64,000 bases of DNA from Pedobacter sp. SYSU D00535 (GTDB lineage: Bacteria > Bacteroidota > Bacteroidia > Sphingobacteriales > Sphingobacteriaceae). Position numbers and translations under genes: made by a program. Below are positions 1-64,000 of this stretch, piece by piece (the stretch's first letter is position 1; each line of letters begins with the position of its first letter). The notes under the pieces are model-generated. The model was not told the DNA's origin. It saw only the letters and a list, made by a program, of their open reading frames with translations, and made no database searches. The stretch lies in contig NZ_JAFEWD010000007.1 of assembly GCF_017355855.1 (NCBI RefSeq), positions 124,001 to 188,000 of the forward strand, in the 5' to 3' direction.

Positions 1-2708
1 CCTTCCATCGCAGCCTTAACTTCATTGATGGCATCGTAAATGATGGAGTACAGACGGATGTCGATTTCCTCCTGCTCGGCAAGTTTACGAGCACCTTGAG
101 ATGGACGTACCTGGAATCCAATAATGATCGCGTCTGAAGCCGAAGCTAACAATACGTCCGATTCGGAAATTTGACCTACTGATTTATGGATAATATTAAC
201 CTGAATTTCTTCCGTTGAAAGTTTCAGCAACGAGTCGGATAATGCTTCGATAGAACCGTCCACATCACCTTTAACGATGATATTAAGTTCTTTAAAGTTT
301 CCGATTGCTAAGCGGCGGCCGATCTCATCAAGTGTAATATGTTTTTGCGTACGAAGTCCTTGCTCGCGCTGTAGTTGAAGACGTTTGTTTGCAATCTCAC
401 GTGCTTCCACTTCGCTTTCCATAGCATTAAACTTATCGCCGGCGGTCGGAGCACCAGACATACCCAACACCTGAACCGGCGTTGATGGTCCAGCTTTGTC
501 AACTTTTTGTCCACGCTCGTTAGTAAGCGCTTTTACCTTACCGCTATGGCTACCAGCAAGGATAGGATCTCCAACCCTGAGTGTACCAGCCTGAATAAGC
601 ACCGTCGTTACAATACCACGTCCTTTGTCTAAGGCAGCCTCAATTACGGTTCCTGTTGCACGCTTATTTGGGTTAGCCTTCAGGTCAAGTAACTCCGCCT
701 CAAGCAATACCTTCTCTAGAAGCAGGTCTACATTCAAACCTGTTTTAGCAGAGATTTCCTGCGATTGATATTTACCACCCCAGTCTTCCACTAAAATGTT
801 CATCTGCGAAAGCTGCTCCCGAATTCTGTCAGTGTTAGCGCCCGGCTTGTCTATTTTACTGAAAGCAAACACGATAGGAATTCCTGCAGCCTGGGCGTGA
901 TTTATCGCCTCTTTAGTTTGAGGCATTACACTATCATCTGCCGCTATTACAATAATTGCAATATCAGTTACTTTAGCACCACGAGCACGCATCGCGGTAA
1001 ACGCCTCGTGACCTGGTGTATCCAGGAAGGTGATTTTTCGACCGTCCTCTAATTGCACTTCATAAGCACCAATATGTTGGGTAATACCACCCGCTTCGCC
1101 CGCAATCACGTTGGTTTTACGAACAAAGTCAAGTAATGATGTTTTACCGTGGTCAACGTGACCCATTACCGTAACTATCGGAGCTCGCGGAATCAGATCT
1201 TCTGGTCTGTCTTCTTCTTCCAGACTTGCTTCTTCGTCCTCCGGTTTAACAAATTCTACTGCATAACCGAATTCGTCAGCGACGATGGTAAGAGTTTCCG
1301 CATCCAGTCGCTGGTTAATAGATACGAACATCCCAAGGCTCATACAGGTAGAGATTACCTGCGTTACCGGAACATCCATCATACTTGCCAGCTCGTTTGC
1401 GGTAACGAATTCCGTTACCTTCAGAACTTTAGACTGCAGTTCCTGCTCCATTGCTGCTTCTTCTGCCGACATTGCAACGTCATCACGTTTTTGTCTGCGA
1501 AGTTTCGCTCTCTGAGCAAATTTTCCAGATTTTCCGGCACCGCTCAAACGAGCAAGTGTTGCCTTAATCTGATCTTGTATTTCTTTTTCTGATGGTTCTT
1601 CTTTAGAACCTCCATCACCTCTGGCTCCTGGTGCTACCCGATTTCTGAAGTCGGGACGTCCCGGAGTCTGGCTTGGACGATTGGCGCCAGGCCCTGTAAA
1701 GCCCGGACGGTTGCCTTGTCCACCGGCGTGAGGAGGGCGTTGCTGGTTTTGACCACCACCAGTAGCTTGTTGTTGATTTTGGCCCTGTCCTTGTCCTGGC
1801 GGCAGGTCTTTGCGCTTACGCTTCCGTTTATGATCATTATTCACATTTGAGGAAGAAGCTACAGGCTGATCCTTCCTGCGGGGTTGTTGAGCAGAAAGAT
1901 CAATTTTGCCGATAACATTTGGACCACTCAAACGCTGAGCTTTAGCTCTGATAACTTCATCTTCTGCTGGTTCTTCAGCTTTAGGCTCTTCTTGAGCCGG
2001 CTTTGGAGCTTCTGCTACAGGTGCAACAGGTTTTTCCTCAGGAACGGGGATAGGTGCGGGCTCTTCCTTCGGTGCTTCAACCGGCGGTGCCGGTGGAACC
2101 TCAGGTGTAACAGGAGCTGGTTCTGGCTCGGGCTCCGGCTCGGCTTTTACCGGAGCGGGAGCTTCCTCTTGCACTGGTTCTGGCTTCGCTTCAACCACAG
2201 GCTGAACGCTAGGTGCTTCTACTTTCGGCTGGCTTTCTTCCGGCTTATTTTCCGGTTTCGGCTTCTTGTTGAGCGCATCCAAATCTATTTTACCTACTAC
2301 TTTTACACCTGGCAAAGAAGAATCATCCTGCTCTTTGGCCTGATCGTCTTCTGCTTGTGGCTTTGGCTTTTCAACAGGCGGAGGGCTGAAAGAACCTGCA
2401 TTTTTAATAAGAATTTCTTCTTGTTCAAAATCTTTTGAGCGGCGAGGAACTTCCTGTCTTTCAGACGCAGGAGGAGGCGTATCGTCACGGCGGATTTTGC
2501 CAATAACAATCTGGCGGGCTTCTTCCCGCACAATCTTATCACCTTGATACTCCTTTAAAAGAGCATTGTACATTTCCTCGGTGAGTTTGGTGGTAGGCTT
2601 CGGTTCAACCTGATAGCCTTTTTTACTTAACGACTCTACCGCGGTTGCTAAGCCAATATTCAGCTCTTTTGCAGCTTTTAGTAAATTTATGCTTTTACCT
2701 TCTGACAT
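1..2708 (-). CDS. infB: Translation initiation factor IF-2, C-terminal end cut off by the window
   Basis: IF-2 is the GTPase that places initiator fMet-tRNA on the 30S subunit and promotes subunit joining. The reading frame is open from the ATG at 2708 to the window edge (902 codons), so the last domains lie outside. The N-terminus ([19 protein letters not shown]) is the IF2_N fold. A long low-complexity Pro/Glu/Ala/Lys linker follows (about 1840-2460), then a Gly/Gln/Arg-rich stretch (about 1630-1840). The G-domain shows G1 [12 protein letters not shown] (about 1136-1165) and G3 DTPGHEAF. The G4 position reads SKID instead of NKxD. It is the last visible gene of rimP-nusA-infB, 89 nt behind nusA, the order found in most bacteria. 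Identification is secure. Confidence 0.97.
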
Positions 2709-2797
2709 CTAAAAAAATTACCTCTTCGCTAAAAATTTAAACAAAAATACGTTTTTTATCTCGTTTATTAATAGCGGAACCTAAATCAGTATTTTAC

Positions 2798-4033
2798 TTA
2801 TTCAAATTCTGCTCTTAATATCGCCATCACTTCTCTGATTGTGCTTTCCTCTAAATCTGTACGTTTAACAAGTTCGTCAACAGATAGTTCAAGTACTGAT
2901 TTTGCAGTATCTAAACCAATTCGTTTGAACTCATCAATAATCCAGCCATCTATTTCGTCTGCAAATTCTTCTAAATCCACATCCTCATCATCTTCATCAG
3001 ACTCACGGTATACGTCAATCTCATAACCTGTAAGTTTTCCGGCTAATTTGATATTGTGACCGCCTCGTCCGATCGCTAATGACACCTGATCGGGTTTTAA
3101 ATAAACTGCTGCTCGCTTGTCTTCCTCGTCTAATTTGATGGTAGTGATTTTGGCAGGACTTAAAGCACGTTGGATGTATAAAGAACTATTATTTGTGAAG
3201 TTAATTACATCGATATTCTCATTTTTTAATTCACGAACAATACCATGAATACGAGATCCTTTCATACCTACGCATGCTCCTACCGGATCAATACGATCGT
3301 CGTATGATTCAACCGCAACCTTAGCACGCTCTCCGGGCTCGCGCACAATTTTCTTAATGGTAATTAAGCCATCAAAAATTTCAGGAACCTCGAGCTCAAA
3401 CAGTCGTTGCAGGAATTCTGGCGCAGTTCGGGAGATGATGATCTTAGGATTGCTATTCATCATATCTACCTTCAAGATTACCGCTCTTACAGAGTCTCCC
3501 TTCTTGTAATAATCCGCTGGGATCTGTTCTGTTTTTGGTAGAATAAGCTCGTTTCCTTCATCATCCAGTACCAAAGTCTCTTTTTTCCAAACCTGATACA
3601 CCTCTCCAGTTACAATCTCACCTACTCTATCTTTATATTTCTTAAAGATCTCATCTTTTTCCAGCTCGAGGATTTTTGAAACAAGCGTTTGACGAGCCGC
3701 AAGGATGGCACGACGGCCAAAGCTCTCCAATGTGATCTGTTCAATAAAATCATCTCCTACTTCCAGGTCCGGATCCACTTTGCGGGCGTCGGCTAATTCA
3801 ATTTCCAAATCGTCATCTTCAGAAAATCCATCTTCCATTACCGTCCTTGTACGCCAAATCTCCAAATCTCCGTTGTCAGGATTCACAATTACGTCGCAAT
3901 TTTCATCGGTGCCGTATTTTTTACGGATCATACTACGGAACACTTCCTCCAATACACTAATTACCGTAGGACGGTCGATGTTTTTAAAATCTTTGAACTC
4001 CTGGAAGGAGTCAATCAAATTAATATTGCTCAT
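2798..4033 (-). CDS. nusA: Transcription termination/antitermination factor NusA
   Basis: NusA binds RNA polymerase and nascent RNA and modulates pausing, termination and antitermination. The 411 residues show the acidic N-terminal polymerase-binding domain (about 1-130), an S1 domain (about 135-200; GEIVTGEVYQVWK) and tandem KH domains with the GxxG loops VGMKGSRI and AIGRGGHNIKLA. An acidic stretch (ESDEDDEDVDLEEF) and a short helix-hairpin-like C-terminal tail follow. The length is typical of Bacteroidota NusA. The gene starts 1 nt after the rimP stop codon and precedes infB, so the three are almost certainly cotranscribed. In E. coli the equivalent operon is autoregulated by NusA, which matters for the leader hairpin before rimP. 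Confidence 0.97.
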   Translation of the reverse strand: MSNINLIDSFQEFKDFKNIDRPTVISVLEEVFRSMIRKKYGTDENCDVIVNPDNGDLEIWRTRTVMEDGFSEDDDLEIELADARKVDPDLEVGDDFIEQITLESFGRRAILAARQTLVSKILELEKDEIFKKYKDRVGEIVTGEVYQVWKKETLVLDDEGNELILPKTEQIPADYYKKGDSVRAVILKVDMMNSNPKIIISRTAPEFLQRLFELEVPEIFDGLITIKKIVREPGERAKVAVESYDDRIDPVGACVGMKGSRIHGIVRELKNENIDVINFTNNSSLYIQRALSPAKITTIKLDEEDKRAAVYLKPDQVSLAIGRGGHNIKLAGKLTGYEIDVYRESDEDDEDVDLEEFADEIDGWIIDEFKRIGLDTAKSVLELSVDELVKRTDLEESTIREVMAILRAEFE

Positions 4034-4034
4034 T

Positions 4035-4499
4035 CTATTTAAATGAAATTAACACCTTTGTTTCTGCTATCTGATTATATGGAATAAAGCTTTCTATCAA
4101 TTCTGCTTTCTTTCCTTTTTCTTTCTTTTGTTCTTCTATTGTTATCCCTTCTTCGGACACCTGAAGCAATTTGCCTTCCCGTTTTTGAGCGTCTTCCAGC
4201 TTGACTGATATTCGTCTCCCGATGTTTTTTTCGTACTGTCTTTGCAGTTTCAGGGGAGTGTCAATACCCGGCGAAGAAACCTCAAGATGGTAGGCGTGAT
4301 CAATAACATTCTCTTCCTCCAGGTGATGACCAACATGGCGGCTTATTGCTGCACAGTCTGCAACACCTATTCCCTCATCGCCATCCATCAAAATGATAAG
4401 TTTTCCATTGGAATGCATCTTCACATCTACCAGAAATAGGTCAGGGCGATCAGCAATTTTCTGCTCTACCAATTCTGTTACCTTCTGCTCTATGTTCAT
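4035..4499 (-). CDS. rimP: Ribosome maturation factor RimP
   Basis: RimP is needed for late assembly of the 30S subunit. The start at 4499 gives 154 residues beginning MNIEQKVTELVEQK. It matches the usual family length and the N-terminal domain (LFLVDVKMHSNGKLIILMDG, CAAISRHVG, LEVSSPGIDTPL). The frame is open further upstream to 4634, but that extension would run through the hairpin and promoter and is not RimP-like, so it is rejected. First gene of the rimP-nusA-infB operon, with its own promoter and an unusual leader hairpin 11 nt upstream. Confidence 0.95.
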   Translation of the reverse strand: MNIEQKVTELVEQKIADRPDLFLVDVKMHSNGKLIILMDGDEGIGVADCAAISRHVGHHLEEENVIDHAYHLEVSSPGIDTPLKLQRQYEKNIGRRISVKLEDAQKREGKLLQVSEEGITIEEQKKEKGKKAELIESFIPYNQIAETKVLISFK

Positions 4500-4510
4500 A
4501 ATTTTCCTGT

Positions 4511-4545
4511 AAAAGAAAAGAGGGGACGCATTGTCCCCTCTTTTC
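4511..4545 (-). promoter_or_regulatory. Terminator-like hairpin in the rimP leader
   Basis: A perfect 13-bp stem (arms 4515-4527 and 4533-4545) with a 5-nt loop is followed on the minus strand by a short T-run (4514-4511), then 11 nt to the rimP ATG. It looks like an intrinsic terminator, yet no minus-strand gene lies upstream: the neighbour at 4726 is on the plus strand. The predicted transcription start (about 4547) lies at the edge of the hairpin. A leader attenuator, or a 5' stem that stabilises the mRNA or masks the start, would fit. Confidence 0.7.
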
Positions 4546-4553
4546 GAATGTTG

Positions 4554-4583
4554 CAAATATAAAAATATTTTGACACAAGCAAG
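4554..4583 (-). promoter_or_regulatory. Bacteroidota-type promoter for rimP-nusA-infB
   Basis: On the minus strand a TATATTTG -7 box lies at 4561-4554, with CTTG about 18 nt upstream (4583-4580) as the -33 element. This is the TTTG / TAnnTTTG promoter known for this phylum. It places the transcript start about 47 nt before the rimP ATG. Confidence 0.6.
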
Positions 4584-4725
4584 AAATTGATTTACAAAAG
4601 GTTTTAAGTTTAACCTCCCATTTAAAGTCTGCAACGGGTATTAACTACACTTCCTGTAGTATTTTTATTTCTCGGATATTTGTAGGAGCTTTGAGTGTTT
4701 TTAAAAGGGTTAAAGCCTAAAATTA

Positions 4726-5070
4726 ATGATGCGTTTTATAATTGAATTCTTGTTAATCGGGCTAGCTGTATTGCTGTCGCCTAAGTATATTCCCGGAATT
4801 GAGGTAGACGGGTTTGTTAGCGCTGTTATTGCGGGCGTACTTATTTCATTCGCGAATGCCACGATCGGCGCTATCCTCAGACTTTTTACTTTTCCCTTAA
4901 ACTTGATGACCCTCGGCCTAATGTCTTTTGTAATCTCCGTACTGATGGTATTATTAGTCGACTACTTTATGACAAGCTTCAATACTTCGGGCTTTACAGC
5001 TCCGGTTTTATTGGCTGCTTTACTTGCCGTTATCAAAATTATCTTCGGCATCGCCAAAAAGTTTAGCTAG
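4726..5070 (+). CDS. Small four-helix membrane protein, phage-holin-4_2/YvlD family
   Basis: A 114-residue protein that is almost entirely hydrophobic, with about four transmembrane segments (residues 3-20, 28-48, 56-80, 88-110). The N-terminus MRFIIEFLLIGLAVLLSPKYIPGIEVDGF and the short loops fit the widespread phage_holin_4_2 / YvlD family of chromosomal membrane proteins. Despite the name there is no phage context here. Its function is not known. It is transcribed divergently from rimP and converges on the M1 peptidase gene, whose stop codon is directly adjacent. Confidence 0.75.
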   Translation: MMRFIIEFLLIGLAVLLSPKYIPGIEVDGFVSAVIAGVLISFANATIGAILRLFTFPLNLMTLGLMSFVISVLMVLLVDYFMTSFNTSGFTAPVLLAALLAVIKIIFGIAKKFS

Positions 5071-7182
5071 CTACCGAAGTCCTTCAAGTGCTTTCATCAC
5101 GCTAGGCGCTGTATCTGACAGTGCTTTCGTAATGATGGGATCAATCGACCTGTTTTTGTAGGTAGTGCCAAGCGCTGAGATAGCAGCAGCTCGCACATAA
5201 GACCGGGGATCAGCAGTTGCCATGCTTGCGATTTGCTCGAATACTTGGTTTTGTTCATCCGGTAGAAGTTGTGGAACAAATTTTACAGCCATCAATCTCA
5301 GCGACCAGCTTTTGTCTTTTAAAGCCCTGATAAAAGTTTCCCTCGCACTTTTGTCGCTAACTGATTTTTGTAAACCTTGCAGTGCTTCTAGTCTATCCAT
5401 AAAAAGGGGCGCGTTTTCATATTGAAAAACGTATTGGGCGACAGATTTCCTTTCTCTTTTCTCAGCCAGCAGATATTTTTCTGCATCCACATTTACCAAT
5501 TCCGGCTCTGTATCCACCTGAAATGAAAAGGTTTCTTCGGCTTTAGCTAGGGTAACTTCTTTTCTTTGCCTCGTCCCATTACTGTAAATGTCGATTGCAA
5601 TAGGAAGTCGGTAGGCGGCATTTTGGGTCTTGACGAGTTGTTGTTTGATATTAACCTCCACTGTTTTTGAGGCGGCCTCATAGCGCGTGTCGATATCCAG
5701 TATTGGATGCCCGGACGATAAGAACCATTGATTAAAAAACCAGTTTAGATCCAGCCCTGTCACCTCTTCAAAGGTTAACCTTAGATCATGAATCTCTGCT
5801 GATTTGTAGGCATGCTTCTTTAGGTAAAGGTTTAGTGCTTTGAAGAAAGCCTCGTCTCCAACCGTTTTGCGGAGCATGTGCAAAATCCTGCCTCCTTTTT
5901 GATAGCTTACGTCATCAAACATGTCGTCCCGGTGGGCATAATCAAAACGAATCACATCTTTTTCTGAAGATTTCCCATTAGACAAATACGTCCTTAGGTC
6001 GTTGTTCAAGTGATAGTCCGCATGGTCCCTGCCGTACTTGAATTCATTCCAAAGGTACTCGCCGTATGTTGCGAAAGCTTCATTTAAGGGCAGATTGGCC
6101 CATGACTCGGCTGTGACGAGGTCGCCAAACCAATGATGAAAAAGTTCGTGTGAGATGATGTCTTCGTAGTTCTCGTCCTGATATTCGCCCTCAGTGAGGT
6201 TCATGCCTTCAAAAAAGGTAGTGGCTGTGGTGTTTTCCATGGCGCCTCCATGAAAATCTCTTACTACTATCTGTGAATATTTCTCCCATGGATATTCTAC
6301 TCCCAGCTTTGTTGAAAAGAAATCGATCATTTCCGGAGTTTTACCAAAGATCAGTTTTGCATTTTTAGCATATGCCGGTTCCATGTAGTAGTTCACCTCT
6401 TTGTCTTCCCACTTATCTTTAACAATCACAAAATCGCCGCCAGCAACCATTGCAAGGTATACCGAGTGCGGCTGATCTTGCCGCCAACTGTCAGTTCTTG
6501 TGCCGTCTCCGTTATCACTCGAAAAGTCGAGATACCCGTTAGAAAGAGTAGTGAACTTTTTTGGGAGGGTGATGCTGATTTCCTGAGTCATCTTCTCCTG
6601 CGGATCTTCTACAGTAGGGAACCAGGTAGAATTGCTCTCTGTTTCACCTTGCGTCCAGAACTGCTGCGGTTTTTCTTTATCCTTTCCATCCGGGTTGATG
6701 AAGTAGAATCCACGGTCGCCAGGACTCGCTATATCCTCACCAACTTTCAACTTCGCAGGCTCTGCAAAATAATCTATAGAAATGCTGAATTTCTGATCCC
6801 TGGTGTAGGATTTGTCCAAAGCGATCTGAATTTTTTTTCCGTCATAGCTGTATTTCAGGGGCTGACGGTCGTACCCCCTCGCAAGCTCAACCGCGTTTAT
6901 TTTGAACCCTTTTGCATCAAGAACAAGTTGATTAACTGCATAGAAATAAGGCTTCGCATCAATGAGTGCTTTGCCCTGTATTGCAGAGCTGTCCCAGTTC
7001 AGTCTTAGGTCCAACTTCGTATGAAGGATGTCGACGGTTCTTGGGTAGCTGCCTCGATAGATGTTAGCGCCAAGCGCATTTGCATTTATCGTGATGGGAT
7101 CAAGCGTTACCTTTTGGGTGGAGCAAGAAAAAGAAAAAACAAGAAGGATAAGAGGAGAGTATCTTTTAAAAAGTAGAATCAT
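5071..7182 (-). CDS. M1 family zinc metallopeptidase (aminopeptidase), lipoprotein
   Basis: A PepN-like aminopeptidase that would trim N-terminal residues from peptides in the periplasm or at the cell surface. The N-terminus has a lipoprotein signal with lipobox FSFSC (Cys about residue 20). The M1 fold shows the GGAMEN exopeptidase motif and the zinc site HELFHH followed after the usual gap by NEAFA (HExxH-18-E). The last 150 residues look like HEAT-type helical repeats. At 703 residues it is shorter than E. coli PepN (870) but normal for the Bacteroidota lipoprotein type. It follows the TlpA-like gene after 2 nt, so they probably share a transcript. Confidence 0.93.
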   Translation of the reverse strand: MILLFKRYSPLILLVFSFSCSTQKVTLDPITINANALGANIYRGSYPRTVDILHTKLDLRLNWDSSAIQGKALIDAKPYFYAVNQLVLDAKGFKINAVELARGYDRQPLKYSYDGKKIQIALDKSYTRDQKFSISIDYFAEPAKLKVGEDIASPGDRGFYFINPDGKDKEKPQQFWTQGETESNSTWFPTVEDPQEKMTQEISITLPKKFTTLSNGYLDFSSDNGDGTRTDSWRQDQPHSVYLAMVAGGDFVIVKDKWEDKEVNYYMEPAYAKNAKLIFGKTPEMIDFFSTKLGVEYPWEKYSQIVVRDFHGGAMENTTATTFFEGMNLTEGEYQDENYEDIISHELFHHWFGDLVTAESWANLPLNEAFATYGEYLWNEFKYGRDHADYHLNNDLRTYLSNGKSSEKDVIRFDYAHRDDMFDDVSYQKGGRILHMLRKTVGDEAFFKALNLYLKKHAYKSAEIHDLRLTFEEVTGLDLNWFFNQWFLSSGHPILDIDTRYEAASKTVEVNIKQQLVKTQNAAYRLPIAIDIYSNGTRQRKEVTLAKAEETFSFQVDTEPELVNVDAEKYLLAEKRERKSVAQYVFQYENAPLFMDRLEALQGLQKSVSDKSARETFIRALKDKSWSLRLMAVKFVPQLLPDEQNQVFEQIASMATADPRSYVRAAAISALGTTYKNRSIDPIITKALSDTAPSVMKALEGLR

Positions 7183-7184
7183 CG

Positions 7185-8426
7185 TTAATTTTCTGCCAAT
7201 AAGTTTTTAACCTGTTGTTCAAACTCCTGTTTGAATTGCTCATAGTGCTCCCCTGTTCCCGGACCACTGAATCCTGTATGGATTTTTCTCACCTTGCCTT
7301 TTTTGTCGATTAGGGCGGTGGTTGGAAATGCTTTGAAGTCGTTTAAGGAAGGCATACTCTTCAGGACCTCTTTGTTGGTGTAACCGGTAATAAGTAATGG
7401 GTAAGCTACACTGAATCTCTTTTGTAACTGCTCAACGCTCTTTTTTGATTTCTCTATGTCGTTGGTTCGTTCGTAAGCCAGACCAATTACTTCAACTCCT
7501 TTGCCTCTATATTGATTATAAAACGAGGACAAGTATGCAGTTTCATCCATACAATTTGGACACCAGGAACCGAGAAACTGAACGATTACAACTTTTCCTG
7601 TAAATTTCTTGTCGCTTAGTGATACCTGATTTCCTTGCAGGTCCGGGAACTGAAAGTTCAGGCGATCCTCGCCGCTCTTCAATGAAGTTAAGGCATAGGC
7701 GTCTGGCAACATAGCGTTCGCGTCTTTTCTTGCTGTCCAGTTTCTAATAGTTGAGTATCCAGCATAAAATAGTCCGTCTGAAATAGTATTGTCTTTATTT
7801 AAAGTTCCTGTAAGCAGGTACGCATGAGAGCCGTCAAACGTGGAAAGGTAAAGCTTGTTTCCAGACAAAATTCCTTCCAGAAAGCGGTAGTCTCCGGTAG
7901 ATGTTAAAAATGAACCTGTCACCTTTCTTTGCTGCTGTCTGAATTCGCCGATGGCAAGGGTAGTATCTTTTTGGGTCTCATCATAGAAAATTACCGACCA
8001 CCGACCGCTTACCCGAGTGCCTGGTTTACCACTAGCATTGAAGAAGCGCCATTCTGTGGCTGCTTCTGCCCGAAAAGGCATAGTGGTAGTTTTCTCCGGT
8101 AGGTGTTTTATCCATCGACCCACCAAAGTGTTTTTTCGAATCTGTGCCCGGATCTCGGAGTCGAATAAAGGGAGTTTGATGAATATCGAATCATCTTTGA
8201 CTGTAATATCTTCTACCCGAAGTCTTTCATCTGCGTTGATAATATGAATTAGATGTTGGCCGGAAGAGTCGGAAAGAATAAAGTTGAAGGGTATTTCTGC
8301 TTTAGATTGGGTTTGTAGCGTTGCTCTCCATGTTCCTGATTTGAGGCCGCCTTCAGATTTACTGCATCCTGGTGAAAAAATAATAGCGGCAAAAAATATT
8401 GCAAGTAGTAAGACAGTTTTCCTCAT
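7185..8426 (-). CDS. TlpA-type thioredoxin-fold lipoprotein
   Basis: A periplasmic thiol-disulfide reductase or peroxiredoxin-like protein. It has a lipoprotein signal with lipobox FSPGC (Cys about 21), then a beta-rich N-terminal region of about 230 residues without an obvious catalytic motif. The C-terminal AhpC/TSA-thioredoxin domain (about 265-410) carries the redox motif WCPNC in VQFLGSWCPNCMDE and the later FPTTALID cis-Pro segment. This arrangement is common in Bacteroidota, where such proteins serve cytochrome maturation or envelope redox control; the exact partner is unknown. It sits in a minus-strand run panD - rfaE2 - this gene - M1 peptidase. Confidence 0.88.
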   Translation of the reverse strand: MRKTVLLLAIFFAAIIFSPGCSKSEGGLKSGTWRATLQTQSKAEIPFNFILSDSSGQHLIHIINADERLRVEDITVKDDSIFIKLPLFDSEIRAQIRKNTLVGRWIKHLPEKTTTMPFRAEAATEWRFFNASGKPGTRVSGRWSVIFYDETQKDTTLAIGEFRQQQRKVTGSFLTSTGDYRFLEGILSGNKLYLSTFDGSHAYLLTGTLNKDNTISDGLFYAGYSTIRNWTARKDANAMLPDAYALTSLKSGEDRLNFQFPDLQGNQVSLSDKKFTGKVVIVQFLGSWCPNCMDETAYLSSFYNQYRGKGVEVIGLAYERTNDIEKSKKSVEQLQKRFSVAYPLLITGYTNKEVLKSMPSLNDFKAFPTTALIDKKGKVRKIHTGFSGPGTGEHYEQFKQEFEQQVKNLLAEN

Positions 8427-8461
8427 ACATGTCAGCCTTAAAATGGTAACCGGGAAGCTTT

Positions 8462-8953
8462 CTAACTGTTTTTGATTTTGCTTTCGATAGCGGAGGTTGA
8501 ATATCCGTCAATATAGCTGATGGTTTGCACTTCGCCTCCGTTAGCAAGTACAAAGTCGGCACCCACAATCCTATCAATGGTATAGTCCGCTCCCTTTACA
8601 AGAATATCGGGCTTAATTGCAGTTATAAGCTCAAGGGGGGTAGGCTCATTAAAAAGGACGACTGCATCTATAAAAAAGAAGGATGAAAGAATTTTACTTC
8701 TTGAGTTTTGATCTGTGATAGGGCGATGAGGCCCTTTTAATCTTGAAGTCGATTCATCCGTATTTAGGCCCACAATTAATTTGGTTCCCAGATCGGCGGC
8801 CTTCGCCAAGTAGTCAACATGGCCAAGATGCAGCAAATCAAAGCAGCCGTTCGTGAAAACAATTTTCTGATCCTTCAATCGCCAGATATTTACCATTCGT
8901 AATATCTGATCCAAAGACATTATTTTGTTTTCGGCGATCTGCAGCTTGTTCAT
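8462..8953 (-). CDS. rfaE2: D-glycero-beta-D-manno-heptose 1-phosphate adenylyltransferase
   Basis: A cytidylyltransferase-like nucleotidyltransferase that makes ADP-heptose for LPS core synthesis. The 163 residues contain the N-terminal motif TNGCFDLLHLGHVDYL with the HxGH nucleotide-binding site, the LNTDES loop and ISTSxIxxKI-like end (YSTSAIESKIK). It corresponds to the C-terminal half of the two-domain E. coli HldE, so the kinase half must be encoded elsewhere. It begins 1 nt after the panD stop, and a shared transcript with panD is likely. Confidence 0.92.
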   Translation of the reverse strand: MNKLQIAENKIMSLDQILRMVNIWRLKDQKIVFTNGCFDLLHLGHVDYLAKAADLGTKLIVGLNTDESTSRLKGPHRPITDQNSRSKILSSFFFIDAVVLFNEPTPLELITAIKPDILVKGADYTIDRIVGADFVLANGGEVQTISYIDGYSTSAIESKIKNS

Positions 8954-8954
8954 T

Positions 8955-9305
8955 TTATTTTATTAACCGGTTGTTTTCATCTGGAAATACCAGGATTGGC
9001 TCGTATTTCCTTGCCTCCTCCATAGGTAACTGCCCGTAGGACATAATGATAATAATATCTCCAACTTGCGCTAATCGGGCACAAGAGCCATTCAAACAAA
9101 TAACTCCCGATCCTCTTTCTCCCTTAATGACGTAAGTTTCGAACCGGGCACCATTGTTGTTATTTACAACTTGAACCTTTTCATTCGGGATGATGTTGGC
9201 GGCTTCGATTAGATCTTCGTCGATAGTGATACTTCCTACATAATTCAACTCCGCCTGCGTTACCTTCACCCGGTGTATCTTCGACTTCAAAACCTGGATA
9301 ATCAT
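8955..9305 (-). CDS. panD: Aspartate 1-decarboxylase precursor
   Basis: A pyruvoyl enzyme that makes beta-alanine for pantothenate and coenzyme A. The start is set at the ATG at 9305, which puts the self-cleavage pair Gly24-Ser25 (YVGS) at the canonical positions. A GTG two codons earlier (9311) overlaps the predicted -7 promoter box and is rejected. Other family motifs are [16 protein letters not shown], the NG region near INGSCARL and the YGQ segment. The following gene on this strand is rfaE2; panC lies 61 nt upstream on the same strand. Confidence 0.95.
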
Positions 9306-9310
9306 GGTCA

Positions 9311-9318
9311 CAAAAGTA
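9311..9318 (-). promoter_or_regulatory. TAnnTTTG promoter box 5 nt before the panD ATG
   Basis: TACTTTTG on the minus strand, separated from the ATG at 9305 by 5 nt. If it is the -7 element, transcription would begin at or just before the start codon, giving a leaderless mRNA. Confidence 0.5.
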
Positions 9319-9366
9319 GCAAAAGTTTAATTAGCAAGTGTAATAGCCATGTTAAGGCAATCGAGA

Positions 9367-10206
9367 TTACTTTAGAATGATATTGTCAATCAAACGGGTG
9401 TTGCCCACTGTAGCAGCTAAAAGTGCGATGAGGCTTTTTTCCTCTTTCGACTCCGCGGGCCGCAGCGTTTCTGCGTTACAGATCTCAAAATATTCCAGTT
9501 TAACTCCATCGCTGTTGTTTAAGAAGTTTTCTGCCTGCTGCTTTAGGTCGGCTATAGAGCTTTCAGGAAAGGCGGCAACCGTTTGATGCAACGTTTTCGA
9601 TAGGGCCAAAGCCTGTGCTCTTTCTACTACCGACAAATGCACATTCCTGGAGCTCATGGCTAAGCCGTCGGGCTCTCTTAAAATGGGACAAGTTACGACA
9701 GTGACAGGGAGCTGAAAGGTTTGCACCATTGCCTCGATCACCTTCACCTGCTGAAAATCTTTCTGTCCGAAGAAACTAACATCTGGTTTAACCACGTCAA
9801 ATAGCTTCTTAACAATTTGGGTCACTCCCTTGTAGTGGCCGGGCCTGAACTTACCTTCCAAAACCTTCTCAAGATACCCCAGGTCGAGATCCCAGCTTTC
9901 TCCGGCGCTGTACATTTCTTCCACTGAGGGTATAAAAAGCACGTCGCATCGAGTTTCTTCCAGCTTTTTAATATCTGTTTCAATCGGCCGGGGGTACTTT
10001 TCAAGGTCTTTGGGATCGTTAAACTGGGTTGGATTTACAAAAATACTGCAAACAACAATATCCACCTGTGCCTGCGCAATTTCAATCAGGGATAAATGGC
10101 CTTGATGTAAAGCTCCCATTGTAGGCACAAACCCTATTGTCTTATTTTGATTCTTTAACTCGGAAAGAAAGAAAGATAGTTCCGTTTTAGATGTGAATAT
10201 TCTCAA
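9367..10206 (-). CDS. panC: Pantothenate synthetase (pantoate-beta-alanine ligase)
   Basis: Joins pantoate and beta-alanine with ATP, using the product of PanD. The 279 residues show the HxGH-type site in PTMGALHQGHLSLI, VSIFVNPTQF-like CSIFVNPTQFNDP, the FGQKDFQQ motif and LAMSSRN. Length is normal. It lies just upstream of panD on the same strand, so the two pantothenate steps are side by side, although panD seems to have its own promoter. A plausible promoter (CACCTTTG with TTTG 19 nt upstream) lies near 10230-10260 on the minus strand. Confidence 0.96.
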   Translation of the reverse strand: MRIFTSKTELSFFLSELKNQNKTIGFVPTMGALHQGHLSLIEIAQAQVDIVVCSIFVNPTQFNDPKDLEKYPRPIETDIKKLEETRCDVLFIPSVEEMYSAGESWDLDLGYLEKVLEGKFRPGHYKGVTQIVKKLFDVVKPDVSFFGQKDFQQVKVIEAMVQTFQLPVTVVTCPILREPDGLAMSSRNVHLSVVERAQALALSKTLHQTVAAFPESSIADLKQQAENFLNNSDGVKLEYFEICNAETLRPAESKEEKSLIALLAATVGNTRLIDNIILK

Positions 10207-10274
10207 AGTACCCTCTTAGATAAGCGCAAAGGTGCTCATAACTAAAAAAATATCAAAGGGGTTTGCGTAAATCG

Positions 10275-10305
10275 TTGATATGTCCTAAAATAATGATTAT
10301 ATTTG
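10275..10305 (+). promoter_or_regulatory. Promoter of the GT5-like gene
   Basis: TTG at 10275-10277 and TATATTTG at 10298-10305, spaced 20 nt. This is a good match to the Bacteroidota -33/-7 promoter, 44 nt before the ATG at 10350. Confidence 0.65.
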
Positions 10306-10349
10306 CAGTCCCAAATTCTATTCTAATTTTTAATCTTTAACATTTGGAG

Positions 10350-11174
10350 ATGGCAAAAACGAAGCTATTGTTTATTACCCACGAGATGTCGCCTTTCCTC
10401 GAGTTAACAAAAATTTCTGAAATAACCCGGCAGCTTCCACAGGCAATGCAAGACAAAGGATTTGAAATCCGGATTTTGATGCCTCGATTCGGAAATATCA
10501 ACGAGCGTCGGAACCGCCTTCACGAAGTGATACGTCTATCAGGAATGAACATCATCATCGATGAGAACGATAACCCGCTGATCATTAAAGTCGCGTCTAT
10601 TCCTGCAGCCAGAATGCAGGTCTATTTCCTTGACAATGAAGAATATTTTCAGCGTAAGCACGTTTTCAGGGATAATAGTAATAAGTTCTTTGAGGATAAT
10701 GACGAGCGTACCATATTTTTTTGTAAAGGAGCACTCGAAACAGTTAAAAAACTAGGATGGTCACCGGATGTGGTGCATTGCCATGGCTGGATGACTTCTT
10801 TGGTGCCTGTATATTTAAAAACCACCTATAAAGACGATCCTACCTTTAAAAGTGCAAAAGTAGTTTACTCTGTATATGAAGATGGCTTTACCGAGAAATT
10901 AAATCCTGAGTTCGCGAGAAAAGCGATTATGAACGGGATGGTAGCTGATCATACCGAGGCATTCAAAAATGCTGATTGTGATGCTTTAAATATCGGTGCT
11001 ATTTCCTACTCTGATGCTGTTGTTTACGGCTGTGCAGAGGTGAGCGAGGGAGTGTTAAAGTTTGTTAAAAACAGCAATAAACCAGTCCTGGGATACGAAA
11101 ATACTTCTGATTTCGAAAATTATTATAACCTTTACGAAGAAATTGCGAACGAGGAACTCGTTTCTCTTGCTTAA
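10350..11174 (+). CDS. Starch/glycogen-synthase-like protein, GT5 N-terminal domain only
   Basis: The 274 residues match the N-terminal Rossmann domain of glycogen/starch synthase (GT5): MAKTKLLFITHEMSPFLELT, RILMPRFGNINERR, VVHCHGWMTSLVPVYL. The C-terminal nucleotide-sugar-binding half of a GT-B enzyme is missing, and the ORF ends in a normal stop codon. Proteins of this length are common in the Bacteroidota and are usually annotated glycogen synthase; whether they are catalytic alone is doubtful. A TTG six nt upstream (10344) is in frame, but the ATG is preferred. It is followed after 18 nt by the DUF4270 lipoprotein. Confidence 0.85.
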   Translation: MAKTKLLFITHEMSPFLELTKISEITRQLPQAMQDKGFEIRILMPRFGNINERRNRLHEVIRLSGMNIIIDENDNPLIIKVASIPAARMQVYFLDNEEYFQRKHVFRDNSNKFFEDNDERTIFFCKGALETVKKLGWSPDVVHCHGWMTSLVPVYLKTTYKDDPTFKSAKVVYSVYEDGFTEKLNPEFARKAIMNGMVADHTEAFKNADCDALNIGAISYSDAVVYGCAEVSEGVLKFVKNSNKPVLGYENTSDFENYYNLYEEIANEELVSLA

Positions 11175-11192
11175 TAAAGAAGTAGATAATAT

Positions 11193-12539
11193 ATGAAATA
11201 TTTAAGGCAAGACTTATTAACCCTGTTGATAAGTCTTTTTATTTTTAGCAGCTGTCAGAAGTCAGACACAGTAGGTCTGGATCTGGATCCTGACAATGCT
11301 ATTATCAGTGATCTTACCGATACAGCAACAGTTTGGACATCTACTGTGAGAGAAGATACTGTCGCAACCTCTAGTTTAGCTCAATCTCCTCTGGGCTATT
11401 TTAATGACCCGGTTTTAGGCATAACGCGTTCAGATTTGGCGCTTGATCTTTCTGTTCCGTCAGATAACTTCAGCTTCGGAACCAATCCTACCCTAGATTC
11501 AGCTGTTTTAGTGTTGAGATACGGTGATGAATTTTACGGAGATTCGCTAAACACTACCTATAATATTAAAGTGCACCAATTAACGGAGGGCTTTGTTAGC
11601 GGAACAACCTATTATAATAACAAAATTTGGGGTTATAACAGTGGGGCGGTTATTGGAGGCAAGACGGTTAATCGTTTCGCATGGAATGATTCACTGCGGA
11701 TCAGGCAAATAATAAAGGGAGCTCCAGATACACTTAGGAAAATAGAACCTCACCTGCGTATTCCGATAGATAATAACTTCGCTACTAACACGCTTCTAAA
11801 TGCCAACTCGGCTAACTTCGTGAATACTGCGGCGCTTAAAAGTTATCTAAAAGGGTTGTATTTGACAGCTCAGGTTAACGGCACTGGAGGCATTATCTTT
11901 TTGAATCCATATAATACGACAGTAAGCCGCCTGGAAGTTTATTATAAGAATACCAATTCAAATAATACCCGTGATACTTTGATGGCAAGCTTCGGTATAA
12001 GTACGGCTGCGGCGAGTATTTCCCATGACTATCCTGCTGCGATTCAAAACAAATTGGGAGTGGTTTCGCAGGAAGTTTACGTCCAGCCGATGGGTGGATT
12101 AAGAACTAAAGTGAAGTTTCCTTATTTAGAGAAAATTCGGGAGAAGGGCAACTTTGCGATTAACAAGGCAGAGCTAGTGGTTTCTGTAGTTGATGGGACA
12201 ACTCAATTCAGACCTGCCCGCCGATTGGTAATGTATAGAACTGATATTGCTGGACAACGGCAGATGCTACCGGACTATGGGGCGAGTGTTGTTGGTGTTG
12301 GCCATAACGCCAACACAAAAAGGTACATATTTAATGTGAGTAATTATGTGCAGCAGGTGCTAAACGGAAGCCTGAAACAATACGATTTATTTATTGCAGC
12401 AATTGATCCTAGCGCTGCAGAGAATATAGCTAATTTCCGTTTTGGTGATGCCGCTACAGCACAGCGGTCAGTATTGGGAGGTACTGCTCATCCCAACTAT
12501 AAAATAAAACTAAACATCTATTATACGAAGCCGGAATAA
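11193..12539 (+). CDS. DUF4270 family lipoprotein
   Basis: A 448-residue secreted protein with lipoprotein signal (LLISLFIFSSCQKSD; Cys about 21). The segment VGLDLDPDNAIISDLTDTATV and the beta-rich body fit DUF4270, a family of surface-associated Bacteroidota proteins without an assigned role. It lies between the GT5-like gene and glmS. The stem of a strong terminator overlaps the last codons. Confidence 0.85.
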   Translation: MKYLRQDLLTLLISLFIFSSCQKSDTVGLDLDPDNAIISDLTDTATVWTSTVREDTVATSSLAQSPLGYFNDPVLGITRSDLALDLSVPSDNFSFGTNPTLDSAVLVLRYGDEFYGDSLNTTYNIKVHQLTEGFVSGTTYYNNKIWGYNSGAVIGGKTVNRFAWNDSLRIRQIIKGAPDTLRKIEPHLRIPIDNNFATNTLLNANSANFVNTAALKSYLKGLYLTAQVNGTGGIIFLNPYNTTVSRLEVYYKNTNSNNTRDTLMASFGISTAAASISHDYPAAIQNKLGVVSQEVYVQPMGGLRTKVKFPYLEKIREKGNFAINKAELVVSVVDGTTQFRPARRLVMYRTDIAGQRQMLPDYGASVVGVGHNANTKRYIFNVSNYVQQVLNGSLKQYDLFIAAIDPSAAENIANFRFGDAATAQRSVLGGTAHPNYKIKLNIYYTKPE

Positions 12540-12556
12540 CCTTCCGGCTTTTTTTA
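12528..12556 (+). terminator. Intrinsic terminator of the GT5-DUF4270 operon
   Basis: Stem arms 12528-12536 and 12542-12550 (9 bp), loop holding the DUF4270 stop codon, followed by a T-run to about 12556. Confidence 0.85.
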
Positions 12557-12589
12557 TTTCATTGCTATAAAATCGTAGATTAGTCGCCT

Positions 12590-12597
12590 TAAATTTT
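12590..12597 (+). promoter_or_regulatory. TAnnTTT-type box 4 nt before the glmS ATG
   Basis: TAAATTTT matches seven of eight positions of the -7 consensus pattern and lies 4 nt before ATG 12602. No glmS ribozyme-like leader could fit between the upstream terminator and the start codon. Confidence 0.35.
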
Positions 12598-12601
12598 ACT
12601 T

Positions 12602-14437
12602 ATGTGTGGAATAGTAGGATATATCGGGAATCGTAATGCCTGGGATATTATTATAAAGGGACTCCATCGTTTAGAGTACCGTGGCTATGACAGCGCGGGA
12701 GTTGCTTTAATGGACGGAGATTTAAAGACGTACAAAAAAGCTGGGAAAGTAAGTGACCTGGAGGCTTTTGCCAAAGATCTGGACAAAGCCGGATCTGTGG
12801 GTATGGGCCATACCAGATGGGCTACTCACGGCGCGCCTTGTGATCGAAATTCTCACCCTCATGCTTCCGGCAATGGCAGGTTATCTATCATTCACAATGG
12901 AATTATAGAGAATTACGCGATTTTAAAGGAAGCTTTGGAGGCGAAAGGACACGCGTTTGTAAGTGATACAGACACGGAGGTTCTTATTCATCTTATTGAA
13001 GAAATTCAAAAAGCCGACAATCTGGACCTATTCGAGGCAGTTCGTGTAGCATTGAACGAAGTTGTGGGTGCTTACGCGATTGTGGTAATGAGTAAAGATG
13101 AACCAGATCTGCTTATTGCTGCTAGAAAAGGAAGTCCGATGGTCATCGGAGTAGGACAGGACGAGTACTTTATTGCTTCCGATGCTTCTCCTATTGTGGA
13201 GTATACAAAGAATGTAATCTACTTGAAAGATAGCCAGGTGGCGTATGTCAAGAGAGATGAACTGGTGATTAAAACCATCGACAACAGAATCCAAACCCCG
13301 TACATCCAGGAGTTGGAGCTTAAGCTCGAAATGCTTGAAAAAGGTGGCTTCGATCACTTTATGTTGAAGGAGATTTACGAGCAACCTCGCTCAATAAAGG
13401 ATTGTATGAGGGGCCGGATCTACCCGAATCAGGGCAAAATTCAACTGGGAGGTATTAAAGAGTATGCGGAGAAGCTGAAGAATGTAGATCGCATTGTCAT
13501 TGTTGCTTGCGGTACTTCATGGCATGCAGGCCTGGTAGGTGAGTATCTGATCGAAGAATATGCCCGTATCCCTGTAGAAGTGGAATACGCTTCCGAATTT
13601 AGATATAGAAACCCTATCATCTCAGAGAAAGATATTGTTATCGCTATCTCTCAGTCAGGTGAAACCGCCGATACGATGGCTGCCATTGAGTTGGCTAAAG
13701 AAAAGGGCGCTACTATTTTCGGTATTTGTAACGTAGTTGGTTCCTCTATTCCGCGTATAACCCATGCCGGCGTTTATACCCACGCTGGTCCTGAAATTGG
13801 TGTTGCATCAACTAAGGCCTTCACTGCACAGGTTACCGTGTTAACACTAATGGCCTTATATATGGCCCAGTTGCGCGGGACAGTAAATCAAAGTCAGTTA
13901 GTGCAGATGCTTACCGAGTTGGAAGATATTCCGGAGTTGGTTGAAAGATGTTTGCAGGTCAATGATAAGGTATTGGAAATTTCTGAAAAGTTGAAGGATT
14001 CCACGAATTGCTTATTCCTTGGAAGAGGCAGTGGTTTTCCAGTTGCTCTGGAAGGAGCATTGAAGCTAAAGGAAATTTCGTACATCCACGCCGAGGGGTA
14101 TCCTGCTGCGGAAATGAAGCACGGTCCGATTGCTCTTATCGATGAAGATATGCCTGTTGTTTTCATCGCAACCAGGAATTCTTCTTACGAAAAAGTGATC
14201 AGCAATATTCAGGAGGTGAAAGCCAGAAAAGGTATTGTTGTCGCTATCGTAACTGAAGGGGATAAGGAAGTGAAAAAAATGGCTGATTATGTAATCGAAA
14301 TACCTGATGCCAATGAGGCATATCTGCCGCTTTTAGCATCAATTCCGTTACAATTGCTGTCTTACCATATTGCAGTAATGCGAGGATGCAACGTAGATCA
14401 GCCGCGTAACTTGGCAAAATCGGTAACAGTAGAGTAA
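12602..14437 (+). CDS. glmS: Glutamine-fructose-6-phosphate aminotransferase (isomerizing)
   Basis: Makes glucosamine-6-phosphate from fructose-6-phosphate and glutamine, the first committed step to UDP-GlcNAc for peptidoglycan and LPS. The 611 residues start MCGIVGYIG with the catalytic Cys2 of the class II glutaminase domain, then HTRWATHG and the two SIS domains (CGTSWHAGLVGEYL, ISQSGETADT, STKAFTAQV). The end PRNLAKSVTVE is the classic C-terminus. Length and motifs are complete. Confidence 0.98.
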   Translation: MCGIVGYIGNRNAWDIIIKGLHRLEYRGYDSAGVALMDGDLKTYKKAGKVSDLEAFAKDLDKAGSVGMGHTRWATHGAPCDRNSHPHASGNGRLSIIHNGIIENYAILKEALEAKGHAFVSDTDTEVLIHLIEEIQKADNLDLFEAVRVALNEVVGAYAIVVMSKDEPDLLIAARKGSPMVIGVGQDEYFIASDASPIVEYTKNVIYLKDSQVAYVKRDELVIKTIDNRIQTPYIQELELKLEMLEKGGFDHFMLKEIYEQPRSIKDCMRGRIYPNQGKIQLGGIKEYAEKLKNVDRIVIVACGTSWHAGLVGEYLIEEYARIPVEVEYASEFRYRNPIISEKDIVIAISQSGETADTMAAIELAKEKGATIFGICNVVGSSIPRITHAGVYTHAGPEIGVASTKAFTAQVTVLTLMALYMAQLRGTVNQSQLVQMLTELEDIPELVERCLQVNDKVLEISEKLKDSTNCLFLGRGSGFPVALEGALKLKEISYIHAEGYPAAEMKHGPIALIDEDMPVVFIATRNSSYEKVISNIQEVKARKGIVVAIVTEGDKEVKKMADYVIEIPDANEAYLPLLASIPLQLLSYHIAVMRGCNVDQPRNLAKSVTVE

Positions 14438-14462
14438 GGAAAAAGAGACATTGAAAATAAGA

Positions 14463-14500
14463 AAGAGGTAGTCCCCCCGGATCTACCTCTTCTCATTTTT
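14463..14500 (+). terminator. Hairpin after glmS, probable terminator
   Basis: An 8-bp stem (14463-14470 with 14484-14491) closes a 13-nt C-rich loop and is followed by CTCATTTTT. Its position 25 nt after the glmS stop fits a terminator. The loop and inner stem are repeated 79 nt downstream. Confidence 0.6.
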
Positions 14501-14564
14501 AAACAGTCGTAATTGTTGCTTTTAATTACCTAAGCTCTGTAGCTAAATAGTCCCCCCGGATCTA
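14469..14564 (+). repeat. Direct repeat of a 17-nt C-rich hairpin core
   Basis: TAGTCCCCCCGGATCTA occurs exactly at 14469-14485 and again at 14548-14564. In both copies the flanks are complementary (AGAGG/CCTCT in the first, a weaker A/T-rich pair in the second), so each can fold with the CCCCCCGG run in the loop. Function unknown. Confidence 0.7.
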
Positions 14565-14574
14565 TCTTTTACAA

Positions 14575-14930
14575 TTAGCCTCTCGGCACGTGTTGCATTG
14601 CATCTTCCAGATCAACATTTAATCCTTCGATTCCAATTCCTAAGTTTAAATCGGTTGTGAAGCAGAGGTATAGCTAAATGATGATAGTTTCCTCCCTTCT
14701 TATGCCACTGATTTCAATCATCGCCCCCGCTATATTCGCGATCGTATTTTTTCAAAAGAATCCTTCTCTGCAGCATTTTGTCTGAAGAATAACCTTTGCT
14801 CTCTACCAGATGAGCAAGAGCAAATGCAGCTTGCTGAACGTGGGCAAAATGATCGTCTGAATTTTCATTGTGTTTTAATTTACCTATGTTAATTAATGGA
14901 ATTTAGCGCCGAACCTTCATATTTTACTTA
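14575..14930 (-). pseudogene. Decayed catalase (KatA/KatE type) fragment
   Basis: The minus strand from 14902 to about 14650 encodes a clear catalase segment in one frame: IPLINIGKLKHNEN, then DDHFAHVQQAAF, SSDKMLQRRI and GGNYHHLAIP. Established catalases have YPLIxVGKLxLNRNPxNYFAEVEQxAF, SPDKMLQGRLF and GxNYxQIPVN in this order. The fragment is interrupted by a TGA (14714-14716), lacks the heme-ligand Tyr region, has stop codons before it (TAA at 14903-14905) and has no N-terminus. An additional short open tail ends at 14575. The gene would have been divergent from oxyR, a common arrangement of peroxide-defence genes. This stretch is otherwise without genes. Confidence 0.8.
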
Positions 14931-15049
14931 GACTACTTAGAGTCTCGTGCTCGGCATAAAATACCTCAAGCTGGTTGTATTCTGCATTCCCTTTATTCAG
15001 ATGTTGTAAACATCTGAATAAAAAATGTATCATAAAAATCAATAATCTT

Positions 15050-15057
15050 TATATTTG
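15050..15057 (+). promoter_or_regulatory. -7 box of the oxyR promoter
   Basis: TATATTTG ends 16 nt before the oxyR ATG at 15074. No good -33 element is visible. Confidence 0.5.
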
Positions 15058-15073
15058 TATAGTTAACTACTAT

Positions 15074-16012
15074 ATGACTTTAGTTCAACTTGAATACATT
15101 GTGGCTGTAGACACCTACAGGAATTTTGTTACGGCTGCCGAAAAATGCTTTGTGACGCAGCCCACATTAAGTATGCAGATCCAGAAATTGGAAGACACGC
15201 TAGGTGTTAAATTATTTGATCGGAGCAAACAGCCAGTTATTCCCACAGATATAGGGCAGCAAGTCATCGAACAGGCGAGAGTGGTTCTAGGAGAAGCGGC
15301 GAAGCTGAATGAGCTAATCTCGGCGCACAAAAACGAACTGGCGGGCGAGTTGAAAATCGGTGTTATACCAACCATCGCACCTTATCTGCTTCCCAAGATA
15401 ATTATGAATTTTACCACGAAGTATCCCAAAGTTCAATTATTAATATGGGAGTACACCACAGAGCAGATCATCCACAATCTCAAAATCGGGTTGCTCGATT
15501 GCGGAATTCTTTCAACGCCTTTGGAGGAGAAAGGCTTGCATGAGATTCCTTTGTTTTATGAAAATTTTGTGGTCTACACGTCCTCTTCAAGTAACTTAAG
15601 TAAGAAGAAGAAAGTCGGTGCAGAGGATATCAGTATTGATGAGACCTGGATCCTGAATGAAGGGCACTGCATGCGCAATCAGGTGCTAAACATTTGCAGG
15701 CAAAAAACCGCTGCCGGTAATAGTAGACTTTTTGAGTATAACACAGGGAGTGTCGAAACTTTGAAAAGAATGGTGGACCTCAATGCCGGGATCACCATTT
15801 TGCCCGAATTAAGCCTGGCAGATTTTTCTGCTGAGCAGATGAATAAAGTAAGGTACTTTGAGGATCCTGTTCCTGCCAGGGAGATCAGTTTGGTGACTCA
15901 CAGGAACTTTCTTAAAAGAGGCATCATCAATTCATTGAAGAATGAGATTCTCGCCGTTGTTCCTTCAGAAATGCAAACTTCACAGAAAAAGTCGGTAATG
16001 GAGACGTTTTAA
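15074..16012 (+). CDS. oxyR: Peroxide-sensing LysR-type regulator OxyR
   Basis: A transcription activator that senses hydrogen peroxide through two cysteines. The 312 residues start MTLVQLEYIVAVDTYRNF, a LysR winged HTH (TAAEKCFVTQPTLSMQIQKL), followed by the substrate/sensor domain. The segment GHCMRNQVLNIC aligns with the E. coli GHCLRDQAMGFC, and the two cysteines have exactly the Cys199-Cys208 spacing. The frame is open further upstream (to 14975), but the ATG at 15074 gives the conserved N-terminus and lies just behind a -7 box. Neighbours are a catalase relic upstream on the other strand and superoxide dismutase downstream. Confidence 0.95.
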   Translation: MTLVQLEYIVAVDTYRNFVTAAEKCFVTQPTLSMQIQKLEDTLGVKLFDRSKQPVIPTDIGQQVIEQARVVLGEAAKLNELISAHKNELAGELKIGVIPTIAPYLLPKIIMNFTTKYPKVQLLIWEYTTEQIIHNLKIGLLDCGILSTPLEEKGLHEIPLFYENFVVYTSSSSNLSKKKKVGAEDISIDETWILNEGHCMRNQVLNICRQKTAAGNSRLFEYNTGSVETLKRMVDLNAGITILPELSLADFSAEQMNKVRYFEDPVPAREISLVTHRNFLKRGIINSLKNEILAVVPSEMQTSQKKSVMETF

Positions 16013-16179
16013 AAGCGCCTTCTGAAAAAGCTGAATACCCAGTACACCAGGACGACAACAACTATTATTAAAAATATTCCTACATAAATTCCAGCCTGGA
16101 ATATGTCTCCTATAAGTTCACAGCCGGAGAGTAGCGTTACTGCAAATAGCGCGGTGAGTAATATTGATTTATTTGCCAT
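16009..16179 (-). CDS. Small lipoprotein with one membrane segment
   Basis: A 56-residue protein, MANKSILLTALFAV..., with a lipobox LLSGC (Cys about 20) and a second hydrophobic stretch (about 30-48) ending in FFRRRF. The family is frequent in Bacteroidota and is sometimes labelled phosphatidate cytidylyltransferase, for which nothing here gives support. The ORF can be extended to 16218; the internal Met gives the better signal peptide. It overlaps the oxyR stop by 4 nt in convergent orientation. Confidence 0.65.
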   Translation of the reverse strand: MANKSILLTALFAVTLLSGCELIGDIFQAGIYVGIFLIIVVVVLVYWVFSFFRRRF

Positions 16180-16248
16180 AGGTATAAAATAAAGAAAGTA
16201 GTGTACCATTAAATACACTACTTTTTAAGAAAAAGTTTTTATTCCAAA

Positions 16249-16860
16249 TTACTTTTTAGCAGCTGCATAACGCTGAGCAACCGCATCCCAGTTTACTACA
16301 TTCCAAAATGCAGCAATGTAATCAGGACGACGGTTTTGGTAATTCAGGTAATAGGCGTGCTCCCAAACATCTAATCCAAGGATTGGGGTACCTTTTACAT
16401 CAGCTACATCCATTAATGGATTATCCTGGTTAGGAGTAGAGGAAACCTGAAGACTACCGTCAGCAGCAACAGAAAGCCAAGCCCATCCAGAACCGAAACG
16501 AGTAGCACCCGCCTCGCTGAATTTCTTTTTGAAATCTTCGAACGAACCAAAGGTTGCGTTGATTGCTTCTGCAAGTTCTCCTGTTGGAGCGCCACTAGCG
16601 TTAGGGCCAATTACTTCCCAAAACAAAGAGTGATTGTAGTGGCCACCGCCATTATTTCTTACTGCAGGGGGAAGGCTCGAAATAGAAGCCATCAGCTCCT
16701 CAAGGCTCTTATTTTCATTCTCGGTACCAGCAATGGCGTTGTTAAGGTTAGTAACATAAGCATTGTGGTGTTTGCCATGGTGGATTTCCATAGTAGCCTT
16801 GTCAATATGTGGTTCAAGGGCATCAGACGCGTATGGTAACGCAGGTAGTTCAAAAGCCAT
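16249..16860 (-). CDS. sodA: Superoxide dismutase, Mn type (Fe/Mn family)
   Basis: Converts superoxide to peroxide and oxygen. The 203 residues hold the metal ligands: His in [13 protein letters not shown], His in [11 protein letters not shown], and Asp and His in [27 protein letters not shown] and the Gln in [10 protein letters not shown] are the residues typical of the Mn-using or cambialistic type. No signal peptide, so cytoplasmic. A -7 box lies about 40 nt upstream. Confidence 0.96.
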
Positions 16861-16899
16861 AGTTTTATTTTTTAAGTTGGGTTAACAATTAAAGCAGCA

Positions 16900-16907
16900 C
16901 AAAGATA
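16900..16907 (-). promoter_or_regulatory. -7 box of the superoxide dismutase promoter
   Basis: TATCTTTG on the minus strand, 39 nt before the ATG at 16860. A clear -33 TTTG is not seen. Confidence 0.5.
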
Positions 16908-16939
16908 ACTTATGCTTAAAAAAATTGTTCAGCAAGATG

Positions 16940-17416
16940 TCAAGTTTTATTTCTTTTTCGCAGGAAGAAATCCTTCACTAGCACAGCACACTCATTTTCT
17001 TTAATTCCTCCCACGATTTCCGTTTTAGGATGGGTTAGTCGTTGGTTAATCCTCCTAAATCCCAATTTGAGATCGTTGGCGCCGTAAACTATCCTGCTGA
17101 TCTGTGTCCAGTAGGAGGCTCCGGCACACATGACACAAGGTTCGATAGTTACGTACAGGGTACAGTCTCTCAGATATTTTCCACCAAGGGTGTTAGCTGC
17201 GGCGGTAAAGGCCTGCATTTCAGCATGAGCTGTTACGTCGTTAAGTTGCTCAGTAAGATTATGGCCGCGGCCGATAATTTTACCCCCACACACTACTACT
17301 GCGCCTATTGGAACTTCATCTTTTTCTAGTGCTAAACGAGCTTCCTTAAGCGCCTCGTTCATGAAAAATTCGTCGGGAGCTATTGCCGGTTCGTCTGTAA
17401 AGCTTACGTATCTCAT
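16940..17416 (-). CDS. tadA: tRNA-specific adenosine deaminase / nucleoside deaminase
   Basis: Deaminates A34 to inosine in tRNA-Arg(ACG); related proteins act on free bases such as guanine. The 158 residues show the zinc site HAEMQA and PCVMCAGA and the N-terminal MNEALKEARLALEKDEVPIGAVVV. Length fits TadA. A guanine-deaminase role cannot be ruled out from the sequence. It lies 6 nt after csaA on the same strand. Confidence 0.88.
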   Translation of the reverse strand: MRYVSFTDEPAIAPDEFFMNEALKEARLALEKDEVPIGAVVVCGGKIIGRGHNLTEQLNDVTAHAEMQAFTAAANTLGGKYLRDCTLYVTIEPCVMCAGASYWTQISRIVYGANDLKLGFRRINQRLTHPKTEIVGGIKENECAVLVKDFFLRKRNKT

Positions 17417-17422
17417 TAACCG

Positions 17423-17758
17423 TTAAATTAGTTTGGCTCCGTTAGGTACTTTTCGTTCTATCGCTGCCAGTACAATGTCCCCGTTTTCGTCTGCAAAACC
17501 TGTAACCAGAAATTCTGACATAAAGTTTGCGATTTGTTTTTTCGGAAAGTTCACTACTCCAATAATCTGCCTTCCAGGTAGCTCCTCTTTTGTGTAGTGT
17601 TTGGTGATCTGCGCACTACTCCATCGTATTCCAAATTCTCCAAAGTCAACTTTGAGTTTGTACGCTGGTTTCCTTGCTTCAGGAAAGTCAAGAACTTCGA
17701 GTACGGTTCCTACTCTTAACTCGACTTTTTCAAAGTCGCTCCATGTAATTTCTTGCAT
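17423..17758 (-). CDS. csaA: CsaA-type tRNA-binding domain protein
   Basis: A 111-residue stand-alone OB-fold tRNA-binding domain of the CsaA family (ITWSDFEKVELRVGTVLEV, KPAYKLKVDFGE, SSAQITKHYTKEEL, GFADENGDIVLAAIERKVPNGAKLI). CsaA has been described as a chaperone-like or export-related protein in Bacillus. Cotranscription with tadA is likely. Confidence 0.9.
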   Translation of the reverse strand: MQEITWSDFEKVELRVGTVLEVLDFPEARKPAYKLKVDFGEFGIRWSSAQITKHYTKEELPGRQIIGVVNFPKKQIANFMSEFLVTGFADENGDIVLAAIERKVPNGAKLI

Positions 17759-17762
17759 GGGG

Positions 17763-17770
17763 TAAAAGTA
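17763..17770 (-). promoter_or_regulatory. TAnnTTT-type box 4 nt before the csaA ATG
   Basis: TACTTTTA on the minus strand (last base differs from the consensus G), followed by CCCC and the ATG at 17758. Confidence 0.35.
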
Positions 17771-17871
17771 AGGGGAATGCAGAAATATCGCGAAATATTT
17801 GAAATCGTCCTATCCCTCTAAGCCTAACAATGGATTACGTCGGGTTCTCGGTAATAGTCGCTGCAATCCCC

Positions 17872-17879
17872 TATCTTTG
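17872..17879 (+). promoter_or_regulatory. -7 box 4 nt before the RlmI-like ATG
   Basis: TATCTTTG, then 4 nt, then ATG at 17884. An upstream in-frame ATG at 17830 would start before the box and is not supported. Confidence 0.5.
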
Positions 17880-17883
17880 CCAC

Positions 17884-19071
17884 ATGCCTGAAATACGTCT
17901 CAAAAAAGGAAAAGATAAAGCAGTTCGTCAGCTCCATCCCTGGGTTTTCTCGGGGGCCATCGAATCGATTAAAGGAAAACCTAGAAATGGCGACCTCGTT
18001 ACGCTTCTGGATAACGGAGGTGATTTTCTGGGGTATGGTTTTTACAACAGCAATTCACGTGTTGCTGTGAGAGTGCTCGAGTGGGATCCGAATACGGAGG
18101 TTAACGAAGAATGGTGGAGGTTGAGGCTTAGGAAAGCAATTAAGGCGCGCGAGCCGATCTTATCATCTCTTCACACCAATACTTGCAGGTTGGTTTTCAG
18201 CGAAGCCGACTTTCTGCCGGGATTGATTGTTGATAAATATGCGGATTATCTCTCCGTTCAAATTCTTACCTCGGGGATAGAAAACATTAAATCAGTGCTG
18301 CTAGACGAACTAAACTCACTCCTGCAGCCCAAAGGTGTCTTTGATCGTAGCGATGCTTCTGCCAGGGCGCATGAGGGTCTAGAGGCGTCTCACGGGACTT
18401 TAAGTGGCGAAGCTCCTCCTGAGTTTGTAGAGGTGAAAGAGAATGATATTAAGTACCTGATCAACATCGCAGAGGGTCAGAAGTCTGGTTTCTTTTGCGA
18501 TCAGCGTGACAACCGTCGGATTGTAGCCGAGCATGCTGCTGGCAGACGAGTATTAGATTGCTTTTGCTATTCCGGTGGATTTACCCTGAATGCTTTAAAT
18601 CTTGGGGCTGCGGAAGTTATAAGTGTTGATAGCTCTGCTCTGGCAATAGAGACACTTAATCAGAATATAAAATTGAATGGCTTTGGCCGTATCCCTCATC
18701 AGTCCATCCAATCTGATGTAAATAAGCAGTTGCGAGCTTTCCGCGAAAGCGGTGAAAAGTTTGATATCATTGTTCTGGATCCTCCTAAGTATGCTCCCTC
18801 GCGATCTACGCTGGATAAGGCTTCGAGAGCTTACAAAGACCTAAACAGAATTGGGATGGGACTATTAACTAGTGGAGGGCTGCTGGCCACCTTCTCCTGC
18901 TCCGGAGCGGTTGATATTGCCCATTTTAAGCAAATTATCGCCTGGGCAGCGCTGGATGCAGGTAAAGAAGTTCAGTTCATTTATCAGTTCAGTCAGCCGC
19001 AAGATCACCCCGTCAGGGCTTCATTTCCTGAAGGCGAATACCTGAAAGGGCTGCTTTGCCGGGTAGTTTAG
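17884..19071 (+). CDS. Class I SAM-dependent rRNA cytosine methyltransferase, RlmI-like
   Basis: Probably methylates a 23S rRNA cytosine (RlmI makes m5C1962 in E. coli). The 395 residues open with a PUA domain (MPEIRLKKGKDKAVRQLHPWVFSG...), a linking region with EADFLPGLIVDKYADYLSVQ, and a C-terminal Rossmann methyltransferase with VLDCFCYSGGFTLNAL, EVISVDSSALAIE and the catalytic-loop LDPPKYA. EGQKSGFFCDQRDNR is a family signature. An 18-codon longer start at 17830 lacks conservation with the family N-terminus. Confidence 0.92.
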   Translation: MPEIRLKKGKDKAVRQLHPWVFSGAIESIKGKPRNGDLVTLLDNGGDFLGYGFYNSNSRVAVRVLEWDPNTEVNEEWWRLRLRKAIKAREPILSSLHTNTCRLVFSEADFLPGLIVDKYADYLSVQILTSGIENIKSVLLDELNSLLQPKGVFDRSDASARAHEGLEASHGTLSGEAPPEFVEVKENDIKYLINIAEGQKSGFFCDQRDNRRIVAEHAAGRRVLDCFCYSGGFTLNALNLGAAEVISVDSSALAIETLNQNIKLNGFGRIPHQSIQSDVNKQLRAFRESGEKFDIIVLDPPKYAPSRSTLDKASRAYKDLNRIGMGLLTSGGLLATFSCSGAVDIAHFKQIIAWAALDAGKEVQFIYQFSQPQDHPVRASFPEGEYLKGLLCRVV

Positions 19072-19082
19072 CAAGAAATAGT

Positions 19083-19110
19083 GCGATCAGGCAAACAAGC
19101 GCCTGATCGC
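19083..19110. terminator. Convergent hairpin between the RlmI-like and TerC genes
   Basis: Perfect 10-bp stem (19083-19092 with 19101-19110) with an 8-nt loop, between two convergent genes. There is no long T-run on either side, so termination strength is uncertain. Confidence 0.5.
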
Positions 19111-19118
19111 TAAGACAC

Positions 19119-19910
19119 TTATTTCAGATCTTCCGGTTCCTGCGGAAAGTTCCGCAAGTTGACCGGCTTTTCTGCGGTAGATCTCATCTTCAGGTTTAGC
19201 ATCTCGACTAGAACTGAAAAAGCCATAGCGAAGTAGATGTAGCCTTTCGGAATATGTTGTTCGAAGGCTTCCGCAAGAAGCGAAACTCCGATTAGCAACA
19301 AAAAGGAAAGTGCCAGCATTTTCACTGTGGGATGCTTGTTTACAAAAGAGCTGATTCCTCCTGCAGATACCATCATCACCCCTACCGCAATCACAACGGC
19401 AGCAATCATTACCAGTACTTCGTCGGCCATACCCACAGCGGTAATGACGGAATCAAGGGAAAACACAATGTCTAGAATTAGTATCTGCGTAATCACGCCC
19501 GAAAAGGAGTATACTTTTTTTGCCTCCTGTTGATGATCTTCTCCCTCCAGCTTTTCGTGAATCTCACTAGTGCTTTTATAGATCAGGAACAGACCGCCTA
19601 TCAGGAGTATTAAGTCACGACCTGAGATAGCCATCTTCTCAAGCAGTCCTTCATTTTGCACGCCGAACCAATCGCCTATATTAAAGAGCGGAGTAGTTAG
19701 CCTCATGATCCAGCTTAAGGATAGCAATAGAAGGACACGGGTGATCATGGCCAGAGCCAGTCCTACCTGCCTCGCTTTTTTCTGTTGATTTTCAGGCAGC
19801 TTGCTAGAGAGAATAGAGATAAAGATAATGTTGTCGATACCTAATACAATTTCAAGTACCGTAAGGGTGATAAGGGAAATCCAAATTTCCGGATTTGAAA
19901 GAAGTTCCAT
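19119..19910 (-). CDS. TerC family integral membrane protein
   Basis: A 263-residue membrane protein with about seven helices. The two acidic intramembrane motifs EIVLGIDNIIFISIL and DIVFSLDSVITAVGMA are the hallmark of the TerC/Alx/YoaE family, linked with metal (Mn, Ca) export and tellurite resistance. A short cytoplasmic loop with EKLEGEDHQQEAKK separates the halves. No ter operon is present around it, so a general metal-homeostasis role is more likely than tellurite resistance. Confidence 0.85.
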   Translation of the reverse strand: MELLSNPEIWISLITLTVLEIVLGIDNIIFISILSSKLPENQQKKARQVGLALAMITRVLLLLSLSWIMRLTTPLFNIGDWFGVQNEGLLEKMAISGRDLILLIGGLFLIYKSTSEIHEKLEGEDHQQEAKKVYSFSGVITQILILDIVFSLDSVITAVGMADEVLVMIAAVVIAVGVMMVSAGGISSFVNKHPTVKMLALSFLLLIGVSLLAEAFEQHIPKGYIYFAMAFSVLVEMLNLKMRSTAEKPVNLRNFPQEPEDLK

Positions 19911-19953
19911 AGTTGTTTAAGCGTCGAATAATAAAAACAGTTATAAAACAAAA

Positions 19954-19978
19954 AAACCTTCCGATGGCCGGAAGGTTT
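19954..19978 (-). terminator. Terminator of the sigma-DUF4097 operon
   Basis: 10-bp stem (19954-19963 with 19969-19978), 5-nt loop, followed on the minus strand by TTTTGTTTT. It lies 42 nt after the stop of the DUF4097-like gene. Confidence 0.8.
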
Positions 19979-20020
19979 TAATCATTAATTTAAAAAGAAC
20001 GTATGCTTAGTTGGATAAGC

Positions 20021-21211
20021 CTAAAGAAATTGGACTGAGCCGTAACGGGAATTCACTACCACCTTCGCATCTGATCTTTTCCCAACCTGGCCTTTGTAGT
20101 TTTTTGTGGGCTGAAAGCCCATGGAATTAGTAGGAGTGGTTAACACTGCGCTTATTCTGTCATCATATTTAAAGCCGCTGTAACTCACCGTAACATCAAA
20201 GGCAAAGTTTGCCGCTGGATCAAAGCCTAATTTAACCGAGGAGTAGGCGGCGTTTACGTTTAAGTTCTTCACTCTCTGATCTACTTCAGCAATTTTAAAT
20301 CCGCTGCAATATTTCAGGTTCAAGTCGCAGTCGCCTGAAATTCGTTTTATCTCTGCGGAGGAATATCTTACGCTCGCGTCAATCTTTTCAGCTCTTCCCA
20401 GCTCCAGACTTCCGTAAGAAATATCAAGGCTGCCAGCGTTGAGGCTTTCAATTTTTGCCGAGCCGTAGGCAACCTTGACCGTATTTGAAGGATTGGCCAA
20501 AGCCTCTGCATTTAAACTTCCATAGGAAGAATTGATGGAAAGGGGCCCCGAATAGTTGGGGAGAGTGATCGCCCCATATTTGTTAGTTACGTCTAAACCC
20601 AGCTTAGCAGGCATAAAAACAGTATAGTTGATTTGTACACCACGCCGTTCTTCCTGCCCGTTTCTTCGCCTTATCCCCCACCAGCTTCCGCCGGAGTTGT
20701 CTCGGTTAATGCTGGTAACGAAGCTGATCTGGTTGCCGACCCGAGAGTCGTTTATGGACACACTTCCCAGTAGTTCTTCGGCTCTGCCCTCCGAGCTTTC
20801 AAAAGCTTTGATTTCCACTTGCACCCTGATTTCTGGTTTAGACCATGTGCTTACGGAAATGTTACCGTATTGATTATGCAGTTTCAGCTTGTCATCAGAA
20901 CTGACAGAGTAAGTCTTGATGATCACCTTTGTTTTTTCTGCTGCCGACGAAGGTTCGCCTTTTAGATTCGGCTGGGGAGGATGAGGAGCTTCCGCTGGTC
21001 TTGGAGCGCTCGGAGGCAAGGAAGCAATTAATGCCTCCCGCTGGAGTAGCACAATCTTGTGTTCATCTAATTCCGGCTTTTCCTTCCGCAACGTTTTCAG
21101 CGCTCTTTTTACCTCTTCCTCCACGTTCGGAGCGTATTTTTCCTGGCCCAGGCTTTGCAACGAGATTAGGAAGTATATAAAAAGAAGACAGCTAGATATC
21201 TTTATTTTCAT
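20021..21211 (-). CDS. Secreted beta-repeat protein, DUF4097-like
   Basis: A 396-residue protein with signal peptide (ISSCLLFIYFLISLQSLGQ). After a charged linker, the body from residue 95 on is a series of short beta-strand repeats with the themes YGSxxI/L and YSSxxI (VAYGSAKIESLNAG, ISYGSLELGRAEKI, VRYSSAEIKRISGD), as in DUF4097 putative adhesins that form a right-handed beta structure. The stop region and the neighbour at 21192-21749 overlap by 20 nt, which suggests translational coupling in an operon sigma factor - membrane protein - this protein. Function unknown. Confidence 0.75.
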   Translation of the reverse strand: MKIKISSCLLFIYFLISLQSLGQEKYAPNVEEEVKRALKTLRKEKPELDEHKIVLLQREALIASLPPSAPRPAEAPHPPQPNLKGEPSSAAEKTKVIIKTYSVSSDDKLKLHNQYGNISVSTWSKPEIRVQVEIKAFESSEGRAEELLGSVSINDSRVGNQISFVTSINRDNSGGSWWGIRRRNGQEERRGVQINYTVFMPAKLGLDVTNKYGAITLPNYSGPLSINSSYGSLNAEALANPSNTVKVAYGSAKIESLNAGSLDISYGSLELGRAEKIDASVRYSSAEIKRISGDCDLNLKYCSGFKIAEVDQRVKNLNVNAAYSSVKLGFDPAANFAFDVTVSYSGFKYDDRISAVLTTPTNSMGFQPTKNYKGQVGKRSDAKVVVNSRYGSVQFL

Positions 21212-21749
21212 TGTACTCGTCCTTTTTTAATTGCTCTACCTGCTCGAATATTTCAAGCTGTTGATGGAGCACTTGCGCCTGAACCTTTAAATTCCTGATC
21301 ATTGCCTTCAACGTTTCTTCCTGATTAGGACTGGTCTCGAGGTCCTTCTTTAATTTCTGATAATTTGCATCCAGCTTTTTGATTTCCGAGGAAAACTCCT
21401 GATAAAGCTGCGGTTCTTCTTTTTTTATTTCCTTTAATTCATTCCGTCTTTCCTTGATGATGGAAGCGTAATGAACCTGTTGCCGGGCAAGCTCGGGATT
21501 TATGTTGCTGATTTCGAGGCCCTTTTTCTTTTGATAGCTTAAAAAGCAAATACCGGCGGCCAGAACAATAGCGATCCCGGCGGCTATCCTGAAAAGTACT
21601 TTTAGCTTTATGACTCTATCCTGGATCGGTCTTGCTTTCTCAGCGCGATTCAGTTCTTTCTCAAGATTCTCCCAGAGAAGTTCCGGGACTTCTAATGCGT
21701 CAAATTCCTTTCGATTGTTCTTTATAAATTTTTCCAGTCTTTCTCCCAT
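21192..21749 (-). CDS. Membrane protein in a sigma factor operon, possible anti-sigma factor
   Basis: A 185-residue protein with a cytoplasmic N-terminus of about 45 residues, one transmembrane helix (about 48-67, VLFRIAAGIAIVLAAGICFL) and a long charged coiled-coil-like periplasmic part (KERRNELKEIKKEEPQLYQEFSSEIKK). The topology and the place directly after an ECF sigma factor suggest an anti-sigma factor, but there is no ZAS zinc motif and no recognised domain. The stop of the sigma gene is 12 nt upstream. Confidence 0.6.
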   Translation of the reverse strand: MGERLEKFIKNNRKEFDALEVPELLWENLEKELNRAEKARPIQDRVIKLKVLFRIAAGIAIVLAAGICFLSYQKKKGLEISNINPELARQQVHYASIIKERRNELKEIKKEEPQLYQEFSSEIKKLDANYQKLKKDLETSPNQEETLKAMIRNLKVQAQVLHQQLEIFEQVEQLKKDEYNENKDI

Positions 21750-21760
21750 TCCAATCCTCT

Positions 21761-22372
21761 TTAATTAATATAAGATCTTTCTTTTTTTAACGATTCTATT
21801 AGTTTTCTTTTTGCTCGCAGAAGCTGAGTTCTGGAAGTGTTTTCGCTGATTTTAAGGATGTGCGAAATCTCCTCATGATCATACCCTTCGAGTAGATACA
21901 GCGATAAAACGATTCGGTAACCATCCGGCAGCAGTTGTATCGCCTTTCGTATCTGCTCCACCTGCAGTTGTAATTCCGCTTCATCAACGCAATCTTCTTC
22001 TGCCAGTTCTTCGAGATTTGCCTCATCAACGTTGATAAACTCAAAGCGCCTTTTTCGTAGTTGCGAAATCGACTTGTTGATTACTATTTGCTTTATCCAA
22101 AGGCCGAAGGTAGACTCCTGGCGAAATTCACCGATGCGGGTGAAGGCATCGAGGAAAGACTCCTGAAGGACATCTGCTGCTTCATCTTCATCATTGAGAA
22201 TGCGCACGGCAACATTGTACATTGCTTTTGAATAAAGCTTGTACAACTCAAAATGTGCCTTCCGATTTCCTTTTTTGCACTCAACCACCAGGCTGTAATG
22301 CTGGTCTACATAAACAGCTTCCAACTTATTTAGCTTCAAGTAAAAGACGCCCCGTTTTTCCCGACGTTGCAT
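21761..22372 (-). CDS. ECF-type RNA polymerase sigma factor
   Basis: A sigma-70 family factor of about 203 residues with region 2 (AHFELYKLYSKAMYNVAVRILNDEDEAADVLQESFLDAF) and region 4 (LPDGYRIVLSLYLLEGYDHEEISHILKISENTSRTQLLRAKRKL). The ATG at 22372 is chosen; a TTG 9 nt upstream is also in frame. The first 15 residues are poorly conserved, so the true start could be a little further in. It leads an operon with a membrane protein and a DUF4097-like secreted protein, a set repeated in many Bacteroidota genomes. Confidence 0.9.
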   Translation of the reverse strand: MQRREKRGVFYLKLNKLEAVYVDQHYSLVVECKKGNRKAHFELYKLYSKAMYNVAVRILNDEDEAADVLQESFLDAFTRIGEFRQESTFGLWIKQIVINKSISQLRKRRFEFINVDEANLEELAEEDCVDEAELQLQVEQIRKAIQLLPDGYRIVLSLYLLEGYDHEEISHILKISENTSRTQLLRAKRKLIESLKKERSYIN

Positions 22373-22420
22373 CTTTTTCAATTTTTATATAAATCTAGGT
22401 TAAAAGCTGATCGGGAAGTG

Positions 22421-22957
22421 TTAAATAGTGTTAAGGTATTGATTAATAGTAATAATGGCGTTTTCAATGCGTTGCGCTCCACTGCCCGAGATGGTTTGAT
22501 AATTAGCATTAAGCGCCTGCAGCTCGGCATGCCATACTGCCATAAAGTGCTCTCGAAGATGAGGGAAGTCTCTTAGCGGATCTTCCTGCCAGGGGAGGTC
22601 GATATCCATGAGAAGGTAAAGGTCATACGGGTGTTTGGGGAGTTCGTCCAGCACCTCCTGCGGGGCTTTGCCGAACATGTGATCACTCCAGATTTTTACC
22701 GTTATAAACGTTGTATCACAGATTAGAATCTTATTTGCCTTTGGAAGCAAATGTTTCTCAAGTTCCAGCTGCCCCCTGAACATGTTAATCTCGTCTTGCC
22801 ATGTACAGGGCTCCTTAAGCTTTTCACAATACTCGCGGGCATACTCCGGTACCCATACAGTCTTGTAATGCCTCGCCAGTGCTTCAGATACTGTTGACTT
22901 TCCGGTAGATTCCGGTCCCACAATTGCTATTTTTTTTATGCCGCCTCTGCTTTCCAT
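22421..22957 (-). CDS. NadR-type nucleoside kinase (stand-alone kinase domain)
   Basis: A 178-residue P-loop kinase (GPESTGKSTVSEALARHY) matching the ribosylnicotinamide kinase domain of NadR (VWVPEYAREYCE, ICDTTFITVKIWSDHMFG, LLMDIDLPWQEDPLRDFP). The N-terminal repressor and NMN adenylyltransferase domains of enterobacterial NadR are absent. The start ATG (22957) lies inside the end of pnuC, overlapping by 22 nt, so the two are translationally coupled: a transporter brings in a nucleoside and this kinase traps it. Expected substrate is nicotinamide riboside; thiamine or another vitamin cannot be excluded. Confidence 0.85.
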   Translation of the reverse strand: MESRGGIKKIAIVGPESTGKSTVSEALARHYKTVWVPEYAREYCEKLKEPCTWQDEINMFRGQLELEKHLLPKANKILICDTTFITVKIWSDHMFGKAPQEVLDELPKHPYDLYLLMDIDLPWQEDPLRDFPHLREHFMAVWHAELQALNANYQTISGSGAQRIENAIITINQYLNTI

Positions 22958-23589
22958 GTTTTTTTCCAATCGAGATATCCCATCGCGGCAAGCACAAGAA
23001 ACAAGGTATACAACACTGCAGTTAGCGCCAAATCCTTGTAAATATAGAGAGGAACATAGCAGATGTCTACTACGATCCAAAGAATCCAGTTTTGCAGTAT
23101 TTTTCTCGTCATGAGGAACTGAGCAACAAAGCTGATGGCGGTGCAAGTTCCGTCAATATAGGGGACATCGGTATCCGTAAAGTTGTCTAAAAAGGCGCCG
23201 AGGCCAATAGAGAAGGCGGCGATAGCTGCAATTACAAGAACATACTCCCTGCTACTTAGCGAAACGATCGGCTTTTTATGCTCTTCTTTCCGTTTTAACC
23301 AATAATACCAGCCATACCCGGCCGTGCCCAGAAAGTAAAGTTGAAGCGCGGCATCGCCATAAAGTTTATAGTTGTAAAAGAGGACTAGATAGGAAATAAC
23401 GCTAATAATGGATACCGGCCAGTTTAGAATATGTTGCCTGGCTGCGAGATAAACACAAAGAAAACCTGTTACTGTTCCTGTCCACTCAAGCGCGGATGTG
23501 TTTTTAAGCTGCTCAAGGAAAAGAGCCCAGAAAGATGTTTGACACAATATCACGTTCAAAAATAGGGGTAATTGTGTAAATGGTAACAT
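22936..23589 (-). CDS. pnuC: PnuC-family vitamin transporter (nicotinamide riboside or thiamine)
   Basis: A 217-residue membrane protein with about seven helices. Family landmarks are the first-half segment NWPVSIISVISYLVLFYNYKLYGDA, GYGWYYWLKR and the C-terminal NWILWIVVDICYVPLYIYK (Asn-Trp...Trp...Asp). PnuC proteins carry nicotinamide riboside by facilitated diffusion; in Bacteroidota close relatives (PnuT) carry thiamine. The adjacent NadR-type kinase favours nicotinamide riboside. No TPP riboswitch is visible upstream. The start at 23589 is chosen because the longer ORF adds a charged non-family extension. Confidence 0.85.
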   Translation of the reverse strand: MLPFTQLPLFLNVILCQTSFWALFLEQLKNTSALEWTGTVTGFLCVYLAARQHILNWPVSIISVISYLVLFYNYKLYGDAALQLYFLGTAGYGWYYWLKRKEEHKKPIVSLSSREYVLVIAAIAAFSIGLGAFLDNFTDTDVPYIDGTCTAISFVAQFLMTRKILQNWILWIVVDICYVPLYIYKDLALTAVLYTLFLVLAAMGYLDWKKTWKAEAA

Positions 23590-23789
23590 GAGAATGAAAA
23601 GGAATCGCGGTTTTGAAGGTAGCAAAACAAAAAGAGGTCGTCTAAAAAGCGAATTGTGAGCTGATTTCTCTTTTTTCTGCTCGTTGCGGAGCTTGAGATC
23701 ATTTGAAGGCAAAGGGACTTTTGTTTTCAGGAGAAGGCTTTTTGAATAGGATATTACCTTTAACAGCCACTACGACGGAAAGGCTTAGC

Positions 23790-24530
23790 CTTCCATTTTC
23801 TTATGTTGTGGACGATCGAAAGTCAGCCAATCTCGACCTTGGGCTTAGTTGTCCTGTGCAGCAGAGCACATTAGGCTGTGATTGCTTTTGATATTTCCGA
23901 AGACGGGTTCAACATTAACAAGTTTTTGGCTTGCCCCAGCTTGCTTGTTAGTAATGGCCTGTTTTTTCTAAAGAAGGAAGGTTCCTAATTATGGTTGCTG
24001 AAGGGTTCTCCGGTCTGTTAGTACGGTGAAGAATGGTACAAAAATTAGAAGAAGCAGCAGTGCTGATCTAATGTATTAGCACTGCTTTTGTGCTCTTTTC
24101 ATTGCTTTTGAGTGCACGGTGAGTGCAGGTTGAATGCACCTTAAATGCAGGTTTTGCTGGAAAAACCTGCACTTATTTTCTATTCGCTGCCTTGTCGCTA
24201 TTCTTACACTCAGATCAATATAGGTGGTTGGGGCTTCCTTGCTGCTCTTCTTCTTGACTTAAGCTCCTAAATCAACCTTTTCGCATGGCTGTTTTTGACG
24301 GTAGGATCCAGGTTAGCCGACAGGTTCTTTTTTGCGTAGTTCAGCTTCTCGTTTGGTCTTTTAGGAAAGGCCGATAATTGCTTGAGCACACCTCTTTCAT
24401 ACTTACGGTTGATCGGCTTGATGTCGATCTTATTAATCACTTTGCTCACAATCCCTACCGTATGGTTCTCGGCAATTTAGCTCGTCCATATTCAGAGGAA
24501 GAAGGAACATCTGATCTGGATCCTAGGCTT
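23790..24530 (-). pseudogene. Degenerate IS1182-family transposase
   Basis: Both ends of an IS1182-type transposase are recognisable on the minus strand. Around 24510-24420 the N-terminus reads DQMFLLPLNMDEL, then after a one-base insertion AENHTVGIVSKVINKIDIKP. Around 23925-23795 the C-terminus reads VNVEPVFGNIKSNHS and, with a stop codon inside, KVEIG-LSIVHNIRK, which matches the conserved end (VEPVFGNIKxN..., KVxxExGLLALAHN). The middle is deleted or scrambled, with stops and frameshifts. No clear terminal inverted repeats or target duplication were found. This relic fills the gene-free gap between pnuC and the lipoprotein at 24656. Confidence 0.8.
24056..24086. repeat. Inverted repeat inside the IS relic
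   Basis: 9-bp perfect arms (24056-24064, 24078-24086) around a 13-nt loop, followed by TTTTGTGC on the plus strand. A second hairpin with 10-bp arms lies at 24146-24155 / 24162-24171, in a stretch rich in GTGCA/TGCAC. They may be parts of the decayed element or terminators. Confidence 0.55.
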
Positions 24531-24595
24531 AAAAACTACCGCTGTTGAGCCCTTTGTTTCTATGCCTTGACAAAAAACTACTGTTTTTCAAAATA

Positions 24596-24623
24596 AAAAG
24601 AGGCCACCCTTTTGAGGTAGCCT
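24596..24623 (-). terminator. Terminator after the lipoprotein gene
   Basis: 8-bp stem with one G-U pair (24601-24608 with 24616-24623), followed on the minus strand by CTTTTTATTTT; 33 nt after the stop at 24656. Confidence 0.75.
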
Positions 24624-24655
24624 TCATTATTGACCACTAATTATGATGAAAATGA

Positions 24656-25177
24656 TTATTGGGCAGTGGCAGGTGTCGAGGTAAAGTTAAGCGTTGCCCT
24701 GACGCTTACGTCTACTGGTAACTGCTCTCGAAGCACATATTCCATTCGTACCCTTGCAGAATTACTTCTCACGATTTCATCCAAAAATTTTGAATTATCG
24801 ATATCCAGCACGACGCTGCTTCCTACAGAAGTGCCAATATCACCTCTTGAAGCAACAAGTAATTCACCAGAGCCATCACTTTTGGCCAGGTAGAGGCGGA
24901 TGCTGCTGAAGACCCCGAGGTTCTGGTTGTTGGGATTACTTGCTTCTAGCCTGGCCGAAGATATCCGTACTTCTTTTATGTTTGCGTTTGTCCGGTTTCC
25001 GAATAGTTGATCTACTGAGCTGGCCTGACTAACAGCAGAATGCGTCCTGCCGGTATTAGTAGAGGCTGGAATAATTAAAGTAGCTGTATACGGCAGTGTA
25101 GATCGAATTATAGACTGGATAGTGCTGCATGCTGCCAGGGTTGCAACTGCAATAAATCCGATAAGTAGCTTTTTCAT
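24656..25177 (-). CDS. Small lipoprotein of unknown function
   Basis: A 173-residue protein with lipoprotein signal (IAVATLAACSTIQ; Cys about 17), then a beta-rich domain (SSARLEASNPNNQNLGVFSSIRLYLAKSD, VVLDIDNSKFLDEIVRSNSARVRMEYVLRE) that looks like a single Ig- or LEA-like beta sandwich. It is not recognised further. Upstream, the sequence GAAATTTG lies 5 nt before the ATG, one base off the -7 box. Confidence 0.65.
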   Translation of the reverse strand: MKKLLIGFIAVATLAACSTIQSIIRSTLPYTATLIIPASTNTGRTHSAVSQASSVDQLFGNRTNANIKEVRISSARLEASNPNNQNLGVFSSIRLYLAKSDGSGELLVASRGDIGTSVGSSVVLDIDNSKFLDEIVRSNSARVRMEYVLREQLPVDVSVRATLNFTSTPATAQ

Positions 25178-25253
25178 GTGTGCAAATTTCCTTCTGTAAC
25201 ATTTTTTGAAGGGAAAGGTTTTTCCTTAACTTAGTCCGAAACAAGCTAAGCCG

Positions 25254-26225
25254 ATGTTACAATTCACCTGTACCTTACTTCTTATTTTACTATCAGTAAA
25301 CCTTTCTTTTGCCCAACGAACCTTCACTCATTTTGTAGATAAAAGTGGGATGCGGGTTAAAACAAAAGAGGAGGCCGAATACATCCGCGAGATCACCGAT
25401 TCTGCTAAGTCCAAAAAAGTGTATTCCATTCGGGAATTTTACAAAACCGGGCAAGTGCGAAGAGTTGGGGAAGCTTCCCGCTATGAGCCGCTGACCTACA
25501 CAGGAGAGGTCAAGACATATTTTCAAACAGGGGAATTAAGAAGTACGGAAGTTTTTCTGAAAGGCTTTCCTTCCGGCGTGTCAAAATTTTATTATCGAAG
25601 TGGTGCTTTACAAAAACTCGTGATGAACGTACTGGTCGAGGATAGTTTAAAAAAGAAGAAAAGCACTATTAAAAGATTGCTGAGCTATGCAGATTCCACA
25701 GGGCACATGTTAGTAGTGAACGGAAGTGGCCGCATAACCGACTTTGATGAGGACGTTGAAGTTTGGGAAGAGGGCGAATACCTTGACGGGATGAAAAACG
25801 GGACCTGGAAGGGAAAGAGCGAGAAGCCGCGTTTCGAGTTTGAAGAGAAGTATGATAAGGGTGTGCTGATTTCAGGAACTTCAAAAGATAGTATGGGGCA
25901 GGTGCATGAATATATAAAGTTGCAACAGCAACCCAGTTTCAACGGAGGCATGGAGAATTTCTATCAATGGGTGGGTCGTAATTTCAGGTATCCCCGTGAA
26001 GCACTGCAGCAAGGTGTGTCTGGTAGATTACTATACGAGTTTTGGATAGAGCCGGATGGCAGCCTTAGTAATATAACGCTACTGAGCGACCCGGGTATGG
26101 GGACAGGACAGGCCGGCTTCGCATTGTTGAGAAAGTCGCCGAAGTGGACAGCGGGTAGAATTAGAGGGATCCCTGTCAGGGTGAAGTACACGCTTCCCAT
26201 TGCCTTGAATCTGGAAAGGGGGTAG
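25254..26225 (+). CDS. Secreted TonB C-terminal domain protein with MORN-like repeats (copy 1)
   Basis: A 323-residue protein with a cleavable signal peptide (CTLLLILLSVNLSFAQ). The central part carries antitoxin/MORN-like repeats (YFQTGELRSTEVFLKGFPSGVSKFYYRSG). The C-terminus (about 228-320) is a TonB_C domain: FRYPREALQQGVSGRLLYEFWIEPDGSL...GFALLRKSPKWTAGRIRGIPVRVKYTLPI. There is no N-terminal membrane anchor or proline-rich spacer, so it is unlikely to transduce energy like TonB. The next gene is a paralogue in tandem. Confidence 0.82.
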   Translation: MLQFTCTLLLILLSVNLSFAQRTFTHFVDKSGMRVKTKEEAEYIREITDSAKSKKVYSIREFYKTGQVRRVGEASRYEPLTYTGEVKTYFQTGELRSTEVFLKGFPSGVSKFYYRSGALQKLVMNVLVEDSLKKKKSTIKRLLSYADSTGHMLVVNGSGRITDFDEDVEVWEEGEYLDGMKNGTWKGKSEKPRFEFEEKYDKGVLISGTSKDSMGQVHEYIKLQQQPSFNGGMENFYQWVGRNFRYPREALQQGVSGRLLYEFWIEPDGSLSNITLLSDPGMGTGQAGFALLRKSPKWTAGRIRGIPVRVKYTLPIALNLERG

Positions 26226-26338
26226 TACAAGAACTTTTAATAAGTACCTGAAGTTTCGCTCATAACAGGGAGAATATTTAAACAGTTTTTGTTTTATTTG
26301 GGACAGATTAGTTCGTACCCATTCTAGTCAATGAAGAT

Positions 26339-27307
26339 ATGAAGACCTTTTTCAGCCTTATCGTTATTCTATCCTTTTTGCCCGGGATCTCCGCCGCCCA
26401 AGATACCCTTGTCTTTTACTGGGATAAAAATGGGAGACAGGTTGAGGAGGTAGGTAGTGCAGATATAATTCAAAAAATAACTCCAGTTCCGGGATCAACC
26501 GAACTCTACCAGGTAAGGGAATATAATCACCAGGGACTACTTCAGCTGGAAGGCACAGTGAGCGAGTATAAACCCAGGTTGCACTTCGAAGACCTTGTTC
26601 GAAGATTTGATAAAAAAGGAGGCCTTGCTAGCGAGATAAATTACAAGGATAACAAGTACGAGGGAGAGGCGAAGTTCTACTACAAGAATGGACAGTTGCG
26701 GGAGGTGGTTGAGCACTATCACGCGCCTAATCCTATGAATCCTCATGGATCATCTGAGGTACATGTGAAAATGGTGGCTTATTTCGACTCTCTCGGGAAT
26801 CAGCAAGTTAAAGACGGCAATGGGTTTGCAATAGTGAAAACCGATGCTTTCACAGAAAAAGGCAGGTATTCAGATGGAGTTAAGGATAGCATATGGACAG
26901 GAGTGAGTTCAAAATCCGATTTTTCTTACATTGAAAAATTTGATAAGGGTAAGTTTGTTTCGGGTGAGTCAGTTTCGGATGGACAGAAATTTGTTTACAA
27001 CCAGCAGGAGATCCAGCCGGAGTACCCTGGGGGGATCATGCAATTCTATCAATATATCGGAAGAAACTACAAGTACCCGGCAGAAGCTCGCAAAAAAGGA
27101 GTTTCAGGTACGGTCATTGTTTCTTTCGTGGTCGAAAAAGATGGGAGTCTAACCGATCTTAAAACTTTGCGAGACCTGGGTATGGGAACAGGGGAGGAAG
27201 CTCTTCGGGTAGTAAAAAACTCGCCCTCCTGGATTCCGGGAAAACAGCATGGGGTTCCGGTCCGGGTTCAATATACACTCCCCATCAGGCTGAATTTAAG
27301 CCGTTAA
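26339..27307 (+). CDS. Secreted TonB C-terminal domain protein with MORN-like repeats (copy 2)
   Basis: A 322-residue paralogue of the preceding gene with the same plan: signal peptide (SLIVILSFLPGISAAQ), MORN-like segment (YKDNKYEGEAKFYYKNGQLREVV) and TonB_C end (YKYPAEARKKGVSGTVIVSFVVEKDGSL...VKNSPSWIPGKQHGVPVRVQYTLPIRL). The two copies share the spacing of all landmarks but many residues differ, so the duplication is not recent. 113 nt separate them. Confidence 0.82.
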   Translation: MKTFFSLIVILSFLPGISAAQDTLVFYWDKNGRQVEEVGSADIIQKITPVPGSTELYQVREYNHQGLLQLEGTVSEYKPRLHFEDLVRRFDKKGGLASEINYKDNKYEGEAKFYYKNGQLREVVEHYHAPNPMNPHGSSEVHVKMVAYFDSLGNQQVKDGNGFAIVKTDAFTEKGRYSDGVKDSIWTGVSSKSDFSYIEKFDKGKFVSGESVSDGQKFVYNQQEIQPEYPGGIMQFYQYIGRNYKYPAEARKKGVSGTVIVSFVVEKDGSLTDLKTLRDLGMGTGEEALRVVKNSPSWIPGKQHGVPVRVQYTLPIRLNLSR

Positions 27308-27346
27308 GTTTTTACATTTCTAACTATAAAAAGCTCAAGATTTTAT

Positions 27347-27453
27347 TACCTTTGCATCCCGACAATCAAGTCGGGATTCCTTCCAAAAAAAGAGAGAGTT
27401 CCCTCTTGATTATCAAGTCATACGACTAAAAATTTTAAAATTATTTAGCCCTA
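27347..27453 (+). promoter_or_regulatory. -7 box and 95-nt leader of carB
   Basis: TACCTTTG at 27347-27354 is a good -7 element. The leader that follows contains small inverted repeats (CGAC/GTCG at 27360-27373; GAGAG with CTCTT near 27392-27408) and the octamer ATCAAGTC twice (about 27365 and 27412). A regulatory leader is possible; no known riboswitch class was recognised. Confidence 0.4.
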
Positions 27454-30270
27454 ATGCCAAGAGACACCTCTATTAAATCAGTCCTGATTATCGGTTCAGG
27501 ACCCATCATCATCGGTCAGGCCGTTGAGTTCGATTATTCAGGTTCACAAGCTGCTTTATCGCTGAAAGATGAAGGGATCGAAGTATCCATCATCAATTCT
27601 AATCCGGCAACCATCATGACGGATAAGGTGATTGGCGACCATGTTTATCTGTGGCCGCTTACCTGCGAGAGTATCGAGCAAATTTTACAGGAGCGTAAGA
27701 TTGACGCTGTATTGCCTACCATGGGAGGTCAAACGGCGCTTAACCTGTGTAAAGAAGCCGAAGAACGCGGCATCTGGGGAAAATACGGTGTCCGTATTAT
27801 TGGAGTAGATGTTGCAGCCATTGAGAAAACGGAAAACCGTGAAGAGTTCCGCCAACTGATGGTAGATATCGGGGTAGGTGTTGCTCCTTCTAAAATCGCT
27901 AATTCGTTCCTTGAAGGAAAAGAGGCAGCTCAGCAAATTGGCTTTCCGCTGGTAATCCGACCTTCTTATACGCTCGGTGGAACGGGAGGTGGTTTTGTTC
28001 ACAAAAAAGAAGAATTCGACGCAGCTTTAAGTCGTGGATTGCAGGCCTCGCCTACGCACGAAGTACTTGTAGAAAAAGCGGTTTTAGGCTGGAAAGAATA
28101 CGAGTTGGAGCTTCTTCGCGATAGTAAGGATAACGTTATCATCATCTGTTCTATCGAGAACTTCGACCCGATGGGTATTCACACCGGCGACTCGATCACC
28201 GTTGCTCCAGCAATGACGCTAAGTGATCGTTGTTACCAGGAGATGCGGAATCAGGCTATTAAGATGATGCGTGCCATCGGTAATTTCGCCGGAGGGTGTA
28301 ACGTTCAGTTCTCTGTAGACCCGGCCACTGAAAATATTATCGCCATCGAGATTAACCCTCGTGTGTCCCGTTCATCAGCACTGGCATCTAAAGCAACAGG
28401 TTATCCAATTGCGAAGATTGCTGCTAAGTTAGCTATCGGGTACAATCTTGATGAGATTGAAAATCAAATTACCAAAACAACATCAGCATATTTTGAGCCT
28501 ACCCTTGACTACGTAATCGTTAAGATCCCTCGCTGGAACTTCGACAAGTTCAAGGGAGCTAACCCGGAATTGGGACTTCAGATGAAAGCGGTAGGTGAAG
28601 TAATGGGCATCGGCCGTACCTTTATTGAGGCACTTCAAAAGGCCTGTCAATCGCTTGAAATCGGCCGTGCTGGTTTAGGTGCTGATGGTCGCCAAAACCG
28701 TGTTCTTGAAGAGATCATGCACGGACTGGAGCATCCAAGCTGGAATCGCATTTTCTTAATAAAAGATGCGATGAATATGGGTGTGCCAATTGAGTCGATC
28801 CGCAAAGCAACGAAAATTGACAAATGGTTCCTTGTGCAAATTCAGGAGCTTGTATCGCTTGAGCAGGAACTAAAACGTTACTCACTAAATAACATTCCGA
28901 AAGACTTTTTCTACACCTTGAAGCAAAAAGGCTTCTCTGATGTTCAGATCGCATGGTTGTTAGGAAACGTTACAGAGGATGACGTCTACAATCGCCGGAA
29001 AGAGCTGGGTATTAGGCGGGTTTACAAGATGGTAGATACTTGTGCGGCTGAATTCCCTGCACAAACGCCTTACTACTACTCTACCTTCGAGGATGAGAAC
29101 GAATCTGTAGTAACGGATAGGAGGAAAATCATCGTATTAGGTTCTGGTCCAAACCGAATTGGTCAGGGTATCGAGTTTGATTACTCTTGCGTTCACGGTT
29201 TACTAGCAGCCAAAGAGGCGGGCTTCGAGTCGATTATGATTAACTGCAACCCTGAGACTGTTTCTACCGACTTCAACATGGCGGATAAGCTGTACTTCGA
29301 GCCGGTGTTCTGGGAGCATGTGCGTGAAATTATTGATCTGGAAAAACCAGAGGGCGTAATCGTTCAGCTGGGTGGTCAAACTGCTCTTAAAATGGCAGAA
29401 AAGCTGCATCAGCACGGTATCAAAATTATCGGAACCTCTTTCGATAATATGGACATTGCTGAAGACCGCGGTCGCTTCTCGGATCTTCTTAAAGATTTAG
29501 GAATCCCGTATCCGAAATACGGAGTGGCTGAAAGTGCTGAGGAGGCTCTCGAGGTAGCTCATCATGTAGGTTACCCGGTTCTTGTTCGTCCTAGCTACGT
29601 ATTAGGTGGACAAGGAATGAGCATTGTCATCAACGATGAAGATCTGGAAAAAGCTGTAGTTAAGCTTCTTGGTGATCTTCCAGGCAACAGAGTGTTGATC
29701 GATCATTTCCTTGACCGCGCAGAAGAAGCTGAATCAGATTCAATCTGCGACGGAGAAGACGTTCACATCGTTGGTTTGATGGAGCACATTGAGCCTGCCG
29801 GTATTCACTCTGGTGATTCAAGTGCTGTCCTTCCTCCGTTCAATCTTTCTGAGAATGTAATTCGTCAGATGGAAGAGTACACTGTGAAGCTGGCTAAAGC
29901 ATTGAATGTACGGGGACTTCTGAACATCCAGTTTGCTATCAAAGATGAAAAGGTATACGTGATCGAGGCGAACCCACGTGCTTCCCGGACTGTACCATTC
30001 ATCGCGAAAGCCTATGATGTTCCTTATATCAATATCGCTGCAAAAGTGATGCTGGAGGTGAACAAGCTGAAAGACTTCACAATTGAAAGAAAGCTACAGG
30101 GGTATGCAATTAAAGAACCGGTGTTCTCGTTCGATAAATTCCCCGAAGTTGATAAGCAATTAGGTCCGGAGATGAAATCAACAGGCGAAGCCATCAGATT
30201 CATCAAAGATCTGCACGATCCATACTTCGTGAAGTTATACAAAGAGAAATCGATGTACTTATCGAAATAA
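27454..30270 (+). CDS. carB: Carbamoyl-phosphate synthase large chain, without C-terminal allosteric domain
   Basis: Makes carbamoyl phosphate for pyrimidines and arginine, together with the glutaminase chain CarA, which is not in this window. The 938 residues contain both ATP-grasp halves: SYTLGGTGGGFVHK in the first, oligomerisation region about 400-550, then GSGPNRIGQGIEFDY and SYVLGGQGMSIV in the second. The protein ends shortly after LGPEMKSTGEAIRFIKDL, which is where the E. coli enzyme (1073 residues) enters its MGS-like regulatory domain. A terminator follows at once, so this is a real end and not a frameshift. Confidence 0.96.
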   Translation: MPRDTSIKSVLIIGSGPIIIGQAVEFDYSGSQAALSLKDEGIEVSIINSNPATIMTDKVIGDHVYLWPLTCESIEQILQERKIDAVLPTMGGQTALNLCKEAEERGIWGKYGVRIIGVDVAAIEKTENREEFRQLMVDIGVGVAPSKIANSFLEGKEAAQQIGFPLVIRPSYTLGGTGGGFVHKKEEFDAALSRGLQASPTHEVLVEKAVLGWKEYELELLRDSKDNVIIICSIENFDPMGIHTGDSITVAPAMTLSDRCYQEMRNQAIKMMRAIGNFAGGCNVQFSVDPATENIIAIEINPRVSRSSALASKATGYPIAKIAAKLAIGYNLDEIENQITKTTSAYFEPTLDYVIVKIPRWNFDKFKGANPELGLQMKAVGEVMGIGRTFIEALQKACQSLEIGRAGLGADGRQNRVLEEIMHGLEHPSWNRIFLIKDAMNMGVPIESIRKATKIDKWFLVQIQELVSLEQELKRYSLNNIPKDFFYTLKQKGFSDVQIAWLLGNVTEDDVYNRRKELGIRRVYKMVDTCAAEFPAQTPYYYSTFEDENESVVTDRRKIIVLGSGPNRIGQGIEFDYSCVHGLLAAKEAGFESIMINCNPETVSTDFNMADKLYFEPVFWEHVREIIDLEKPEGVIVQLGGQTALKMAEKLHQHGIKIIGTSFDNMDIAEDRGRFSDLLKDLGIPYPKYGVAESAEEALEVAHHVGYPVLVRPSYVLGGQGMSIVINDEDLEKAVVKLLGDLPGNRVLIDHFLDRAEEAESDSICDGEDVHIVGLMEHIEPAGIHSGDSSAVLPPFNLSENVIRQMEEYTVKLAKALNVRGLLNIQFAIKDEKVYVIEANPRASRTVPFIAKAYDVPYINIAAKVMLEVNKLKDFTIERKLQGYAIKEPVFSFDKFPEVDKQLGPEMKSTGEAIRFIKDLHDPYFVKLYKEKSMYLSK

Positions 30271-30276
30271 AATACC

Positions 30277-30305
30277 AAGGGGCGATGCGAATCGCCCCTT
30301 TTTTA
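30277..30305 (+). terminator. Terminator after carB
   Basis: 10-bp stem (30277-30286 with 30291-30300), GCGA tetraloop, then a T-run. It also lies just beyond the stop of the convergent gene at 30303. Confidence 0.9.
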
Positions 30306-31019
30306 TGCTGCGGTTGAGATATGTTTAACCAAACTCCTCTTAGCCAGTGGCAGAAGTGTCTGTTCCAGAGGGAAGGTGATATCCGTCTCTACATGATAAA
30401 CGGCCGGATTGGGAACTTCCCGGCGTTGATGAATTAATTCCTTACGGATACCTTCAGGAGTGTAGATAAAATTACGCTCAAAACTTGCCACGTACGAGGT
30501 GTTTATCCCGCGATATTTTTCCTCGTGGCTTTCAAAGATCGTTACCTGATATTCATAAACATTCGTTGCTTTCTCGTCTCCATTCCTAAGTAGGAGATAG
30601 CCGTGATAGGGGTACAAAGGAATTACTCCCACCGGCTCTATGCGAAGGCGGCTTTCTACAAACTCATAGATTTCTTTGCCTTCCTTAATAGCTGGATCGA
30701 TCTTTCTTAGCGAGTAGCTGATGATGTTTTCAATCTCAAGCATCAGCGAATCATCTTTTACCATCTTTTCATAAGTCAGTTCCACCGCTTCTATATCTGC
30801 CCTGGTGAGGCGCTCAGGGAAAGCTCTTTGCAAGGCGGACTTGTTCTCCTTGAAGCGCATCAGATTGTTATAATGAAAAATAAGATCGTTCAGGTCGGGA
30901 TAAAGCTTTGTTTTATGAAAGTGCTGATTTATCTGCTGGAGGTAGGCCAAAAGCTGATACTTTTTATGTTCAAAATCTACAGATCCTTCAATAAACCAGT
31001 TTACACTTAATGACTTCAT
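30303..31019 (-). CDS. Conserved protein of unknown function
   Basis: A 238-residue soluble protein starting MKSLSVNWFIEGSVDFEHKKYQLLAYLQQINQHF. It has a helical N-terminal half and a beta-rich half with RLRIEPVGVIPLYPYHGYLLLR and YVASFERNFIYTPEGIRKELI. No signal peptide or catalytic motif is visible and I do not recognise a family. A GGAGGA sequence lies 8 nt before the ATG at 31019, one of few Shine-Dalgarno-like sites here; the longer ORF to 31106 is rejected. It is divergent from the RsmI-like gene. Confidence 0.7.
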   Translation of the reverse strand: MKSLSVNWFIEGSVDFEHKKYQLLAYLQQINQHFHKTKLYPDLNDLIFHYNNLMRFKENKSALQRAFPERLTRADIEAVELTYEKMVKDDSLMLEIENIISYSLRKIDPAIKEGKEIYEFVESRLRIEPVGVIPLYPYHGYLLLRNGDEKATNVYEYQVTIFESHEEKYRGINTSYVASFERNFIYTPEGIRKELIHQRREVPNPAVYHVETDITFPLEQTLLPLAKRSLVKHISTAA

Positions 31020-31093
31020 AATTGTTCCTCCAATTCTAATATTAATTACTGCAGGCCAAGACGGCGCCAGCCCTGGTAATCCTAATTTAATGA

Positions 31094-31101
31094 TAAATTT
31101 G
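31094..31101 (+). promoter_or_regulatory. -7 box 4 nt before the methylase ATG
   Basis: TAAATTTG, then 4 nt, then ATG at 31106. Confidence 0.5.
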
Positions 31102-31105
31102 CACA

Positions 31106-31813
31106 ATGCCTAAAGGGACACTTTTTCTAATTCCAGTGCCGTTAGCTGAAAATTCAGCTGAAAAGGTGCTGACCATCTACCAGCAAGAATTGATAAACAA
31201 CATCCGTACCTACATCGTTGAGAACGAAAAAACTGCGCGTTACTGGCTTAAAAACATGAAGTTGCAGGTTCCGCAGAGCGAGCTGAATATTCACGTGTAC
31301 GGTAAGCATTCTGAAAAAGTCGACATAGCTTCCTATTTTAAGGAACTTGAGGCTGGTCAGGACGTAGGTTTAATGAGCGAAGCTGGTTGTCCCGCCGTTG
31401 CTGATCCCGGTTCTGATGTCGTTGCCGAAGCCCATCGCCGGGGGATAAAAGTGGTGCCAAATGTAGGTCCCAGCTCCATCTTGCTTGCACTTATGGGCTC
31501 TGGGTTCAATGGGCAAAGCTTTACCTTTCATGGCTACCTGCCGATCGACAAGGGGCAGCGCAGTAAGCGAATTAAAGAGTTAGAGGCGCAATCCGAACGG
31601 CAGAAGCAAACGCAGATATTTATTGAAACACCGTTTCGGAACAACCAAATGCTGGAGGAATTACTGCGCACTTGCAGTAGCAGGACAAAGCTTTGTGTAG
31701 CTGTTAATTTAACTGGTGAAGACGAACAAATCATCTCACAGCCTGTTGAACAATGGAGGAAATTGAAGGTTGATTTTCACAAAAAGCCCGCAATTTTTCT
31801 ATTATTTAAATGA
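31106..31813 (+). CDS. SAM-dependent methyltransferase, tetrapyrrole methylase / RsmI-like
   Basis: A 235-residue protein of the tetrapyrrole-methylase fold: GTLFLIPVPLAENS, VGLMSEAGCPAVADPGSDVVAEAHRRGI, VVPNVGPSSILLALMGSGF, QSFTFHGYLP and IFIETPFRNNQMLEELL. This is the pattern of RsmI, which 2'-O-methylates C1402 of 16S rRNA, but it belongs to a shorter Bacteroidota relative that may be a second, distinct enzyme. Its stop overlaps the next start by 4 nt (ATGA), so translation is coupled to the FAD monooxygenase. Confidence 0.85.
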   Translation: MPKGTLFLIPVPLAENSAEKVLTIYQQELINNIRTYIVENEKTARYWLKNMKLQVPQSELNIHVYGKHSEKVDIASYFKELEAGQDVGLMSEAGCPAVADPGSDVVAEAHRRGIKVVPNVGPSSILLALMGSGFNGQSFTFHGYLPIDKGQRSKRIKELEAQSERQKQTQIFIETPFRNNQMLEELLRTCSSRTKLCVAVNLTGEDEQIISQPVEQWRKLKVDFHKKPAIFLLFK

Positions 31814-33405
31814 CCACCTTCCCTTCCCATACCTCCGTGTTGATTGTTGGAGCAGGACCCTCAGGTTTGATGATGGCTGCACAATTACTGAGAAATGGTA
31901 TTCATCCGGTTATTATCGACAGCAAAACTTCCCTGACTCCGCATTCTAAAGCACTCGCTATCCAATCGCGCTCGCTCGAAATTATTCGTCAGATGGGCCT
32001 ACACGATCTATTTTTGCAGCATGGGAATATTGTTAGGAATTTTGAAATCCAGGGGCACCGGGGCGAGGTCAGTAAATTCGACTTGACATCCCTGGGGAAA
32101 GACGAGACGGAATTCCCTTTTGTTCTTATCCTGGAACAGAGTAAGACAGAAAGGCTCTTGCTGGATTATCTCACTAACAATGCTTGTTCCCTTTATTGGA
32201 ATAGCAGCCTGACAGCCATTAGCAGTAGCGATGAAGGTGTAAAAGCAACGGTAGATAGAGAGGGGCAAGTGCATGAGATCTACTGCGACTGGGTGGTAGC
32301 TGCAGACGGGGCGTCAAGTAAGGTAAGGCAACTGCTAAATATTCCCTTCCGGGGGAAAACCTATGAGGACCAGTTCTACCTCGCCGACGTCGATATGCGG
32401 GAAAGCAGAGCGGAAGAGGCAATAGGGATATTTGTGAAGGATGAAGGGTTTGCGGGGTATTTCCCTATGCAGGGTGAAACTGTACGGTTTATCGGGAACT
32501 TGCCGCAAACGCTAAAAGGAAGGCCCGATATTGCCTTTAGCGATTTGAAGCCCTATCTTACCTATACACTCGGTTCAGCAATTCCGGACAGCCGGTGTCG
32601 TTGGTTCTCGGTCTATAAACTGCATCAGCGGGTGGCAGAGAAGTTCAAAGTTCAACGGTGTTTTCTAATTGGAGATGCTGCTCATGTACATTCCCCCGCC
32701 GGGGGACAGGGGATGAATACCGGCTTGCAAGACGCTTACAACCTGGCTTGGAAGCTCTCGGGCGTAATAAAAGGAAGTTTTGATGAGCAAATTCTGGAAA
32801 CGTACGCAGAGGAACGAATGGAAGTGGCTAAAAAACTACTTGCTACTACCGATCGGATTTTCAGTATTGGAGTCTCTCAAAACTGGCTGGTGCGGAAGCT
32901 GCGAAAATTTGTCCTTCCCCGTTTATTGCGCTTTTCTGACCGACGGGACAACTTTGCAAAAAGTTTTTTCCCTCTTATCTCTCAAACCGGTGTCCAATAT
33001 CGTACCGGCCCTATCTCCGTCCATCATAGCCAGAGCAGGAGGGTTCAGGCGGGAGACCGACTTCCTTATATTAAACTTTTTGACGAAAAGCTAAAGCGAG
33101 AGACTGACCTGCACCAATGGTGCGCAAAGCCAGGCTTCACACTCCTGGTTATAGGATGGTTAAATTCCAGGGATTTGATGTTACTAGCAAAGTGGATCAC
33201 GCAGACTTTCCCTTTCAATTTAAACTTCTACTACCTGCCACATTCAGAAAAAAACCAACATGTATTTGACTTGTTCGAAGTAGGAGAAAGGCAGAAAAAA
33301 GCGGTGATTGTTCGCCCTGACCTGTATATCGGATACATAAACGATGCGGTAGTAATAGAGCTAATCGAGACTTACCTGAAAGATACCGTAGGCTGGAAAA
33401 GTTAG
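31810..33405 (+). CDS. FAD-dependent aromatic hydroxylase-type monooxygenase
   Basis: A 531-residue flavoprotein of the class A hydroxylase (UbiH / PheA/TfdB) type. The dinucleotide site is VLIVGAGPSGLMMAAQLL near the N-terminus, and the FAD GD motif is FLIGDAAHVHSPAGGQGMN. The DG-like motif is WVVAADGASSKVRQLL. The last 130 residues resemble the thioredoxin-like C-terminal domain of phenol hydroxylases (RVQAGDRLPYIKLFDEK). The substrate cannot be told. It is translationally coupled to the RsmI-like gene, a pairing without obvious metabolic sense. Confidence 0.87.
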   Translation: MTTFPSHTSVLIVGAGPSGLMMAAQLLRNGIHPVIIDSKTSLTPHSKALAIQSRSLEIIRQMGLHDLFLQHGNIVRNFEIQGHRGEVSKFDLTSLGKDETEFPFVLILEQSKTERLLLDYLTNNACSLYWNSSLTAISSSDEGVKATVDREGQVHEIYCDWVVAADGASSKVRQLLNIPFRGKTYEDQFYLADVDMRESRAEEAIGIFVKDEGFAGYFPMQGETVRFIGNLPQTLKGRPDIAFSDLKPYLTYTLGSAIPDSRCRWFSVYKLHQRVAEKFKVQRCFLIGDAAHVHSPAGGQGMNTGLQDAYNLAWKLSGVIKGSFDEQILETYAEERMEVAKKLLATTDRIFSIGVSQNWLVRKLRKFVLPRLLRFSDRRDNFAKSFFPLISQTGVQYRTGPISVHHSQSRRVQAGDRLPYIKLFDEKLKRETDLHQWCAKPGFTLLVIGWLNSRDLMLLAKWITQTFPFNLNFYYLPHSEKNQHVFDLFEVGERQKKAVIVRPDLYIGYINDAVVIELIETYLKDTVGWKS

Positions 33406-33439
33406 CGAGGATCGTTCAACGGAATTCCCGTTTATCGAT

Positions 33440-34042
33440 CTATCCGTGAATGGTCTCTTTTTTGCCGTAGTTCTGGATTACCTTAGCTTCGTACTCGAGA
33501 AACTCTTCCCAGCGTTTATCCACATCAATTCCTTCGCCATATTTTTTCGCCAGCTTAATGAATGTCGTGTAATGGGTAGCTTCACTCACCATCAGCTCAT
33601 AGTAAAACGCCGCGAGCTGTTCGTCATTTATATTCTCGTTCAGTACCTTAAAGCGCTCACAGCTACGGGCCTCAATCATTGCGGAAAACAGTAGGCGATC
33701 AATAAGTTGTTGTTGTCTTGTTCCCCCTTTGATCATGAATTTAGCCAATTCGTTCACGTAATCATCCTTGCGCTCCCGACCCAGTATAAAGCCTCTTTCC
33801 AGGATGATGTCGTGGACCCGTTTAAAATGGTCCATTTCTTCCTGTACAAGTAAGGCCATTTCCTGCACCAGATCAGAAAGATTAGGATTTTGAACGATCA
33901 GCGTGATGGCGTTACTTGCAGCTTTCTGCTCACAAAAGGCGTGATCTGTTAGAATTTCCTCGATATTGCTTTCCACTACATTCTTTACCCAGCGTGGGTC
34001 TGTAGGAAGTTTCAGTTTAAGAATGGTTTTTTCTGTGCTCAC
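33440..34042 (-). CDS. miaE: tRNA-(ms2io6A) hydroxylase MiaE
   Basis: A diiron monooxygenase that hydroxylates the isopentenyl group of ms2i6A37 in tRNA. The 200 residues carry the ferritin-like ligand pattern (DHAFCEQKAASNA, EEMDHFKRVHDI, MIEARSCERFKVL, SEATHYTTFIKLA) with Glu and ExxH-type motifs. The start is GTG at 34042, 4 nt behind a TACCTTTG box. No miaA or miaB gene is in this window. Confidence 0.93.
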   Translation of the reverse strand: MSTEKTILKLKLPTDPRWVKNVVESNIEEILTDHAFCEQKAASNAITLIVQNPNLSDLVQEMALLVQEEMDHFKRVHDIILERGFILGRERKDDYVNELAKFMIKGGTRQQQLIDRLLFSAMIEARSCERFKVLNENINDEQLAAFYYELMVSEATHYTTFIKLAKKYGEGIDVDKRWEEFLEYEAKVIQNYGKKETIHG

Positions 34043-34046
34043 GGTA

Positions 34047-34054
34047 CAAAGGTA
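34047..34054 (-). promoter_or_regulatory. -7 box 4 nt before the miaE GTG start
   Basis: TACCTTTG on the minus strand, then TACC, then GTG at 34042. Confidence 0.5.
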
Positions 34055-34065
34055 AGGCTTTCTGC

Positions 34066-34638
34066 TTAGCTGTACAGGTTTTTAGCATCTATGAATTTCA
34101 AGACGGGATCGGGTACAAAGAACTGAACGTTTTTTCCTTCTTTTAAACTCTTTCGGATAAAGGTAGAAGAGATTTCCATTAACGGGGTGTCGGTTAAGGT
34201 GACGGAAGGATGAGACGCCAATTGGATATTCTCAAAACCTGGCCGGGGATAAACAGCAATCTTATAGTCTCTGAGAATCAGCTCGTAGTTTTTCCATTTT
34301 TTCAACGATGCAAGATTGTCGGCCCCCATGATGAGTGTGAACTGATGCTGAGGATAGCGCTCGCGCAAAAAGGTAAGCGAGTCGATGGTATAGGATGGCT
34401 GTGGAAGGCGGAACTCAATGTCGCTTGCTTCAAGCTTCTCTGAATTTTCAATAGCCAGTCGGGTCATCTCCAGCCTGTCGTACATATTCACAAGGCTACT
34501 TTTATTTTTCAGTGGGTTATGCGGGGATACCACAAACCAAACACGATCTAAGTCCGTGAACTCAGCCATGTAATTGGCAATGATCAAATGGCCGATATGG
34601 ATCGGATTAAAGGAGCCGAAAAAAAGACCTATTTTCAT
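34066..34638 (-). CDS. nadD: Nicotinate-nucleotide adenylyltransferase
   Basis: Joins ATP and nicotinate mononucleotide to make deamido-NAD. The 190 residues begin MKIGLFFGSFNPIHIGHLIIANYM with the HxGH site; other marks are WFVVSPHNPLK, DIEFRLPQPSYTIDSLTFLRERYP, IMGADNLASLKKWKNY and the end STFIRKSLKEGKNV. It lies 22 nt after gmk on the same strand. It complements the PnuC/NadR salvage pair at 22.4-23.6 kb. Confidence 0.95.
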   Translation of the reverse strand: MKIGLFFGSFNPIHIGHLIIANYMAEFTDLDRVWFVVSPHNPLKNKSSLVNMYDRLEMTRLAIENSEKLEASDIEFRLPQPSYTIDSLTFLRERYPQHQFTLIMGADNLASLKKWKNYELILRDYKIAVYPRPGFENIQLASHPSVTLTDTPLMEISSTFIRKSLKEGKNVQFFVPDPVLKFIDAKNLYS

Positions 34639-34660
34639 CGCTTCTTTTGAAGTGTACTTA

Positions 34661-35236
34661 CTATGCCTCTCCGAATAAAAAATGTCTTACCAGTTGCTCT
34701 GCTTCCTCGCAAGCTGTTTTAAGGTCGTTATTGGGAAGGATGATGTCGAACTTATCAGCATAGGAAAGTTCTTTCCCCGCTTTCTGAATGCGCTCCTTCA
34801 ATTTCTCAGGACTGTCGGTACCCCTGCCCGAAAGACGCTCAATAAGAACTTCCAGTGATGGGGGTTGCACAAAAATAGCCAGCGCGTTTTCCCCGTATTT
34901 CTTTTTAAGCCGAAGACCTCCTTCTACATCAATATCAAAAACAACGTGCTTCCCTTCATTCCAAATCCGCTGAATCTCACTTTTCAGCGTGCCGTAAAAC
35001 GTGCCCGAATACACTTCTTCAAATTCCACAAACTCGTGCTTAGCCACCTTATGTAAAAACTCCTCTTTGGTGATGAAGTAGTAATCTTTATTGTTCACTT
35101 CATTTCCACGGCACTCCCGGGTCGTCGCGGAGATCGAAAACTCCAGTTCGGGAATCCTGGACAGTAAGTAGTGAACGATGGTGGTTTTACCTGCTCCCGA
35201 TGGAGCTGAAAATATTACGAGTTTACCTTGCGTCAT
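34661..35236 (-). CDS. gmk: Guanylate kinase
   Basis: Phosphorylates GMP to GDP. The 191 residues start MTQGKLVIFSAPSGAGKTTIV (P-loop) followed by FSISATTRECRGNEVNNKDYYFIT, GTFYGTLKSEI and VVFDIDVEGGLRLKKKY. The start is set at 35236; an upstream GTG/ATG-type extension of 8 residues is not conserved. It lies between yicC and nadD on the same strand, and a shared transcript is likely. Confidence 0.95.
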   Translation of the reverse strand: MTQGKLVIFSAPSGAGKTTIVHYLLSRIPELEFSISATTRECRGNEVNNKDYYFITKEEFLHKVAKHEFVEFEEVYSGTFYGTLKSEIQRIWNEGKHVVFDIDVEGGLRLKKKYGENALAIFVQPPSLEVLIERLSGRGTDSPEKLKERIQKAGKELSYADKFDIILPNNDLKTACEEAEQLVRHFLFGEA

Positions 35237-35284
35237 TTTGTAATGATGAAGTCGGGACAAGCACAGCTGCTCTACTGCGACTTT

Positions 35285-36160
35285 TTATAATACGTTTAAT
35301 AATTGTTCTTTGATTTTCTCCAGCTCTTCTTTCATGCCGACTACCAGCTGCTGAATCCCTGCATCATTCGCTTTCGAGCCCATAGTATTGATTTCGCGAC
35401 CGATTTCCTGGGAGATGAAGCCTAGCTTTTTTCCGTTTGCGTCCGGGGATTTAAGGGTTTCCAGAAAGTAATCACAGTGACTCTTCAACCTGATCTTTTC
35501 CTCAGTGATATCCAGTTTATCGATGTAAAATATCAGCTCCTGCTCAAACCTGTTCTCATCTACATTTTCCTTTCCTACGTACTCGTTAAGCAGTTGGGAA
35601 ATTCTTTCGCGGATACCAGGAATTCTCCGGGGTTCGAGCTCTTCTACTTGTTTCTGAAGCTCCAAGATTTTGTTGATCCTCATCGACAGGTCCTGCTGTA
35701 GAATCGAACCCTCATCATTTCGGAAGCCCTGAAAGTTCAGCAGTGCTTCATTGAATGTAACCTGCAGTTGTTTCCACTCTTCGTCTGACACCACATCTTC
35801 TTCGTACTGAACCACCTCTGGAAAGGTAAGTGCCATTTGAAGTAGATTAGAACTGGTGTCATTCAGTTCCTCGGCAGCAGCCTGTAACTGCTTGTAATAA
35901 GACTTTAAAAGGGCAGTATTTACAGATGCTCCTTTTCGCTCCTGCTCGGGATATTCTATAGTGAACGAAATGTTTACTTTTCCGCGCTCTATTTGCTTGC
36001 TGCACTCGTTGCGGATAATTAATTCCTTATCGGAAAAGGCTTTAGGCAGTTTCAGCGAAAGCTCGAGGAACTTGCTGTTGAGGGATTTGATCTCTACGGT
36101 GTATTTGGCGTTGGCGTAATCTGTTGTTGCCAAGCCGAAACCTGTCATGGATTTGATCAT
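35285..36160 (-). CDS. yicC: YicC/YloC family endoribonuclease
   Basis: A 291-residue protein that starts MIKSMTGFGLATTDY, the typical N-terminus of the YicC family (YicC_N then DUF1732). VEIKSLNSKFLELSLKLP is a core motif and the C-terminus GMKEELEKIKEQLLNVL is also typical. The E. coli member is an endoribonuclease that acts with PNPase. The start at the second Met (36160) is preferred because the upstream TTG is inside the promoter box. It heads the yicC-gmk-nadD cluster, as in many bacteria. Confidence 0.93.
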   Translation of the reverse strand: MIKSMTGFGLATTDYANAKYTVEIKSLNSKFLELSLKLPKAFSDKELIIRNECSKQIERGKVNISFTIEYPEQERKGASVNTALLKSYYKQLQAAAEELNDTSSNLLQMALTFPEVVQYEEDVVSDEEWKQLQVTFNEALLNFQGFRNDEGSILQQDLSMRINKILELQKQVEELEPRRIPGIRERISQLLNEYVGKENVDENRFEQELIFYIDKLDITEEKIRLKSHCDYFLETLKSPDANGKKLGFISQEIGREINTMGSKANDAGIQQLVVGMKEELEKIKEQLLNVL

Positions 36161-36163
36161 GCG

Positions 36164-36171
36164 CAAAGATA
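36164..36171 (-). promoter_or_regulatory. -7 box 3 nt before the yicC ATG
   Basis: TATCTTTG on the minus strand, then CGC, then ATG at 36160. Confidence 0.5.
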
Positions 36172-36210
36172 GGATTTATTCAAACAGAATATTTAAGTCG
36201 GTAAGATTAA

Positions 36211-36242
36211 ACAAAAAGGCAACCAGAATTTCTGATTGCCTT
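36211..36242 (-). terminator. Terminator of the ferritin-like gene pair
   Basis: 7-bp outer stem (36216-36222 with 36236-36242) and 4-bp inner stem around one mismatch, followed on the minus strand by TTTTTGTTT; 25 nt after the stop at 36268. Confidence 0.75.
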
Positions 36243-36267
36243 GAGTGTGAGCGGCTATAAGATAATT

Positions 36268-37098
36268 TTATGCTAAAAAAGGTGTCACGATGGCTAATAC
36301 TTGCTCTTTAGTTAGTGGCTCGTCAAATGCCTCAGAAGCAGCATTTGCAGATACGCTGGTGCCATTGATACCGGTGATTGCCACATTTGCCTGCGTTACA
36401 ACCTCTTCTCCGTTGTAAATTGGCTGAACAGCATTTGAAGCAATACCGCTTTGGTTCAATGTGATCCATGGTTTCACCTGCGCACCCCTTGCAGCCCGCA
36501 TTCTTCTCACATGCGCCGCGTGTCTTGCTTCCACAGAATGGATTTTTAGAGCAGCAGTAAGCACCGCATCGGACGGCATCAAGTTGCCAGCCTGCCCTTT
36601 GTACGCACGTACCCCGGTATCTTCAAACGCTTGCGAAACAGCGAGGAACGTATCGTAGTTAGTGAAGACGGTCGGAAAGTTTCCTTTGGCAGTGAAGTCG
36701 AAATTTGGTTTGTTCACAGGGGTTCCGTTCATCGATTGGATAGCAGTTTTTAGAAAATTAACGTGTGCAGTTTCATGGTCCCTGATGGTAGTCAGTGCGT
36801 TTCGCGCTTCTGTAGAAGGAATCACTAGTGTGGCTCTGCTTAGTCCTGTCGTATAGAATTCGGCTTCGAGATATTCCAGGGTTAAAGCGAAGTTCAACAC
36901 ATCGATGATCTGAGCATTAGCGTTCGTCTGTCCGTAGGCCTTTTTAAACATCGTTCCTAAGGCGAAGGGAAGAGCAGAAAGTGCAACTTTTCCTCCAAAG
37001 CCAGTAAGTGCTTTGATTGCTCTTCGTCGGGGGCTTAAACGTTCGTAAACATCGCCATCTATTTTTTCAATCTCGTTAAGAATATTATAGAAGTTCAT
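36268..37098 (-). CDS. Ferritin-like domain protein with Tat-type signal (copy 1)
   Basis: A 276-residue exported protein. The N-terminal SPRRRAIKALTGFGGKVALSALPFALG is a twin-arginine-like signal after a short leading sequence. The mature part is a ferritin-like helical bundle (NFALTLEYLEAEFYTTGL, IRDHETAHVNFLKTAI, SQAFEDTGVRAYKGQAG, IHSVEARHAAHVRRMR) with Glu and ExxH residues in the expected metal positions. Such proteins are known as desiccation-related or Ferritin_2 (DUF4439-like). It lies 20 nt after a second, related gene. Metal use is inferred. Confidence 0.85.
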   Translation of the reverse strand: MNFYNILNEIEKIDGDVYERLSPRRRAIKALTGFGGKVALSALPFALGTMFKKAYGQTNANAQIIDVLNFALTLEYLEAEFYTTGLSRATLVIPSTEARNALTTIRDHETAHVNFLKTAIQSMNGTPVNKPNFDFTAKGNFPTVFTNYDTFLAVSQAFEDTGVRAYKGQAGNLMPSDAVLTAALKIHSVEARHAAHVRRMRAARGAQVKPWITLNQSGIASNAVQPIYNGEEVVTQANVAITGINGTSVSANAASEAFDEPLTKEQVLAIVTPFLA

Positions 37099-37118
37099 AT
37101 TATTAGATTTAAGAGTGG

Positions 37119-37817
37119 TTATAGAACAATTTGAGTTTTCAGGTAAGGTTGGGCAATGGCAAGCACCTCTTGCGGAGTGCGCGAAATATCAAGACCTTGT
37201 GCATCAACAACCGAGCTGTCGGCGAAGGAGCCATTTGAAATCAAGTCACGGATAAGCGCAGCATGTCTAGCTTCGACGGATACGATTTTACCCGCAAGTA
37301 GCAAGTAGGTAGGATTTTCGAGCAATTGCCCTGCTCCGTTATACGCTGAAACGCCAAGGTCTTCAAATGCTTTTGCTGTCCCCAGTATGCTATCGCGACT
37401 GGTAAAGTTGATCGAGCTGAAGTCTACTTCAAGATCTTTGATAGCCATTCCCATCCCGCTCAACACCGTTTTGAAGAACTCGCGATGAGCTATTTCATGA
37501 TCTCTGATGTCGGTTAGTAAACTTGCTTCAGCAGCAGACAGTCCATTATTCGGTGTCTCAATTACTTTGGTGTAAAAGGCTGCTTCGAGCTGCTCCAATG
37601 CATAAGCGAAGTTTAAAACTTTGACGTCTCCCTCGCCGAGAGAGATAAAGTCGTCGTTGCCGTTATTATCTTTTTTACAGCCCGCGGCTAATAGCGCAAT
37701 ACCAGCAGCACTGGCGCCTGCATACTTTAAGAACGAACGGCGCTCTACCTTTTTGGTTAGTAGTCGATCTGATCCTTCCAATGAAATCAGGCCTTCTTGA
37801 TGTTTGAAATTTTCCAT
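37119..37817 (-). CDS. Ferritin-like domain lipoprotein with Tat-type signal (copy 2)
   Basis: A 232-residue relative of the neighbouring gene. The signal ERRSFLKYAGASAAGIALLAAGC combines a twin-arginine motif (RRSFLK) with a lipobox (Cys about 47), so the protein is probably folded, loaded and then lipid-anchored. The ferritin-like bundle shows NFAYALEQLEAAFYTKVI, IRDHEIAHREFFKTVL, AKAFEDLGVSAYNGAG and SVEARHAALIRDLI. It is the first gene of a two-gene operon facing away from an ECF sigma factor. Confidence 0.87.
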   Translation of the reverse strand: MENFKHQEGLISLEGSDRLLTKKVERRSFLKYAGASAAGIALLAAGCKKDNNGNDDFISLGEGDVKVLNFAYALEQLEAAFYTKVIETPNNGLSAAEASLLTDIRDHEIAHREFFKTVLSGMGMAIKDLEVDFSSINFTSRDSILGTAKAFEDLGVSAYNGAGQLLENPTYLLLAGKIVSVEARHAALIRDLISNGSFADSSVVDAQGLDISRTPQEVLAIAQPYLKTQIVL

Positions 37818-37819
37818 AC

Positions 37820-37852
37820 AAGTTGAATTAAAGGGTTTCGTTTCTTCAACTT
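37820..37852 (-). promoter_or_regulatory. Hairpin directly before the ferritin-like operon start codon
   Basis: Perfect 8-bp arms (37820-37827 and 37845-37852) with a 17-nt loop; the 3' arm on the minus strand ends 2 nt before the ATG at 37817. It could cover the ribosome entry site or be part of a regulator's operator. Confidence 0.45.
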
Positions 37853-37948
37853 ACGGGCAAACAGAAAGGGCGGATTTCGGCAAGACATAAAAATCTCGTT
37901 TAATTTCCTGAAAAATTAATCCGACATTCGTTGGGCAGGTTTTAACTT

Positions 37949-38500
37949 TTGAGCAGAAGAAATAAAATATCACTAGCCGAGCCGGAACTCATCAAGGCAA
38001 TCCGAGACCGTGAAAAATTGGGGGCCGAGGCGTTGTACGATATGTACTCTTCTTCTCTTTACGGAGTTATTTATCGTACCATCCAGGACGAAGAGTTAGC
38101 TGAAGACTTATTGCAGGAAACTTTCGTTAAGATTTGGAATTCGTTCAGTCAGTTTGATGAGACAAAGGGGAGGCTGTTCACATGGATGATAAATATCGCA
38201 CGTAATGTTGCTATTGATAAAACTCGTTCGAAAGATTATCGTAACACAGCCCGGAACCAGGACATAGAAAATTCCGTAAATTTAGTTGATGCGGAAAGAA
38301 ATACCACTTTGAACCCCGAGACACTTGGAGTAAAGGACATGGTTGAAAATCTGAAGCCCGAATCTAAAGCTGTGCTAGATCTTGTATATTTTAAAGGGTA
38401 TACGCATGTAGAGGCCGCTGAAGAGCTGGGGTTGCCTTTGGGAACAGTGAAAACTCGTATCAGAATCGCTATCAGTACGCTTAGAAAGTTATTTAATTGA
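37949..38500 (+). CDS. ECF-type RNA polymerase sigma factor
   Basis: A 183-residue sigma-70 factor: region 2 (GAEALYDMYSSSLYGVIYRTIQDEELAEDLLQETFVKIWNSF, then GRLFTWMINIARNVAIDKTRS) and region 4 (ESKAVLDLVYFKGYTHVEAAEELGLPLGTVKTRIRIAI). The only possible start in the first 30 codons is the TTG at 37949 or a rarer codon. It resembles SigK-type factors paired with RskA-like anti-sigma factors. The anti-sigma gene overlaps its stop codon. It is divergent from the two ferritin-like genes, a likely target. Confidence 0.92.
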   Translation: MSRRNKISLAEPELIKAIRDREKLGAEALYDMYSSSLYGVIYRTIQDEELAEDLLQETFVKIWNSFSQFDETKGRLFTWMINIARNVAIDKTRSKDYRNTARNQDIENSVNLVDAERNTTLNPETLGVKDMVENLKPESKAVLDLVYFKGYTHVEAAEELGLPLGTVKTRIRIAISTLRKLFN

Positions 38501-39312
38501 AAGATTTAAAGGCATATATCGAAAGTGGAGTGTTAGAGCTCTATGTTTTGGGTGATCTCACGCAAAGCGAAAGGCAGGAGGTGGAATTGATGCTTGCCAG
38601 ACATCCTGAGTTGAAAGCTGAATTAACTGAGATTGAGAAAGCCTTAGACCTGTACGCGGAAAAACATGCCATAGCCCCTGCTGAAAAATTGAGGGACCGC
38701 GTTATAGATTCGCTTGTATTGGCTGATGAACCGCGTGTTTTCGAGGAGGAAACAAGGGAGCCGGTTATCAAGCAATCCAACTTCTATAAGTACGGTTTTG
38801 CAGCATCAGTGGCGCTATTGCTGCTCAGCATTATAGTGATAATCAACCTGAGGAGCCAGCTCCAGGAGTCCAATCAGCGTATTGCCTCTCTCGAGCTTTC
38901 TAACCAGAAGTTTTCAAGCAGAGTTAATCACATCGAGAACTCGTTAAGCTCAGTGACGGAAGCTCTGGAAATTTATCAGAACCCGGCTTTTAAGAAAGTA
39001 CGGTTGGTAGGCACTCCTAAAGCGCCGGAGGCCAGCATGGTGGTTGCGTTTAATCCTGCTGAAAAGGAGGTGATGATTGATCTGGCCTCACTTAAAATGC
39101 CTGCTACAGACCAACAGCACCAGTATCAGTTATGGGCTCTGGTAGATGGAAAACCAGTGGATCTTGGAGTATTTGACACGAAAACAGATACTACCGGAAT
39201 GATTAGGATGAAGGCTGTTAACGAAGCTCAGGCTTTTGCCGTGACTTTAGAGCCTCGCGGGGGAAGTATAGCCCCCACCCTCGAGCAGATGATGGCAATG
39301 GGTAGCATCTGA
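38497..39312 (+). CDS. RskA-like anti-sigma factor
   Basis: A 271-residue protein with an N-terminal cytoplasmic anti-sigma helix region (YIESGVLELYVLGDLTQSERQEVELMLARHPEL), a transmembrane helix (about 92-112) and a periplasmic coiled coil followed by an RskA domain (MVVAFNPAEKEVMIDLASLKMPATDQQHQYQLWALVDGKPVDLGVF). The start TTG at 38497 overlaps the sigma stop TGA (TTGA), giving tight translational coupling and equal amounts of the two proteins. No zinc-finger HxxxCxxC motif is seen. Confidence 0.88.
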   Translation: MKDLKAYIESGVLELYVLGDLTQSERQEVELMLARHPELKAELTEIEKALDLYAEKHAIAPAEKLRDRVIDSLVLADEPRVFEEETREPVIKQSNFYKYGFAASVALLLLSIIVIINLRSQLQESNQRIASLELSNQKFSSRVNHIENSLSSVTEALEIYQNPAFKKVRLVGTPKAPEASMVVAFNPAEKEVMIDLASLKMPATDQQHQYQLWALVDGKPVDLGVFDTKTDTTGMIRMKAVNEAQAFAVTLEPRGGSIAPTLEQMMAMGSI

Positions 39313-39413
39313 CCCGGAAACATTATCTTTATATTTTCGTTTAATAGTAACTTCTGTTACAATCTGTATAGGAAAAGGGGAATTTCGGAATAACTTTATT
39401 TGACAGACGATTA

Positions 39414-41225
39414 TTGGAAAGTAAATTGAATATTCAGCAAGGCATACTCGCGGGTATTATTAACGCATCAGAAGATATTATCATCGTTCAAGATCTTGAT
39501 GGGTGTATAATATCTTGGAATCGGGCCGCGAGTTTAGCTTTTGGTTATAGTGAAGATGATGTGTTGGGAAAGAGCGCCAGTCTGATAGTTCCGGAACATT
39601 TGCGTGGGGAAGAAAACGAACTTTTGGAACGGGTGAAGCAGGGTGAAAAAATTGGCCAGTTTGAGACTTTTCGTGCCACTAAGGCAGGAAAGTTGATACA
39701 CGTGGCAATTGGTTTTTCACCTGTAACCAATCAGCTGGGTGAGATCGTAGGATTATCGGCAATTGGTCGGGACATACAACGGATCGCAGAAGAAAAGCAG
39801 GGGATGTTAGCTGCCATTATCGATTCATCTGATGACGCTATTGTAAGCAAAAACCTCTTCGGGATAATTACCAGCTGGAATAGAAGCGCCGAGAGACTGT
39901 TTGAATATTCTGCTCACGAGATTATTGGCCGGCATGTTCATACGCTTATTCCCGAAAAACTTTGGGAAGAAGAAGCAATGATCATCTCGAGAATAAAGAG
40001 AGGTGAGAAAGTAGAACATTTTAAAACCCTTCGAGTGGCCAAAAGTGGAAAACTGCTGCAACTCTCCGTTACCGTTTCGCCGATAAAAAACCGGGCCGGT
40101 GAAATTATTGGTGCATCGAAAATAGCACGCGATGTTAGTCAGCACCGCCTGGCAGAAGAAAAACAGGGAATTCTGGCCGCCATCGTTAGCTCCTCTGATG
40201 ATGCTATTGTAAGTAAGACGCTCGAAGGAATCATCACCAGTTGGAACTTTGGAGCTGAAAGACTTTTTGGTTACCACGAATCAGAAATCATAGGGAAATC
40301 GATTTACACCATTATCCCTAGAAATCGCCACCATGAAGAACAAGGAATTATTAATAAAATAAAAAAGGGCGAAAAAGTTGATCACTTCGAAACTGTACGG
40401 GTGGCAAAAGACGGTAGAGAACTTTCCCTTTCTATAACGGTTTCTCCTGTCAAAAACAGATCGGGTGAGATTATTGGTGCTTCTAAAATTGCCCGGGATA
40501 TATCTGAGCAGGTTAAGGTGAGAGAAGATAGGGAACTGTATACTAAAAGACTCGAGAAACTGAATCACTATAAAGATGAATTTATTGGGATGGCAAGTCA
40601 CGAGCTTAAAACCCCATTAACCAGTATTAATGCAAATCTTCAACTGCTTCAGCGAAAACTACAGGAAAGTGCATTCAAAGGCTTTGTAACTAAAACTCTT
40701 AGGCATGTAAATAAGCTGACGGCTCTTGTTTCTGAGTTATTGGACGTAACAAGAATACAAGAGGGTAAGCTGCAGTTGAATAAGACCTATTTCGACCTCG
40801 CTGAGTTGGTAGAGGAATGTGTGGAGAGCATACAGCCGACAACAACGCATACAATTCAGTACGAAAGCAAAATTACAGGTGCGGTATTAGCCGACCGTCA
40901 GCGCATTGAGCAGGTGATTGTCAATTTGCTTACTAATGCTATTAAATATTCCCCACACGGAAAACAGGTGATCGTAAGTACCGAAATGGACGAACACGAG
41001 ATGTGTGTAAGTATTCAGGATTTTGGAATCGGAATTCCCGCAGATCAGACTGCTCAGATTTTCTCCCGTTTCTATCGGGTAGAAGGGCTTGCACCTACCT
41101 ATTCAGGGCTGGGGATTGGTTTGTACATATCTTCTGAGATTGTACAAAGGCATAACGGAAAGATTTGGGTCGAAAGCGAAATTGGTAAAGGCTCTACTTT
41201 TAAATTGAAGATGCCCTTGAAATGA
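39414..41225 (+). CDS. Sensor histidine kinase with three PAS domains
   Basis: A 603-residue kinase without clear transmembrane segments, so cytoplasmic. Three PAS domains (about 10-125, 132-248, 254-370) repeat the theme GIITSWNxxAERLFxYxxxEIIG and end in ASKIARDxS; PAS2 and PAS3 are much closer to each other than to PAS1. The HisKA domain has the phospho-acceptor His396 (ASHELKTPLTSI), and the ATPase has the N box (LLTNAIKYSP), G1 (FGIGIP) and G2 (GLGIGLYI). The start is a TTG at 39414, the best available near the first PAS. No response regulator lies next to it. Confidence 0.92.
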   Translation: MESKLNIQQGILAGIINASEDIIIVQDLDGCIISWNRAASLAFGYSEDDVLGKSASLIVPEHLRGEENELLERVKQGEKIGQFETFRATKAGKLIHVAIGFSPVTNQLGEIVGLSAIGRDIQRIAEEKQGMLAAIIDSSDDAIVSKNLFGIITSWNRSAERLFEYSAHEIIGRHVHTLIPEKLWEEEAMIISRIKRGEKVEHFKTLRVAKSGKLLQLSVTVSPIKNRAGEIIGASKIARDVSQHRLAEEKQGILAAIVSSSDDAIVSKTLEGIITSWNFGAERLFGYHESEIIGKSIYTIIPRNRHHEEQGIINKIKKGEKVDHFETVRVAKDGRELSLSITVSPVKNRSGEIIGASKIARDISEQVKVREDRELYTKRLEKLNHYKDEFIGMASHELKTPLTSINANLQLLQRKLQESAFKGFVTKTLRHVNKLTALVSELLDVTRIQEGKLQLNKTYFDLAELVEECVESIQPTTTHTIQYESKITGAVLADRQRIEQVIVNLLTNAIKYSPHGKQVIVSTEMDEHEMCVSIQDFGIGIPADQTAQIFSRFYRVEGLAPTYSGLGIGLYISSEIVQRHNGKIWVESEIGKGSTFKLKMPLK

Positions 41226-41252
41226 AAAAGCGCCTCTAGGGACGCTTTTTTG
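41225..41252 (+). terminator. Terminator after the histidine kinase
   Basis: 8-bp stem (41225-41232 with 41243-41250) followed by T; it overlaps the last codon of the convergent gene at 41236. Confidence 0.75.
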
Positions 41253-41427
41253 CTGTTGTTCTAACTTCTTTTATAAGCCGGTATTTTAAATACACTACCA
41301 GGGCCAGGCCGAACAGGCTCGCTATCGCCAGCGGATACTGTTCTCCCTTAAACCCGTAAAATACAGCCAGTCCGAGGATCAGGATGCCAATGTTGTATAA
41401 TACATTTAGCAGAACATTCTTTATCAT
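41236..41427 (-). CDS. Small two-helix membrane protein
   Basis: A 63-residue protein, MIKNVLLNVLYNIGILILGLAVFYGF..., with two hydrophobic helices (about 5-25 and 30-47) and a basic tail (YRLIKEVRTTAKKRP). It resembles a family common in Sphingobacteriaceae (DUF6358-like, from memory), without known role. It starts 2 nt after the rhodanese gene and is probably cotranscribed with it. Confidence 0.65.
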   Translation of the reverse strand: MIKNVLLNVLYNIGILILGLAVFYGFKGEQYPLAIASLFGLALVVYLKYRLIKEVRTTAKKRP

Positions 41428-41429
41428 GT

Positions 41430-41747
41430 CTAATAAACCGGCATAGATGGATCGAACTTCTCTTTCCAGGCTAAAATGCCACCTTCCAGATTATACAGGT
41501 TGTCGTAACCTAGCTGCTGCTCCAGTTGCATAATGGCAGCTGCGCTTCGCTTCCCACTACGGCATTGTACAATTACAGGCTTGTCAGTAGCGATCTTATC
41601 CGACTCAATTAACACTCCTGCCAAAGGGATATTTTCACCACCAAGATTGGATACTTCATACTCAAACGGCTCACGAACGTCAATTAATTGAAATTCTTCA
41701 CCGTTATCTATTTTTTGCTTCAATTCTTCAACTGTTATTTCTTTCAT
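41430..41747 (-). CDS. Rhodanese-like domain protein
   Basis: A 105-residue single rhodanese domain: MKEITVEELKQKIDNGEEFQLIDVREPFEYEVSNL, active-site loop VQCRSGKRS with the catalytic Cys, and LYNLEGGILAWKEKFDPSMPVY. It would transfer sulfane sulfur or act in redox signalling. The start at 41747 matches the family; the longer ORF is rejected because a TATCTTTG -7 box lies inside it. Confidence 0.93.
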   Translation of the reverse strand: MKEITVEELKQKIDNGEEFQLIDVREPFEYEVSNLGGENIPLAGVLIESDKIATDKPVIVQCRSGKRSAAAIMQLEQQLGYDNLYNLEGGILAWKEKFDPSMPVY

Positions 41748-41767
41748 TTCTGATGAATTTGATATCT

Positions 41768-41775
41768 CAAAGATA
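41768..41775 (-). promoter_or_regulatory. -7 box of the rhodanese promoter
   Basis: TATCTTTG on the minus strand, 20 nt before the ATG, with TTTG 17 nt upstream of the box. Confidence 0.55.
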
Positions 41776-41888
41776 GTGTTAATACAATATGCCAAAGCAG
41801 CGTTGTCTCAGCAAAAAAATATTTTACTTTAAGCTGTAACAACAAGGCCTCCTGGCCGTTTTATAAATTATTATTCGCTAGGGAATTA

Positions 41889-43007
41889 ATGAAAAAAATT
41901 ACAAATTTCTTCTGGTTTTGTTCAGGAGCCCATGTTGACACATTAAAACGTTTTCCCACAGAGCATAATAAATACGTTGGTATAGGAGCCACCATATTTT
42001 TTACCGCCTTGTTTGCAGCACTTTCCGGCGGTTATGCAATGTATTTCGTGTTCTCCGGAAGTCCGGCTGCAATTATTTGGGCTTTTATTTTCGGTCTGCT
42101 TTGGGGCCTCGCGATTTTCAATATGGATCGTTATATTGTAGCCAGCATTAGCAAAAGCGGTTCTTCCAACCGGCAGATATTACAGGCAACTCCGCGGATT
42201 TTGCTAGCGATAATGATAGGAATTGTAATTTCAAGACCACTAGAGTTAAAGATTTTCGATAAAGAGATACGGCAAAAGCTCAAGACAAGCTATCTGAACG
42301 GCCAGCGCTCAAAAATTGATACCCTGAACCGCACTTTTGCCAGTAAATACGGCGCTGAATTAGCTAAGATAGAGGACCTAAAAGCAGAACGGGATTCGCT
42401 GCAACAGGATATTAACCGATCAAGGTATTTGCTGAATCAGGAGATTTTTGGCGATAAGACGAATCAGACTTCTGGCCAGGTGGGATATGGGACTTACGCT
42501 AAGCAGAAGGAGGCTGTTTTGAATCAAAAGGTTGAGCGTCTGGAGGCGGTTCGCGGTGAGATGGCAAAGATGGAAGATTTCCTGAACCGGCGTAAAGATC
42601 TGGACGGTTTAGCGAGCGAGCGGATGTTTAACAGCCAGCAGTTGGACAGTTTGGCGAACGTGGCGGGATTCGCAGACCGCAACTGGGCATTAGGCCAGCT
42701 AAGTTTCAATGCTGATGGCAGCCGCGACCTGGGAACTTATTTGGCAATAACTTTTATAGGCCTGCTTTTTATCCTGTTTGAGTGTTTGCCCGTGTTTGTC
42801 AAACTTATGAGCCCGAAGGGACCGTACGATTATGCACTTCAAAATGTAGAAGAATCGGCCGTTTACGGGTCATACAAGCATAAAGACTACGACATAGCAG
42901 TTACTGACGGGGTTCAGGATACGAGAATTGAAACAGAAATTGATAAACAAAAACGAATAATAAAGGGGCGGTCGGCACGTGAGCTTGAAAATTATTCATG
43001 GGAATAA
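41889..43007 (+). CDS. DUF4407 membrane protein
   Basis: A 372-residue protein starting MKKITNFFWFCSGAHVDTLKRFPTEHNKYVGIGATI. It has helices near 32-52, 58-78 and 93-113, a long charged coiled-coil region (about 115-275, with RSKIDTLNRTFASKYGAEL and KQKEAVLNQKVERLEAVRGEM), and a further helix near 285-305. This fits DUF4407, a Bacteroidota and Actinobacteria family of unknown role. The M28 peptidase gene follows after 13 nt. Confidence 0.85.
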   Translation: MKKITNFFWFCSGAHVDTLKRFPTEHNKYVGIGATIFFTALFAALSGGYAMYFVFSGSPAAIIWAFIFGLLWGLAIFNMDRYIVASISKSGSSNRQILQATPRILLAIMIGIVISRPLELKIFDKEIRQKLKTSYLNGQRSKIDTLNRTFASKYGAELAKIEDLKAERDSLQQDINRSRYLLNQEIFGDKTNQTSGQVGYGTYAKQKEAVLNQKVERLEAVRGEMAKMEDFLNRRKDLDGLASERMFNSQQLDSLANVAGFADRNWALGQLSFNADGSRDLGTYLAITFIGLLFILFECLPVFVKLMSPKGPYDYALQNVEESAVYGSYKHKDYDIAVTDGVQDTRIETEIDKQKRIIKGRSARELENYSWE

Positions 43008-43020
43008 TCACTGGCAATTA

Positions 43021-44322
43021 ATGAGAAACGCTTTTTTTACCCTTGTGGTGGCAACGCTGCTCGGTTCATGTGCAATCAAAAAATCAGAACAGGTGTTCGT
43101 CCGGCAAGATGATGTTGAACGGCTCATTCGAACATTATCATCAGATGAAATGCAGGGACGGGAAGTTTTCAGTCCAGGCATTGAAAAAGCAGCTCAATTT
43201 ATAGAGTCGGAGTTTAAATCGATCGGATTGCAGCCGCTGCCCGGATTGAAGAGCTACCGTCAGGAAATCATAGTGCGAACAGCGAGGCCCTTGGCAACCG
43301 ATGTAACTGTTGCTGGTGAAGTTATTTCAGCCCAGCATGCCCTCGTGATAAGTGACGAAAGTTCAGTGAACTGGTCTGAGAAAGACAATATTCCCGTTCA
43401 TTACGTTAAAGCAGGGGAGTCGTTCGCGAGCCGCTATCGGGCTATCACTGCATTGAATAAACCGGCGGTAGTTTTTGTTGATGAGTCCTTTTTTGACGCA
43501 TTCAAACGGCTGCGAGATCACCACATGCGAGACCGTGTATTTGATCCTTCTGATCAACGGCCGTCTACTGTTTATATTTTAACAGATAACGATTCTCCGG
43601 CAACCTTTAGCGTTAGTTTTCGAAATCAGATCGAGTCCTCTTCGATGTCCAATATCGTCGGAGTCCTTCCGGGGAAATCAAGAGAAAAGGAAATGGTAAT
43701 TTTTTCCGGGCATTATGATCACATCGGTGTGATTGATCCAGTAGCTGGTGATTCAATTGCCAATGGTGCAGATGATGACGCCTCTGGAGTGACCGCAGTA
43801 ATTTCCCTGGCAAAGCATTTTAAACAACAGGACGATCAGGAGCGGACGCTTGTTTTTGTCGCTTTTACGGCTGAGGAAGTTGGATTAGTGGGTTCAAAAT
43901 ATTTTTCGGAGAAACTTACGCCGGAAGACGTGGCGGCTATGTTCAATATTGAAATGATCGGGAAGCAATCTATGTTTGGTAAAAATACTGCTTTTATTAC
44001 CGGGTTTGAACGTTCGGACTTTGGCAAAATCCTGCAAAAGAACCTGGAAGCTACAGACTTTAAATTCCACCCGGATCCTTACCCGCAGCAACAGTTGTTT
44101 TATCGAAGCGATAATGCAACCCTGGCGTCTTTAGGAGTGCCGGCACACACTATCTCCACCGTTCAGATCGATAAGGATGAATATTACCACACGGTTGATG
44201 ATGAGCTTTCAACTCTCGACATTAGCAATATTCAGGCAACCATCAAAGCCATCGCACTAAGTGCAAGAACGATAGTGAATGGCAGCGATACACCCACCCG
44301 AATACCTCCTGTTAAAAACTAG
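43021..44322 (+). CDS. M28 family zinc aminopeptidase, lipoprotein
   Basis: A 433-residue exopeptidase with lipoprotein signal (AFFTLVVATLLGSCAIKK; lipobox LGSC). The catalytic domain shows the binuclear zinc site of M28: SGHYDHIGV, NGADDDASGVTAVISLA (bridging Asp), FVAFTAEEVGLVGS (Glu pair), FNIEMIGK and the late His in HTVDDELSTLD. A PA-like insert (about 100-200) precedes it. The longer frame to 42979 overlaps DUF4407 and lacks a signal, so 43021 is chosen. Confidence 0.93.
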   Translation: MRNAFFTLVVATLLGSCAIKKSEQVFVRQDDVERLIRTLSSDEMQGREVFSPGIEKAAQFIESEFKSIGLQPLPGLKSYRQEIIVRTARPLATDVTVAGEVISAQHALVISDESSVNWSEKDNIPVHYVKAGESFASRYRAITALNKPAVVFVDESFFDAFKRLRDHHMRDRVFDPSDQRPSTVYILTDNDSPATFSVSFRNQIESSSMSNIVGVLPGKSREKEMVIFSGHYDHIGVIDPVAGDSIANGADDDASGVTAVISLAKHFKQQDDQERTLVFVAFTAEEVGLVGSKYFSEKLTPEDVAAMFNIEMIGKQSMFGKNTAFITGFERSDFGKILQKNLEATDFKFHPDPYPQQQLFYRSDNATLASLGVPAHTISTVQIDKDEYYHTVDDELSTLDISNIQATIKAIALSARTIVNGSDTPTRIPPVKN

Positions 44323-44815
44323 ATCCGCTTGGAGGAATTGTGTATTCCAGGACATAGTCGTTGAGGGTAAATTGGTAGTAGGGGATGTCTACTTCTTCTT
44401 TTATTTGAAATCCCTTTTTTAGGTAAAATTGAAGAGCCGGATTGTTGCGGTTAACATTCAGCTCAAGAGAAGATCCTTCAATTTTCTTAGTTTCTTCCAG
44501 AATATATCTGATGAGCGCTGACCCCACGCCTTTTCCCTGCTGGGCAGGAGAAATATAAAGTTTATGAATTTTAGTGGCCGATCCTTCAGTTGCAGGGCTG
44601 TATCCAGCAAAGCCAAGCGGCTCAGTTTTTTCTGCAACAATAAACTGAATCCCACCTGTCATTTGATTTTGCAGTGCTTCAGATGAATACATGTCGTGGA
44701 GCATGAATTCAATCTGCTCGGCCGACAAAATTTCCGCATATGTCGCCCACCATATCTGGTGTGCAAGATGATGGATTGAGGGAATATCACCTATGGAAGC
44801 GAGACGAATTAGCAT
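44312..44815 (-). CDS. GNAT family N-acetyltransferase
   Basis: A 167-residue acetyltransferase with the acetyl-CoA loop LYISPAQQGKGVGSALIRYI and the C-terminal LELNVNRNNPALQFYLKKGFQI. The start is directly adjacent to the stop of the TPK-like gene, so both are probably on one transcript. The substrate is not known. It converges on the M28 gene with an 11-nt overlap. Confidence 0.9.
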   Translation of the reverse strand: MLIRLASIGDIPSIHHLAHQIWWATYAEILSAEQIEFMLHDMYSSEALQNQMTGGIQFIVAEKTEPLGFAGYSPATEGSATKIHKLYISPAQQGKGVGSALIRYILEETKKIEGSSLELNVNRNNPALQFYLKKGFQIKEEVDIPYYQFTLNDYVLEYTIPPSGSSF

Positions 44816-45382
44816 TTATAAACTCTCTGAGATAAATGTGAATTCATTATCGAAAGTAAGCGTATAAAAGCCGTCTTTTTCAGTCTCAAAGACGCCATCG
44901 CTAATTTTTCTTAACCCTGTTGTTTGCAAGTTTTGCGCCTCCCGAAGGACTTCCAGCCGTTCTGCTGCCGCTTGCCATTTGCTAAAACCAGAGGCCACCG
45001 GGAAAACTTTTTTCTCTGGCGTTAGGACAACGAGATTAATCCGACCTACAAACAATAGATAATCTTTCGGTGTGAATTCAGAAGTAATGATGTTTACAGC
45101 TGGATACTGCTCACCTACTAAAAATTTCAGCGCATCCTGTAAGGGAGCGTCTACGGTATGGATTACCAGGGTATTGTCCTGTAGATCCGGGCTTAGTTCT
45201 TTGCTAATGATAGCATCTACTTTTATGCCCAAGGAGTCTACGTTTTCGTACACTTTTTCGTCGACGACCACGGTGGGGCTCCACTCGAGCAACTGTCCCA
45301 GATTTTCATAGTTGAATCCCTCAAGATCCATGATCAGAAGTGCCGGTTCCTGTTTTTCGCGAACTATATGATGAGACGACAT
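44816..45382 (-). CDS. Thiamine-pyrophosphokinase-like protein without the catalytic signature
   Basis: The 188 residues begin MSSHHIVREKQEPALLI, which I recognise (from memory) as the N-terminus of Bacteroidota proteins annotated as thiamine pyrophosphokinase. The layout fits the fold: VVVDEKVYENVDSLGIKVDAI, a DALKFLVGEQYPAVNII segment and a late beta domain (KISDGVFETEKDGFYTLTFDN). However, the usual metal/ATP motif GDxDS after the SLGIKxDAI strand reads ISKELSPD here, and the DxxK/DH region is also changed. So it may be inactive, altered in substrate or regulatory. It lies one intergenic gap from thiE. Confidence 0.55.
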   Translation of the reverse strand: MSSHHIVREKQEPALLIMDLEGFNYENLGQLLEWSPTVVVDEKVYENVDSLGIKVDAIISKELSPDLQDNTLVIHTVDAPLQDALKFLVGEQYPAVNIITSEFTPKDYLLFVGRINLVVLTPEKKVFPVASGFSKWQAAAERLEVLREAQNLQTTGLRKISDGVFETEKDGFYTLTFDNEFTFISESL

Positions 45383-45386
45383 ACGA

Positions 45387-45394
45387 CAAATTTA
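45387..45394 (-). promoter_or_regulatory. -7 box 4 nt before the TPK-like ATG
   Basis: TAAATTTG on the minus strand, then TCGT, then ATG at 45382. Confidence 0.5.
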
Positions 45395-45462
45395 AGTGTT
45401 AAAACAACGTAACTTTAACGAACAAGTTTAACACTTCTTGCGGACAGTTGAGAAACTCGTTA

Positions 45463-46116
45463 TTAGCGAAGCTCGACAGTCTTGTGGTATAGCTCCTTTA
45501 AAGCCCTGGTCGGATGGTCCGCTCCGTTTACTGCAGCCGAAACGGCTACACCGTAGACTCCGGCTGCTATCAATTCGTCCATTACATCAGCAGTAACGCC
45601 GCCTACGGCAAGCAACGGAATCTCAATTTTCTCCTCAGCCATCCTCAAGGCGATATTACGATAACCCTCTATTCCTAATAAAGGATAGTTGTTGGGCTTG
45701 GTCTGAGTAGTGGCCAAGGGACCACAACCAATATAATCTACCGCCTGGCTTTCTGCAATTCGTTGTATGTCTTCGAAGGTGTTAGCAGAAGCTCCAAGGG
45801 TTTTGTCGGGGCCAATTGTGGCCCTCACCGCCTTAAAGTCAGCCTGCATATCTTCAATGTGTACCCCCTGGATATCCGCCTTGTCCAACAGATGAACATG
45901 ATCAGTTACGATAAGTGTCGCTCCCCAATCGTCACAGATTGCTGCTATAGCATGCAGGTCGGCTAGAAGTTCCTCATCAGATTTTGTAAGGCATCTGTAC
46001 TGAACCCAGTTAGCCCCAGCCTCGCAGGCTATCTGAACCTGTTCGATATGGGTTCTCTGGGGTAGATCCTGCGTGAGGTAATGAAAGCGGGATATATATT
46101 TTTTCACGTTACTCAA
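45463..46116 (-). CDS. thiE: Thiamine-phosphate synthase
   Basis: Joins the pyrimidine (HMP-PP) and thiazole phosphates to make thiamine phosphate. The 217 residues form a TIM barrel with YLTQDLP, GANWVQYR, LIVTDHVHLLDKADIQGVHI, DYIGCGPLATTQTKPN and LLAVGGVTADVMDELIAAGVYGVAVSAAV. The GPxxxTxTK and GG motifs are kept; VQLR-K and HLGQ are changed to VQYR-L and HIED, which suggests a divergent, second-type ThiE. It overlaps the phosphatase gene by 8 nt. No other thi biosynthesis genes are nearby. Confidence 0.85.
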   Translation of the reverse strand: MSNVKKYISRFHYLTQDLPQRTHIEQVQIACEAGANWVQYRCLTKSDEELLADLHAIAAICDDWGATLIVTDHVHLLDKADIQGVHIEDMQADFKAVRATIGPDKTLGASANTFEDIQRIAESQAVDYIGCGPLATTQTKPNNYPLLGIEGYRNIALRMAEEKIEIPLLAVGGVTADVMDELIAAGVYGVAVSAAVNGADHPTRALKELYHKTVELR

Positions 46117-47743
46117 GAACTTCTGTTATAGGTTGTCCAATGTTGCCGTTTGGCTCCTGAATGTGAAGCAGGGCAGAAAGAGTAGAAGCGATGTCGGACA
46201 TTTTAACCGGTCTGTTAGTACTGCCGGGTTTAATTCCCCAGCCCATAAAAACAAGTGGAATGTGAGCATCGTAGGGATTCCAGGTTCCATGTGTGGTACC
46301 CGTAGTGCCGTAGCCCTGGAACCAGGCGGGGTTTAGCATTATTTGAATATCACCGCTTCTTTTAGGATTGTAGCCGCTTCCGATCCGTTCTTTCAGAATT
46401 TCAGGTAAAGTGCTTGCTGAAAGTTCTTTCATTGGTATAGCGAAAGCTACGGCATCTAGTTTGGAGAGGAAATTGGTGCTCTCCTTAATGATCTCATCCT
46501 TATTTAACTTATTGTGTTCAATCAGACGGTTGTTGAAATGTATCTGGTAGTTGAAATTGGCAAGCACCAGATCAGCCGCACCAAACTTGTCTTTCAGCTT
46601 CGAATTGAGGTCCTTTTTTACCTGATCGCCGTCCCAGTAGCCTGCTGGCATTTTGCGATCCTTCAAATAGGTGGGGTTATGAGCTGCCCCATGATCTGCC
46701 GAAAGGAAAACCACATACTGCCCTTTACCCACTTCAGTATCCAGGTAATTGAAGAAGCCCTCCAGGTCCTTGTCCAAACGTAAATAGGTATCTTCCACTT
46801 CGATGGAATTTGGCCCGAACTGGTGTCCGATGTAGTCGGTAGAAGAGAAGCTGACTGCAAGCAAATCGGTCGCCTCATCTTTTCCTAAAGCCTCGCTGCG
46901 GATGGCGGCTTTTGCAAAATCCACGGTCAACGTATTGGCGAAAGGGGTATAGCGGATTACTCCGAGGCCTTTCCCGCCCGTCAGCGTATGTGGAAACGAA
47001 GTGCTTGTTTCTCCTTGAAATTTCCCCTCGTAGTGATTATTGTCTGCGGTGCTTTGCACATACGTTGTGACCGGATAGAGTGTGTTCCAGCCTTGGCGGA
47101 TATACTTTTCTACCTGCTTCTGGTTGTTGAACTGCTGTACCCATTGTGGCAGTTGATTCATATAGTAGGTACTGCTGATCCAGCCTCCCGTAGCGTCGTC
47201 AAACCAGTAGGCTGCATCCGCCGAATGTCCTGCAGGAAGAATTCCTCCCCGGTCTTTTAGCGCAATTCCCAATACCTTCGATTTGAAGTTAGTTGCAAGT
47301 TTCAATTCATCACCAACCGTACTTGAAAGCAGGTTTCTTGGCGACATTTCACCCGCAGTTGAAGTGCTTCCAACTGTTCGTGACAGATAATCTTCCGTGC
47401 AATACACCCGCTTTCCCGTTTCCTGATTGTACCAGTCGTTACCAGCAATGCCGTTTATCGCCGGAACGCTTCCCGTATAAATGCTTGCATGGCCGCAGGC
47501 GGTGAAAGTTGGGATATAGGGTATGTTCGCGTTTTCGCAGGTAAAGCCCTGTTTTAACAGGCGTTTGAAACCGCCATCGCCATAGCGATCATTGTAGCGG
47601 TATAAAAAATCCCAGCGCATCTGATCTACCACAATACCTACCACAAGCTTGGGTCTGGGAAGGGTAGACTGAGGCTTTTGCTGCGCAATGACAGCAGAAG
47701 TAAAAAACAAAGAAATGATGATTGATGTGTTAAAAAGTCTCAT
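46109..47743 (-). CDS. pafA: Alkaline phosphatase, PafA type
   Basis: A secreted phosphomonoesterase of the alkaline phosphatase superfamily, 544 residues from the Met at 47743, with signal peptide (FNTSIIISLFFTSAVIAQQ). Metal-site motifs are GIVVDQMRWDFLYRY, PTFTACGHASIYTGSVP with the Thr nucleophile, SFSSTDYIGHQFGPNS, FLSADHGAAHNP and GTTHGTWNPYDAHIPLVFMGWGI. PafA enzymes give broad phosphatase activity independent of phosphate in Bacteroidota. The thiE start overlaps its end by 8 nt, so translation may be coupled, perhaps only by chance of packing. Confidence 0.92.
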   Translation of the reverse strand: MRLFNTSIIISLFFTSAVIAQQKPQSTLPRPKLVVGIVVDQMRWDFLYRYNDRYGDGGFKRLLKQGFTCENANIPYIPTFTACGHASIYTGSVPAINGIAGNDWYNQETGKRVYCTEDYLSRTVGSTSTAGEMSPRNLLSSTVGDELKLATNFKSKVLGIALKDRGGILPAGHSADAAYWFDDATGGWISSTYYMNQLPQWVQQFNNQKQVEKYIRQGWNTLYPVTTYVQSTADNNHYEGKFQGETSTSFPHTLTGGKGLGVIRYTPFANTLTVDFAKAAIRSEALGKDEATDLLAVSFSSTDYIGHQFGPNSIEVEDTYLRLDKDLEGFFNYLDTEVGKGQYVVFLSADHGAAHNPTYLKDRKMPAGYWDGDQVKKDLNSKLKDKFGAADLVLANFNYQIHFNNRLIEHNKLNKDEIIKESTNFLSKLDAVAFAIPMKELSASTLPEILKERIGSGYNPKRSGDIQIMLNPAWFQGYGTTGTTHGTWNPYDAHIPLVFMGWGIKPGSTNRPVKMSDIASTLSALLHIQEPNGNIGQPITEVLE

Positions 47744-47776
47744 TAGGAATCTAAAGCAATGGCGCAAAGTTCAGGA

Positions 47777-47804
47777 TTGTAATTTAAAACTTGTGTTAAA
47801 TTTG
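47777..47804 (+). promoter_or_regulatory. Promoter of the response regulator gene
   Basis: TTG at 47777-47779 and TAAATTTG at 47797-47804, spaced 17 nt; leader of about 74 nt. Confidence 0.45.
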
Positions 47805-47881
47805 ATGCTCGTGTTCCATTTGTTAGCTAAATTGACGTAATTTATACAGTTATTGTTTTAATCAGTACGGCTTTTCAATCG

Positions 47882-48496
47882 ATGACGATTTTGATTGCAG
47901 ACGATCATGCCATTGTCAGGCATGGGATTACATTAGTTGTAAAGGACATTCTTCCGCAAGCGATGGTGTACGAAGCGGACAGCTTTACCGCCGCGGTTAG
48001 GGCGTTAACGGCAAACGCTGTTGATCTATTGATCCTTGATATTAATATACCGGGCGGCAATAACGTAGAAATGATTGAGCATGTCAAGACGGTATTTCCG
48101 TCCACCAAAGTGCTCATGTTTTCAGGATATGATGAACTGCTGTACAGTGAGCGCTGCATCGCACTAGGGGCAAGTGGTTATCTTAGTAAAAATGCTTCCC
48201 CTTCTGATATCAAAAACGCGATCCGCACGGTACTTAGCGGCCGGACATACATCAGTGAAGAGGTGAAAAGTAGTTCTGTAGGTGGCGAGAATGGCAACCT
48301 CCTCAGTCTTTTATCCAATAGAGAGCTTGAAGTGGCCATGCTGCTTGTACAAGGTTTGGGAGTTATAGAGATATCAAAATCGCTCAACCTCCAAACATCT
48401 ACCGTGAGTACCTACAAAAACAGGGTTTTCGAAAAATTACGAATCAGTAACCTAGCGGACTTGATCGAGAAGTTCAAACTGTATAAATCCCTATAA
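47882..48496 (+). CDS. LuxR-type response regulator
   Basis: A 204-residue two-component regulator: receiver domain with ILIADDHAIVRHGI (acidic pair), phospho-acceptor Asp in LLILDINIPGG, and KNASPSDIKNAI (Lys). The C-terminal NarL/LuxR HTH reads LSNRELEVAMLLVQGLGVIEISKSLNLQTSTVSTYKNRVFEKL. No partner kinase is adjacent. It lies directly upstream of, and in the same direction as, the giant surface protein operon, which it may control. Confidence 0.93.
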   Translation: MTILIADDHAIVRHGITLVVKDILPQAMVYEADSFTAAVRALTANAVDLLILDINIPGGNNVEMIEHVKTVFPSTKVLMFSGYDELLYSERCIALGASGYLSKNASPSDIKNAIRTVLSGRTYISEEVKSSSVGGENGNLLSLLSNRELEVAMLLVQGLGVIEISKSLNLQTSTVSTYKNRVFEKLRISNLADLIEKFKLYKSL

Positions 48497-48684
48497 TCCT
48501 ATCTTTTTTCCTGACTGAAGACTTTCAGTTGATTCCACGCTATCATATTTTTTGCCGCGAAAAATCTTTTCGCTTGTCGAACTATTACTACAAAAAAAAC
48601 GTAAAGCGGGGGGTACTTTTGTAGAAGATGAGTTGGCAGCTACGCTCTCTAGGCTGTCTTGATTAGATTTATTACTTCAGGCTT

Positions 48685-51600
48685 ATGGCAAAATATTTAC
48701 GCGCAGTACTATTTTTCGCTTTTTTTATATACGCCGGCGATTTGCTCGCGCAGTTTCCGTTTTATGAATCCTTCATGGGGCCAACGGCCAAGAATTTGGT
48801 TTTTGGTGGCGAGCCGACAGCTTACCTGACTTCCGGAATCAATGATCCCGACGGACAGGGCTATTTACGGCTCACTAACAAAGACAATAATCAAACGGGT
48901 TATGTGGTGTGTAACGCCGTCTTTCCGTCTACCAAAGGTTTTAGTGTAGAATTTGAGTATTTCACGCACGGAAACAACGATATTTATTACCCGGGTGCAG
49001 ACGGTATCTGCTTTTTTATGTTTGATGCTACGGCGAATCCCTTTAATATTGGTGCATTTGGAGGCGCTTTAGGGTACGCTCAGCGTTATCTGGCAGAACC
49101 TGGCAAGCCGGTTGTACATCTTCCCGGTGTAAGTAAAGGGTACATAGGTGTAGGTTTGGACGAATGGGGTAACTATGCAAAAGCTTTTGAGGGAAAAGTT
49201 GGAGGCTTATCGTATAAGACGGAACACCAGGTAGTGATTCGCGGAGCAGGAGACGGAAAGGACACGGTTAACAATTATCCTTATCTGACTTCCCGGAAAA
49301 CAGTCGACCTCCCTACGCCTTTCCATCTTAATGGAGCTAACCGGGAGGCTGTTAATGAAAACATCAACGGATACCGTAAAGCAATTTTCGAACTCCAACC
49401 CAGACCGGGCGGCGGTTATTTTGTAACCGTTAAAATTCGTTACAACAGCGGAGGAGTAATCAACACTGCTACCGTTATCGACAATTTTGAGTACACTACT
49501 CCGGCTCCTCCATTCCTGAAATTTGGTTTTGGCTCCTCTACCGGAGGTACCAATAATTACCACGAGATACGAAATCTCTCCATTAACCTTCCCGGTGACG
49601 CTAACGTGCCTCCGCCTACGCCGAAGGACGATAGTTTCACTGTAGGTCAGGGAGATCTATCCGGAACGGTCAAGCTTGCTGCTACAGCTAATGACGAACC
49701 TGGTGATCCAAGTGGAGCAATTGATAAAGCGAGTATAGACTTTGATGCTACCACGCCAGGTATTCAATCAAGTCTCTTGGTGCCAGGAAGGGGAACATTT
49801 AAAGCCGATTCAGAAGGGAACGTAACCTTTATACCGGTCGATGCTACTGTCACAGGGTCTGTTTCTGTTAAATATTCTATCAACGACCTGTACAGCCAAA
49901 CGTCACCAACGCAAGCTTCGATTACTGTTTTAATAAATCGAAGTCCAACGGCTGTTGACGATAATGTAGCAGCTTTCCTGCAGGGGACGTCTAGTACATT
50001 CAGTGTAACGGCAAACGACACGGATCCGGAATCAGATGCAATAAACCCTGCCAGTATTGATCTTGATCCGTCAACTCTTGCAGAGGATAAAACAAAAGTA
50101 GTAGCGAACGAAGGAACTTATCAGGCTAACAATGACGGGACGGTTACATTTACTCCGCTCGCTGGTTTTTACGGAAATGCTACTCCGATAACTTATACCA
50201 TTAAAGATGCTTTCGGTGCGGTGAGTAATGCAGCAACTATCACTACGAAAGTTACAGCACTATACCAGCCCCCGGTAACAGCCCCCGACAGTAAAAGTAC
50301 GGATGAGGACACTCCAGTTACTTTTAACATTCTTGCAAATGATACCAATGGAGACGGAACTATAGTGCCGTCCACGGTGGATTTGAATCCAGCTACACCT
50401 GAAGAAGAGAAGACTTTTTATGTGGTTAATGAAGGAACTTATACAGTTGATAACCTGGGGAATGTCACCTTCACTCCTTTAACTAACTTCAAGGGGATTG
50501 TAAATACGACCAATTATACGGTAAAAGACAATACTGGTGTGGTTAGTAAGCCAACAGCAATTAATGTAACGGTAAATTCGGTAAATGATGCGCCGGTAAT
50601 TACCTTCATTAACGAGACTACTGCTGAAGACACCCCCGTAACCTTTGGCTTACCTTTAGCACTTGATGCGGATGGAACCGTTAATCTAAGTACTATCGAT
50701 CTCGATCCCTCAACAGTAGCGGAAGAAAAAACTTTCACGGTAGCAGGGAAAGGTACCTTTGAAGCGAAACCTGACGGTAAAATCACGTTTACTCCTGTGT
50801 TGAATTTCACAGGGACAGTCGGACCGGTTAAATACACCGTCAAGGATAACGAGGGTGCGGTGAGTAACATTGAAAATATCACAGTGACGGTTACTCCGGC
50901 AAATGATGCTCCAACGGTAGCTAATCAGAATTTGAAGACGAATGAGAATACAGCGCTTACAATTAATTTAATTTCCACCTTTGCCGACATTGATGGTACC
51001 CCCGATTTAAGTAGTATAGTTACCACAGGTTTGACGCATGGCACCCTTACCTCCAATGGTGATGGCACTTTCAAGTATCAGCCCAACACCGGATACTTCG
51101 GACTTGATGGATTTAATTATTCTATCAAAGATAATGACGGCATTCTTTCTAATTCAGCCCGTGTCAGTATCACGGTGAACGGCAGGCCGTTTGCTGCCAG
51201 AGATTACAAGAATGTTAATGAAAATTCCGCTCCGGTGATCATCAACCTGGCCGCCAATGACAGCGATCCGGAAAATGCATTGAACCTTGCAAGTATTGTG
51301 GTAAGTAACATTTCAAACCTGGGAGAAGTTGGTGTAAAAGCAGACGGAACCGTAGAATACAAACCTAAACATGGCTATCACGGGGAAGAAACGTTTACTT
51401 ATACCATTAAGGATGCGGAGGGTTTTGAATCAAATTCTGGAATAGTAACTATCCTGATAAATGCTTTACCAGTAGCAAGAGACGACGCATTTAAATATAC
51501 GGCAGCAGGTCCTAATGAGCTTTTTATTTTAAATAATGATAATGATCCAACTTTAACCGGCCGCCTTGACGTAGCCAGTGTCACATTTAGTACACCTGCA

Positions 51601-53907
51601 AATGGTACTTTAACTCTAAATACTGATGGCAGCGTACGATACACTCCTAAGTCAGGCTATCAGGGCCCTGATAGTTTTACCTATACTGTTAAGGATAACG
51701 AAGGTGCAGTATCGAACGTTGCAACTGTAAATCTTACTTTCAATCCTGCCCCTGTCGCCAGAAATGATGAAGGGTATTTCTTGAAGAGAGATACAGAGAT
51801 TACCATTCCAGTTTTGGATAACGATACTGATAACCATGCCCTGGATCGTACAACAATCCAGGCGACTAACGGTACTATCGGAACCACGAGCGTTAATCCC
51901 GATGGAACTGTTAAGTATCAGCCTTATCCTGGTCAATTCGGAAATGATACTTTTACCTATACTGTGAAAGATCAGGAAGGGGCACGTTCAAACGTCGCTA
52001 CGGTAAAAGTTAAGGTTGTTCCTGCACCTATTGCAGTTGACGACTTCAACAATAAAGTAAATCCAGGAGCGTCGACAGAGATTTTTGTTAAGGCAAACGA
52101 CTTTGCTGTAGACGGAACAATCGACCTTGCAACCATCACTATAAAAACGCCACCAGCACACGGTAATGCTGTCTTAATTGACAATACCAGTGGCAAAGTT
52201 CGCTTCACTCCAACCCCCGGTTATTCCGGACCGGACAGATTTACCTACACAATTAAAGATACGTATGGCTATGAGTCCATTCCAGCTACTGTACATATTA
52301 CCATCAATGCTCCTCCTATTGCCGATGACATTACCTCTATAAAGGTAAACTCAGGTTCTGAGGTGGTGATCGATGTAATTCCTTTTACAAGGGATTTAGA
52401 CAACAGTGGAATTAACCGTGGATCAGTAGCTGTAAAGGATGCTACCAATGCTTCTTTTGTTGGGGTGAATCCAACCACAGGGGCGGTAACATATAGGCCT
52501 CAACCAGGATGGTATGGCAATGCCACGCTAAAGTACAGCGTGAAAGATAATGACGGGGCAGAGTCGAATGTGGCTACTGTTAGCATTCGTGTTAACGGCC
52601 CTCCGGTTACTAAAGATGACGGCCTAATTAGGCTGAATGCCGGTTCTGCAATCGACATAGATGTTTTACAGAACGACTTTGATTCTGATGCTGCTACCTT
52701 AACAGGAGCTTCCATATTTCCTGTAAAGCCGGCTAACGGAACTGTAGTCGTAAATAATGGCAAAGTAAGGTTCACTCCTGATCCGGGCTTTTCAGGTTCA
52801 GAAACATTTTCGTATACTATAAAGGATGCTGACGGGGCAGAATCAAATATATCGACTGTTACGCTAAGGGTAAATGCGCTTCCTATTGCTAATAATGATC
52901 TTATTAGTACTGAGTTTAACCGGCCGGTAACTATCCGTATTCTTGATAATGATACTGACAAGGAGGGACCTCTTGAATTAACAAGTGTGATAGTTATTAC
53001 CCAGCCGCTGCATGGAACTTTAAGAGTCGATCCTGATGGAAGTGTGTACTACACCCCTAATGCCGGATATCATGGCCCCGACTTTTTCCGATATACGGTG
53101 AAGGACCTGGATGTAGCTGCTTCCAACGAGGCACGTGCTGATATCACCGTTCACCCTCCTACAAAATTGGGATTAGCGAAAAAGTTAGCGTCTTTAAACA
53201 AAGCGGTTAATGGCAGCTACGATGCGAAATTCTTGTTTACACTTGTGAATTTCGGTTCTGATCAACTTGAAAAGGTAAGTTTAACCGATGATCTGGCAAG
53301 CGCACTGGCAGGTTCAACCTTTGCTGTAAAGAGTGTGACTACTTCGGGCGGACTGGTAGCAAACACGAACTACGATGGAAAAACTACGATCGAAATGCTC
53401 AACCCGACCAGTACCTTGGCGGGAAATAGTACCGCAACTGTAGAGTTGGTAGTGAATATTAAGATGGAGAACGAGGAGAAGGCAACTTTCCAAAATAGTG
53501 CTTTCGCCACTGGTCAGTCGTCTAGAAATGGTATCATTACCAAAGACCAATCAACAGATGGAACTAAACCGGATGTCACTTCGCCAGGAGACGTAACTTC
53601 AGCTATATCAACAGAGATTGTAGTTGAGAAACCGAAACAGTTTATTCCAGCTGGCTTCTCTCCAAACGGTGACGGAACTAATGACAATTTCGTGATTGAA
53701 AACACCGGCAATAATCGGATTTCACTTGAGATATTTAACCGTTGGGGTAACCGGGTATACAGAAGCAGCGATTATAAAAACGACTGGGACGGAAGGTGTA
53801 CGGAAGGGGTTCGACTGGGAGAATATGTTCCTGACGGCACCTACTATTACATTGTGAACATAGAAACTGTAGGAAAACAAGTGGGATACATCACTATAAA
53901 AAGATAA
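48685..53907 (+). CDS. Giant type IX-secreted protein with lectin-like domain, 12 cadherin-like repeats and CHU_C domain
   Basis: A 1740-residue cell-surface or secreted protein. Signal peptide ending DLLAQ (about 22); an N-terminal L-type-lectin-like region (about 25-300, with VEFEYFTHGNND and GYIGVGLDEWGNYAKAF); then 12 repeats of about 80-100 residues, each ending in a variant of F-TYTVKDxEGAxSNxATV. A DUF11-like domain follows (about 1490-1620, KLGLAKKLASLNKAVNGSYD) and a CHU_C / type B T9SS sorting domain (FIPAGFSPNGDGTNDNFVI ... ISLEIFNRWGNRVYRS ... GYITIKR). The next gene, 1 nt away, is PorP/SprF, the usual partner for type B cargo. Ca-binding DxD-like sites in the repeats fit an adhesin. 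Confidence 0.9.
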   Translation: MAKYLRAVLFFAFFIYAGDLLAQFPFYESFMGPTAKNLVFGGEPTAYLTSGINDPDGQGYLRLTNKDNNQTGYVVCNAVFPSTKGFSVEFEYFTHGNNDIYYPGADGICFFMFDATANPFNIGAFGGALGYAQRYLAEPGKPVVHLPGVSKGYIGVGLDEWGNYAKAFEGKVGGLSYKTEHQVVIRGAGDGKDTVNNYPYLTSRKTVDLPTPFHLNGANREAVNENINGYRKAIFELQPRPGGGYFVTVKIRYNSGGVINTATVIDNFEYTTPAPPFLKFGFGSSTGGTNNYHEIRNLSINLPGDANVPPPTPKDDSFTVGQGDLSGTVKLAATANDEPGDPSGAIDKASIDFDATTPGIQSSLLVPGRGTFKADSEGNVTFIPVDATVTGSVSVKYSINDLYSQTSPTQASITVLINRSPTAVDDNVAAFLQGTSSTFSVTANDTDPESDAINPASIDLDPSTLAEDKTKVVANEGTYQANNDGTVTFTPLAGFYGNATPITYTIKDAFGAVSNAATITTKVTALYQPPVTAPDSKSTDEDTPVTFNILANDTNGDGTIVPSTVDLNPATPEEEKTFYVVNEGTYTVDNLGNVTFTPLTNFKGIVNTTNYTVKDNTGVVSKPTAINVTVNSVNDAPVITFINETTAEDTPVTFGLPLALDADGTVNLSTIDLDPSTVAEEKTFTVAGKGTFEAKPDGKITFTPVLNFTGTVGPVKYTVKDNEGAVSNIENITVTVTPANDAPTVANQNLKTNENTALTINLISTFADIDGTPDLSSIVTTGLTHGTLTSNGDGTFKYQPNTGYFGLDGFNYSIKDNDGILSNSARVSITVNGRPFAARDYKNVNENSAPVIINLAANDSDPENALNLASIVVSNISNLGEVGVKADGTVEYKPKHGYHGEETFTYTIKDAEGFESNSGIVTILINALPVARDDAFKYTAAGPNELFILNNDNDPTLTGRLDVASVTFSTPANGTLTLNTDGSVRYTPKSGYQGPDSFTYTVKDNEGAVSNVATVNLTFNPAPVARNDEGYFLKRDTEITIPVLDNDTDNHALDRTTIQATNGTIGTTSVNPDGTVKYQPYPGQFGNDTFTYTVKDQEGARSNVATVKVKVVPAPIAVDDFNNKVNPGASTEIFVKANDFAVDGTIDLATITIKTPPAHGNAVLIDNTSGKVRFTPTPGYSGPDRFTYTIKDTYGYESIPATVHITINAPPIADDITSIKVNSGSEVVIDVIPFTRDLDNSGINRGSVAVKDATNASFVGVNPTTGAVTYRPQPGWYGNATLKYSVKDNDGAESNVATVSIRVNGPPVTKDDGLIRLNAGSAIDIDVLQNDFDSDAATLTGASIFPVKPANGTVVVNNGKVRFTPDPGFSGSETFSYTIKDADGAESNISTVTLRVNALPIANNDLISTEFNRPVTIRILDNDTDKEGPLELTSVIVITQPLHGTLRVDPDGSVYYTPNAGYHGPDFFRYTVKDLDVAASNEARADITVHPPTKLGLAKKLASLNKAVNGSYDAKFLFTLVNFGSDQLEKVSLTDDLASALAGSTFAVKSVTTSGGLVANTNYDGKTTIEMLNPTSTLAGNSTATVELVVNIKMENEEKATFQNSAFATGQSSRNGIITKDQSTDGTKPDVTSPGDVTSAISTEIVVEKPKQFIPAGFSPNGDGTNDNFVIENTGNNRISLEIFNRWGNRVYRSSDYKNDWDGRCTEGVRLGEYVPDGTYYYIVNIETVGKQVGYITIKR

Positions 53908-53908
53908 G

Positions 53909-54841
53909 ATGAGAAAGCTATTTATTTTAACCATAGTCTTCTTAACGGGATTAGGGAACACTACCCAGGCGCAGCAAGAAGCGATGTACTCGCAGTACAT
54001 GTTTAATACCCTGGCTGTTAATCCCGCCTACGCGGGAAGCCGCAATTTGATTTCAGCAACTGGCTTATTGCGTAGTCAGTGGACGGGTATCGATGGAGCG
54101 CCCAGGACAACTACTTTCACAATCGATGCTCCCATTGAAGACAAACGGATGGGGGTTGGAGTGCAGATATTTAGTGATAAAATCGGGATTACCAGCACTA
54201 CGGGCGCTTTTGCAAGTTATGCCTACCGGATCAGAATGGACAAGGCGTCCTTGTCTTTCGGCTTGCAAGCGGGAGTGAGCCAGTATAGGGCTGATTTCTC
54301 ATCTGTTTCTCTTAACTACGAAGGGGGCTCTAATGACGCGGCTTTTCAGGAAAATACGAACAAGCTAATGCCCAATTTTGGTACCGGTGTCTATTACAAT
54401 TCTGACAGGTTTTATATAGGCCTTTCTGCCCCTCAATTGCTGAATAATAAATTTTCGGGCTTGAAGGTGGAGGGCGATAATTCTTTCGCAGGGAAACAGG
54501 CTCACTTTTTCCTTGCTTCGGGATACGTGATGCCGCTAGGAGAGGATTTTAGCTTTAAGCCCTCTTTCCTTTTGAAGGGGGTCCGCGGTGCGCCATTGGC
54601 CGCCGATTTTAATGGTACGTTGTGGATCAGGAATACAATCGCTTTCGGTGCTCAATATAGAACGAACGCAGCGTTTGCAGGCCTGCTGGAGCTGCAAGTG
54701 ACGCCGCAAGTGCGACTGGGGTACGCGTACGATTATACTACTACCAGTCTGAAGAGTTATAGCGGAGGAAGTCACGAAATTATGCTTCGCTACGAGTTTG
54801 GGTTTGAAAAAGGAAAAGTGCTATCACCAAGGTATTTCTAA
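53909..54841 (+). CDS. PorP/SprF family type IX secretion outer-membrane protein
   Basis: A 310-residue outer-membrane beta-barrel protein with signal peptide (ILTIVFLTGLGNTTQAQQ) and the conserved start EAMYSQYMFNTLAVNPAYAGSRN typical of PorP/SprF. In Flavobacterium, SprF is needed for secretion and anchoring of type B CHU_C proteins such as SprB, so this protein probably handles the giant protein encoded just upstream. Its stop overlaps the next start (TAATG). Confidence 0.93.
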   Translation: MRKLFILTIVFLTGLGNTTQAQQEAMYSQYMFNTLAVNPAYAGSRNLISATGLLRSQWTGIDGAPRTTTFTIDAPIEDKRMGVGVQIFSDKIGITSTTGAFASYAYRIRMDKASLSFGLQAGVSQYRADFSSVSLNYEGGSNDAAFQENTNKLMPNFGTGVYYNSDRFYIGLSAPQLLNNKFSGLKVEGDNSFAGKQAHFFLASGYVMPLGEDFSFKPSFLLKGVRGAPLAADFNGTLWIRNTIAFGAQYRTNAAFAGLLELQVTPQVRLGYAYDYTTTSLKSYSGGSHEIMLRYEFGFEKGKVLSPRYF

Positions 54842-56988
54842 TGTTTAGGTTTACGATTTTGAGAAAGATATTTTTAATACTATTTGTGTTGTTGACTGCT
54901 TCTGCGGAGCTGTTTCCTCAGGCACAGAGCAGTAAATCGGCAGTATTTAAAAAAGCTGCGAAAGAGTATAATGCAATGAGATATGTGGCGGCAGTTCCGT
55001 TGCTGAGGAAAGTGGTTAAAGCAGAGCCTCAAAACAAAGAGGCCAAGGAGATGCTGGCGAACAGTTATCGCAACCTGAAAAATTATGACCAAGCCTTGTA
55101 TTGGTACGAGCGATTGAGCCAGGAGTCGGGGTTGAAGCCTCAGCTACTTTTGAATTATGCTGAAGCGCTTTTGACGAAGGAGCAATACGAAAAGGCAGAA
55201 CAGTGGTATAGAAAATATCAGCAGTCCACGTACAACAAATCTGCGGCTAACAACTTTGTAAAAGCCTTCCCCAGCCTTGGCCAGCTTAAAAAAAATACAA
55301 ACGGCTATACCGTATCCTATCTTAACATCAATACAGCGGCCGCAGAATACGCTCCAACATTCTATAAAGGCGGGTTGATCTTCAGCAGTAACCGTGAAAC
55401 CAAGGGAATTAAACGGAAAGTATTCGCCTGGGATGGGACGCCTTACAGTAACCTTTTTACCGTGAGCGATATAAAATCGCTAAAAGGGATTAATCCCGAT
55501 AGCGTGCTGCAGGACGTTAAGAAGAGGCCTGAAGCTTATAAGAAGCAGTTGTACAAATTTAATGACGACGATACAGAAGCCACAAGTAACGACAGTAGAA
55601 CGCTGGGGCATTTTGCGGCAATGGTGGTGAAGGATACGCTTGGTAAAGTATTAGCCGAACAGGTAAAAGTAGAAATGCTGCCATCTAAAGTAAATTCAGA
55701 GTACCATGAGGCGGCAGCGGTCTACAGTAACGGAAGTCTGTTTTTTACAAGGAACAACTACTATAAACGGAAGGCAGGCTCGAGTAAGGAGGGGATCAAC
55801 AAGCTTAAGATATTCACGGCTTCGGGCGAAAATTTTGACGAGGTGCTGCCTTTTGAATTCAATAGCGACGAATATTCTGTAGGACACCCTGCCATCAGTA
55901 AAGATGGAAAGATTCTGATTTTTGCTTCGGACATGCCAGCGGGCTACGGAGGATCAGACCTCTACTACTGCACACGTCAATCAGTGGACAACAGCTGGAG
56001 TAAGCCTATTAACATGGGCGGGATCATTAACACCGAGGGTAACGAACTATTTCCATTTATCGACAACAAAGGAGGGTTAATCTTTTCCTCCACCGGCCAC
56101 TTTGGACTTGGTGGCTTGGATCTTTTTTATATCAACCTTGATGGGATTAAGCCCAAAGGAGTGCCGGTTAACTTCGGCTCACCAGTGAATTCGTCCGTAG
56201 ATGATTTTGCAGCAATCATCAATGAAGACGGTCGTACCGGATATTTTAGCTCCAACCGCAGAGGGAATGACGACATTTACAGTTTCTCATCGAATCCTTT
56301 TTCAATAACTTTAAAGGGTAAGGTAAGCGATTCAAAGACCGGTAAGGCAATCGCCAACAGCAGGGTCATTTTGAGCGGGTTCAATTTAAAGGATAGTGTG
56401 TCAACGGATGGGAACGGCCAATTCAGTATCACTCTTGATAAAGAAGTTGATTACCAGGCAGACGTGAAAAAGGAAGGTTACTTGAGTGCACAATCAAAAT
56501 TAACAACTAAGGGGATACGCAAAGATTCGGTAATCCGCGTAAGCTACAACCTTGATCTTGTTCCTCCCGTGCGGAAGCAGGTGATTGTTAATTGTGACTC
56601 CATTCGCAAGGCTTTCGAAGTACACAATATTTATTACGACGTAGACAAGTCTTTAATCCGCCCGGATGCGGTTCCAGCCCTGGATCACGTAGTAAGGCTT
56701 TTAAAAGAGAATCCCGGTATCTCAGTGGTTGCAGCAAGTCATTGTGACAGCCGTGCTAATGAGGAGTACAATATCAAGTTATCTTTAAGAAGGTCGAATG
56801 CGGTGAGAGATTATCTCATAGCGCACGGAATTGAGGCAAAGCGGATTAAAGCGGAGTATTACGGCAAAAGCCGGTTGGCAGTAGAGGGAGATGAAAGTGC
56901 CGAAGATATACAACGACTTAATCGAAGAACAGAATTTTTTGTGATTGCTAACGGCGTAAATGTTACGCTGCAGGGGTGTTTGAAGTAA
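54841..56988 (+). CDS. OmpA family protein with TPR and beta-propeller-like repeats
   Basis: A 715-residue envelope protein with a signal peptide (ILFVLLTASAELFPQ). TPR-type helices (about 35-140; AKEMLANSYRNLKNYDQALYWYERL) are followed by PD40/WD40-like strands (about 165-490; YAPTFYKGGLIFSSN, GHPAISKDGKILIFASDMPAGYGGSDLY). Then comes a CarboxypepD_reg-like domain (about 500-585) and a C-terminal OmpA peptidoglycan-binding domain (IYYDVDKSLIRPDAVPAL...ASHCDSRANEEYNIKLSLRRSNAVRDYLIA). This is the usual third gene of a SprB-like / SprF / OmpA (SprE/PorE-like) set and probably anchors the surface complex to the cell wall. Confidence 0.92.
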   Translation: MFRFTILRKIFLILFVLLTASAELFPQAQSSKSAVFKKAAKEYNAMRYVAAVPLLRKVVKAEPQNKEAKEMLANSYRNLKNYDQALYWYERLSQESGLKPQLLLNYAEALLTKEQYEKAEQWYRKYQQSTYNKSAANNFVKAFPSLGQLKKNTNGYTVSYLNINTAAAEYAPTFYKGGLIFSSNRETKGIKRKVFAWDGTPYSNLFTVSDIKSLKGINPDSVLQDVKKRPEAYKKQLYKFNDDDTEATSNDSRTLGHFAAMVVKDTLGKVLAEQVKVEMLPSKVNSEYHEAAAVYSNGSLFFTRNNYYKRKAGSSKEGINKLKIFTASGENFDEVLPFEFNSDEYSVGHPAISKDGKILIFASDMPAGYGGSDLYYCTRQSVDNSWSKPINMGGIINTEGNELFPFIDNKGGLIFSSTGHFGLGGLDLFYINLDGIKPKGVPVNFGSPVNSSVDDFAAIINEDGRTGYFSSNRRGNDDIYSFSSNPFSITLKGKVSDSKTGKAIANSRVILSGFNLKDSVSTDGNGQFSITLDKEVDYQADVKKEGYLSAQSKLTTKGIRKDSVIRVSYNLDLVPPVRKQVIVNCDSIRKAFEVHNIYYDVDKSLIRPDAVPALDHVVRLLKENPGISVVAASHCDSRANEEYNIKLSLRRSNAVRDYLIAHGIEAKRIKAEYYGKSRLAVEGDESAEDIQRLNRRTEFFVIANGVNVTLQGCLK

Positions 56989-57014
56989 GGCTTATTTTGA
57001 GGGGAGTAAAGTAG

Positions 57015-57045
57015 AGGCCGGGGCGTTTTGCTCCGGCCTTTTTTA
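57015..57045 (+). terminator. Terminator of the surface protein operon
   Basis: 10-bp stem with one G-U pair (57015-57024 with 57030-57039), 5-nt loop, then a T-run; 27 nt after the OmpA-family stop. Confidence 0.9.
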
Positions 57046-59403
57046 TTAAAATTTCAAGCTTAATTGCAGAAGGAAGTTGCGTTCAGCCTGGGGATAGTAA
57101 TAGTTTTCTGTGGTGAAACCGCCAGAAAAGTAACTGAAGGTATAACCGTTAGATTCGTATAACTCATTAAACAAGTTATTGATAAGAAGCGTTACGCCTA
57201 AGTTTTTAATCTGCTTGAGGGGCGTGTTGTAACTCAAGCGCAAATCGTTGACAAAAAAACCGGATATCTTTCTATCCTCATTGGATGTATTGTCCAGGTA
57301 CTGCTTGCTCACGTATTTAGAAAGAAGAGCAATCTCCGTTTTTCGGAACGGACGATAGGCAAATTCATTAGAAGCGATAAAGCGTGGAGAAAAGGCGATA
57401 TCCGTGTCGTAATGCGTATACTGCTGTTGAGTCTCATTATCGTAGTCGTCTACAAACTCCACATATCTGTCTACCTTGTTTTGTGAAATGCTTGCAGTGG
57501 CATTCCAATTTAGACTGTTGTTCACCCGCAGACGCATATCTCCTTCTAAACCTATCCGATAGCTATCGCGGACGTTTTCACGGATATACTCCCCACTTTC
57601 GTTTACCCTTCCGGTCAACACCAATTGATTCTTATAAAACATTCCATATCCATTGATACCAGCTGCAAATCCTGCCCGAGACGTGCGAAATCCTAACTCC
57701 ACATTTTTAAGATTTTCATGAGAAGGACGGGTAGCTGGAGTTGAATTGACATAGTCGTCGCGGTTGGGCTCCTTGTTAGCTATTGCAAACGAACCGTAGA
57801 ACGTACTCTTACCTAACAAATAGCTTAATCCAATTTTAGGATTGAAAAAATGCAGGCGGTCGTTTTGATCTATTGCTGCCCGGTTTTTATCCAGGCCGCT
57901 AATGTCGTAGTTGACACCGCGGTATTGCAGATCACCGAAGAGGTTGAAGTTATTGATCTGGTAGTTGGCTCTTCCATAGATGTTAAAATCCGTTTTGAAG
58001 CCGTAGCCCTGATAGTACCGGTCTTGGTTTCTGCTGTTCGACGCAAATTGTGCCCAGATAACTTCTCCAAAATGACCGCCATCGTATTCGTTGTATCCCC
58101 CGCCGAGGGTTAAGTCAAACAAGTCGGAAGGTTTGTAATTCAATGAATAGGTGACTCCGTAGAAATCATTATCCAACCATCTGCGCCGAACTAGATTTGT
58201 ATTTTCAATCAGCTCGCTGCCTACTGTTACCGGATCCAAGCCATAGTCTGCCAGTTCTTGATCTTCTTTAAATTCCTCATAGTAACCGCGACCGTAGGTG
58301 TAATGTAGCCCGACATTCGAATTTAACCGCGGTGAAAAGGTATGCGTATACAGAAGTTGGTAGTGGTCCTGTGTATAGTTGTCGGTCTGGTCTTCATAGT
58401 TGAAGCCGTTGTATCGCCTGTTTGAGGGAAGCATCGCTTCTGGTACGCCGTTCCAGGCTTGGTAAGTTCTTTCATTTCCTGAGAAAACGTTAGCACGCAA
58501 AACGTCTTTCTTTCCGTAATATGCACCACTCAAGAAATAGGACTTCAGATTCGAAAAGCCGGGTTGAATGTAGCCGTCCGATTTAATCCTGGATAACCTT
58601 CCGTCAAAAGTGAATTTATTATCGATAAGGCCTGTTCCCACTAAAACAGTATTTTTAATCGTTTCAAATGACCCTATTGAATTATTCAACTCGGCGTAAG
58701 CAGAATCCTTTCTGGTAGTTGTCTGGATGTTCAAGCTTCCACCGAAAGCACCCGCTCCATTCGTTGAAGTTCCCACGCCGCGCTGAATCTGGATATTTTC
58801 TACAGACGAGGCAAAGTCGGGCAGGTTCACCCAAAAGGTTCCCTGGCTTTCCGGGTCATTGTAAGGGATACCGTTGATCGTAACATTTACCCGGGTTGGG
58901 TCGCTTCCGCGGATTCGAATGCCGGTATAACCAATTCCCGCTCCGGCGTCCGAGCTAACTACTACAGATGGGGTTTGATTTAGTAAGTAGGGCAAGTCCT
59001 GACCTAAATTGTTCCTCTCAAGTTCTTCTCTGCTTACATTCCTAAACGTCGTAGGAGTCTTTTCGCCAGCTCTCGTTGCAGTTACAATAACCTGGTCTGC
59101 CAGGAGGCTGGTAGGCGTCAGTCCTATTCGAATGTTCTGTGGCCCATCAAGCTGAACCGGTCTGGAATAGGCGCCATAACCCAGATATGTCACCACTAGG
59201 GTGTGGGCTCCTCTGTTGAGGTTAGTTAGGGTAAAACTTCCTTGTTCGTTCGTCTGTGCAGACCTGTCGCCTACACGAACAGTTGCACCAGGCAAGGGTT
59301 GGTTGTTTGTTTTGTCGGTAACAGTACCGCTGATGGAAATTTGAGCTAAAGCAATGAAAGGCATTAGCAGAGCCATGAAGGCCAGCACGTAAATCTTTTT
59401 CAA
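57046..59403 (-). CDS. TonB-dependent outer-membrane receptor, probable thiamine uptake
   Basis: A 785-residue receptor. Signal peptide (AFMALLMPFIALAQ), a CarboxypepD_reg domain (about 22-105; ISGTVTDKTNNQPLPGATVRVG), plug domain (VIVTATRAGEKTPTTFRNVSREELERNNLGQDLPYLLNQ; IRIRGSDPTRVNVTINGIPYND) and a 22-strand barrel ending in an aromatic residue (NFLLQLSLKF). The leader carries a complete TPP riboswitch, so the substrate is very probably thiamine or a thiamine phosphate; riboswitch-controlled receptors of this kind were predicted for Bacteroidota by comparative genomics. No inner-membrane transporter follows it here. Confidence 0.9.
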   Translation of the reverse strand: MKKIYVLAFMALLMPFIALAQISISGTVTDKTNNQPLPGATVRVGDRSAQTNEQGSFTLTNLNRGAHTLVVTYLGYGAYSRPVQLDGPQNIRIGLTPTSLLADQVIVTATRAGEKTPTTFRNVSREELERNNLGQDLPYLLNQTPSVVVSSDAGAGIGYTGIRIRGSDPTRVNVTINGIPYNDPESQGTFWVNLPDFASSVENIQIQRGVGTSTNGAGAFGGSLNIQTTTRKDSAYAELNNSIGSFETIKNTVLVGTGLIDNKFTFDGRLSRIKSDGYIQPGFSNLKSYFLSGAYYGKKDVLRANVFSGNERTYQAWNGVPEAMLPSNRRYNGFNYEDQTDNYTQDHYQLLYTHTFSPRLNSNVGLHYTYGRGYYEEFKEDQELADYGLDPVTVGSELIENTNLVRRRWLDNDFYGVTYSLNYKPSDLFDLTLGGGYNEYDGGHFGEVIWAQFASNSRNQDRYYQGYGFKTDFNIYGRANYQINNFNLFGDLQYRGVNYDISGLDKNRAAIDQNDRLHFFNPKIGLSYLLGKSTFYGSFAIANKEPNRDDYVNSTPATRPSHENLKNVELGFRTSRAGFAAGINGYGMFYKNQLVLTGRVNESGEYIRENVRDSYRIGLEGDMRLRVNNSLNWNATASISQNKVDRYVEFVDDYDNETQQQYTHYDTDIAFSPRFIASNEFAYRPFRKTEIALLSKYVSKQYLDNTSNEDRKISGFFVNDLRLSYNTPLKQIKNLGVTLLINNLFNELYESNGYTFSYFSGGFTTENYYYPQAERNFLLQLSLKF

Positions 59404-59429
59404 CTTTCTTGTTTTTTTAGTTAAAACTG

Positions 59430-59452
59430 ATGCATAACAGGGGCTTATGCAT
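59430..59452 (-). promoter_or_regulatory. Expression-platform hairpin of the TPP riboswitch
   Basis: 8-bp perfect arms (59430-59437 and 59445-59452) with loop GCCCCTG on the minus strand. The loop CCCCT is complementary to the AGGGG at the 5' end of the aptamer, so it could switch between two pairings. It lies 27 nt before the receptor ATG. Confidence 0.5.
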
Positions 59453-59460
59453 TTAACTTA

Positions 59461-59576
59461 CCTCCCTACGCCGGCATTACCCGGATCAGGTTCCGGAAAA
59501 GATCTTTTTGTAAGATCTCTCCATGGGTATATTCTCAGCCTGAAATGATGTTGTCGAGGACAACTTAGGCACCCCT
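59461..59576 (-). promoter_or_regulatory. TPP riboswitch (THI-box)
   Basis: Read on the minus strand from 59576: AGGGGTGC, then GGCTGAGAATATACCC (59540-59525), a P3 extension formed by AGATCTTAC/AAGATCT, and CCTGATCCGGGTAATGCCGG (59490-59471) followed by CGTAGGGAGG. These are the conserved GGGGUGC, CUGAGA, ACC and CCUGAUCxGGxUAAUxCCxGCGxAGGGA blocks of the THI element, in order and complete. In Gram-negative bacteria binding of TPP usually hides the ribosome site. Confidence is very high. Confidence 0.97.
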
Positions 59577-59586
59577 AAATGAAGTG

Positions 59587-59594
59587 CAAATATA
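59587..59594 (-). promoter_or_regulatory. -7 box of the TPP riboswitch transcript
   Basis: TATATTTG on the minus strand, 10 nt before the aptamer. The transcript would start at about 59582, immediately before the riboswitch. Confidence 0.6.
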
Positions 59595-59666
59595 GGAAAA
59601 TGGCCGATAGAATTGATGTGTTGTGATCTGGTGCTCAAATCTGACACAGCGAAGACCTTTCATGAG

Positions 59667-59684
59667 ATCGTTCCCGGAAACGAT
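59667..59684 (+). promoter_or_regulatory. LacI-type operator-like palindrome before the pectinase operon
   Basis: ATCGTTCCCGGAAACGAT is symmetric at 16 of 18 positions (outer arms ATCGTT / AACGAT, CG centre), the form of a LacI-family operator. It lies 203 nt before the GH28 start in an otherwise featureless 300-bp region between divergent genes. A uronate-responsive repressor or activator is a likely ligand; no such gene is in this window. Confidence 0.5.
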
Positions 59685-59886
59685 TGCACAAATATTCTCG
59701 TGTAAAGTGTTCGTATTCTTCACAAAACTCATTACAATTGCTTCGAACTAATCTCTTTGTCAATTTTCCCGATATTAATTTGCAGGAAATGAGATTGTAA
59801 CAAATGAGTGATGCCCTGTTACTACGACAGCGAGCATATTAATATTGCGGGGAAAAACCGTTTTTAAACGAAATCTAATAAACGAA

Positions 59887-61569
59887 ATGACACACACACT
59901 TAAAGTAACTGCATTCCTGGCAACAGTGGCACAGGTAATGATGGGGGATGCGTTTGCCCAGCAGCTTAAGCCGCAACCCTGGCCTACTACCTTACCAACA
60001 GTTGAAGTTCCGGTATTTGAGAAAGATACCATAAGCATCGTTCAGTTTGGAGCCATAAGCGATGGAATTACTCTGAACACCAACAGTATTAATAAAGCAA
60101 TTGAAGAATGCAGTAACAAGGGTGGCGGCGTTGTGGTGATTCCTCGTGGTACCTGGTTGACAGGTCCAATCGAGCTAAAGAGCAATGTGAACTTGCACCT
60201 GAAATCTGATGCCCTTTTAACTTTTACTGCCGACAAAAGTCAGTACAAGCTGGTGGAAACTAACTGGGAAGGTTTAGCCGCTGTCAGAAATCAATCTCCC
60301 ATTTCGGGAACCAATTTGGTTAACGTTGCTATCACCGGAAAGGGTATAATTGATGGTAACGGACAAGCTTGGAGAATGGTGAAAAGGGACAAGCAAACAG
60401 ATAGCCAGTGGAAGAAGCTACTTGCTTCAGGCGGCGTGGTGAGTGAGGATAAAAAATCCTGGTACCCAAGCGAAGCGGCGTTAAAAGCTTCTAAGATTAA
60501 AAATGCAGGTGTAATCGCTCCAGGAAAAACGCTGAAAGATTATGAAGAGATTAAGGATTTCTTGCGTCCCAATCTGTTAGTCTTGACAAAATGTGACAAG
60601 ATTTTGTTGGAAGGGGTAACGTTCCAAAACTCTCCGGCCTGGAATCTTCACCCATTGATGTCGCAAAATATCACCATCAGAAACTTAACTGTTCGCAACC
60701 CCTGGTATGGGCAAAACGGAGATGGGCTCGACCTGGAGTCGTGTAAAAATGTACTGGTGGAGAACAGCTCTTTTGATGTTGGTGATGATGGTATTTGTAT
60801 CAAGTCAGGTCGCGATGAGCAGGGAAGAAAACGGGCGATGCCTACCGAGAACGTGATCGTCAGAAATTGCGTCGTGTATTCAGCCCATGGTGGTTTCGTT
60901 ATTGGTAGCGAAATGTCTGGCGGAGCAAGAAATATTTATGTTTCCGATTGTACCTTCATTGGAACTGATATCGGCCTGCGTTTCAAAACAACCCGCGGCC
61001 GCGGTGGAGTAGTTGAAAACATCTTCATCAAAAACATCAATATGAAGGATATTCCAGGTGAAGCAATTCTTTTCGACATGTACTATGCAGCGATTGATCC
61101 GGTTGCCTTAGCCGGAGAAAAACGTGATGCACCGAAGGTGGTTTTACTTCCGGTAACAGAAGAAACACCCCAATTCAAAAATATCTATATCAGTAATGTT
61201 GTTGCAGATGGCGCAGAGAAAGCAATCTTTGTGAGGGGTCTTCCTGAAATGAACATCCACAGCCTTTTCCTTGAGAATATGACCTTGAGAGCAAAAAAAG
61301 GTGTAGAGATCGAAGAGGCTAAAAATTTATACTTTAAAAATATTCATGTGATCGCCGAGGACACGAGACCGGTTGTGAATATCGCAAGAAGTTCAGCGTT
61401 GACCTTCGACGGGTTAAAGTATAATCAAGGCGCAGAGGTGCTCTTTAATATCACAGGCGAAACTTCTTCGAATATAAACGTTGTTAACACCAAAACTGCC
61501 GATGCAAAGACGCCCGCTGAATTTGGCACTGATGTCAATAAAAAGAAAGCACTAAAAATCAGTAAATAA
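59887..61569 (+). CDS. Glycoside hydrolase family 28 polygalacturonase
   Basis: A pectinase that hydrolyses galacturonan. The 560 residues start MTHTLKVTAFLATVAQVMMGDAFAQQ (signal peptide). The right-handed beta-helix shows the four GH28 signatures: NGDGLDLES (NxD), VGDDGICIKSG (DD), SAHGGFVIGSE (G-HG) and LRFKTTRGRGG (R-K). An N-terminal FGAISDGITLNTNSINKAIEEC is pectate-lyase-3-like. The ORF is longer to 59845, but this Met gives the signal peptide. It is followed after 14 nt by a GH105 gene, so they act in order on pectin in the periplasm. Confidence 0.94.
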   Translation: MTHTLKVTAFLATVAQVMMGDAFAQQLKPQPWPTTLPTVEVPVFEKDTISIVQFGAISDGITLNTNSINKAIEECSNKGGGVVVIPRGTWLTGPIELKSNVNLHLKSDALLTFTADKSQYKLVETNWEGLAAVRNQSPISGTNLVNVAITGKGIIDGNGQAWRMVKRDKQTDSQWKKLLASGGVVSEDKKSWYPSEAALKASKIKNAGVIAPGKTLKDYEEIKDFLRPNLLVLTKCDKILLEGVTFQNSPAWNLHPLMSQNITIRNLTVRNPWYGQNGDGLDLESCKNVLVENSSFDVGDDGICIKSGRDEQGRKRAMPTENVIVRNCVVYSAHGGFVIGSEMSGGARNIYVSDCTFIGTDIGLRFKTTRGRGGVVENIFIKNINMKDIPGEAILFDMYYAAIDPVALAGEKRDAPKVVLLPVTEETPQFKNIYISNVVADGAEKAIFVRGLPEMNIHSLFLENMTLRAKKGVEIEEAKNLYFKNIHVIAEDTRPVVNIARSSALTFDGLKYNQGAEVLFNITGETSSNINVVNTKTADAKTPAEFGTDVNKKKALKISK

Positions 61570-61583
61570 CCTATTTACCATTC

Positions 61584-63509
61584 ATGAAAAAAATTTCTGT
61601 TATAGCTGTTCTAATCCTGGCATTTAGTTGCCAGGGTTTATTCGTTTCTGCCCAGGGAAAAACTACCAAGCCTGTATCTGAAAGGCTGGCTGCTACTGCC
61701 ATGGAGCGTTGGAGAGATTCCATGTGGACAGGACGCCCGGCAAAATGGACGTACGATCAGGGGACGGTGATGGAAGGAATTGCTGCTGTATGGAAGAGAA
61801 CCGGAGATGGAAAGTACTTCGATTTCATTAAAAGAGGAATGGATCTTTTCATTCAGCCAGATGGAAGTATCCGCACTTATAAGCTTGCAGACTACAATAT
61901 TGATAACGTTAAAAACGGTCGTGCACTTCTTGTTCTGTACAAAGTAACGGGGCAGGAAAAGTATCTAAAAGCAGCACAGTTGCTACGTCAGCAGTTGAGC
62001 ACGCATCCACGTACCAATGAAGGCGGCTTCTGGCACAAGAAAGTATATCCTTACCAAATGTGGTTGGACGGACTATACATGGGTCAGCCCTTTTATGCAG
62101 AGTACGCTGCTATGACGAATGACCATGAAGCCTTCAACGACATTGCACGTCAGTTTATCCTTATGGAAAAGCATTCCGTTCATCCGGCAACAGGATTATT
62201 GTATCATGGTTACGATGAGTCTAGACAGCAAAAATGGGCAGATAAGGAAACAGGTCGTTCTCCTCATTTCTGGGGACGGGCGATGGGCTGGTACGGAATG
62301 GGATTGGTAGATGCCCTTGAGTATTTCCCTGCTAATCATCCTAAAAGGGATTCTGTAATTGCTATTTTGAACCGTTTTGCAACAGCAGTACAAAAAGTGC
62401 AGGATGCTAAGTCTGGAGTTTGGTACGATATTCTTGACAGGCCTACTGGTAAAGGAAATTACCTGGAGTCCTCTGCTTCCAGCATGTTTGTGTATGCTCT
62501 CGCCAAAGGAATCCGTTTAGGTTATCTTCCTCAAAGTTATCTTCCGGTTGTTGAAAAAGGCTATCAGGGTTTGCAGAAAGAGTTCATCGAGGTGGTGAAT
62601 GCGGATAGGGTGAACCTGACTAAAACCGTAAGCGTTTCTGGTCTTGGAGGAAGTCCGTATCGCGACGGCAGCTATGAGTACTATTTAAGCGAGAAAGTGA
62701 TCACCAACGATCCAAAAGGCGTAGGTGCGTTTATCCTGGCAGCTAATGAAATGGACCTTAGAGCGATGCCAAAACCAGGTCTGGGGAAAACCATCACATT
62801 GGATTATTACTTCAACAACGAATACAAAAAGGACCCAACGGGAATTATCTCGCGCTATCACTATACATGGGAAGACAATGCAAACAGCGGGTTTTCCTTA
62901 CTAGGTAATATCTTTAAGAATGCTGGTGCCAGCTTGAACAGCTTGACTGCAGCTCCAACCGCTGCGAATCTTCAGAATTCGGATATCTATATCATTGTTG
63001 ATCCGGATACAGAAAAAGAAACAGCAGCTCCAAATTTCATGACTGCTCAGTCTGCTGATGAGCTGTATAAATGGGTGCACAATGGAGGTGTTTTAGTCCT
63101 GATGACCAATGATCATACCAACGCCGAGCTGAAGAAGTTTAATACTTTGTCAGAGCGTTTTGGTATTCGGTTTAATGAGGATATGGTTAACGCCGTGAAG
63201 AACGATCAGTATGAAACCGGCGCATTCGCAATCCCCAAAAAGCACCCGATTTTCCAGACAGCAAAGAAAGTGTATATCAAAGAAATAAGCACTTTAAACC
63301 TTTCTTCACCAGCTAAACCAGCTTTTACTTCAGGTAAAAACGTAATCATGGCCAGTGCACAAGTGGGCAAAGGGACTGTTTTCGCAGTGGGAGATCCATG
63401 GTTTTACAATGAGTATGTAGACGGACGGAAGTTGCCGGCGCAGTACGAGAATTTCAAGGCAGCGACAGACTTGGTTTACTGGCTGGTAAATCAGGTTCCT
63501 GCCAGGTAA
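61584..63509 (+). CDS. GH105 unsaturated uronyl hydrolase fused to a DUF4350-like domain
   Basis: A 641-residue exported enzyme. After a signal peptide (VLILAFSCQGLFVSAQG) comes the GH88/GH105 alpha6/alpha6 barrel (about 35-390): WTYDQGTVMEGIAAVW, YPYQMWLDGLYMGQPFYAEY with the catalytic Asp, GRAMGWYGMGLVDALEYFP, SASSMFVYALAKG and GSYEYYLSEKV. It would remove unsaturated uronic acid from rhamnogalacturonan or pectin oligosaccharides. The last 240 residues form a DUF4350-like domain (ADELYKWVHNGGVLVLMTNDHTN, GKGTVFAVGDPWFYNEYV) of unknown purpose. Same transcript as GH28. Confidence 0.92.
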   Translation: MKKISVIAVLILAFSCQGLFVSAQGKTTKPVSERLAATAMERWRDSMWTGRPAKWTYDQGTVMEGIAAVWKRTGDGKYFDFIKRGMDLFIQPDGSIRTYKLADYNIDNVKNGRALLVLYKVTGQEKYLKAAQLLRQQLSTHPRTNEGGFWHKKVYPYQMWLDGLYMGQPFYAEYAAMTNDHEAFNDIARQFILMEKHSVHPATGLLYHGYDESRQQKWADKETGRSPHFWGRAMGWYGMGLVDALEYFPANHPKRDSVIAILNRFATAVQKVQDAKSGVWYDILDRPTGKGNYLESSASSMFVYALAKGIRLGYLPQSYLPVVEKGYQGLQKEFIEVVNADRVNLTKTVSVSGLGGSPYRDGSYEYYLSEKVITNDPKGVGAFILAANEMDLRAMPKPGLGKTITLDYYFNNEYKKDPTGIISRYHYTWEDNANSGFSLLGNIFKNAGASLNSLTAAPTAANLQNSDIYIIVDPDTEKETAAPNFMTAQSADELYKWVHNGGVLVLMTNDHTNAELKKFNTLSERFGIRFNEDMVNAVKNDQYETGAFAIPKKHPIFQTAKKVYIKEISTLNLSSPAKPAFTSGKNVIMASAQVGKGTVFAVGDPWFYNEYVDGRKLPAQYENFKAATDLVYWLVNQVPAR

Positions 63510-63519
63510 TATTAAACAT

Positions 63520-63550
63520 AACACTGCATGATAGTTAGCGCAGTGTTTTT
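63520..63550 (+). terminator. Terminator after the GH28-GH105 operon
   Basis: 8-bp stem (63520-63527 with 63540-63547), then TTTATT. Confidence 0.75.
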
Positions 63551-63564
63551 ATTAAGAGATTATA

Positions 63565-63572
63565 TAAGTTTG
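63565..63572 (+). promoter_or_regulatory. -7 box of the uxaA promoter
   Basis: TAAGTTTG, 51 nt before the ATG at 63624. Together with the terminator upstream it shows that uxaA is a separate transcript. Confidence 0.5.
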
Positions 63573-63623
63573 CAAGGTTAGATAGCAGTTATTTATCCTA
63601 AACAGTCAATTCTACTCCATTAA

Positions 63624-64000
63624 ATGAAGCAAAAAGTATTAAAGGTTCACCCGGATGATAACGTCTTAGTTGCTTTAACAGATCTGCAACAGGGGGAACT
63701 TGTGGCATTTAACGGGGAGCAATACGAGCTGAAGGAAAACATCCCGGCCAAGCATAAGTTCGCACAGGTTGATCTGCCGCAGGGCTCTGAGGTGATTATG
63801 TATGGGGTATTAGTTGGAAAAACACAAAGCGATGTTGCAAAAGGTGCATGGCTCTCTACGGCTAATTTGAAGCACGCTGCAAGCAGTTTCACTATTGGTG
63901 AGAGAAAAACCTCCTGGACTCCGCCTGATGTCAGCAAATTCGAGTCTAAAGTTTTTTATGGTTACCACCGGTCTGATGGAAGCGTTGGTACTGCCAATTA
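63624..64000 (+). CDS. uxaA: Altronate dehydratase UxaA, 3' end outside the window
   Basis: Dehydrates D-altronate to 2-keto-3-deoxygluconate in galacturonate catabolism, directly downstream of pectin breakdown. The first 125 residues are open to the window edge. They begin MKQKVLKVHPDDNVLVALTDL, the N-terminal SAF domain of UxaA, followed by the linker WTPPDVSKF and the start of the main domain FYGYHRSDGSVGTAN. The rest of the protein (about 370-420 residues more) is not visible. Confidence 0.93.
   Translation, partial: MKQKVLKVHPDDNVLVALTDLQQGELVAFNGEQYELKENIPAKHKFAQVDLPQGSEVIMYGVLVGKTQSDVAKGAWLSTANLKHAASSFTIGERKTSWTPPDVSKFESKVFYGYHRSDGSVGTAN

Follow-up and report, generated by a model that had tools for sequence, protein, structure and literature searches.

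A decayed katA gene divergent from oxyR in Pedobacter sp. SYSU D00535

A relic of the monofunctional catalase gene katA lies divergent from oxyR in the 64,000-nucleotide stretch of Pedobacter sp. SYSU D00535 analyzed here (the window), and it is an ordinary pseudogene. Gene content, alignments and promoter sites make it very probable that this katA was OxyR-linked and was disabled in the genus lineage, that the peroxide load now falls on other enzymes, and that the retained OxyR probably acts via katG and ahpC. The relic is one of several katA remnants and losses beside oxyR. Existing knowledge of catalases is unchanged by it. The features of the locus are as follows:

12602–14437, plus strand: glmS, on the other flank of the relic and convergent with it
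14464–14570, no strand: a 23-nt direct repeat that forms two hairpins (CCCCCC loop) in the gap separating glmS from the relic
14575–14931, minus strand: whole katA relic (aligned by tblastn and as DNA with intact oxyR-linked katA genes, Pfam PF00199, 0/300 shuffles)
14575–14751, minus strand: relic piece 2, the katA C-terminus (residues about 440–495), with a TAA end stop and an internal TAG (alignment)
14666–14695, minus strand: GGNYHHLAIP, non-homologous, in the wrong frame of piece 2 (DNA alignment)
14755–14931, minus strand: relic piece 1, katA nucleotides about 835–1009, residues about 280–336 (alignment)
15038–15052, no strand: ATCAATAATCTTTAT, a weak OxyR-type palindrome of the oxyR promoter (15/200 shuffles as high, motif trained without this clade)
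15059–15073, plus strand: ATAG-N7-CTAT right before the oxyR start codon (read from the sequence, not scored singly; compare ATAGntnnnanCTAT of E. coli)
15074–16012, plus strand: intact oxyR of 312 aa, with C199 and C208 invariant across 22/22 aligned rows
16249–16860, minus strand: Fe/Mn superoxide dismutase gene (sod), intact

Structure and decay of the relic

The initial annotation had placed a catalase relic on the minus strand at 14575–14930. These coordinates fit, since homology begins near 14931, by DNA alignment, and continues to the C-terminal stop at 14575. A lack of significant similarity to catalases in a translated search had been named as the result that would count against the relic; the similarity was found to be significant, with 70.9 bits for 14438–15073 against katA and at most 27.3 bits among 300 dinucleotide shuffles (0/300 as high). 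Piece 2 by itself scored 48.9 bits against a best of 22.7 in 300 dinucleotide shuffles (0/300). In a whole-genome search the Pfam catalase model PF00199 matched the relic (E 1.2e-10, 42.2 bits, cut-off 25), and PF06628 gave no match to the C-terminal piece. A candidate third piece (residues 198–217, about 14887–14943) was rejected, since its E value of 0.23–0.24 is at chance level and it overlaps the DNA alignment of piece 1.

The two pieces lie in different frames and are collinear with katA. By DNA alignment, piece 1 corresponds to bases 835–1009 of katA from Arcticibacter pallidicorallinus (L082), a gene of 496 codons; the protein alignments of piece 1 mostly begin at residue 288–292, and the bases beyond are supported by the DNA alignment. 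Piece 2 (about 14751–14575) matches bases 1318–1485 of the same gene together with the C-terminus, and its homologous frame reads RREETIII-stop-LYLC where the katA C-terminus has KREEIINRQLC. The relic has neither residues 1 to about 279 nor the block about 337–439, and the heme tyrosine is lost with them. This amounts to the first 834 or so bases plus some 310 bases further in, or about 1,140 coding bases lost in two separate deletions. Since residues 1 to about 279 are gone, the region of the catalytic His and Asn, which we take to lie in the N-terminal half of a catalase, is missing in comparison with a functional monofunctional catalase (PF00199). The internal deletion starts at RIL and takes out the proximal heme Tyr motif, which we take as a criterion for a catalase. 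The annotation had therefore rightly described a relic lacking both its N-terminus and its heme-Tyr motif, as both are absent from the alignments.

Of the four peptides quoted as catalase blocks, IPLINIGKL, DDHFAHVQQAAF and SSDKMLQRRI are katA in one frame, but GGNYHHLAIP is out of frame; the same bases encode part of the katA C-terminus in the next frame. BLAST did carry the first frame through GGNYHHLAIP, by opening multi-residue gaps and reading past a stop, so the eye is easily misled here. Because this peptide was read in the wrong frame, the surviving C-terminus and the internal deletion that removed the heme-Tyr motif were missed. The reported stop codon is real, as a TAA immediately before IPLINIGKL, a TAG within III-stop-LYL (14665–14685, homologous frame of piece 2) and a TGA in GGDD-stop-NQW (14705–14728) were seen, but the TGA falls in a non-homologous frame. 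With a frame change, stops and the original start gone, no intact catalase reading frame is left. Moreover, no started open reading frame (ATG, GTG or TTG) of at least 50 aa was found within the relic, and for these last two reasons it is probably functionless.

Decay was compared by codon position as mismatch fractions, over only about 50–60 sites per position. Against the A. pallidicorallinus katA, the relic differed at positions 1/2/3 by 0.31/0.16/0.55 in piece 1 and 0.28/0.31/0.52 in piece 2. For four intact genes against the same reference the corresponding values were 0.07–0.16/0.03–0.09/0.56–0.67 and 0.19–0.32/0.11–0.16/0.50–0.64. Against the four other katA genes the relic gave 0.31–0.39/0.08–0.20/0.47–0.62 and 0.27–0.39/0.25–0.38/0.45–0.62. 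The excess is clear at first positions of piece 1 and second positions of piece 2, and third positions are no worse than in intact genes. Second positions of piece 1 stay within the intact-gene range against L088 and L042 (0.09, 0.08), as do first positions of piece 2 against L082, L038 and L088 (0.28, 0.27, 0.31). This pattern would fit a gene that was long under selection and then drifted.

As the annotation had stated, the sensor and the superoxide dismutase were kept: sod is intact, and so is oxyR, with C199 and C208, which we take to be the two redox cysteines of OxyR. The protein has the LysR domains PF00126 and PF03466, and the NCBIfam OxyR model is its best match, yet the score is below the curated cut-off (241.5 of 329 bits). 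The hairpins between glmS and the relic are probably the terminators of these convergent genes; the copies of their direct repeat are at 14469–14491 and 14548–14570. A perfect 14-bp inverted repeat with a 3-nt loop lies at 14992–15022, between the relic and oxyR, and none was seen by eye in the oxyR upstream regions of the two same-genus genomes, G001 and G002. Both repeats were considered as mobile or regulatory elements and rejected, the 16-nt core of the direct repeat being unique to the locus in the genome and that of the inverted repeat having no second genomic copy when up to 2 mismatches are allowed.

katA beside oxyR across relatives

OxyR was sought in 60 genomes including this one, 41 of which matched, and in public contigs, which yielded 592 confirmed candidates; the best 80 of these were taken, and they are not a random sample. 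Upstream loci were available for 30 of the 41 genome matches (window included) and for the best 80 of 592 public candidates, giving 110 loci, or 107 distinct loci after 3 duplicates were dropped. Among these 107 (best 80 of 592 public included), an intact divergent katA was found in 15 and a remnant in 4, while 86 had no detectable katA and 2 had too little upstream sequence. In the remaining 11 of the 41 genomes, compared by coordinates, katA adjoins oxyR in one (G057) and katG does so in two (G044, G052). The 15 loci with intact katA include the nearest intact relatives of the window, which upholds the earlier claim that the catalase gene was once divergent from oxyR.

The gene order glmS> <katA oxyR> <sod, with an intact katA, is present in A. 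pallidicorallinus and in G021, as the proposed comparison with sister loci brought out. A. pallidicorallinus is the closest named relative among the matches listed (best 80 of 592), with 69% OxyR identity. In a quick OxyR tree built without bootstrap, a seven-row clade (SH-aLRT 98) unites the window, G001, G002, L082, G021, G012 and G034. L082 and G021 are the closest intact-katA relatives of the window on this tree, and in G012 and G034 the katA slot is empty. At least 12 changes in the presence of katA are required on the tree, a count that cannot separate gain from loss.

Within the genus, the spacer of G002 scored 30.8 bits from residue 299 on, compared with 26.2 for the best of 300 shuffles, and so holds a scrap of katA that is faint and probably real. 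The spacer of G001 has no katA trace, its 18.1 bits being equalled by 30/300 shuffles. The view that the strain may have lost this catalase is thus right in that katA is dead here, but the loss is not specific to the strain. The result is a one-locus series that runs from an intact katA (two near relatives) through the 356-base relic of the window to a faint scrap and nothing in the same-genus genomes, and it shows a peroxide-defence gene being dismantled while its regulator is kept.

Other remnants were found in G006 (residues 99–138, interrupted by a stop; 54.7 bits, against 26.2 for the highest of 300 shuffles) and in Solitalea agri (L112; residues about 404–494 in two frames, the better piece at 79.3 bits, best shuffle 25.4). 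No clear trace was seen in six more spacers: G012 scored 17.7 bits (10/300 shuffles), three were matched by 98, 60 and 61 of 300 shuffles, and two had no alignment. On the OxyR tree G006 and L112 sit side by side and may owe their remnants to a single loss. Given their distance from the window's clade, katA would have been lost independently at least twice. The slot is also used by katG: of the 110 upstream regions, 8 have it divergent from oxyR (L139, L124, L120, L127, L137, L125, L131 and L029).

Remaining peroxide enzymes and OxyR-type sites

The genome (4.89 Mb, 99.89% complete) was searched for intact katA, katG and ahpC elsewhere, as had been proposed, and all three kinds of enzyme were found, so the strain is not catalase-less. 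A second catalase on contig C11 is intact (538 aa, PF00199 E 5.5e-173, plus PF06628). KatG is encoded on contig C13 (771 aa) and scores 1179.9 bits with the catalase-peroxidase HPI model TIGR00198 (cut-off 770.25). The AhpC/TSA family has 12 matches; ahpC is on a contig other than that of oxyR and is followed by an AhpD-like gene of the CMD family, which we take to be the family to which AhpD belongs. katG is present in all three same-genus genomes examined (this one, G001 and G002). A copy of the second catalase, 78% identical, occurs in G001 as well (L076), and in G002 a whole-genome search at E 0.001 gave no PF00199 match, with KatG present. The suggestion that another peroxidase takes the load agrees with gene content and promoter sites, but the genome keeps a full-length catalase as well.

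A 15-bp motif was trained on the 130 bases before oxyR at the 107 loci (including the best 80 of 592 public). Two of five seeds converged on one palindrome, ATAGATAAAATTTAT, which also had the highest likelihood. The seeds were picked by eye, and one of the two that converged was OxyR-like; the other, not picked as such, was used alone for held-out training. The learned palindrome resembles the E. coli OxyR element ATAGntnnnanCTAT, which occurs in two copies 7 nt apart (PMC10580950). Single 15-bp sites were the unit of scoring here.

Promoters of katG were scanned over the 250 bases before the first aligned residue (residue 1–22) for 21 of the 28 katG-bearing genomes, and the motif was present in 15 of the 21 at no more than 5/100 shuffles. 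The site of this genome, ATAGATTAAAGTGAT, is at –53 (1/100 shuffles). Before ahpC the motif was found in 10/14 genomes at no more than 10/200 shuffles, and here the site ATAGATACAATCTAT is a perfect palindrome at –99 (0/200 shuffles; L197:1501–1515, which is G000 C5:27760–27774). No passing site was found in the other 6/21 katG and 4/14 ahpC promoters, that of G002 ahpC included. Control promoters carried the motif in 0/21 cases for sod and 2/18 for glmS; it was also absent from five other promoter stretches in the window (0/5, two overlapping) and from seven other AhpC/TSA-family genes (0/7; 8 of the 12 matches had loci).

The promoter of the C11 catalase has no OxyR-type site, as 78/100 shuffles scored as high, and the same holds for the G001 copy (53/100 shuffles). 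Among unlinked catalases of relatives, 5/14 have a site (L077, L059 and L072 at 0/100, L071 and L073 at 5/100), so catalases of this kind can have OxyR-type sites in other genomes. L077, from G004, encodes a 537-aa catalase 75% identical to the C11 enzyme, and its site is ATAGATAAAACCTAT.

A genome-wide scan for the strict palindrome with at most one mismatch was rejected as a regulon predictor, since it found 12 places and the reversed-pattern control also found 12. Eleven of the 12 are inside reading frames of at least 90 aa, and the remaining one is the ahpC site. The motif alone therefore predicts nothing, and the case rests on site position. With the held-out motif, the oxyR promoter itself scores strongly in the katA-bearing sisters L038 and L082 (0/200 shuffles) and more weakly in the window (15), G001 (9), G002 (5), G012 (2) and G034 (8 of 200). 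In the Solitalea group the site is still strong (L112 0, G006 1 and G030 2 of 200).

These data suggest the following course. The ancestor would have had the order glmS> <katA oxyR> <sod seen in the intact relatives, with a promoter region common to katA and oxyR. In this genus lineage katA would then have been disabled and shortened, and the remainder would have drifted. The loss would have been tolerated because other enzymes handle hydrogen peroxide. KatG, AhpC (with its AhpD-like neighbour) and the second catalase would share the load. The OxyR-type site before katG and ahpC suggests that these two are induced by the retained OxyR, which now probably works mainly through them. The second catalase, having no such site, is probably under other control. 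The predicted OxyR-type sites form a testable set for Sphingobacteriaceae.

Alternative readings and known systems

An intact katA broken by an assembly or sequencing error is the least probable of the alternatives, to the point of being scarcely credible. In its favour, a single assembly of the genome was examined and the relic has stops and frame changes; against this, two deletions have removed about 1,140 coding bases, and the significant aligned DNA pieces are only about 59–74% identical to intact katA genes, which point errors cannot explain. At the corresponding position of a same-genus genome, moreover, still less of the gene is left. The intact gene that correction of sequencing errors was to have uncovered is thus not to be expected at this locus, given the two large deletions and the drift. 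Nearly as improbable is the import of a catalase fragment by partial transfer in place of decay on the spot. No point in favour of it was found: place, strand and gene order are exactly those found for intact katA in the nearest relatives, and the relic is closer to the oxyR-linked katA of A. pallidicorallinus (69.3 bits) than to the genome's own second catalase (42.4 bits).

Retention of the relic for a function of its own, as a small protein, an antisense RNA to glmS or oxyR, or a spacer with regulatory sites, is somewhat less remote and still very unlikely. The persistence of 356 bases, compared with a spacer of about 28–280 bases in 11 other genomes where glmS directly adjoins oxyR, speaks for it, as do the hairpins and the perfect inverted repeat on its two sides. 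However, it has no started frame of the size given above, little or nothing of it is conserved in the two same-genus genomes, and the direct and inverted repeats are found nowhere else in this genome. Decay in place of an OxyR-linked katA remains the preferred reading. A broader proposal, to which we assign even weight for and against, is that the oxyR-adjacent slot in Bacteroidota is a site of turnover, where katA is repeatedly lost or katG is found instead. The sensor would outlive its neighbour, OxyR surviving via distant katG and ahpC genes with a common ATAG-N7-CTAT-like operator, and the site at the oxyR promoter would weaken after katA loss in this clade and not in the Solitalea group.

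Among the records listed in a search of open-licence PubMed Central, none appeared to describe this katA loss beside oxyR. A related arrangement from the phylum is known in Prevotella species, where oxyR is divergent from ahpCF (PMC7999485). In P. intermedia without OxyR, ahpCF is reported to be 378- and 153-fold down, an example from this phylum of an OxyR that can drive ahpC strongly (PMC7999485). In Prevotella, as here, the peroxide sensor is paired with a scavenger gene; unlike there, the partner here was katA, which is dead, and ahpC is on another contig.

Among the loci compared, the intact KatA genes beside oxyR in A. pallidicorallinus, Mucilaginibacter (L088) and Olivibacter jilunii (L157) are like the relic in place, strand and collinear sequence, and A. 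pallidicorallinus and G021 also share its glmS and sod neighbours. Unlike these genes, the relic has lost the two blocks of residues and has changed frame. The remnants in Solitalea agri and G006 are likewise pieces of katA beside oxyR, but other parts of the gene survive in them and they are distant on the OxyR tree. Where katG is divergent from oxyR the slot is the same, and its occupant is a bifunctional catalase-peroxidase from another protein family.
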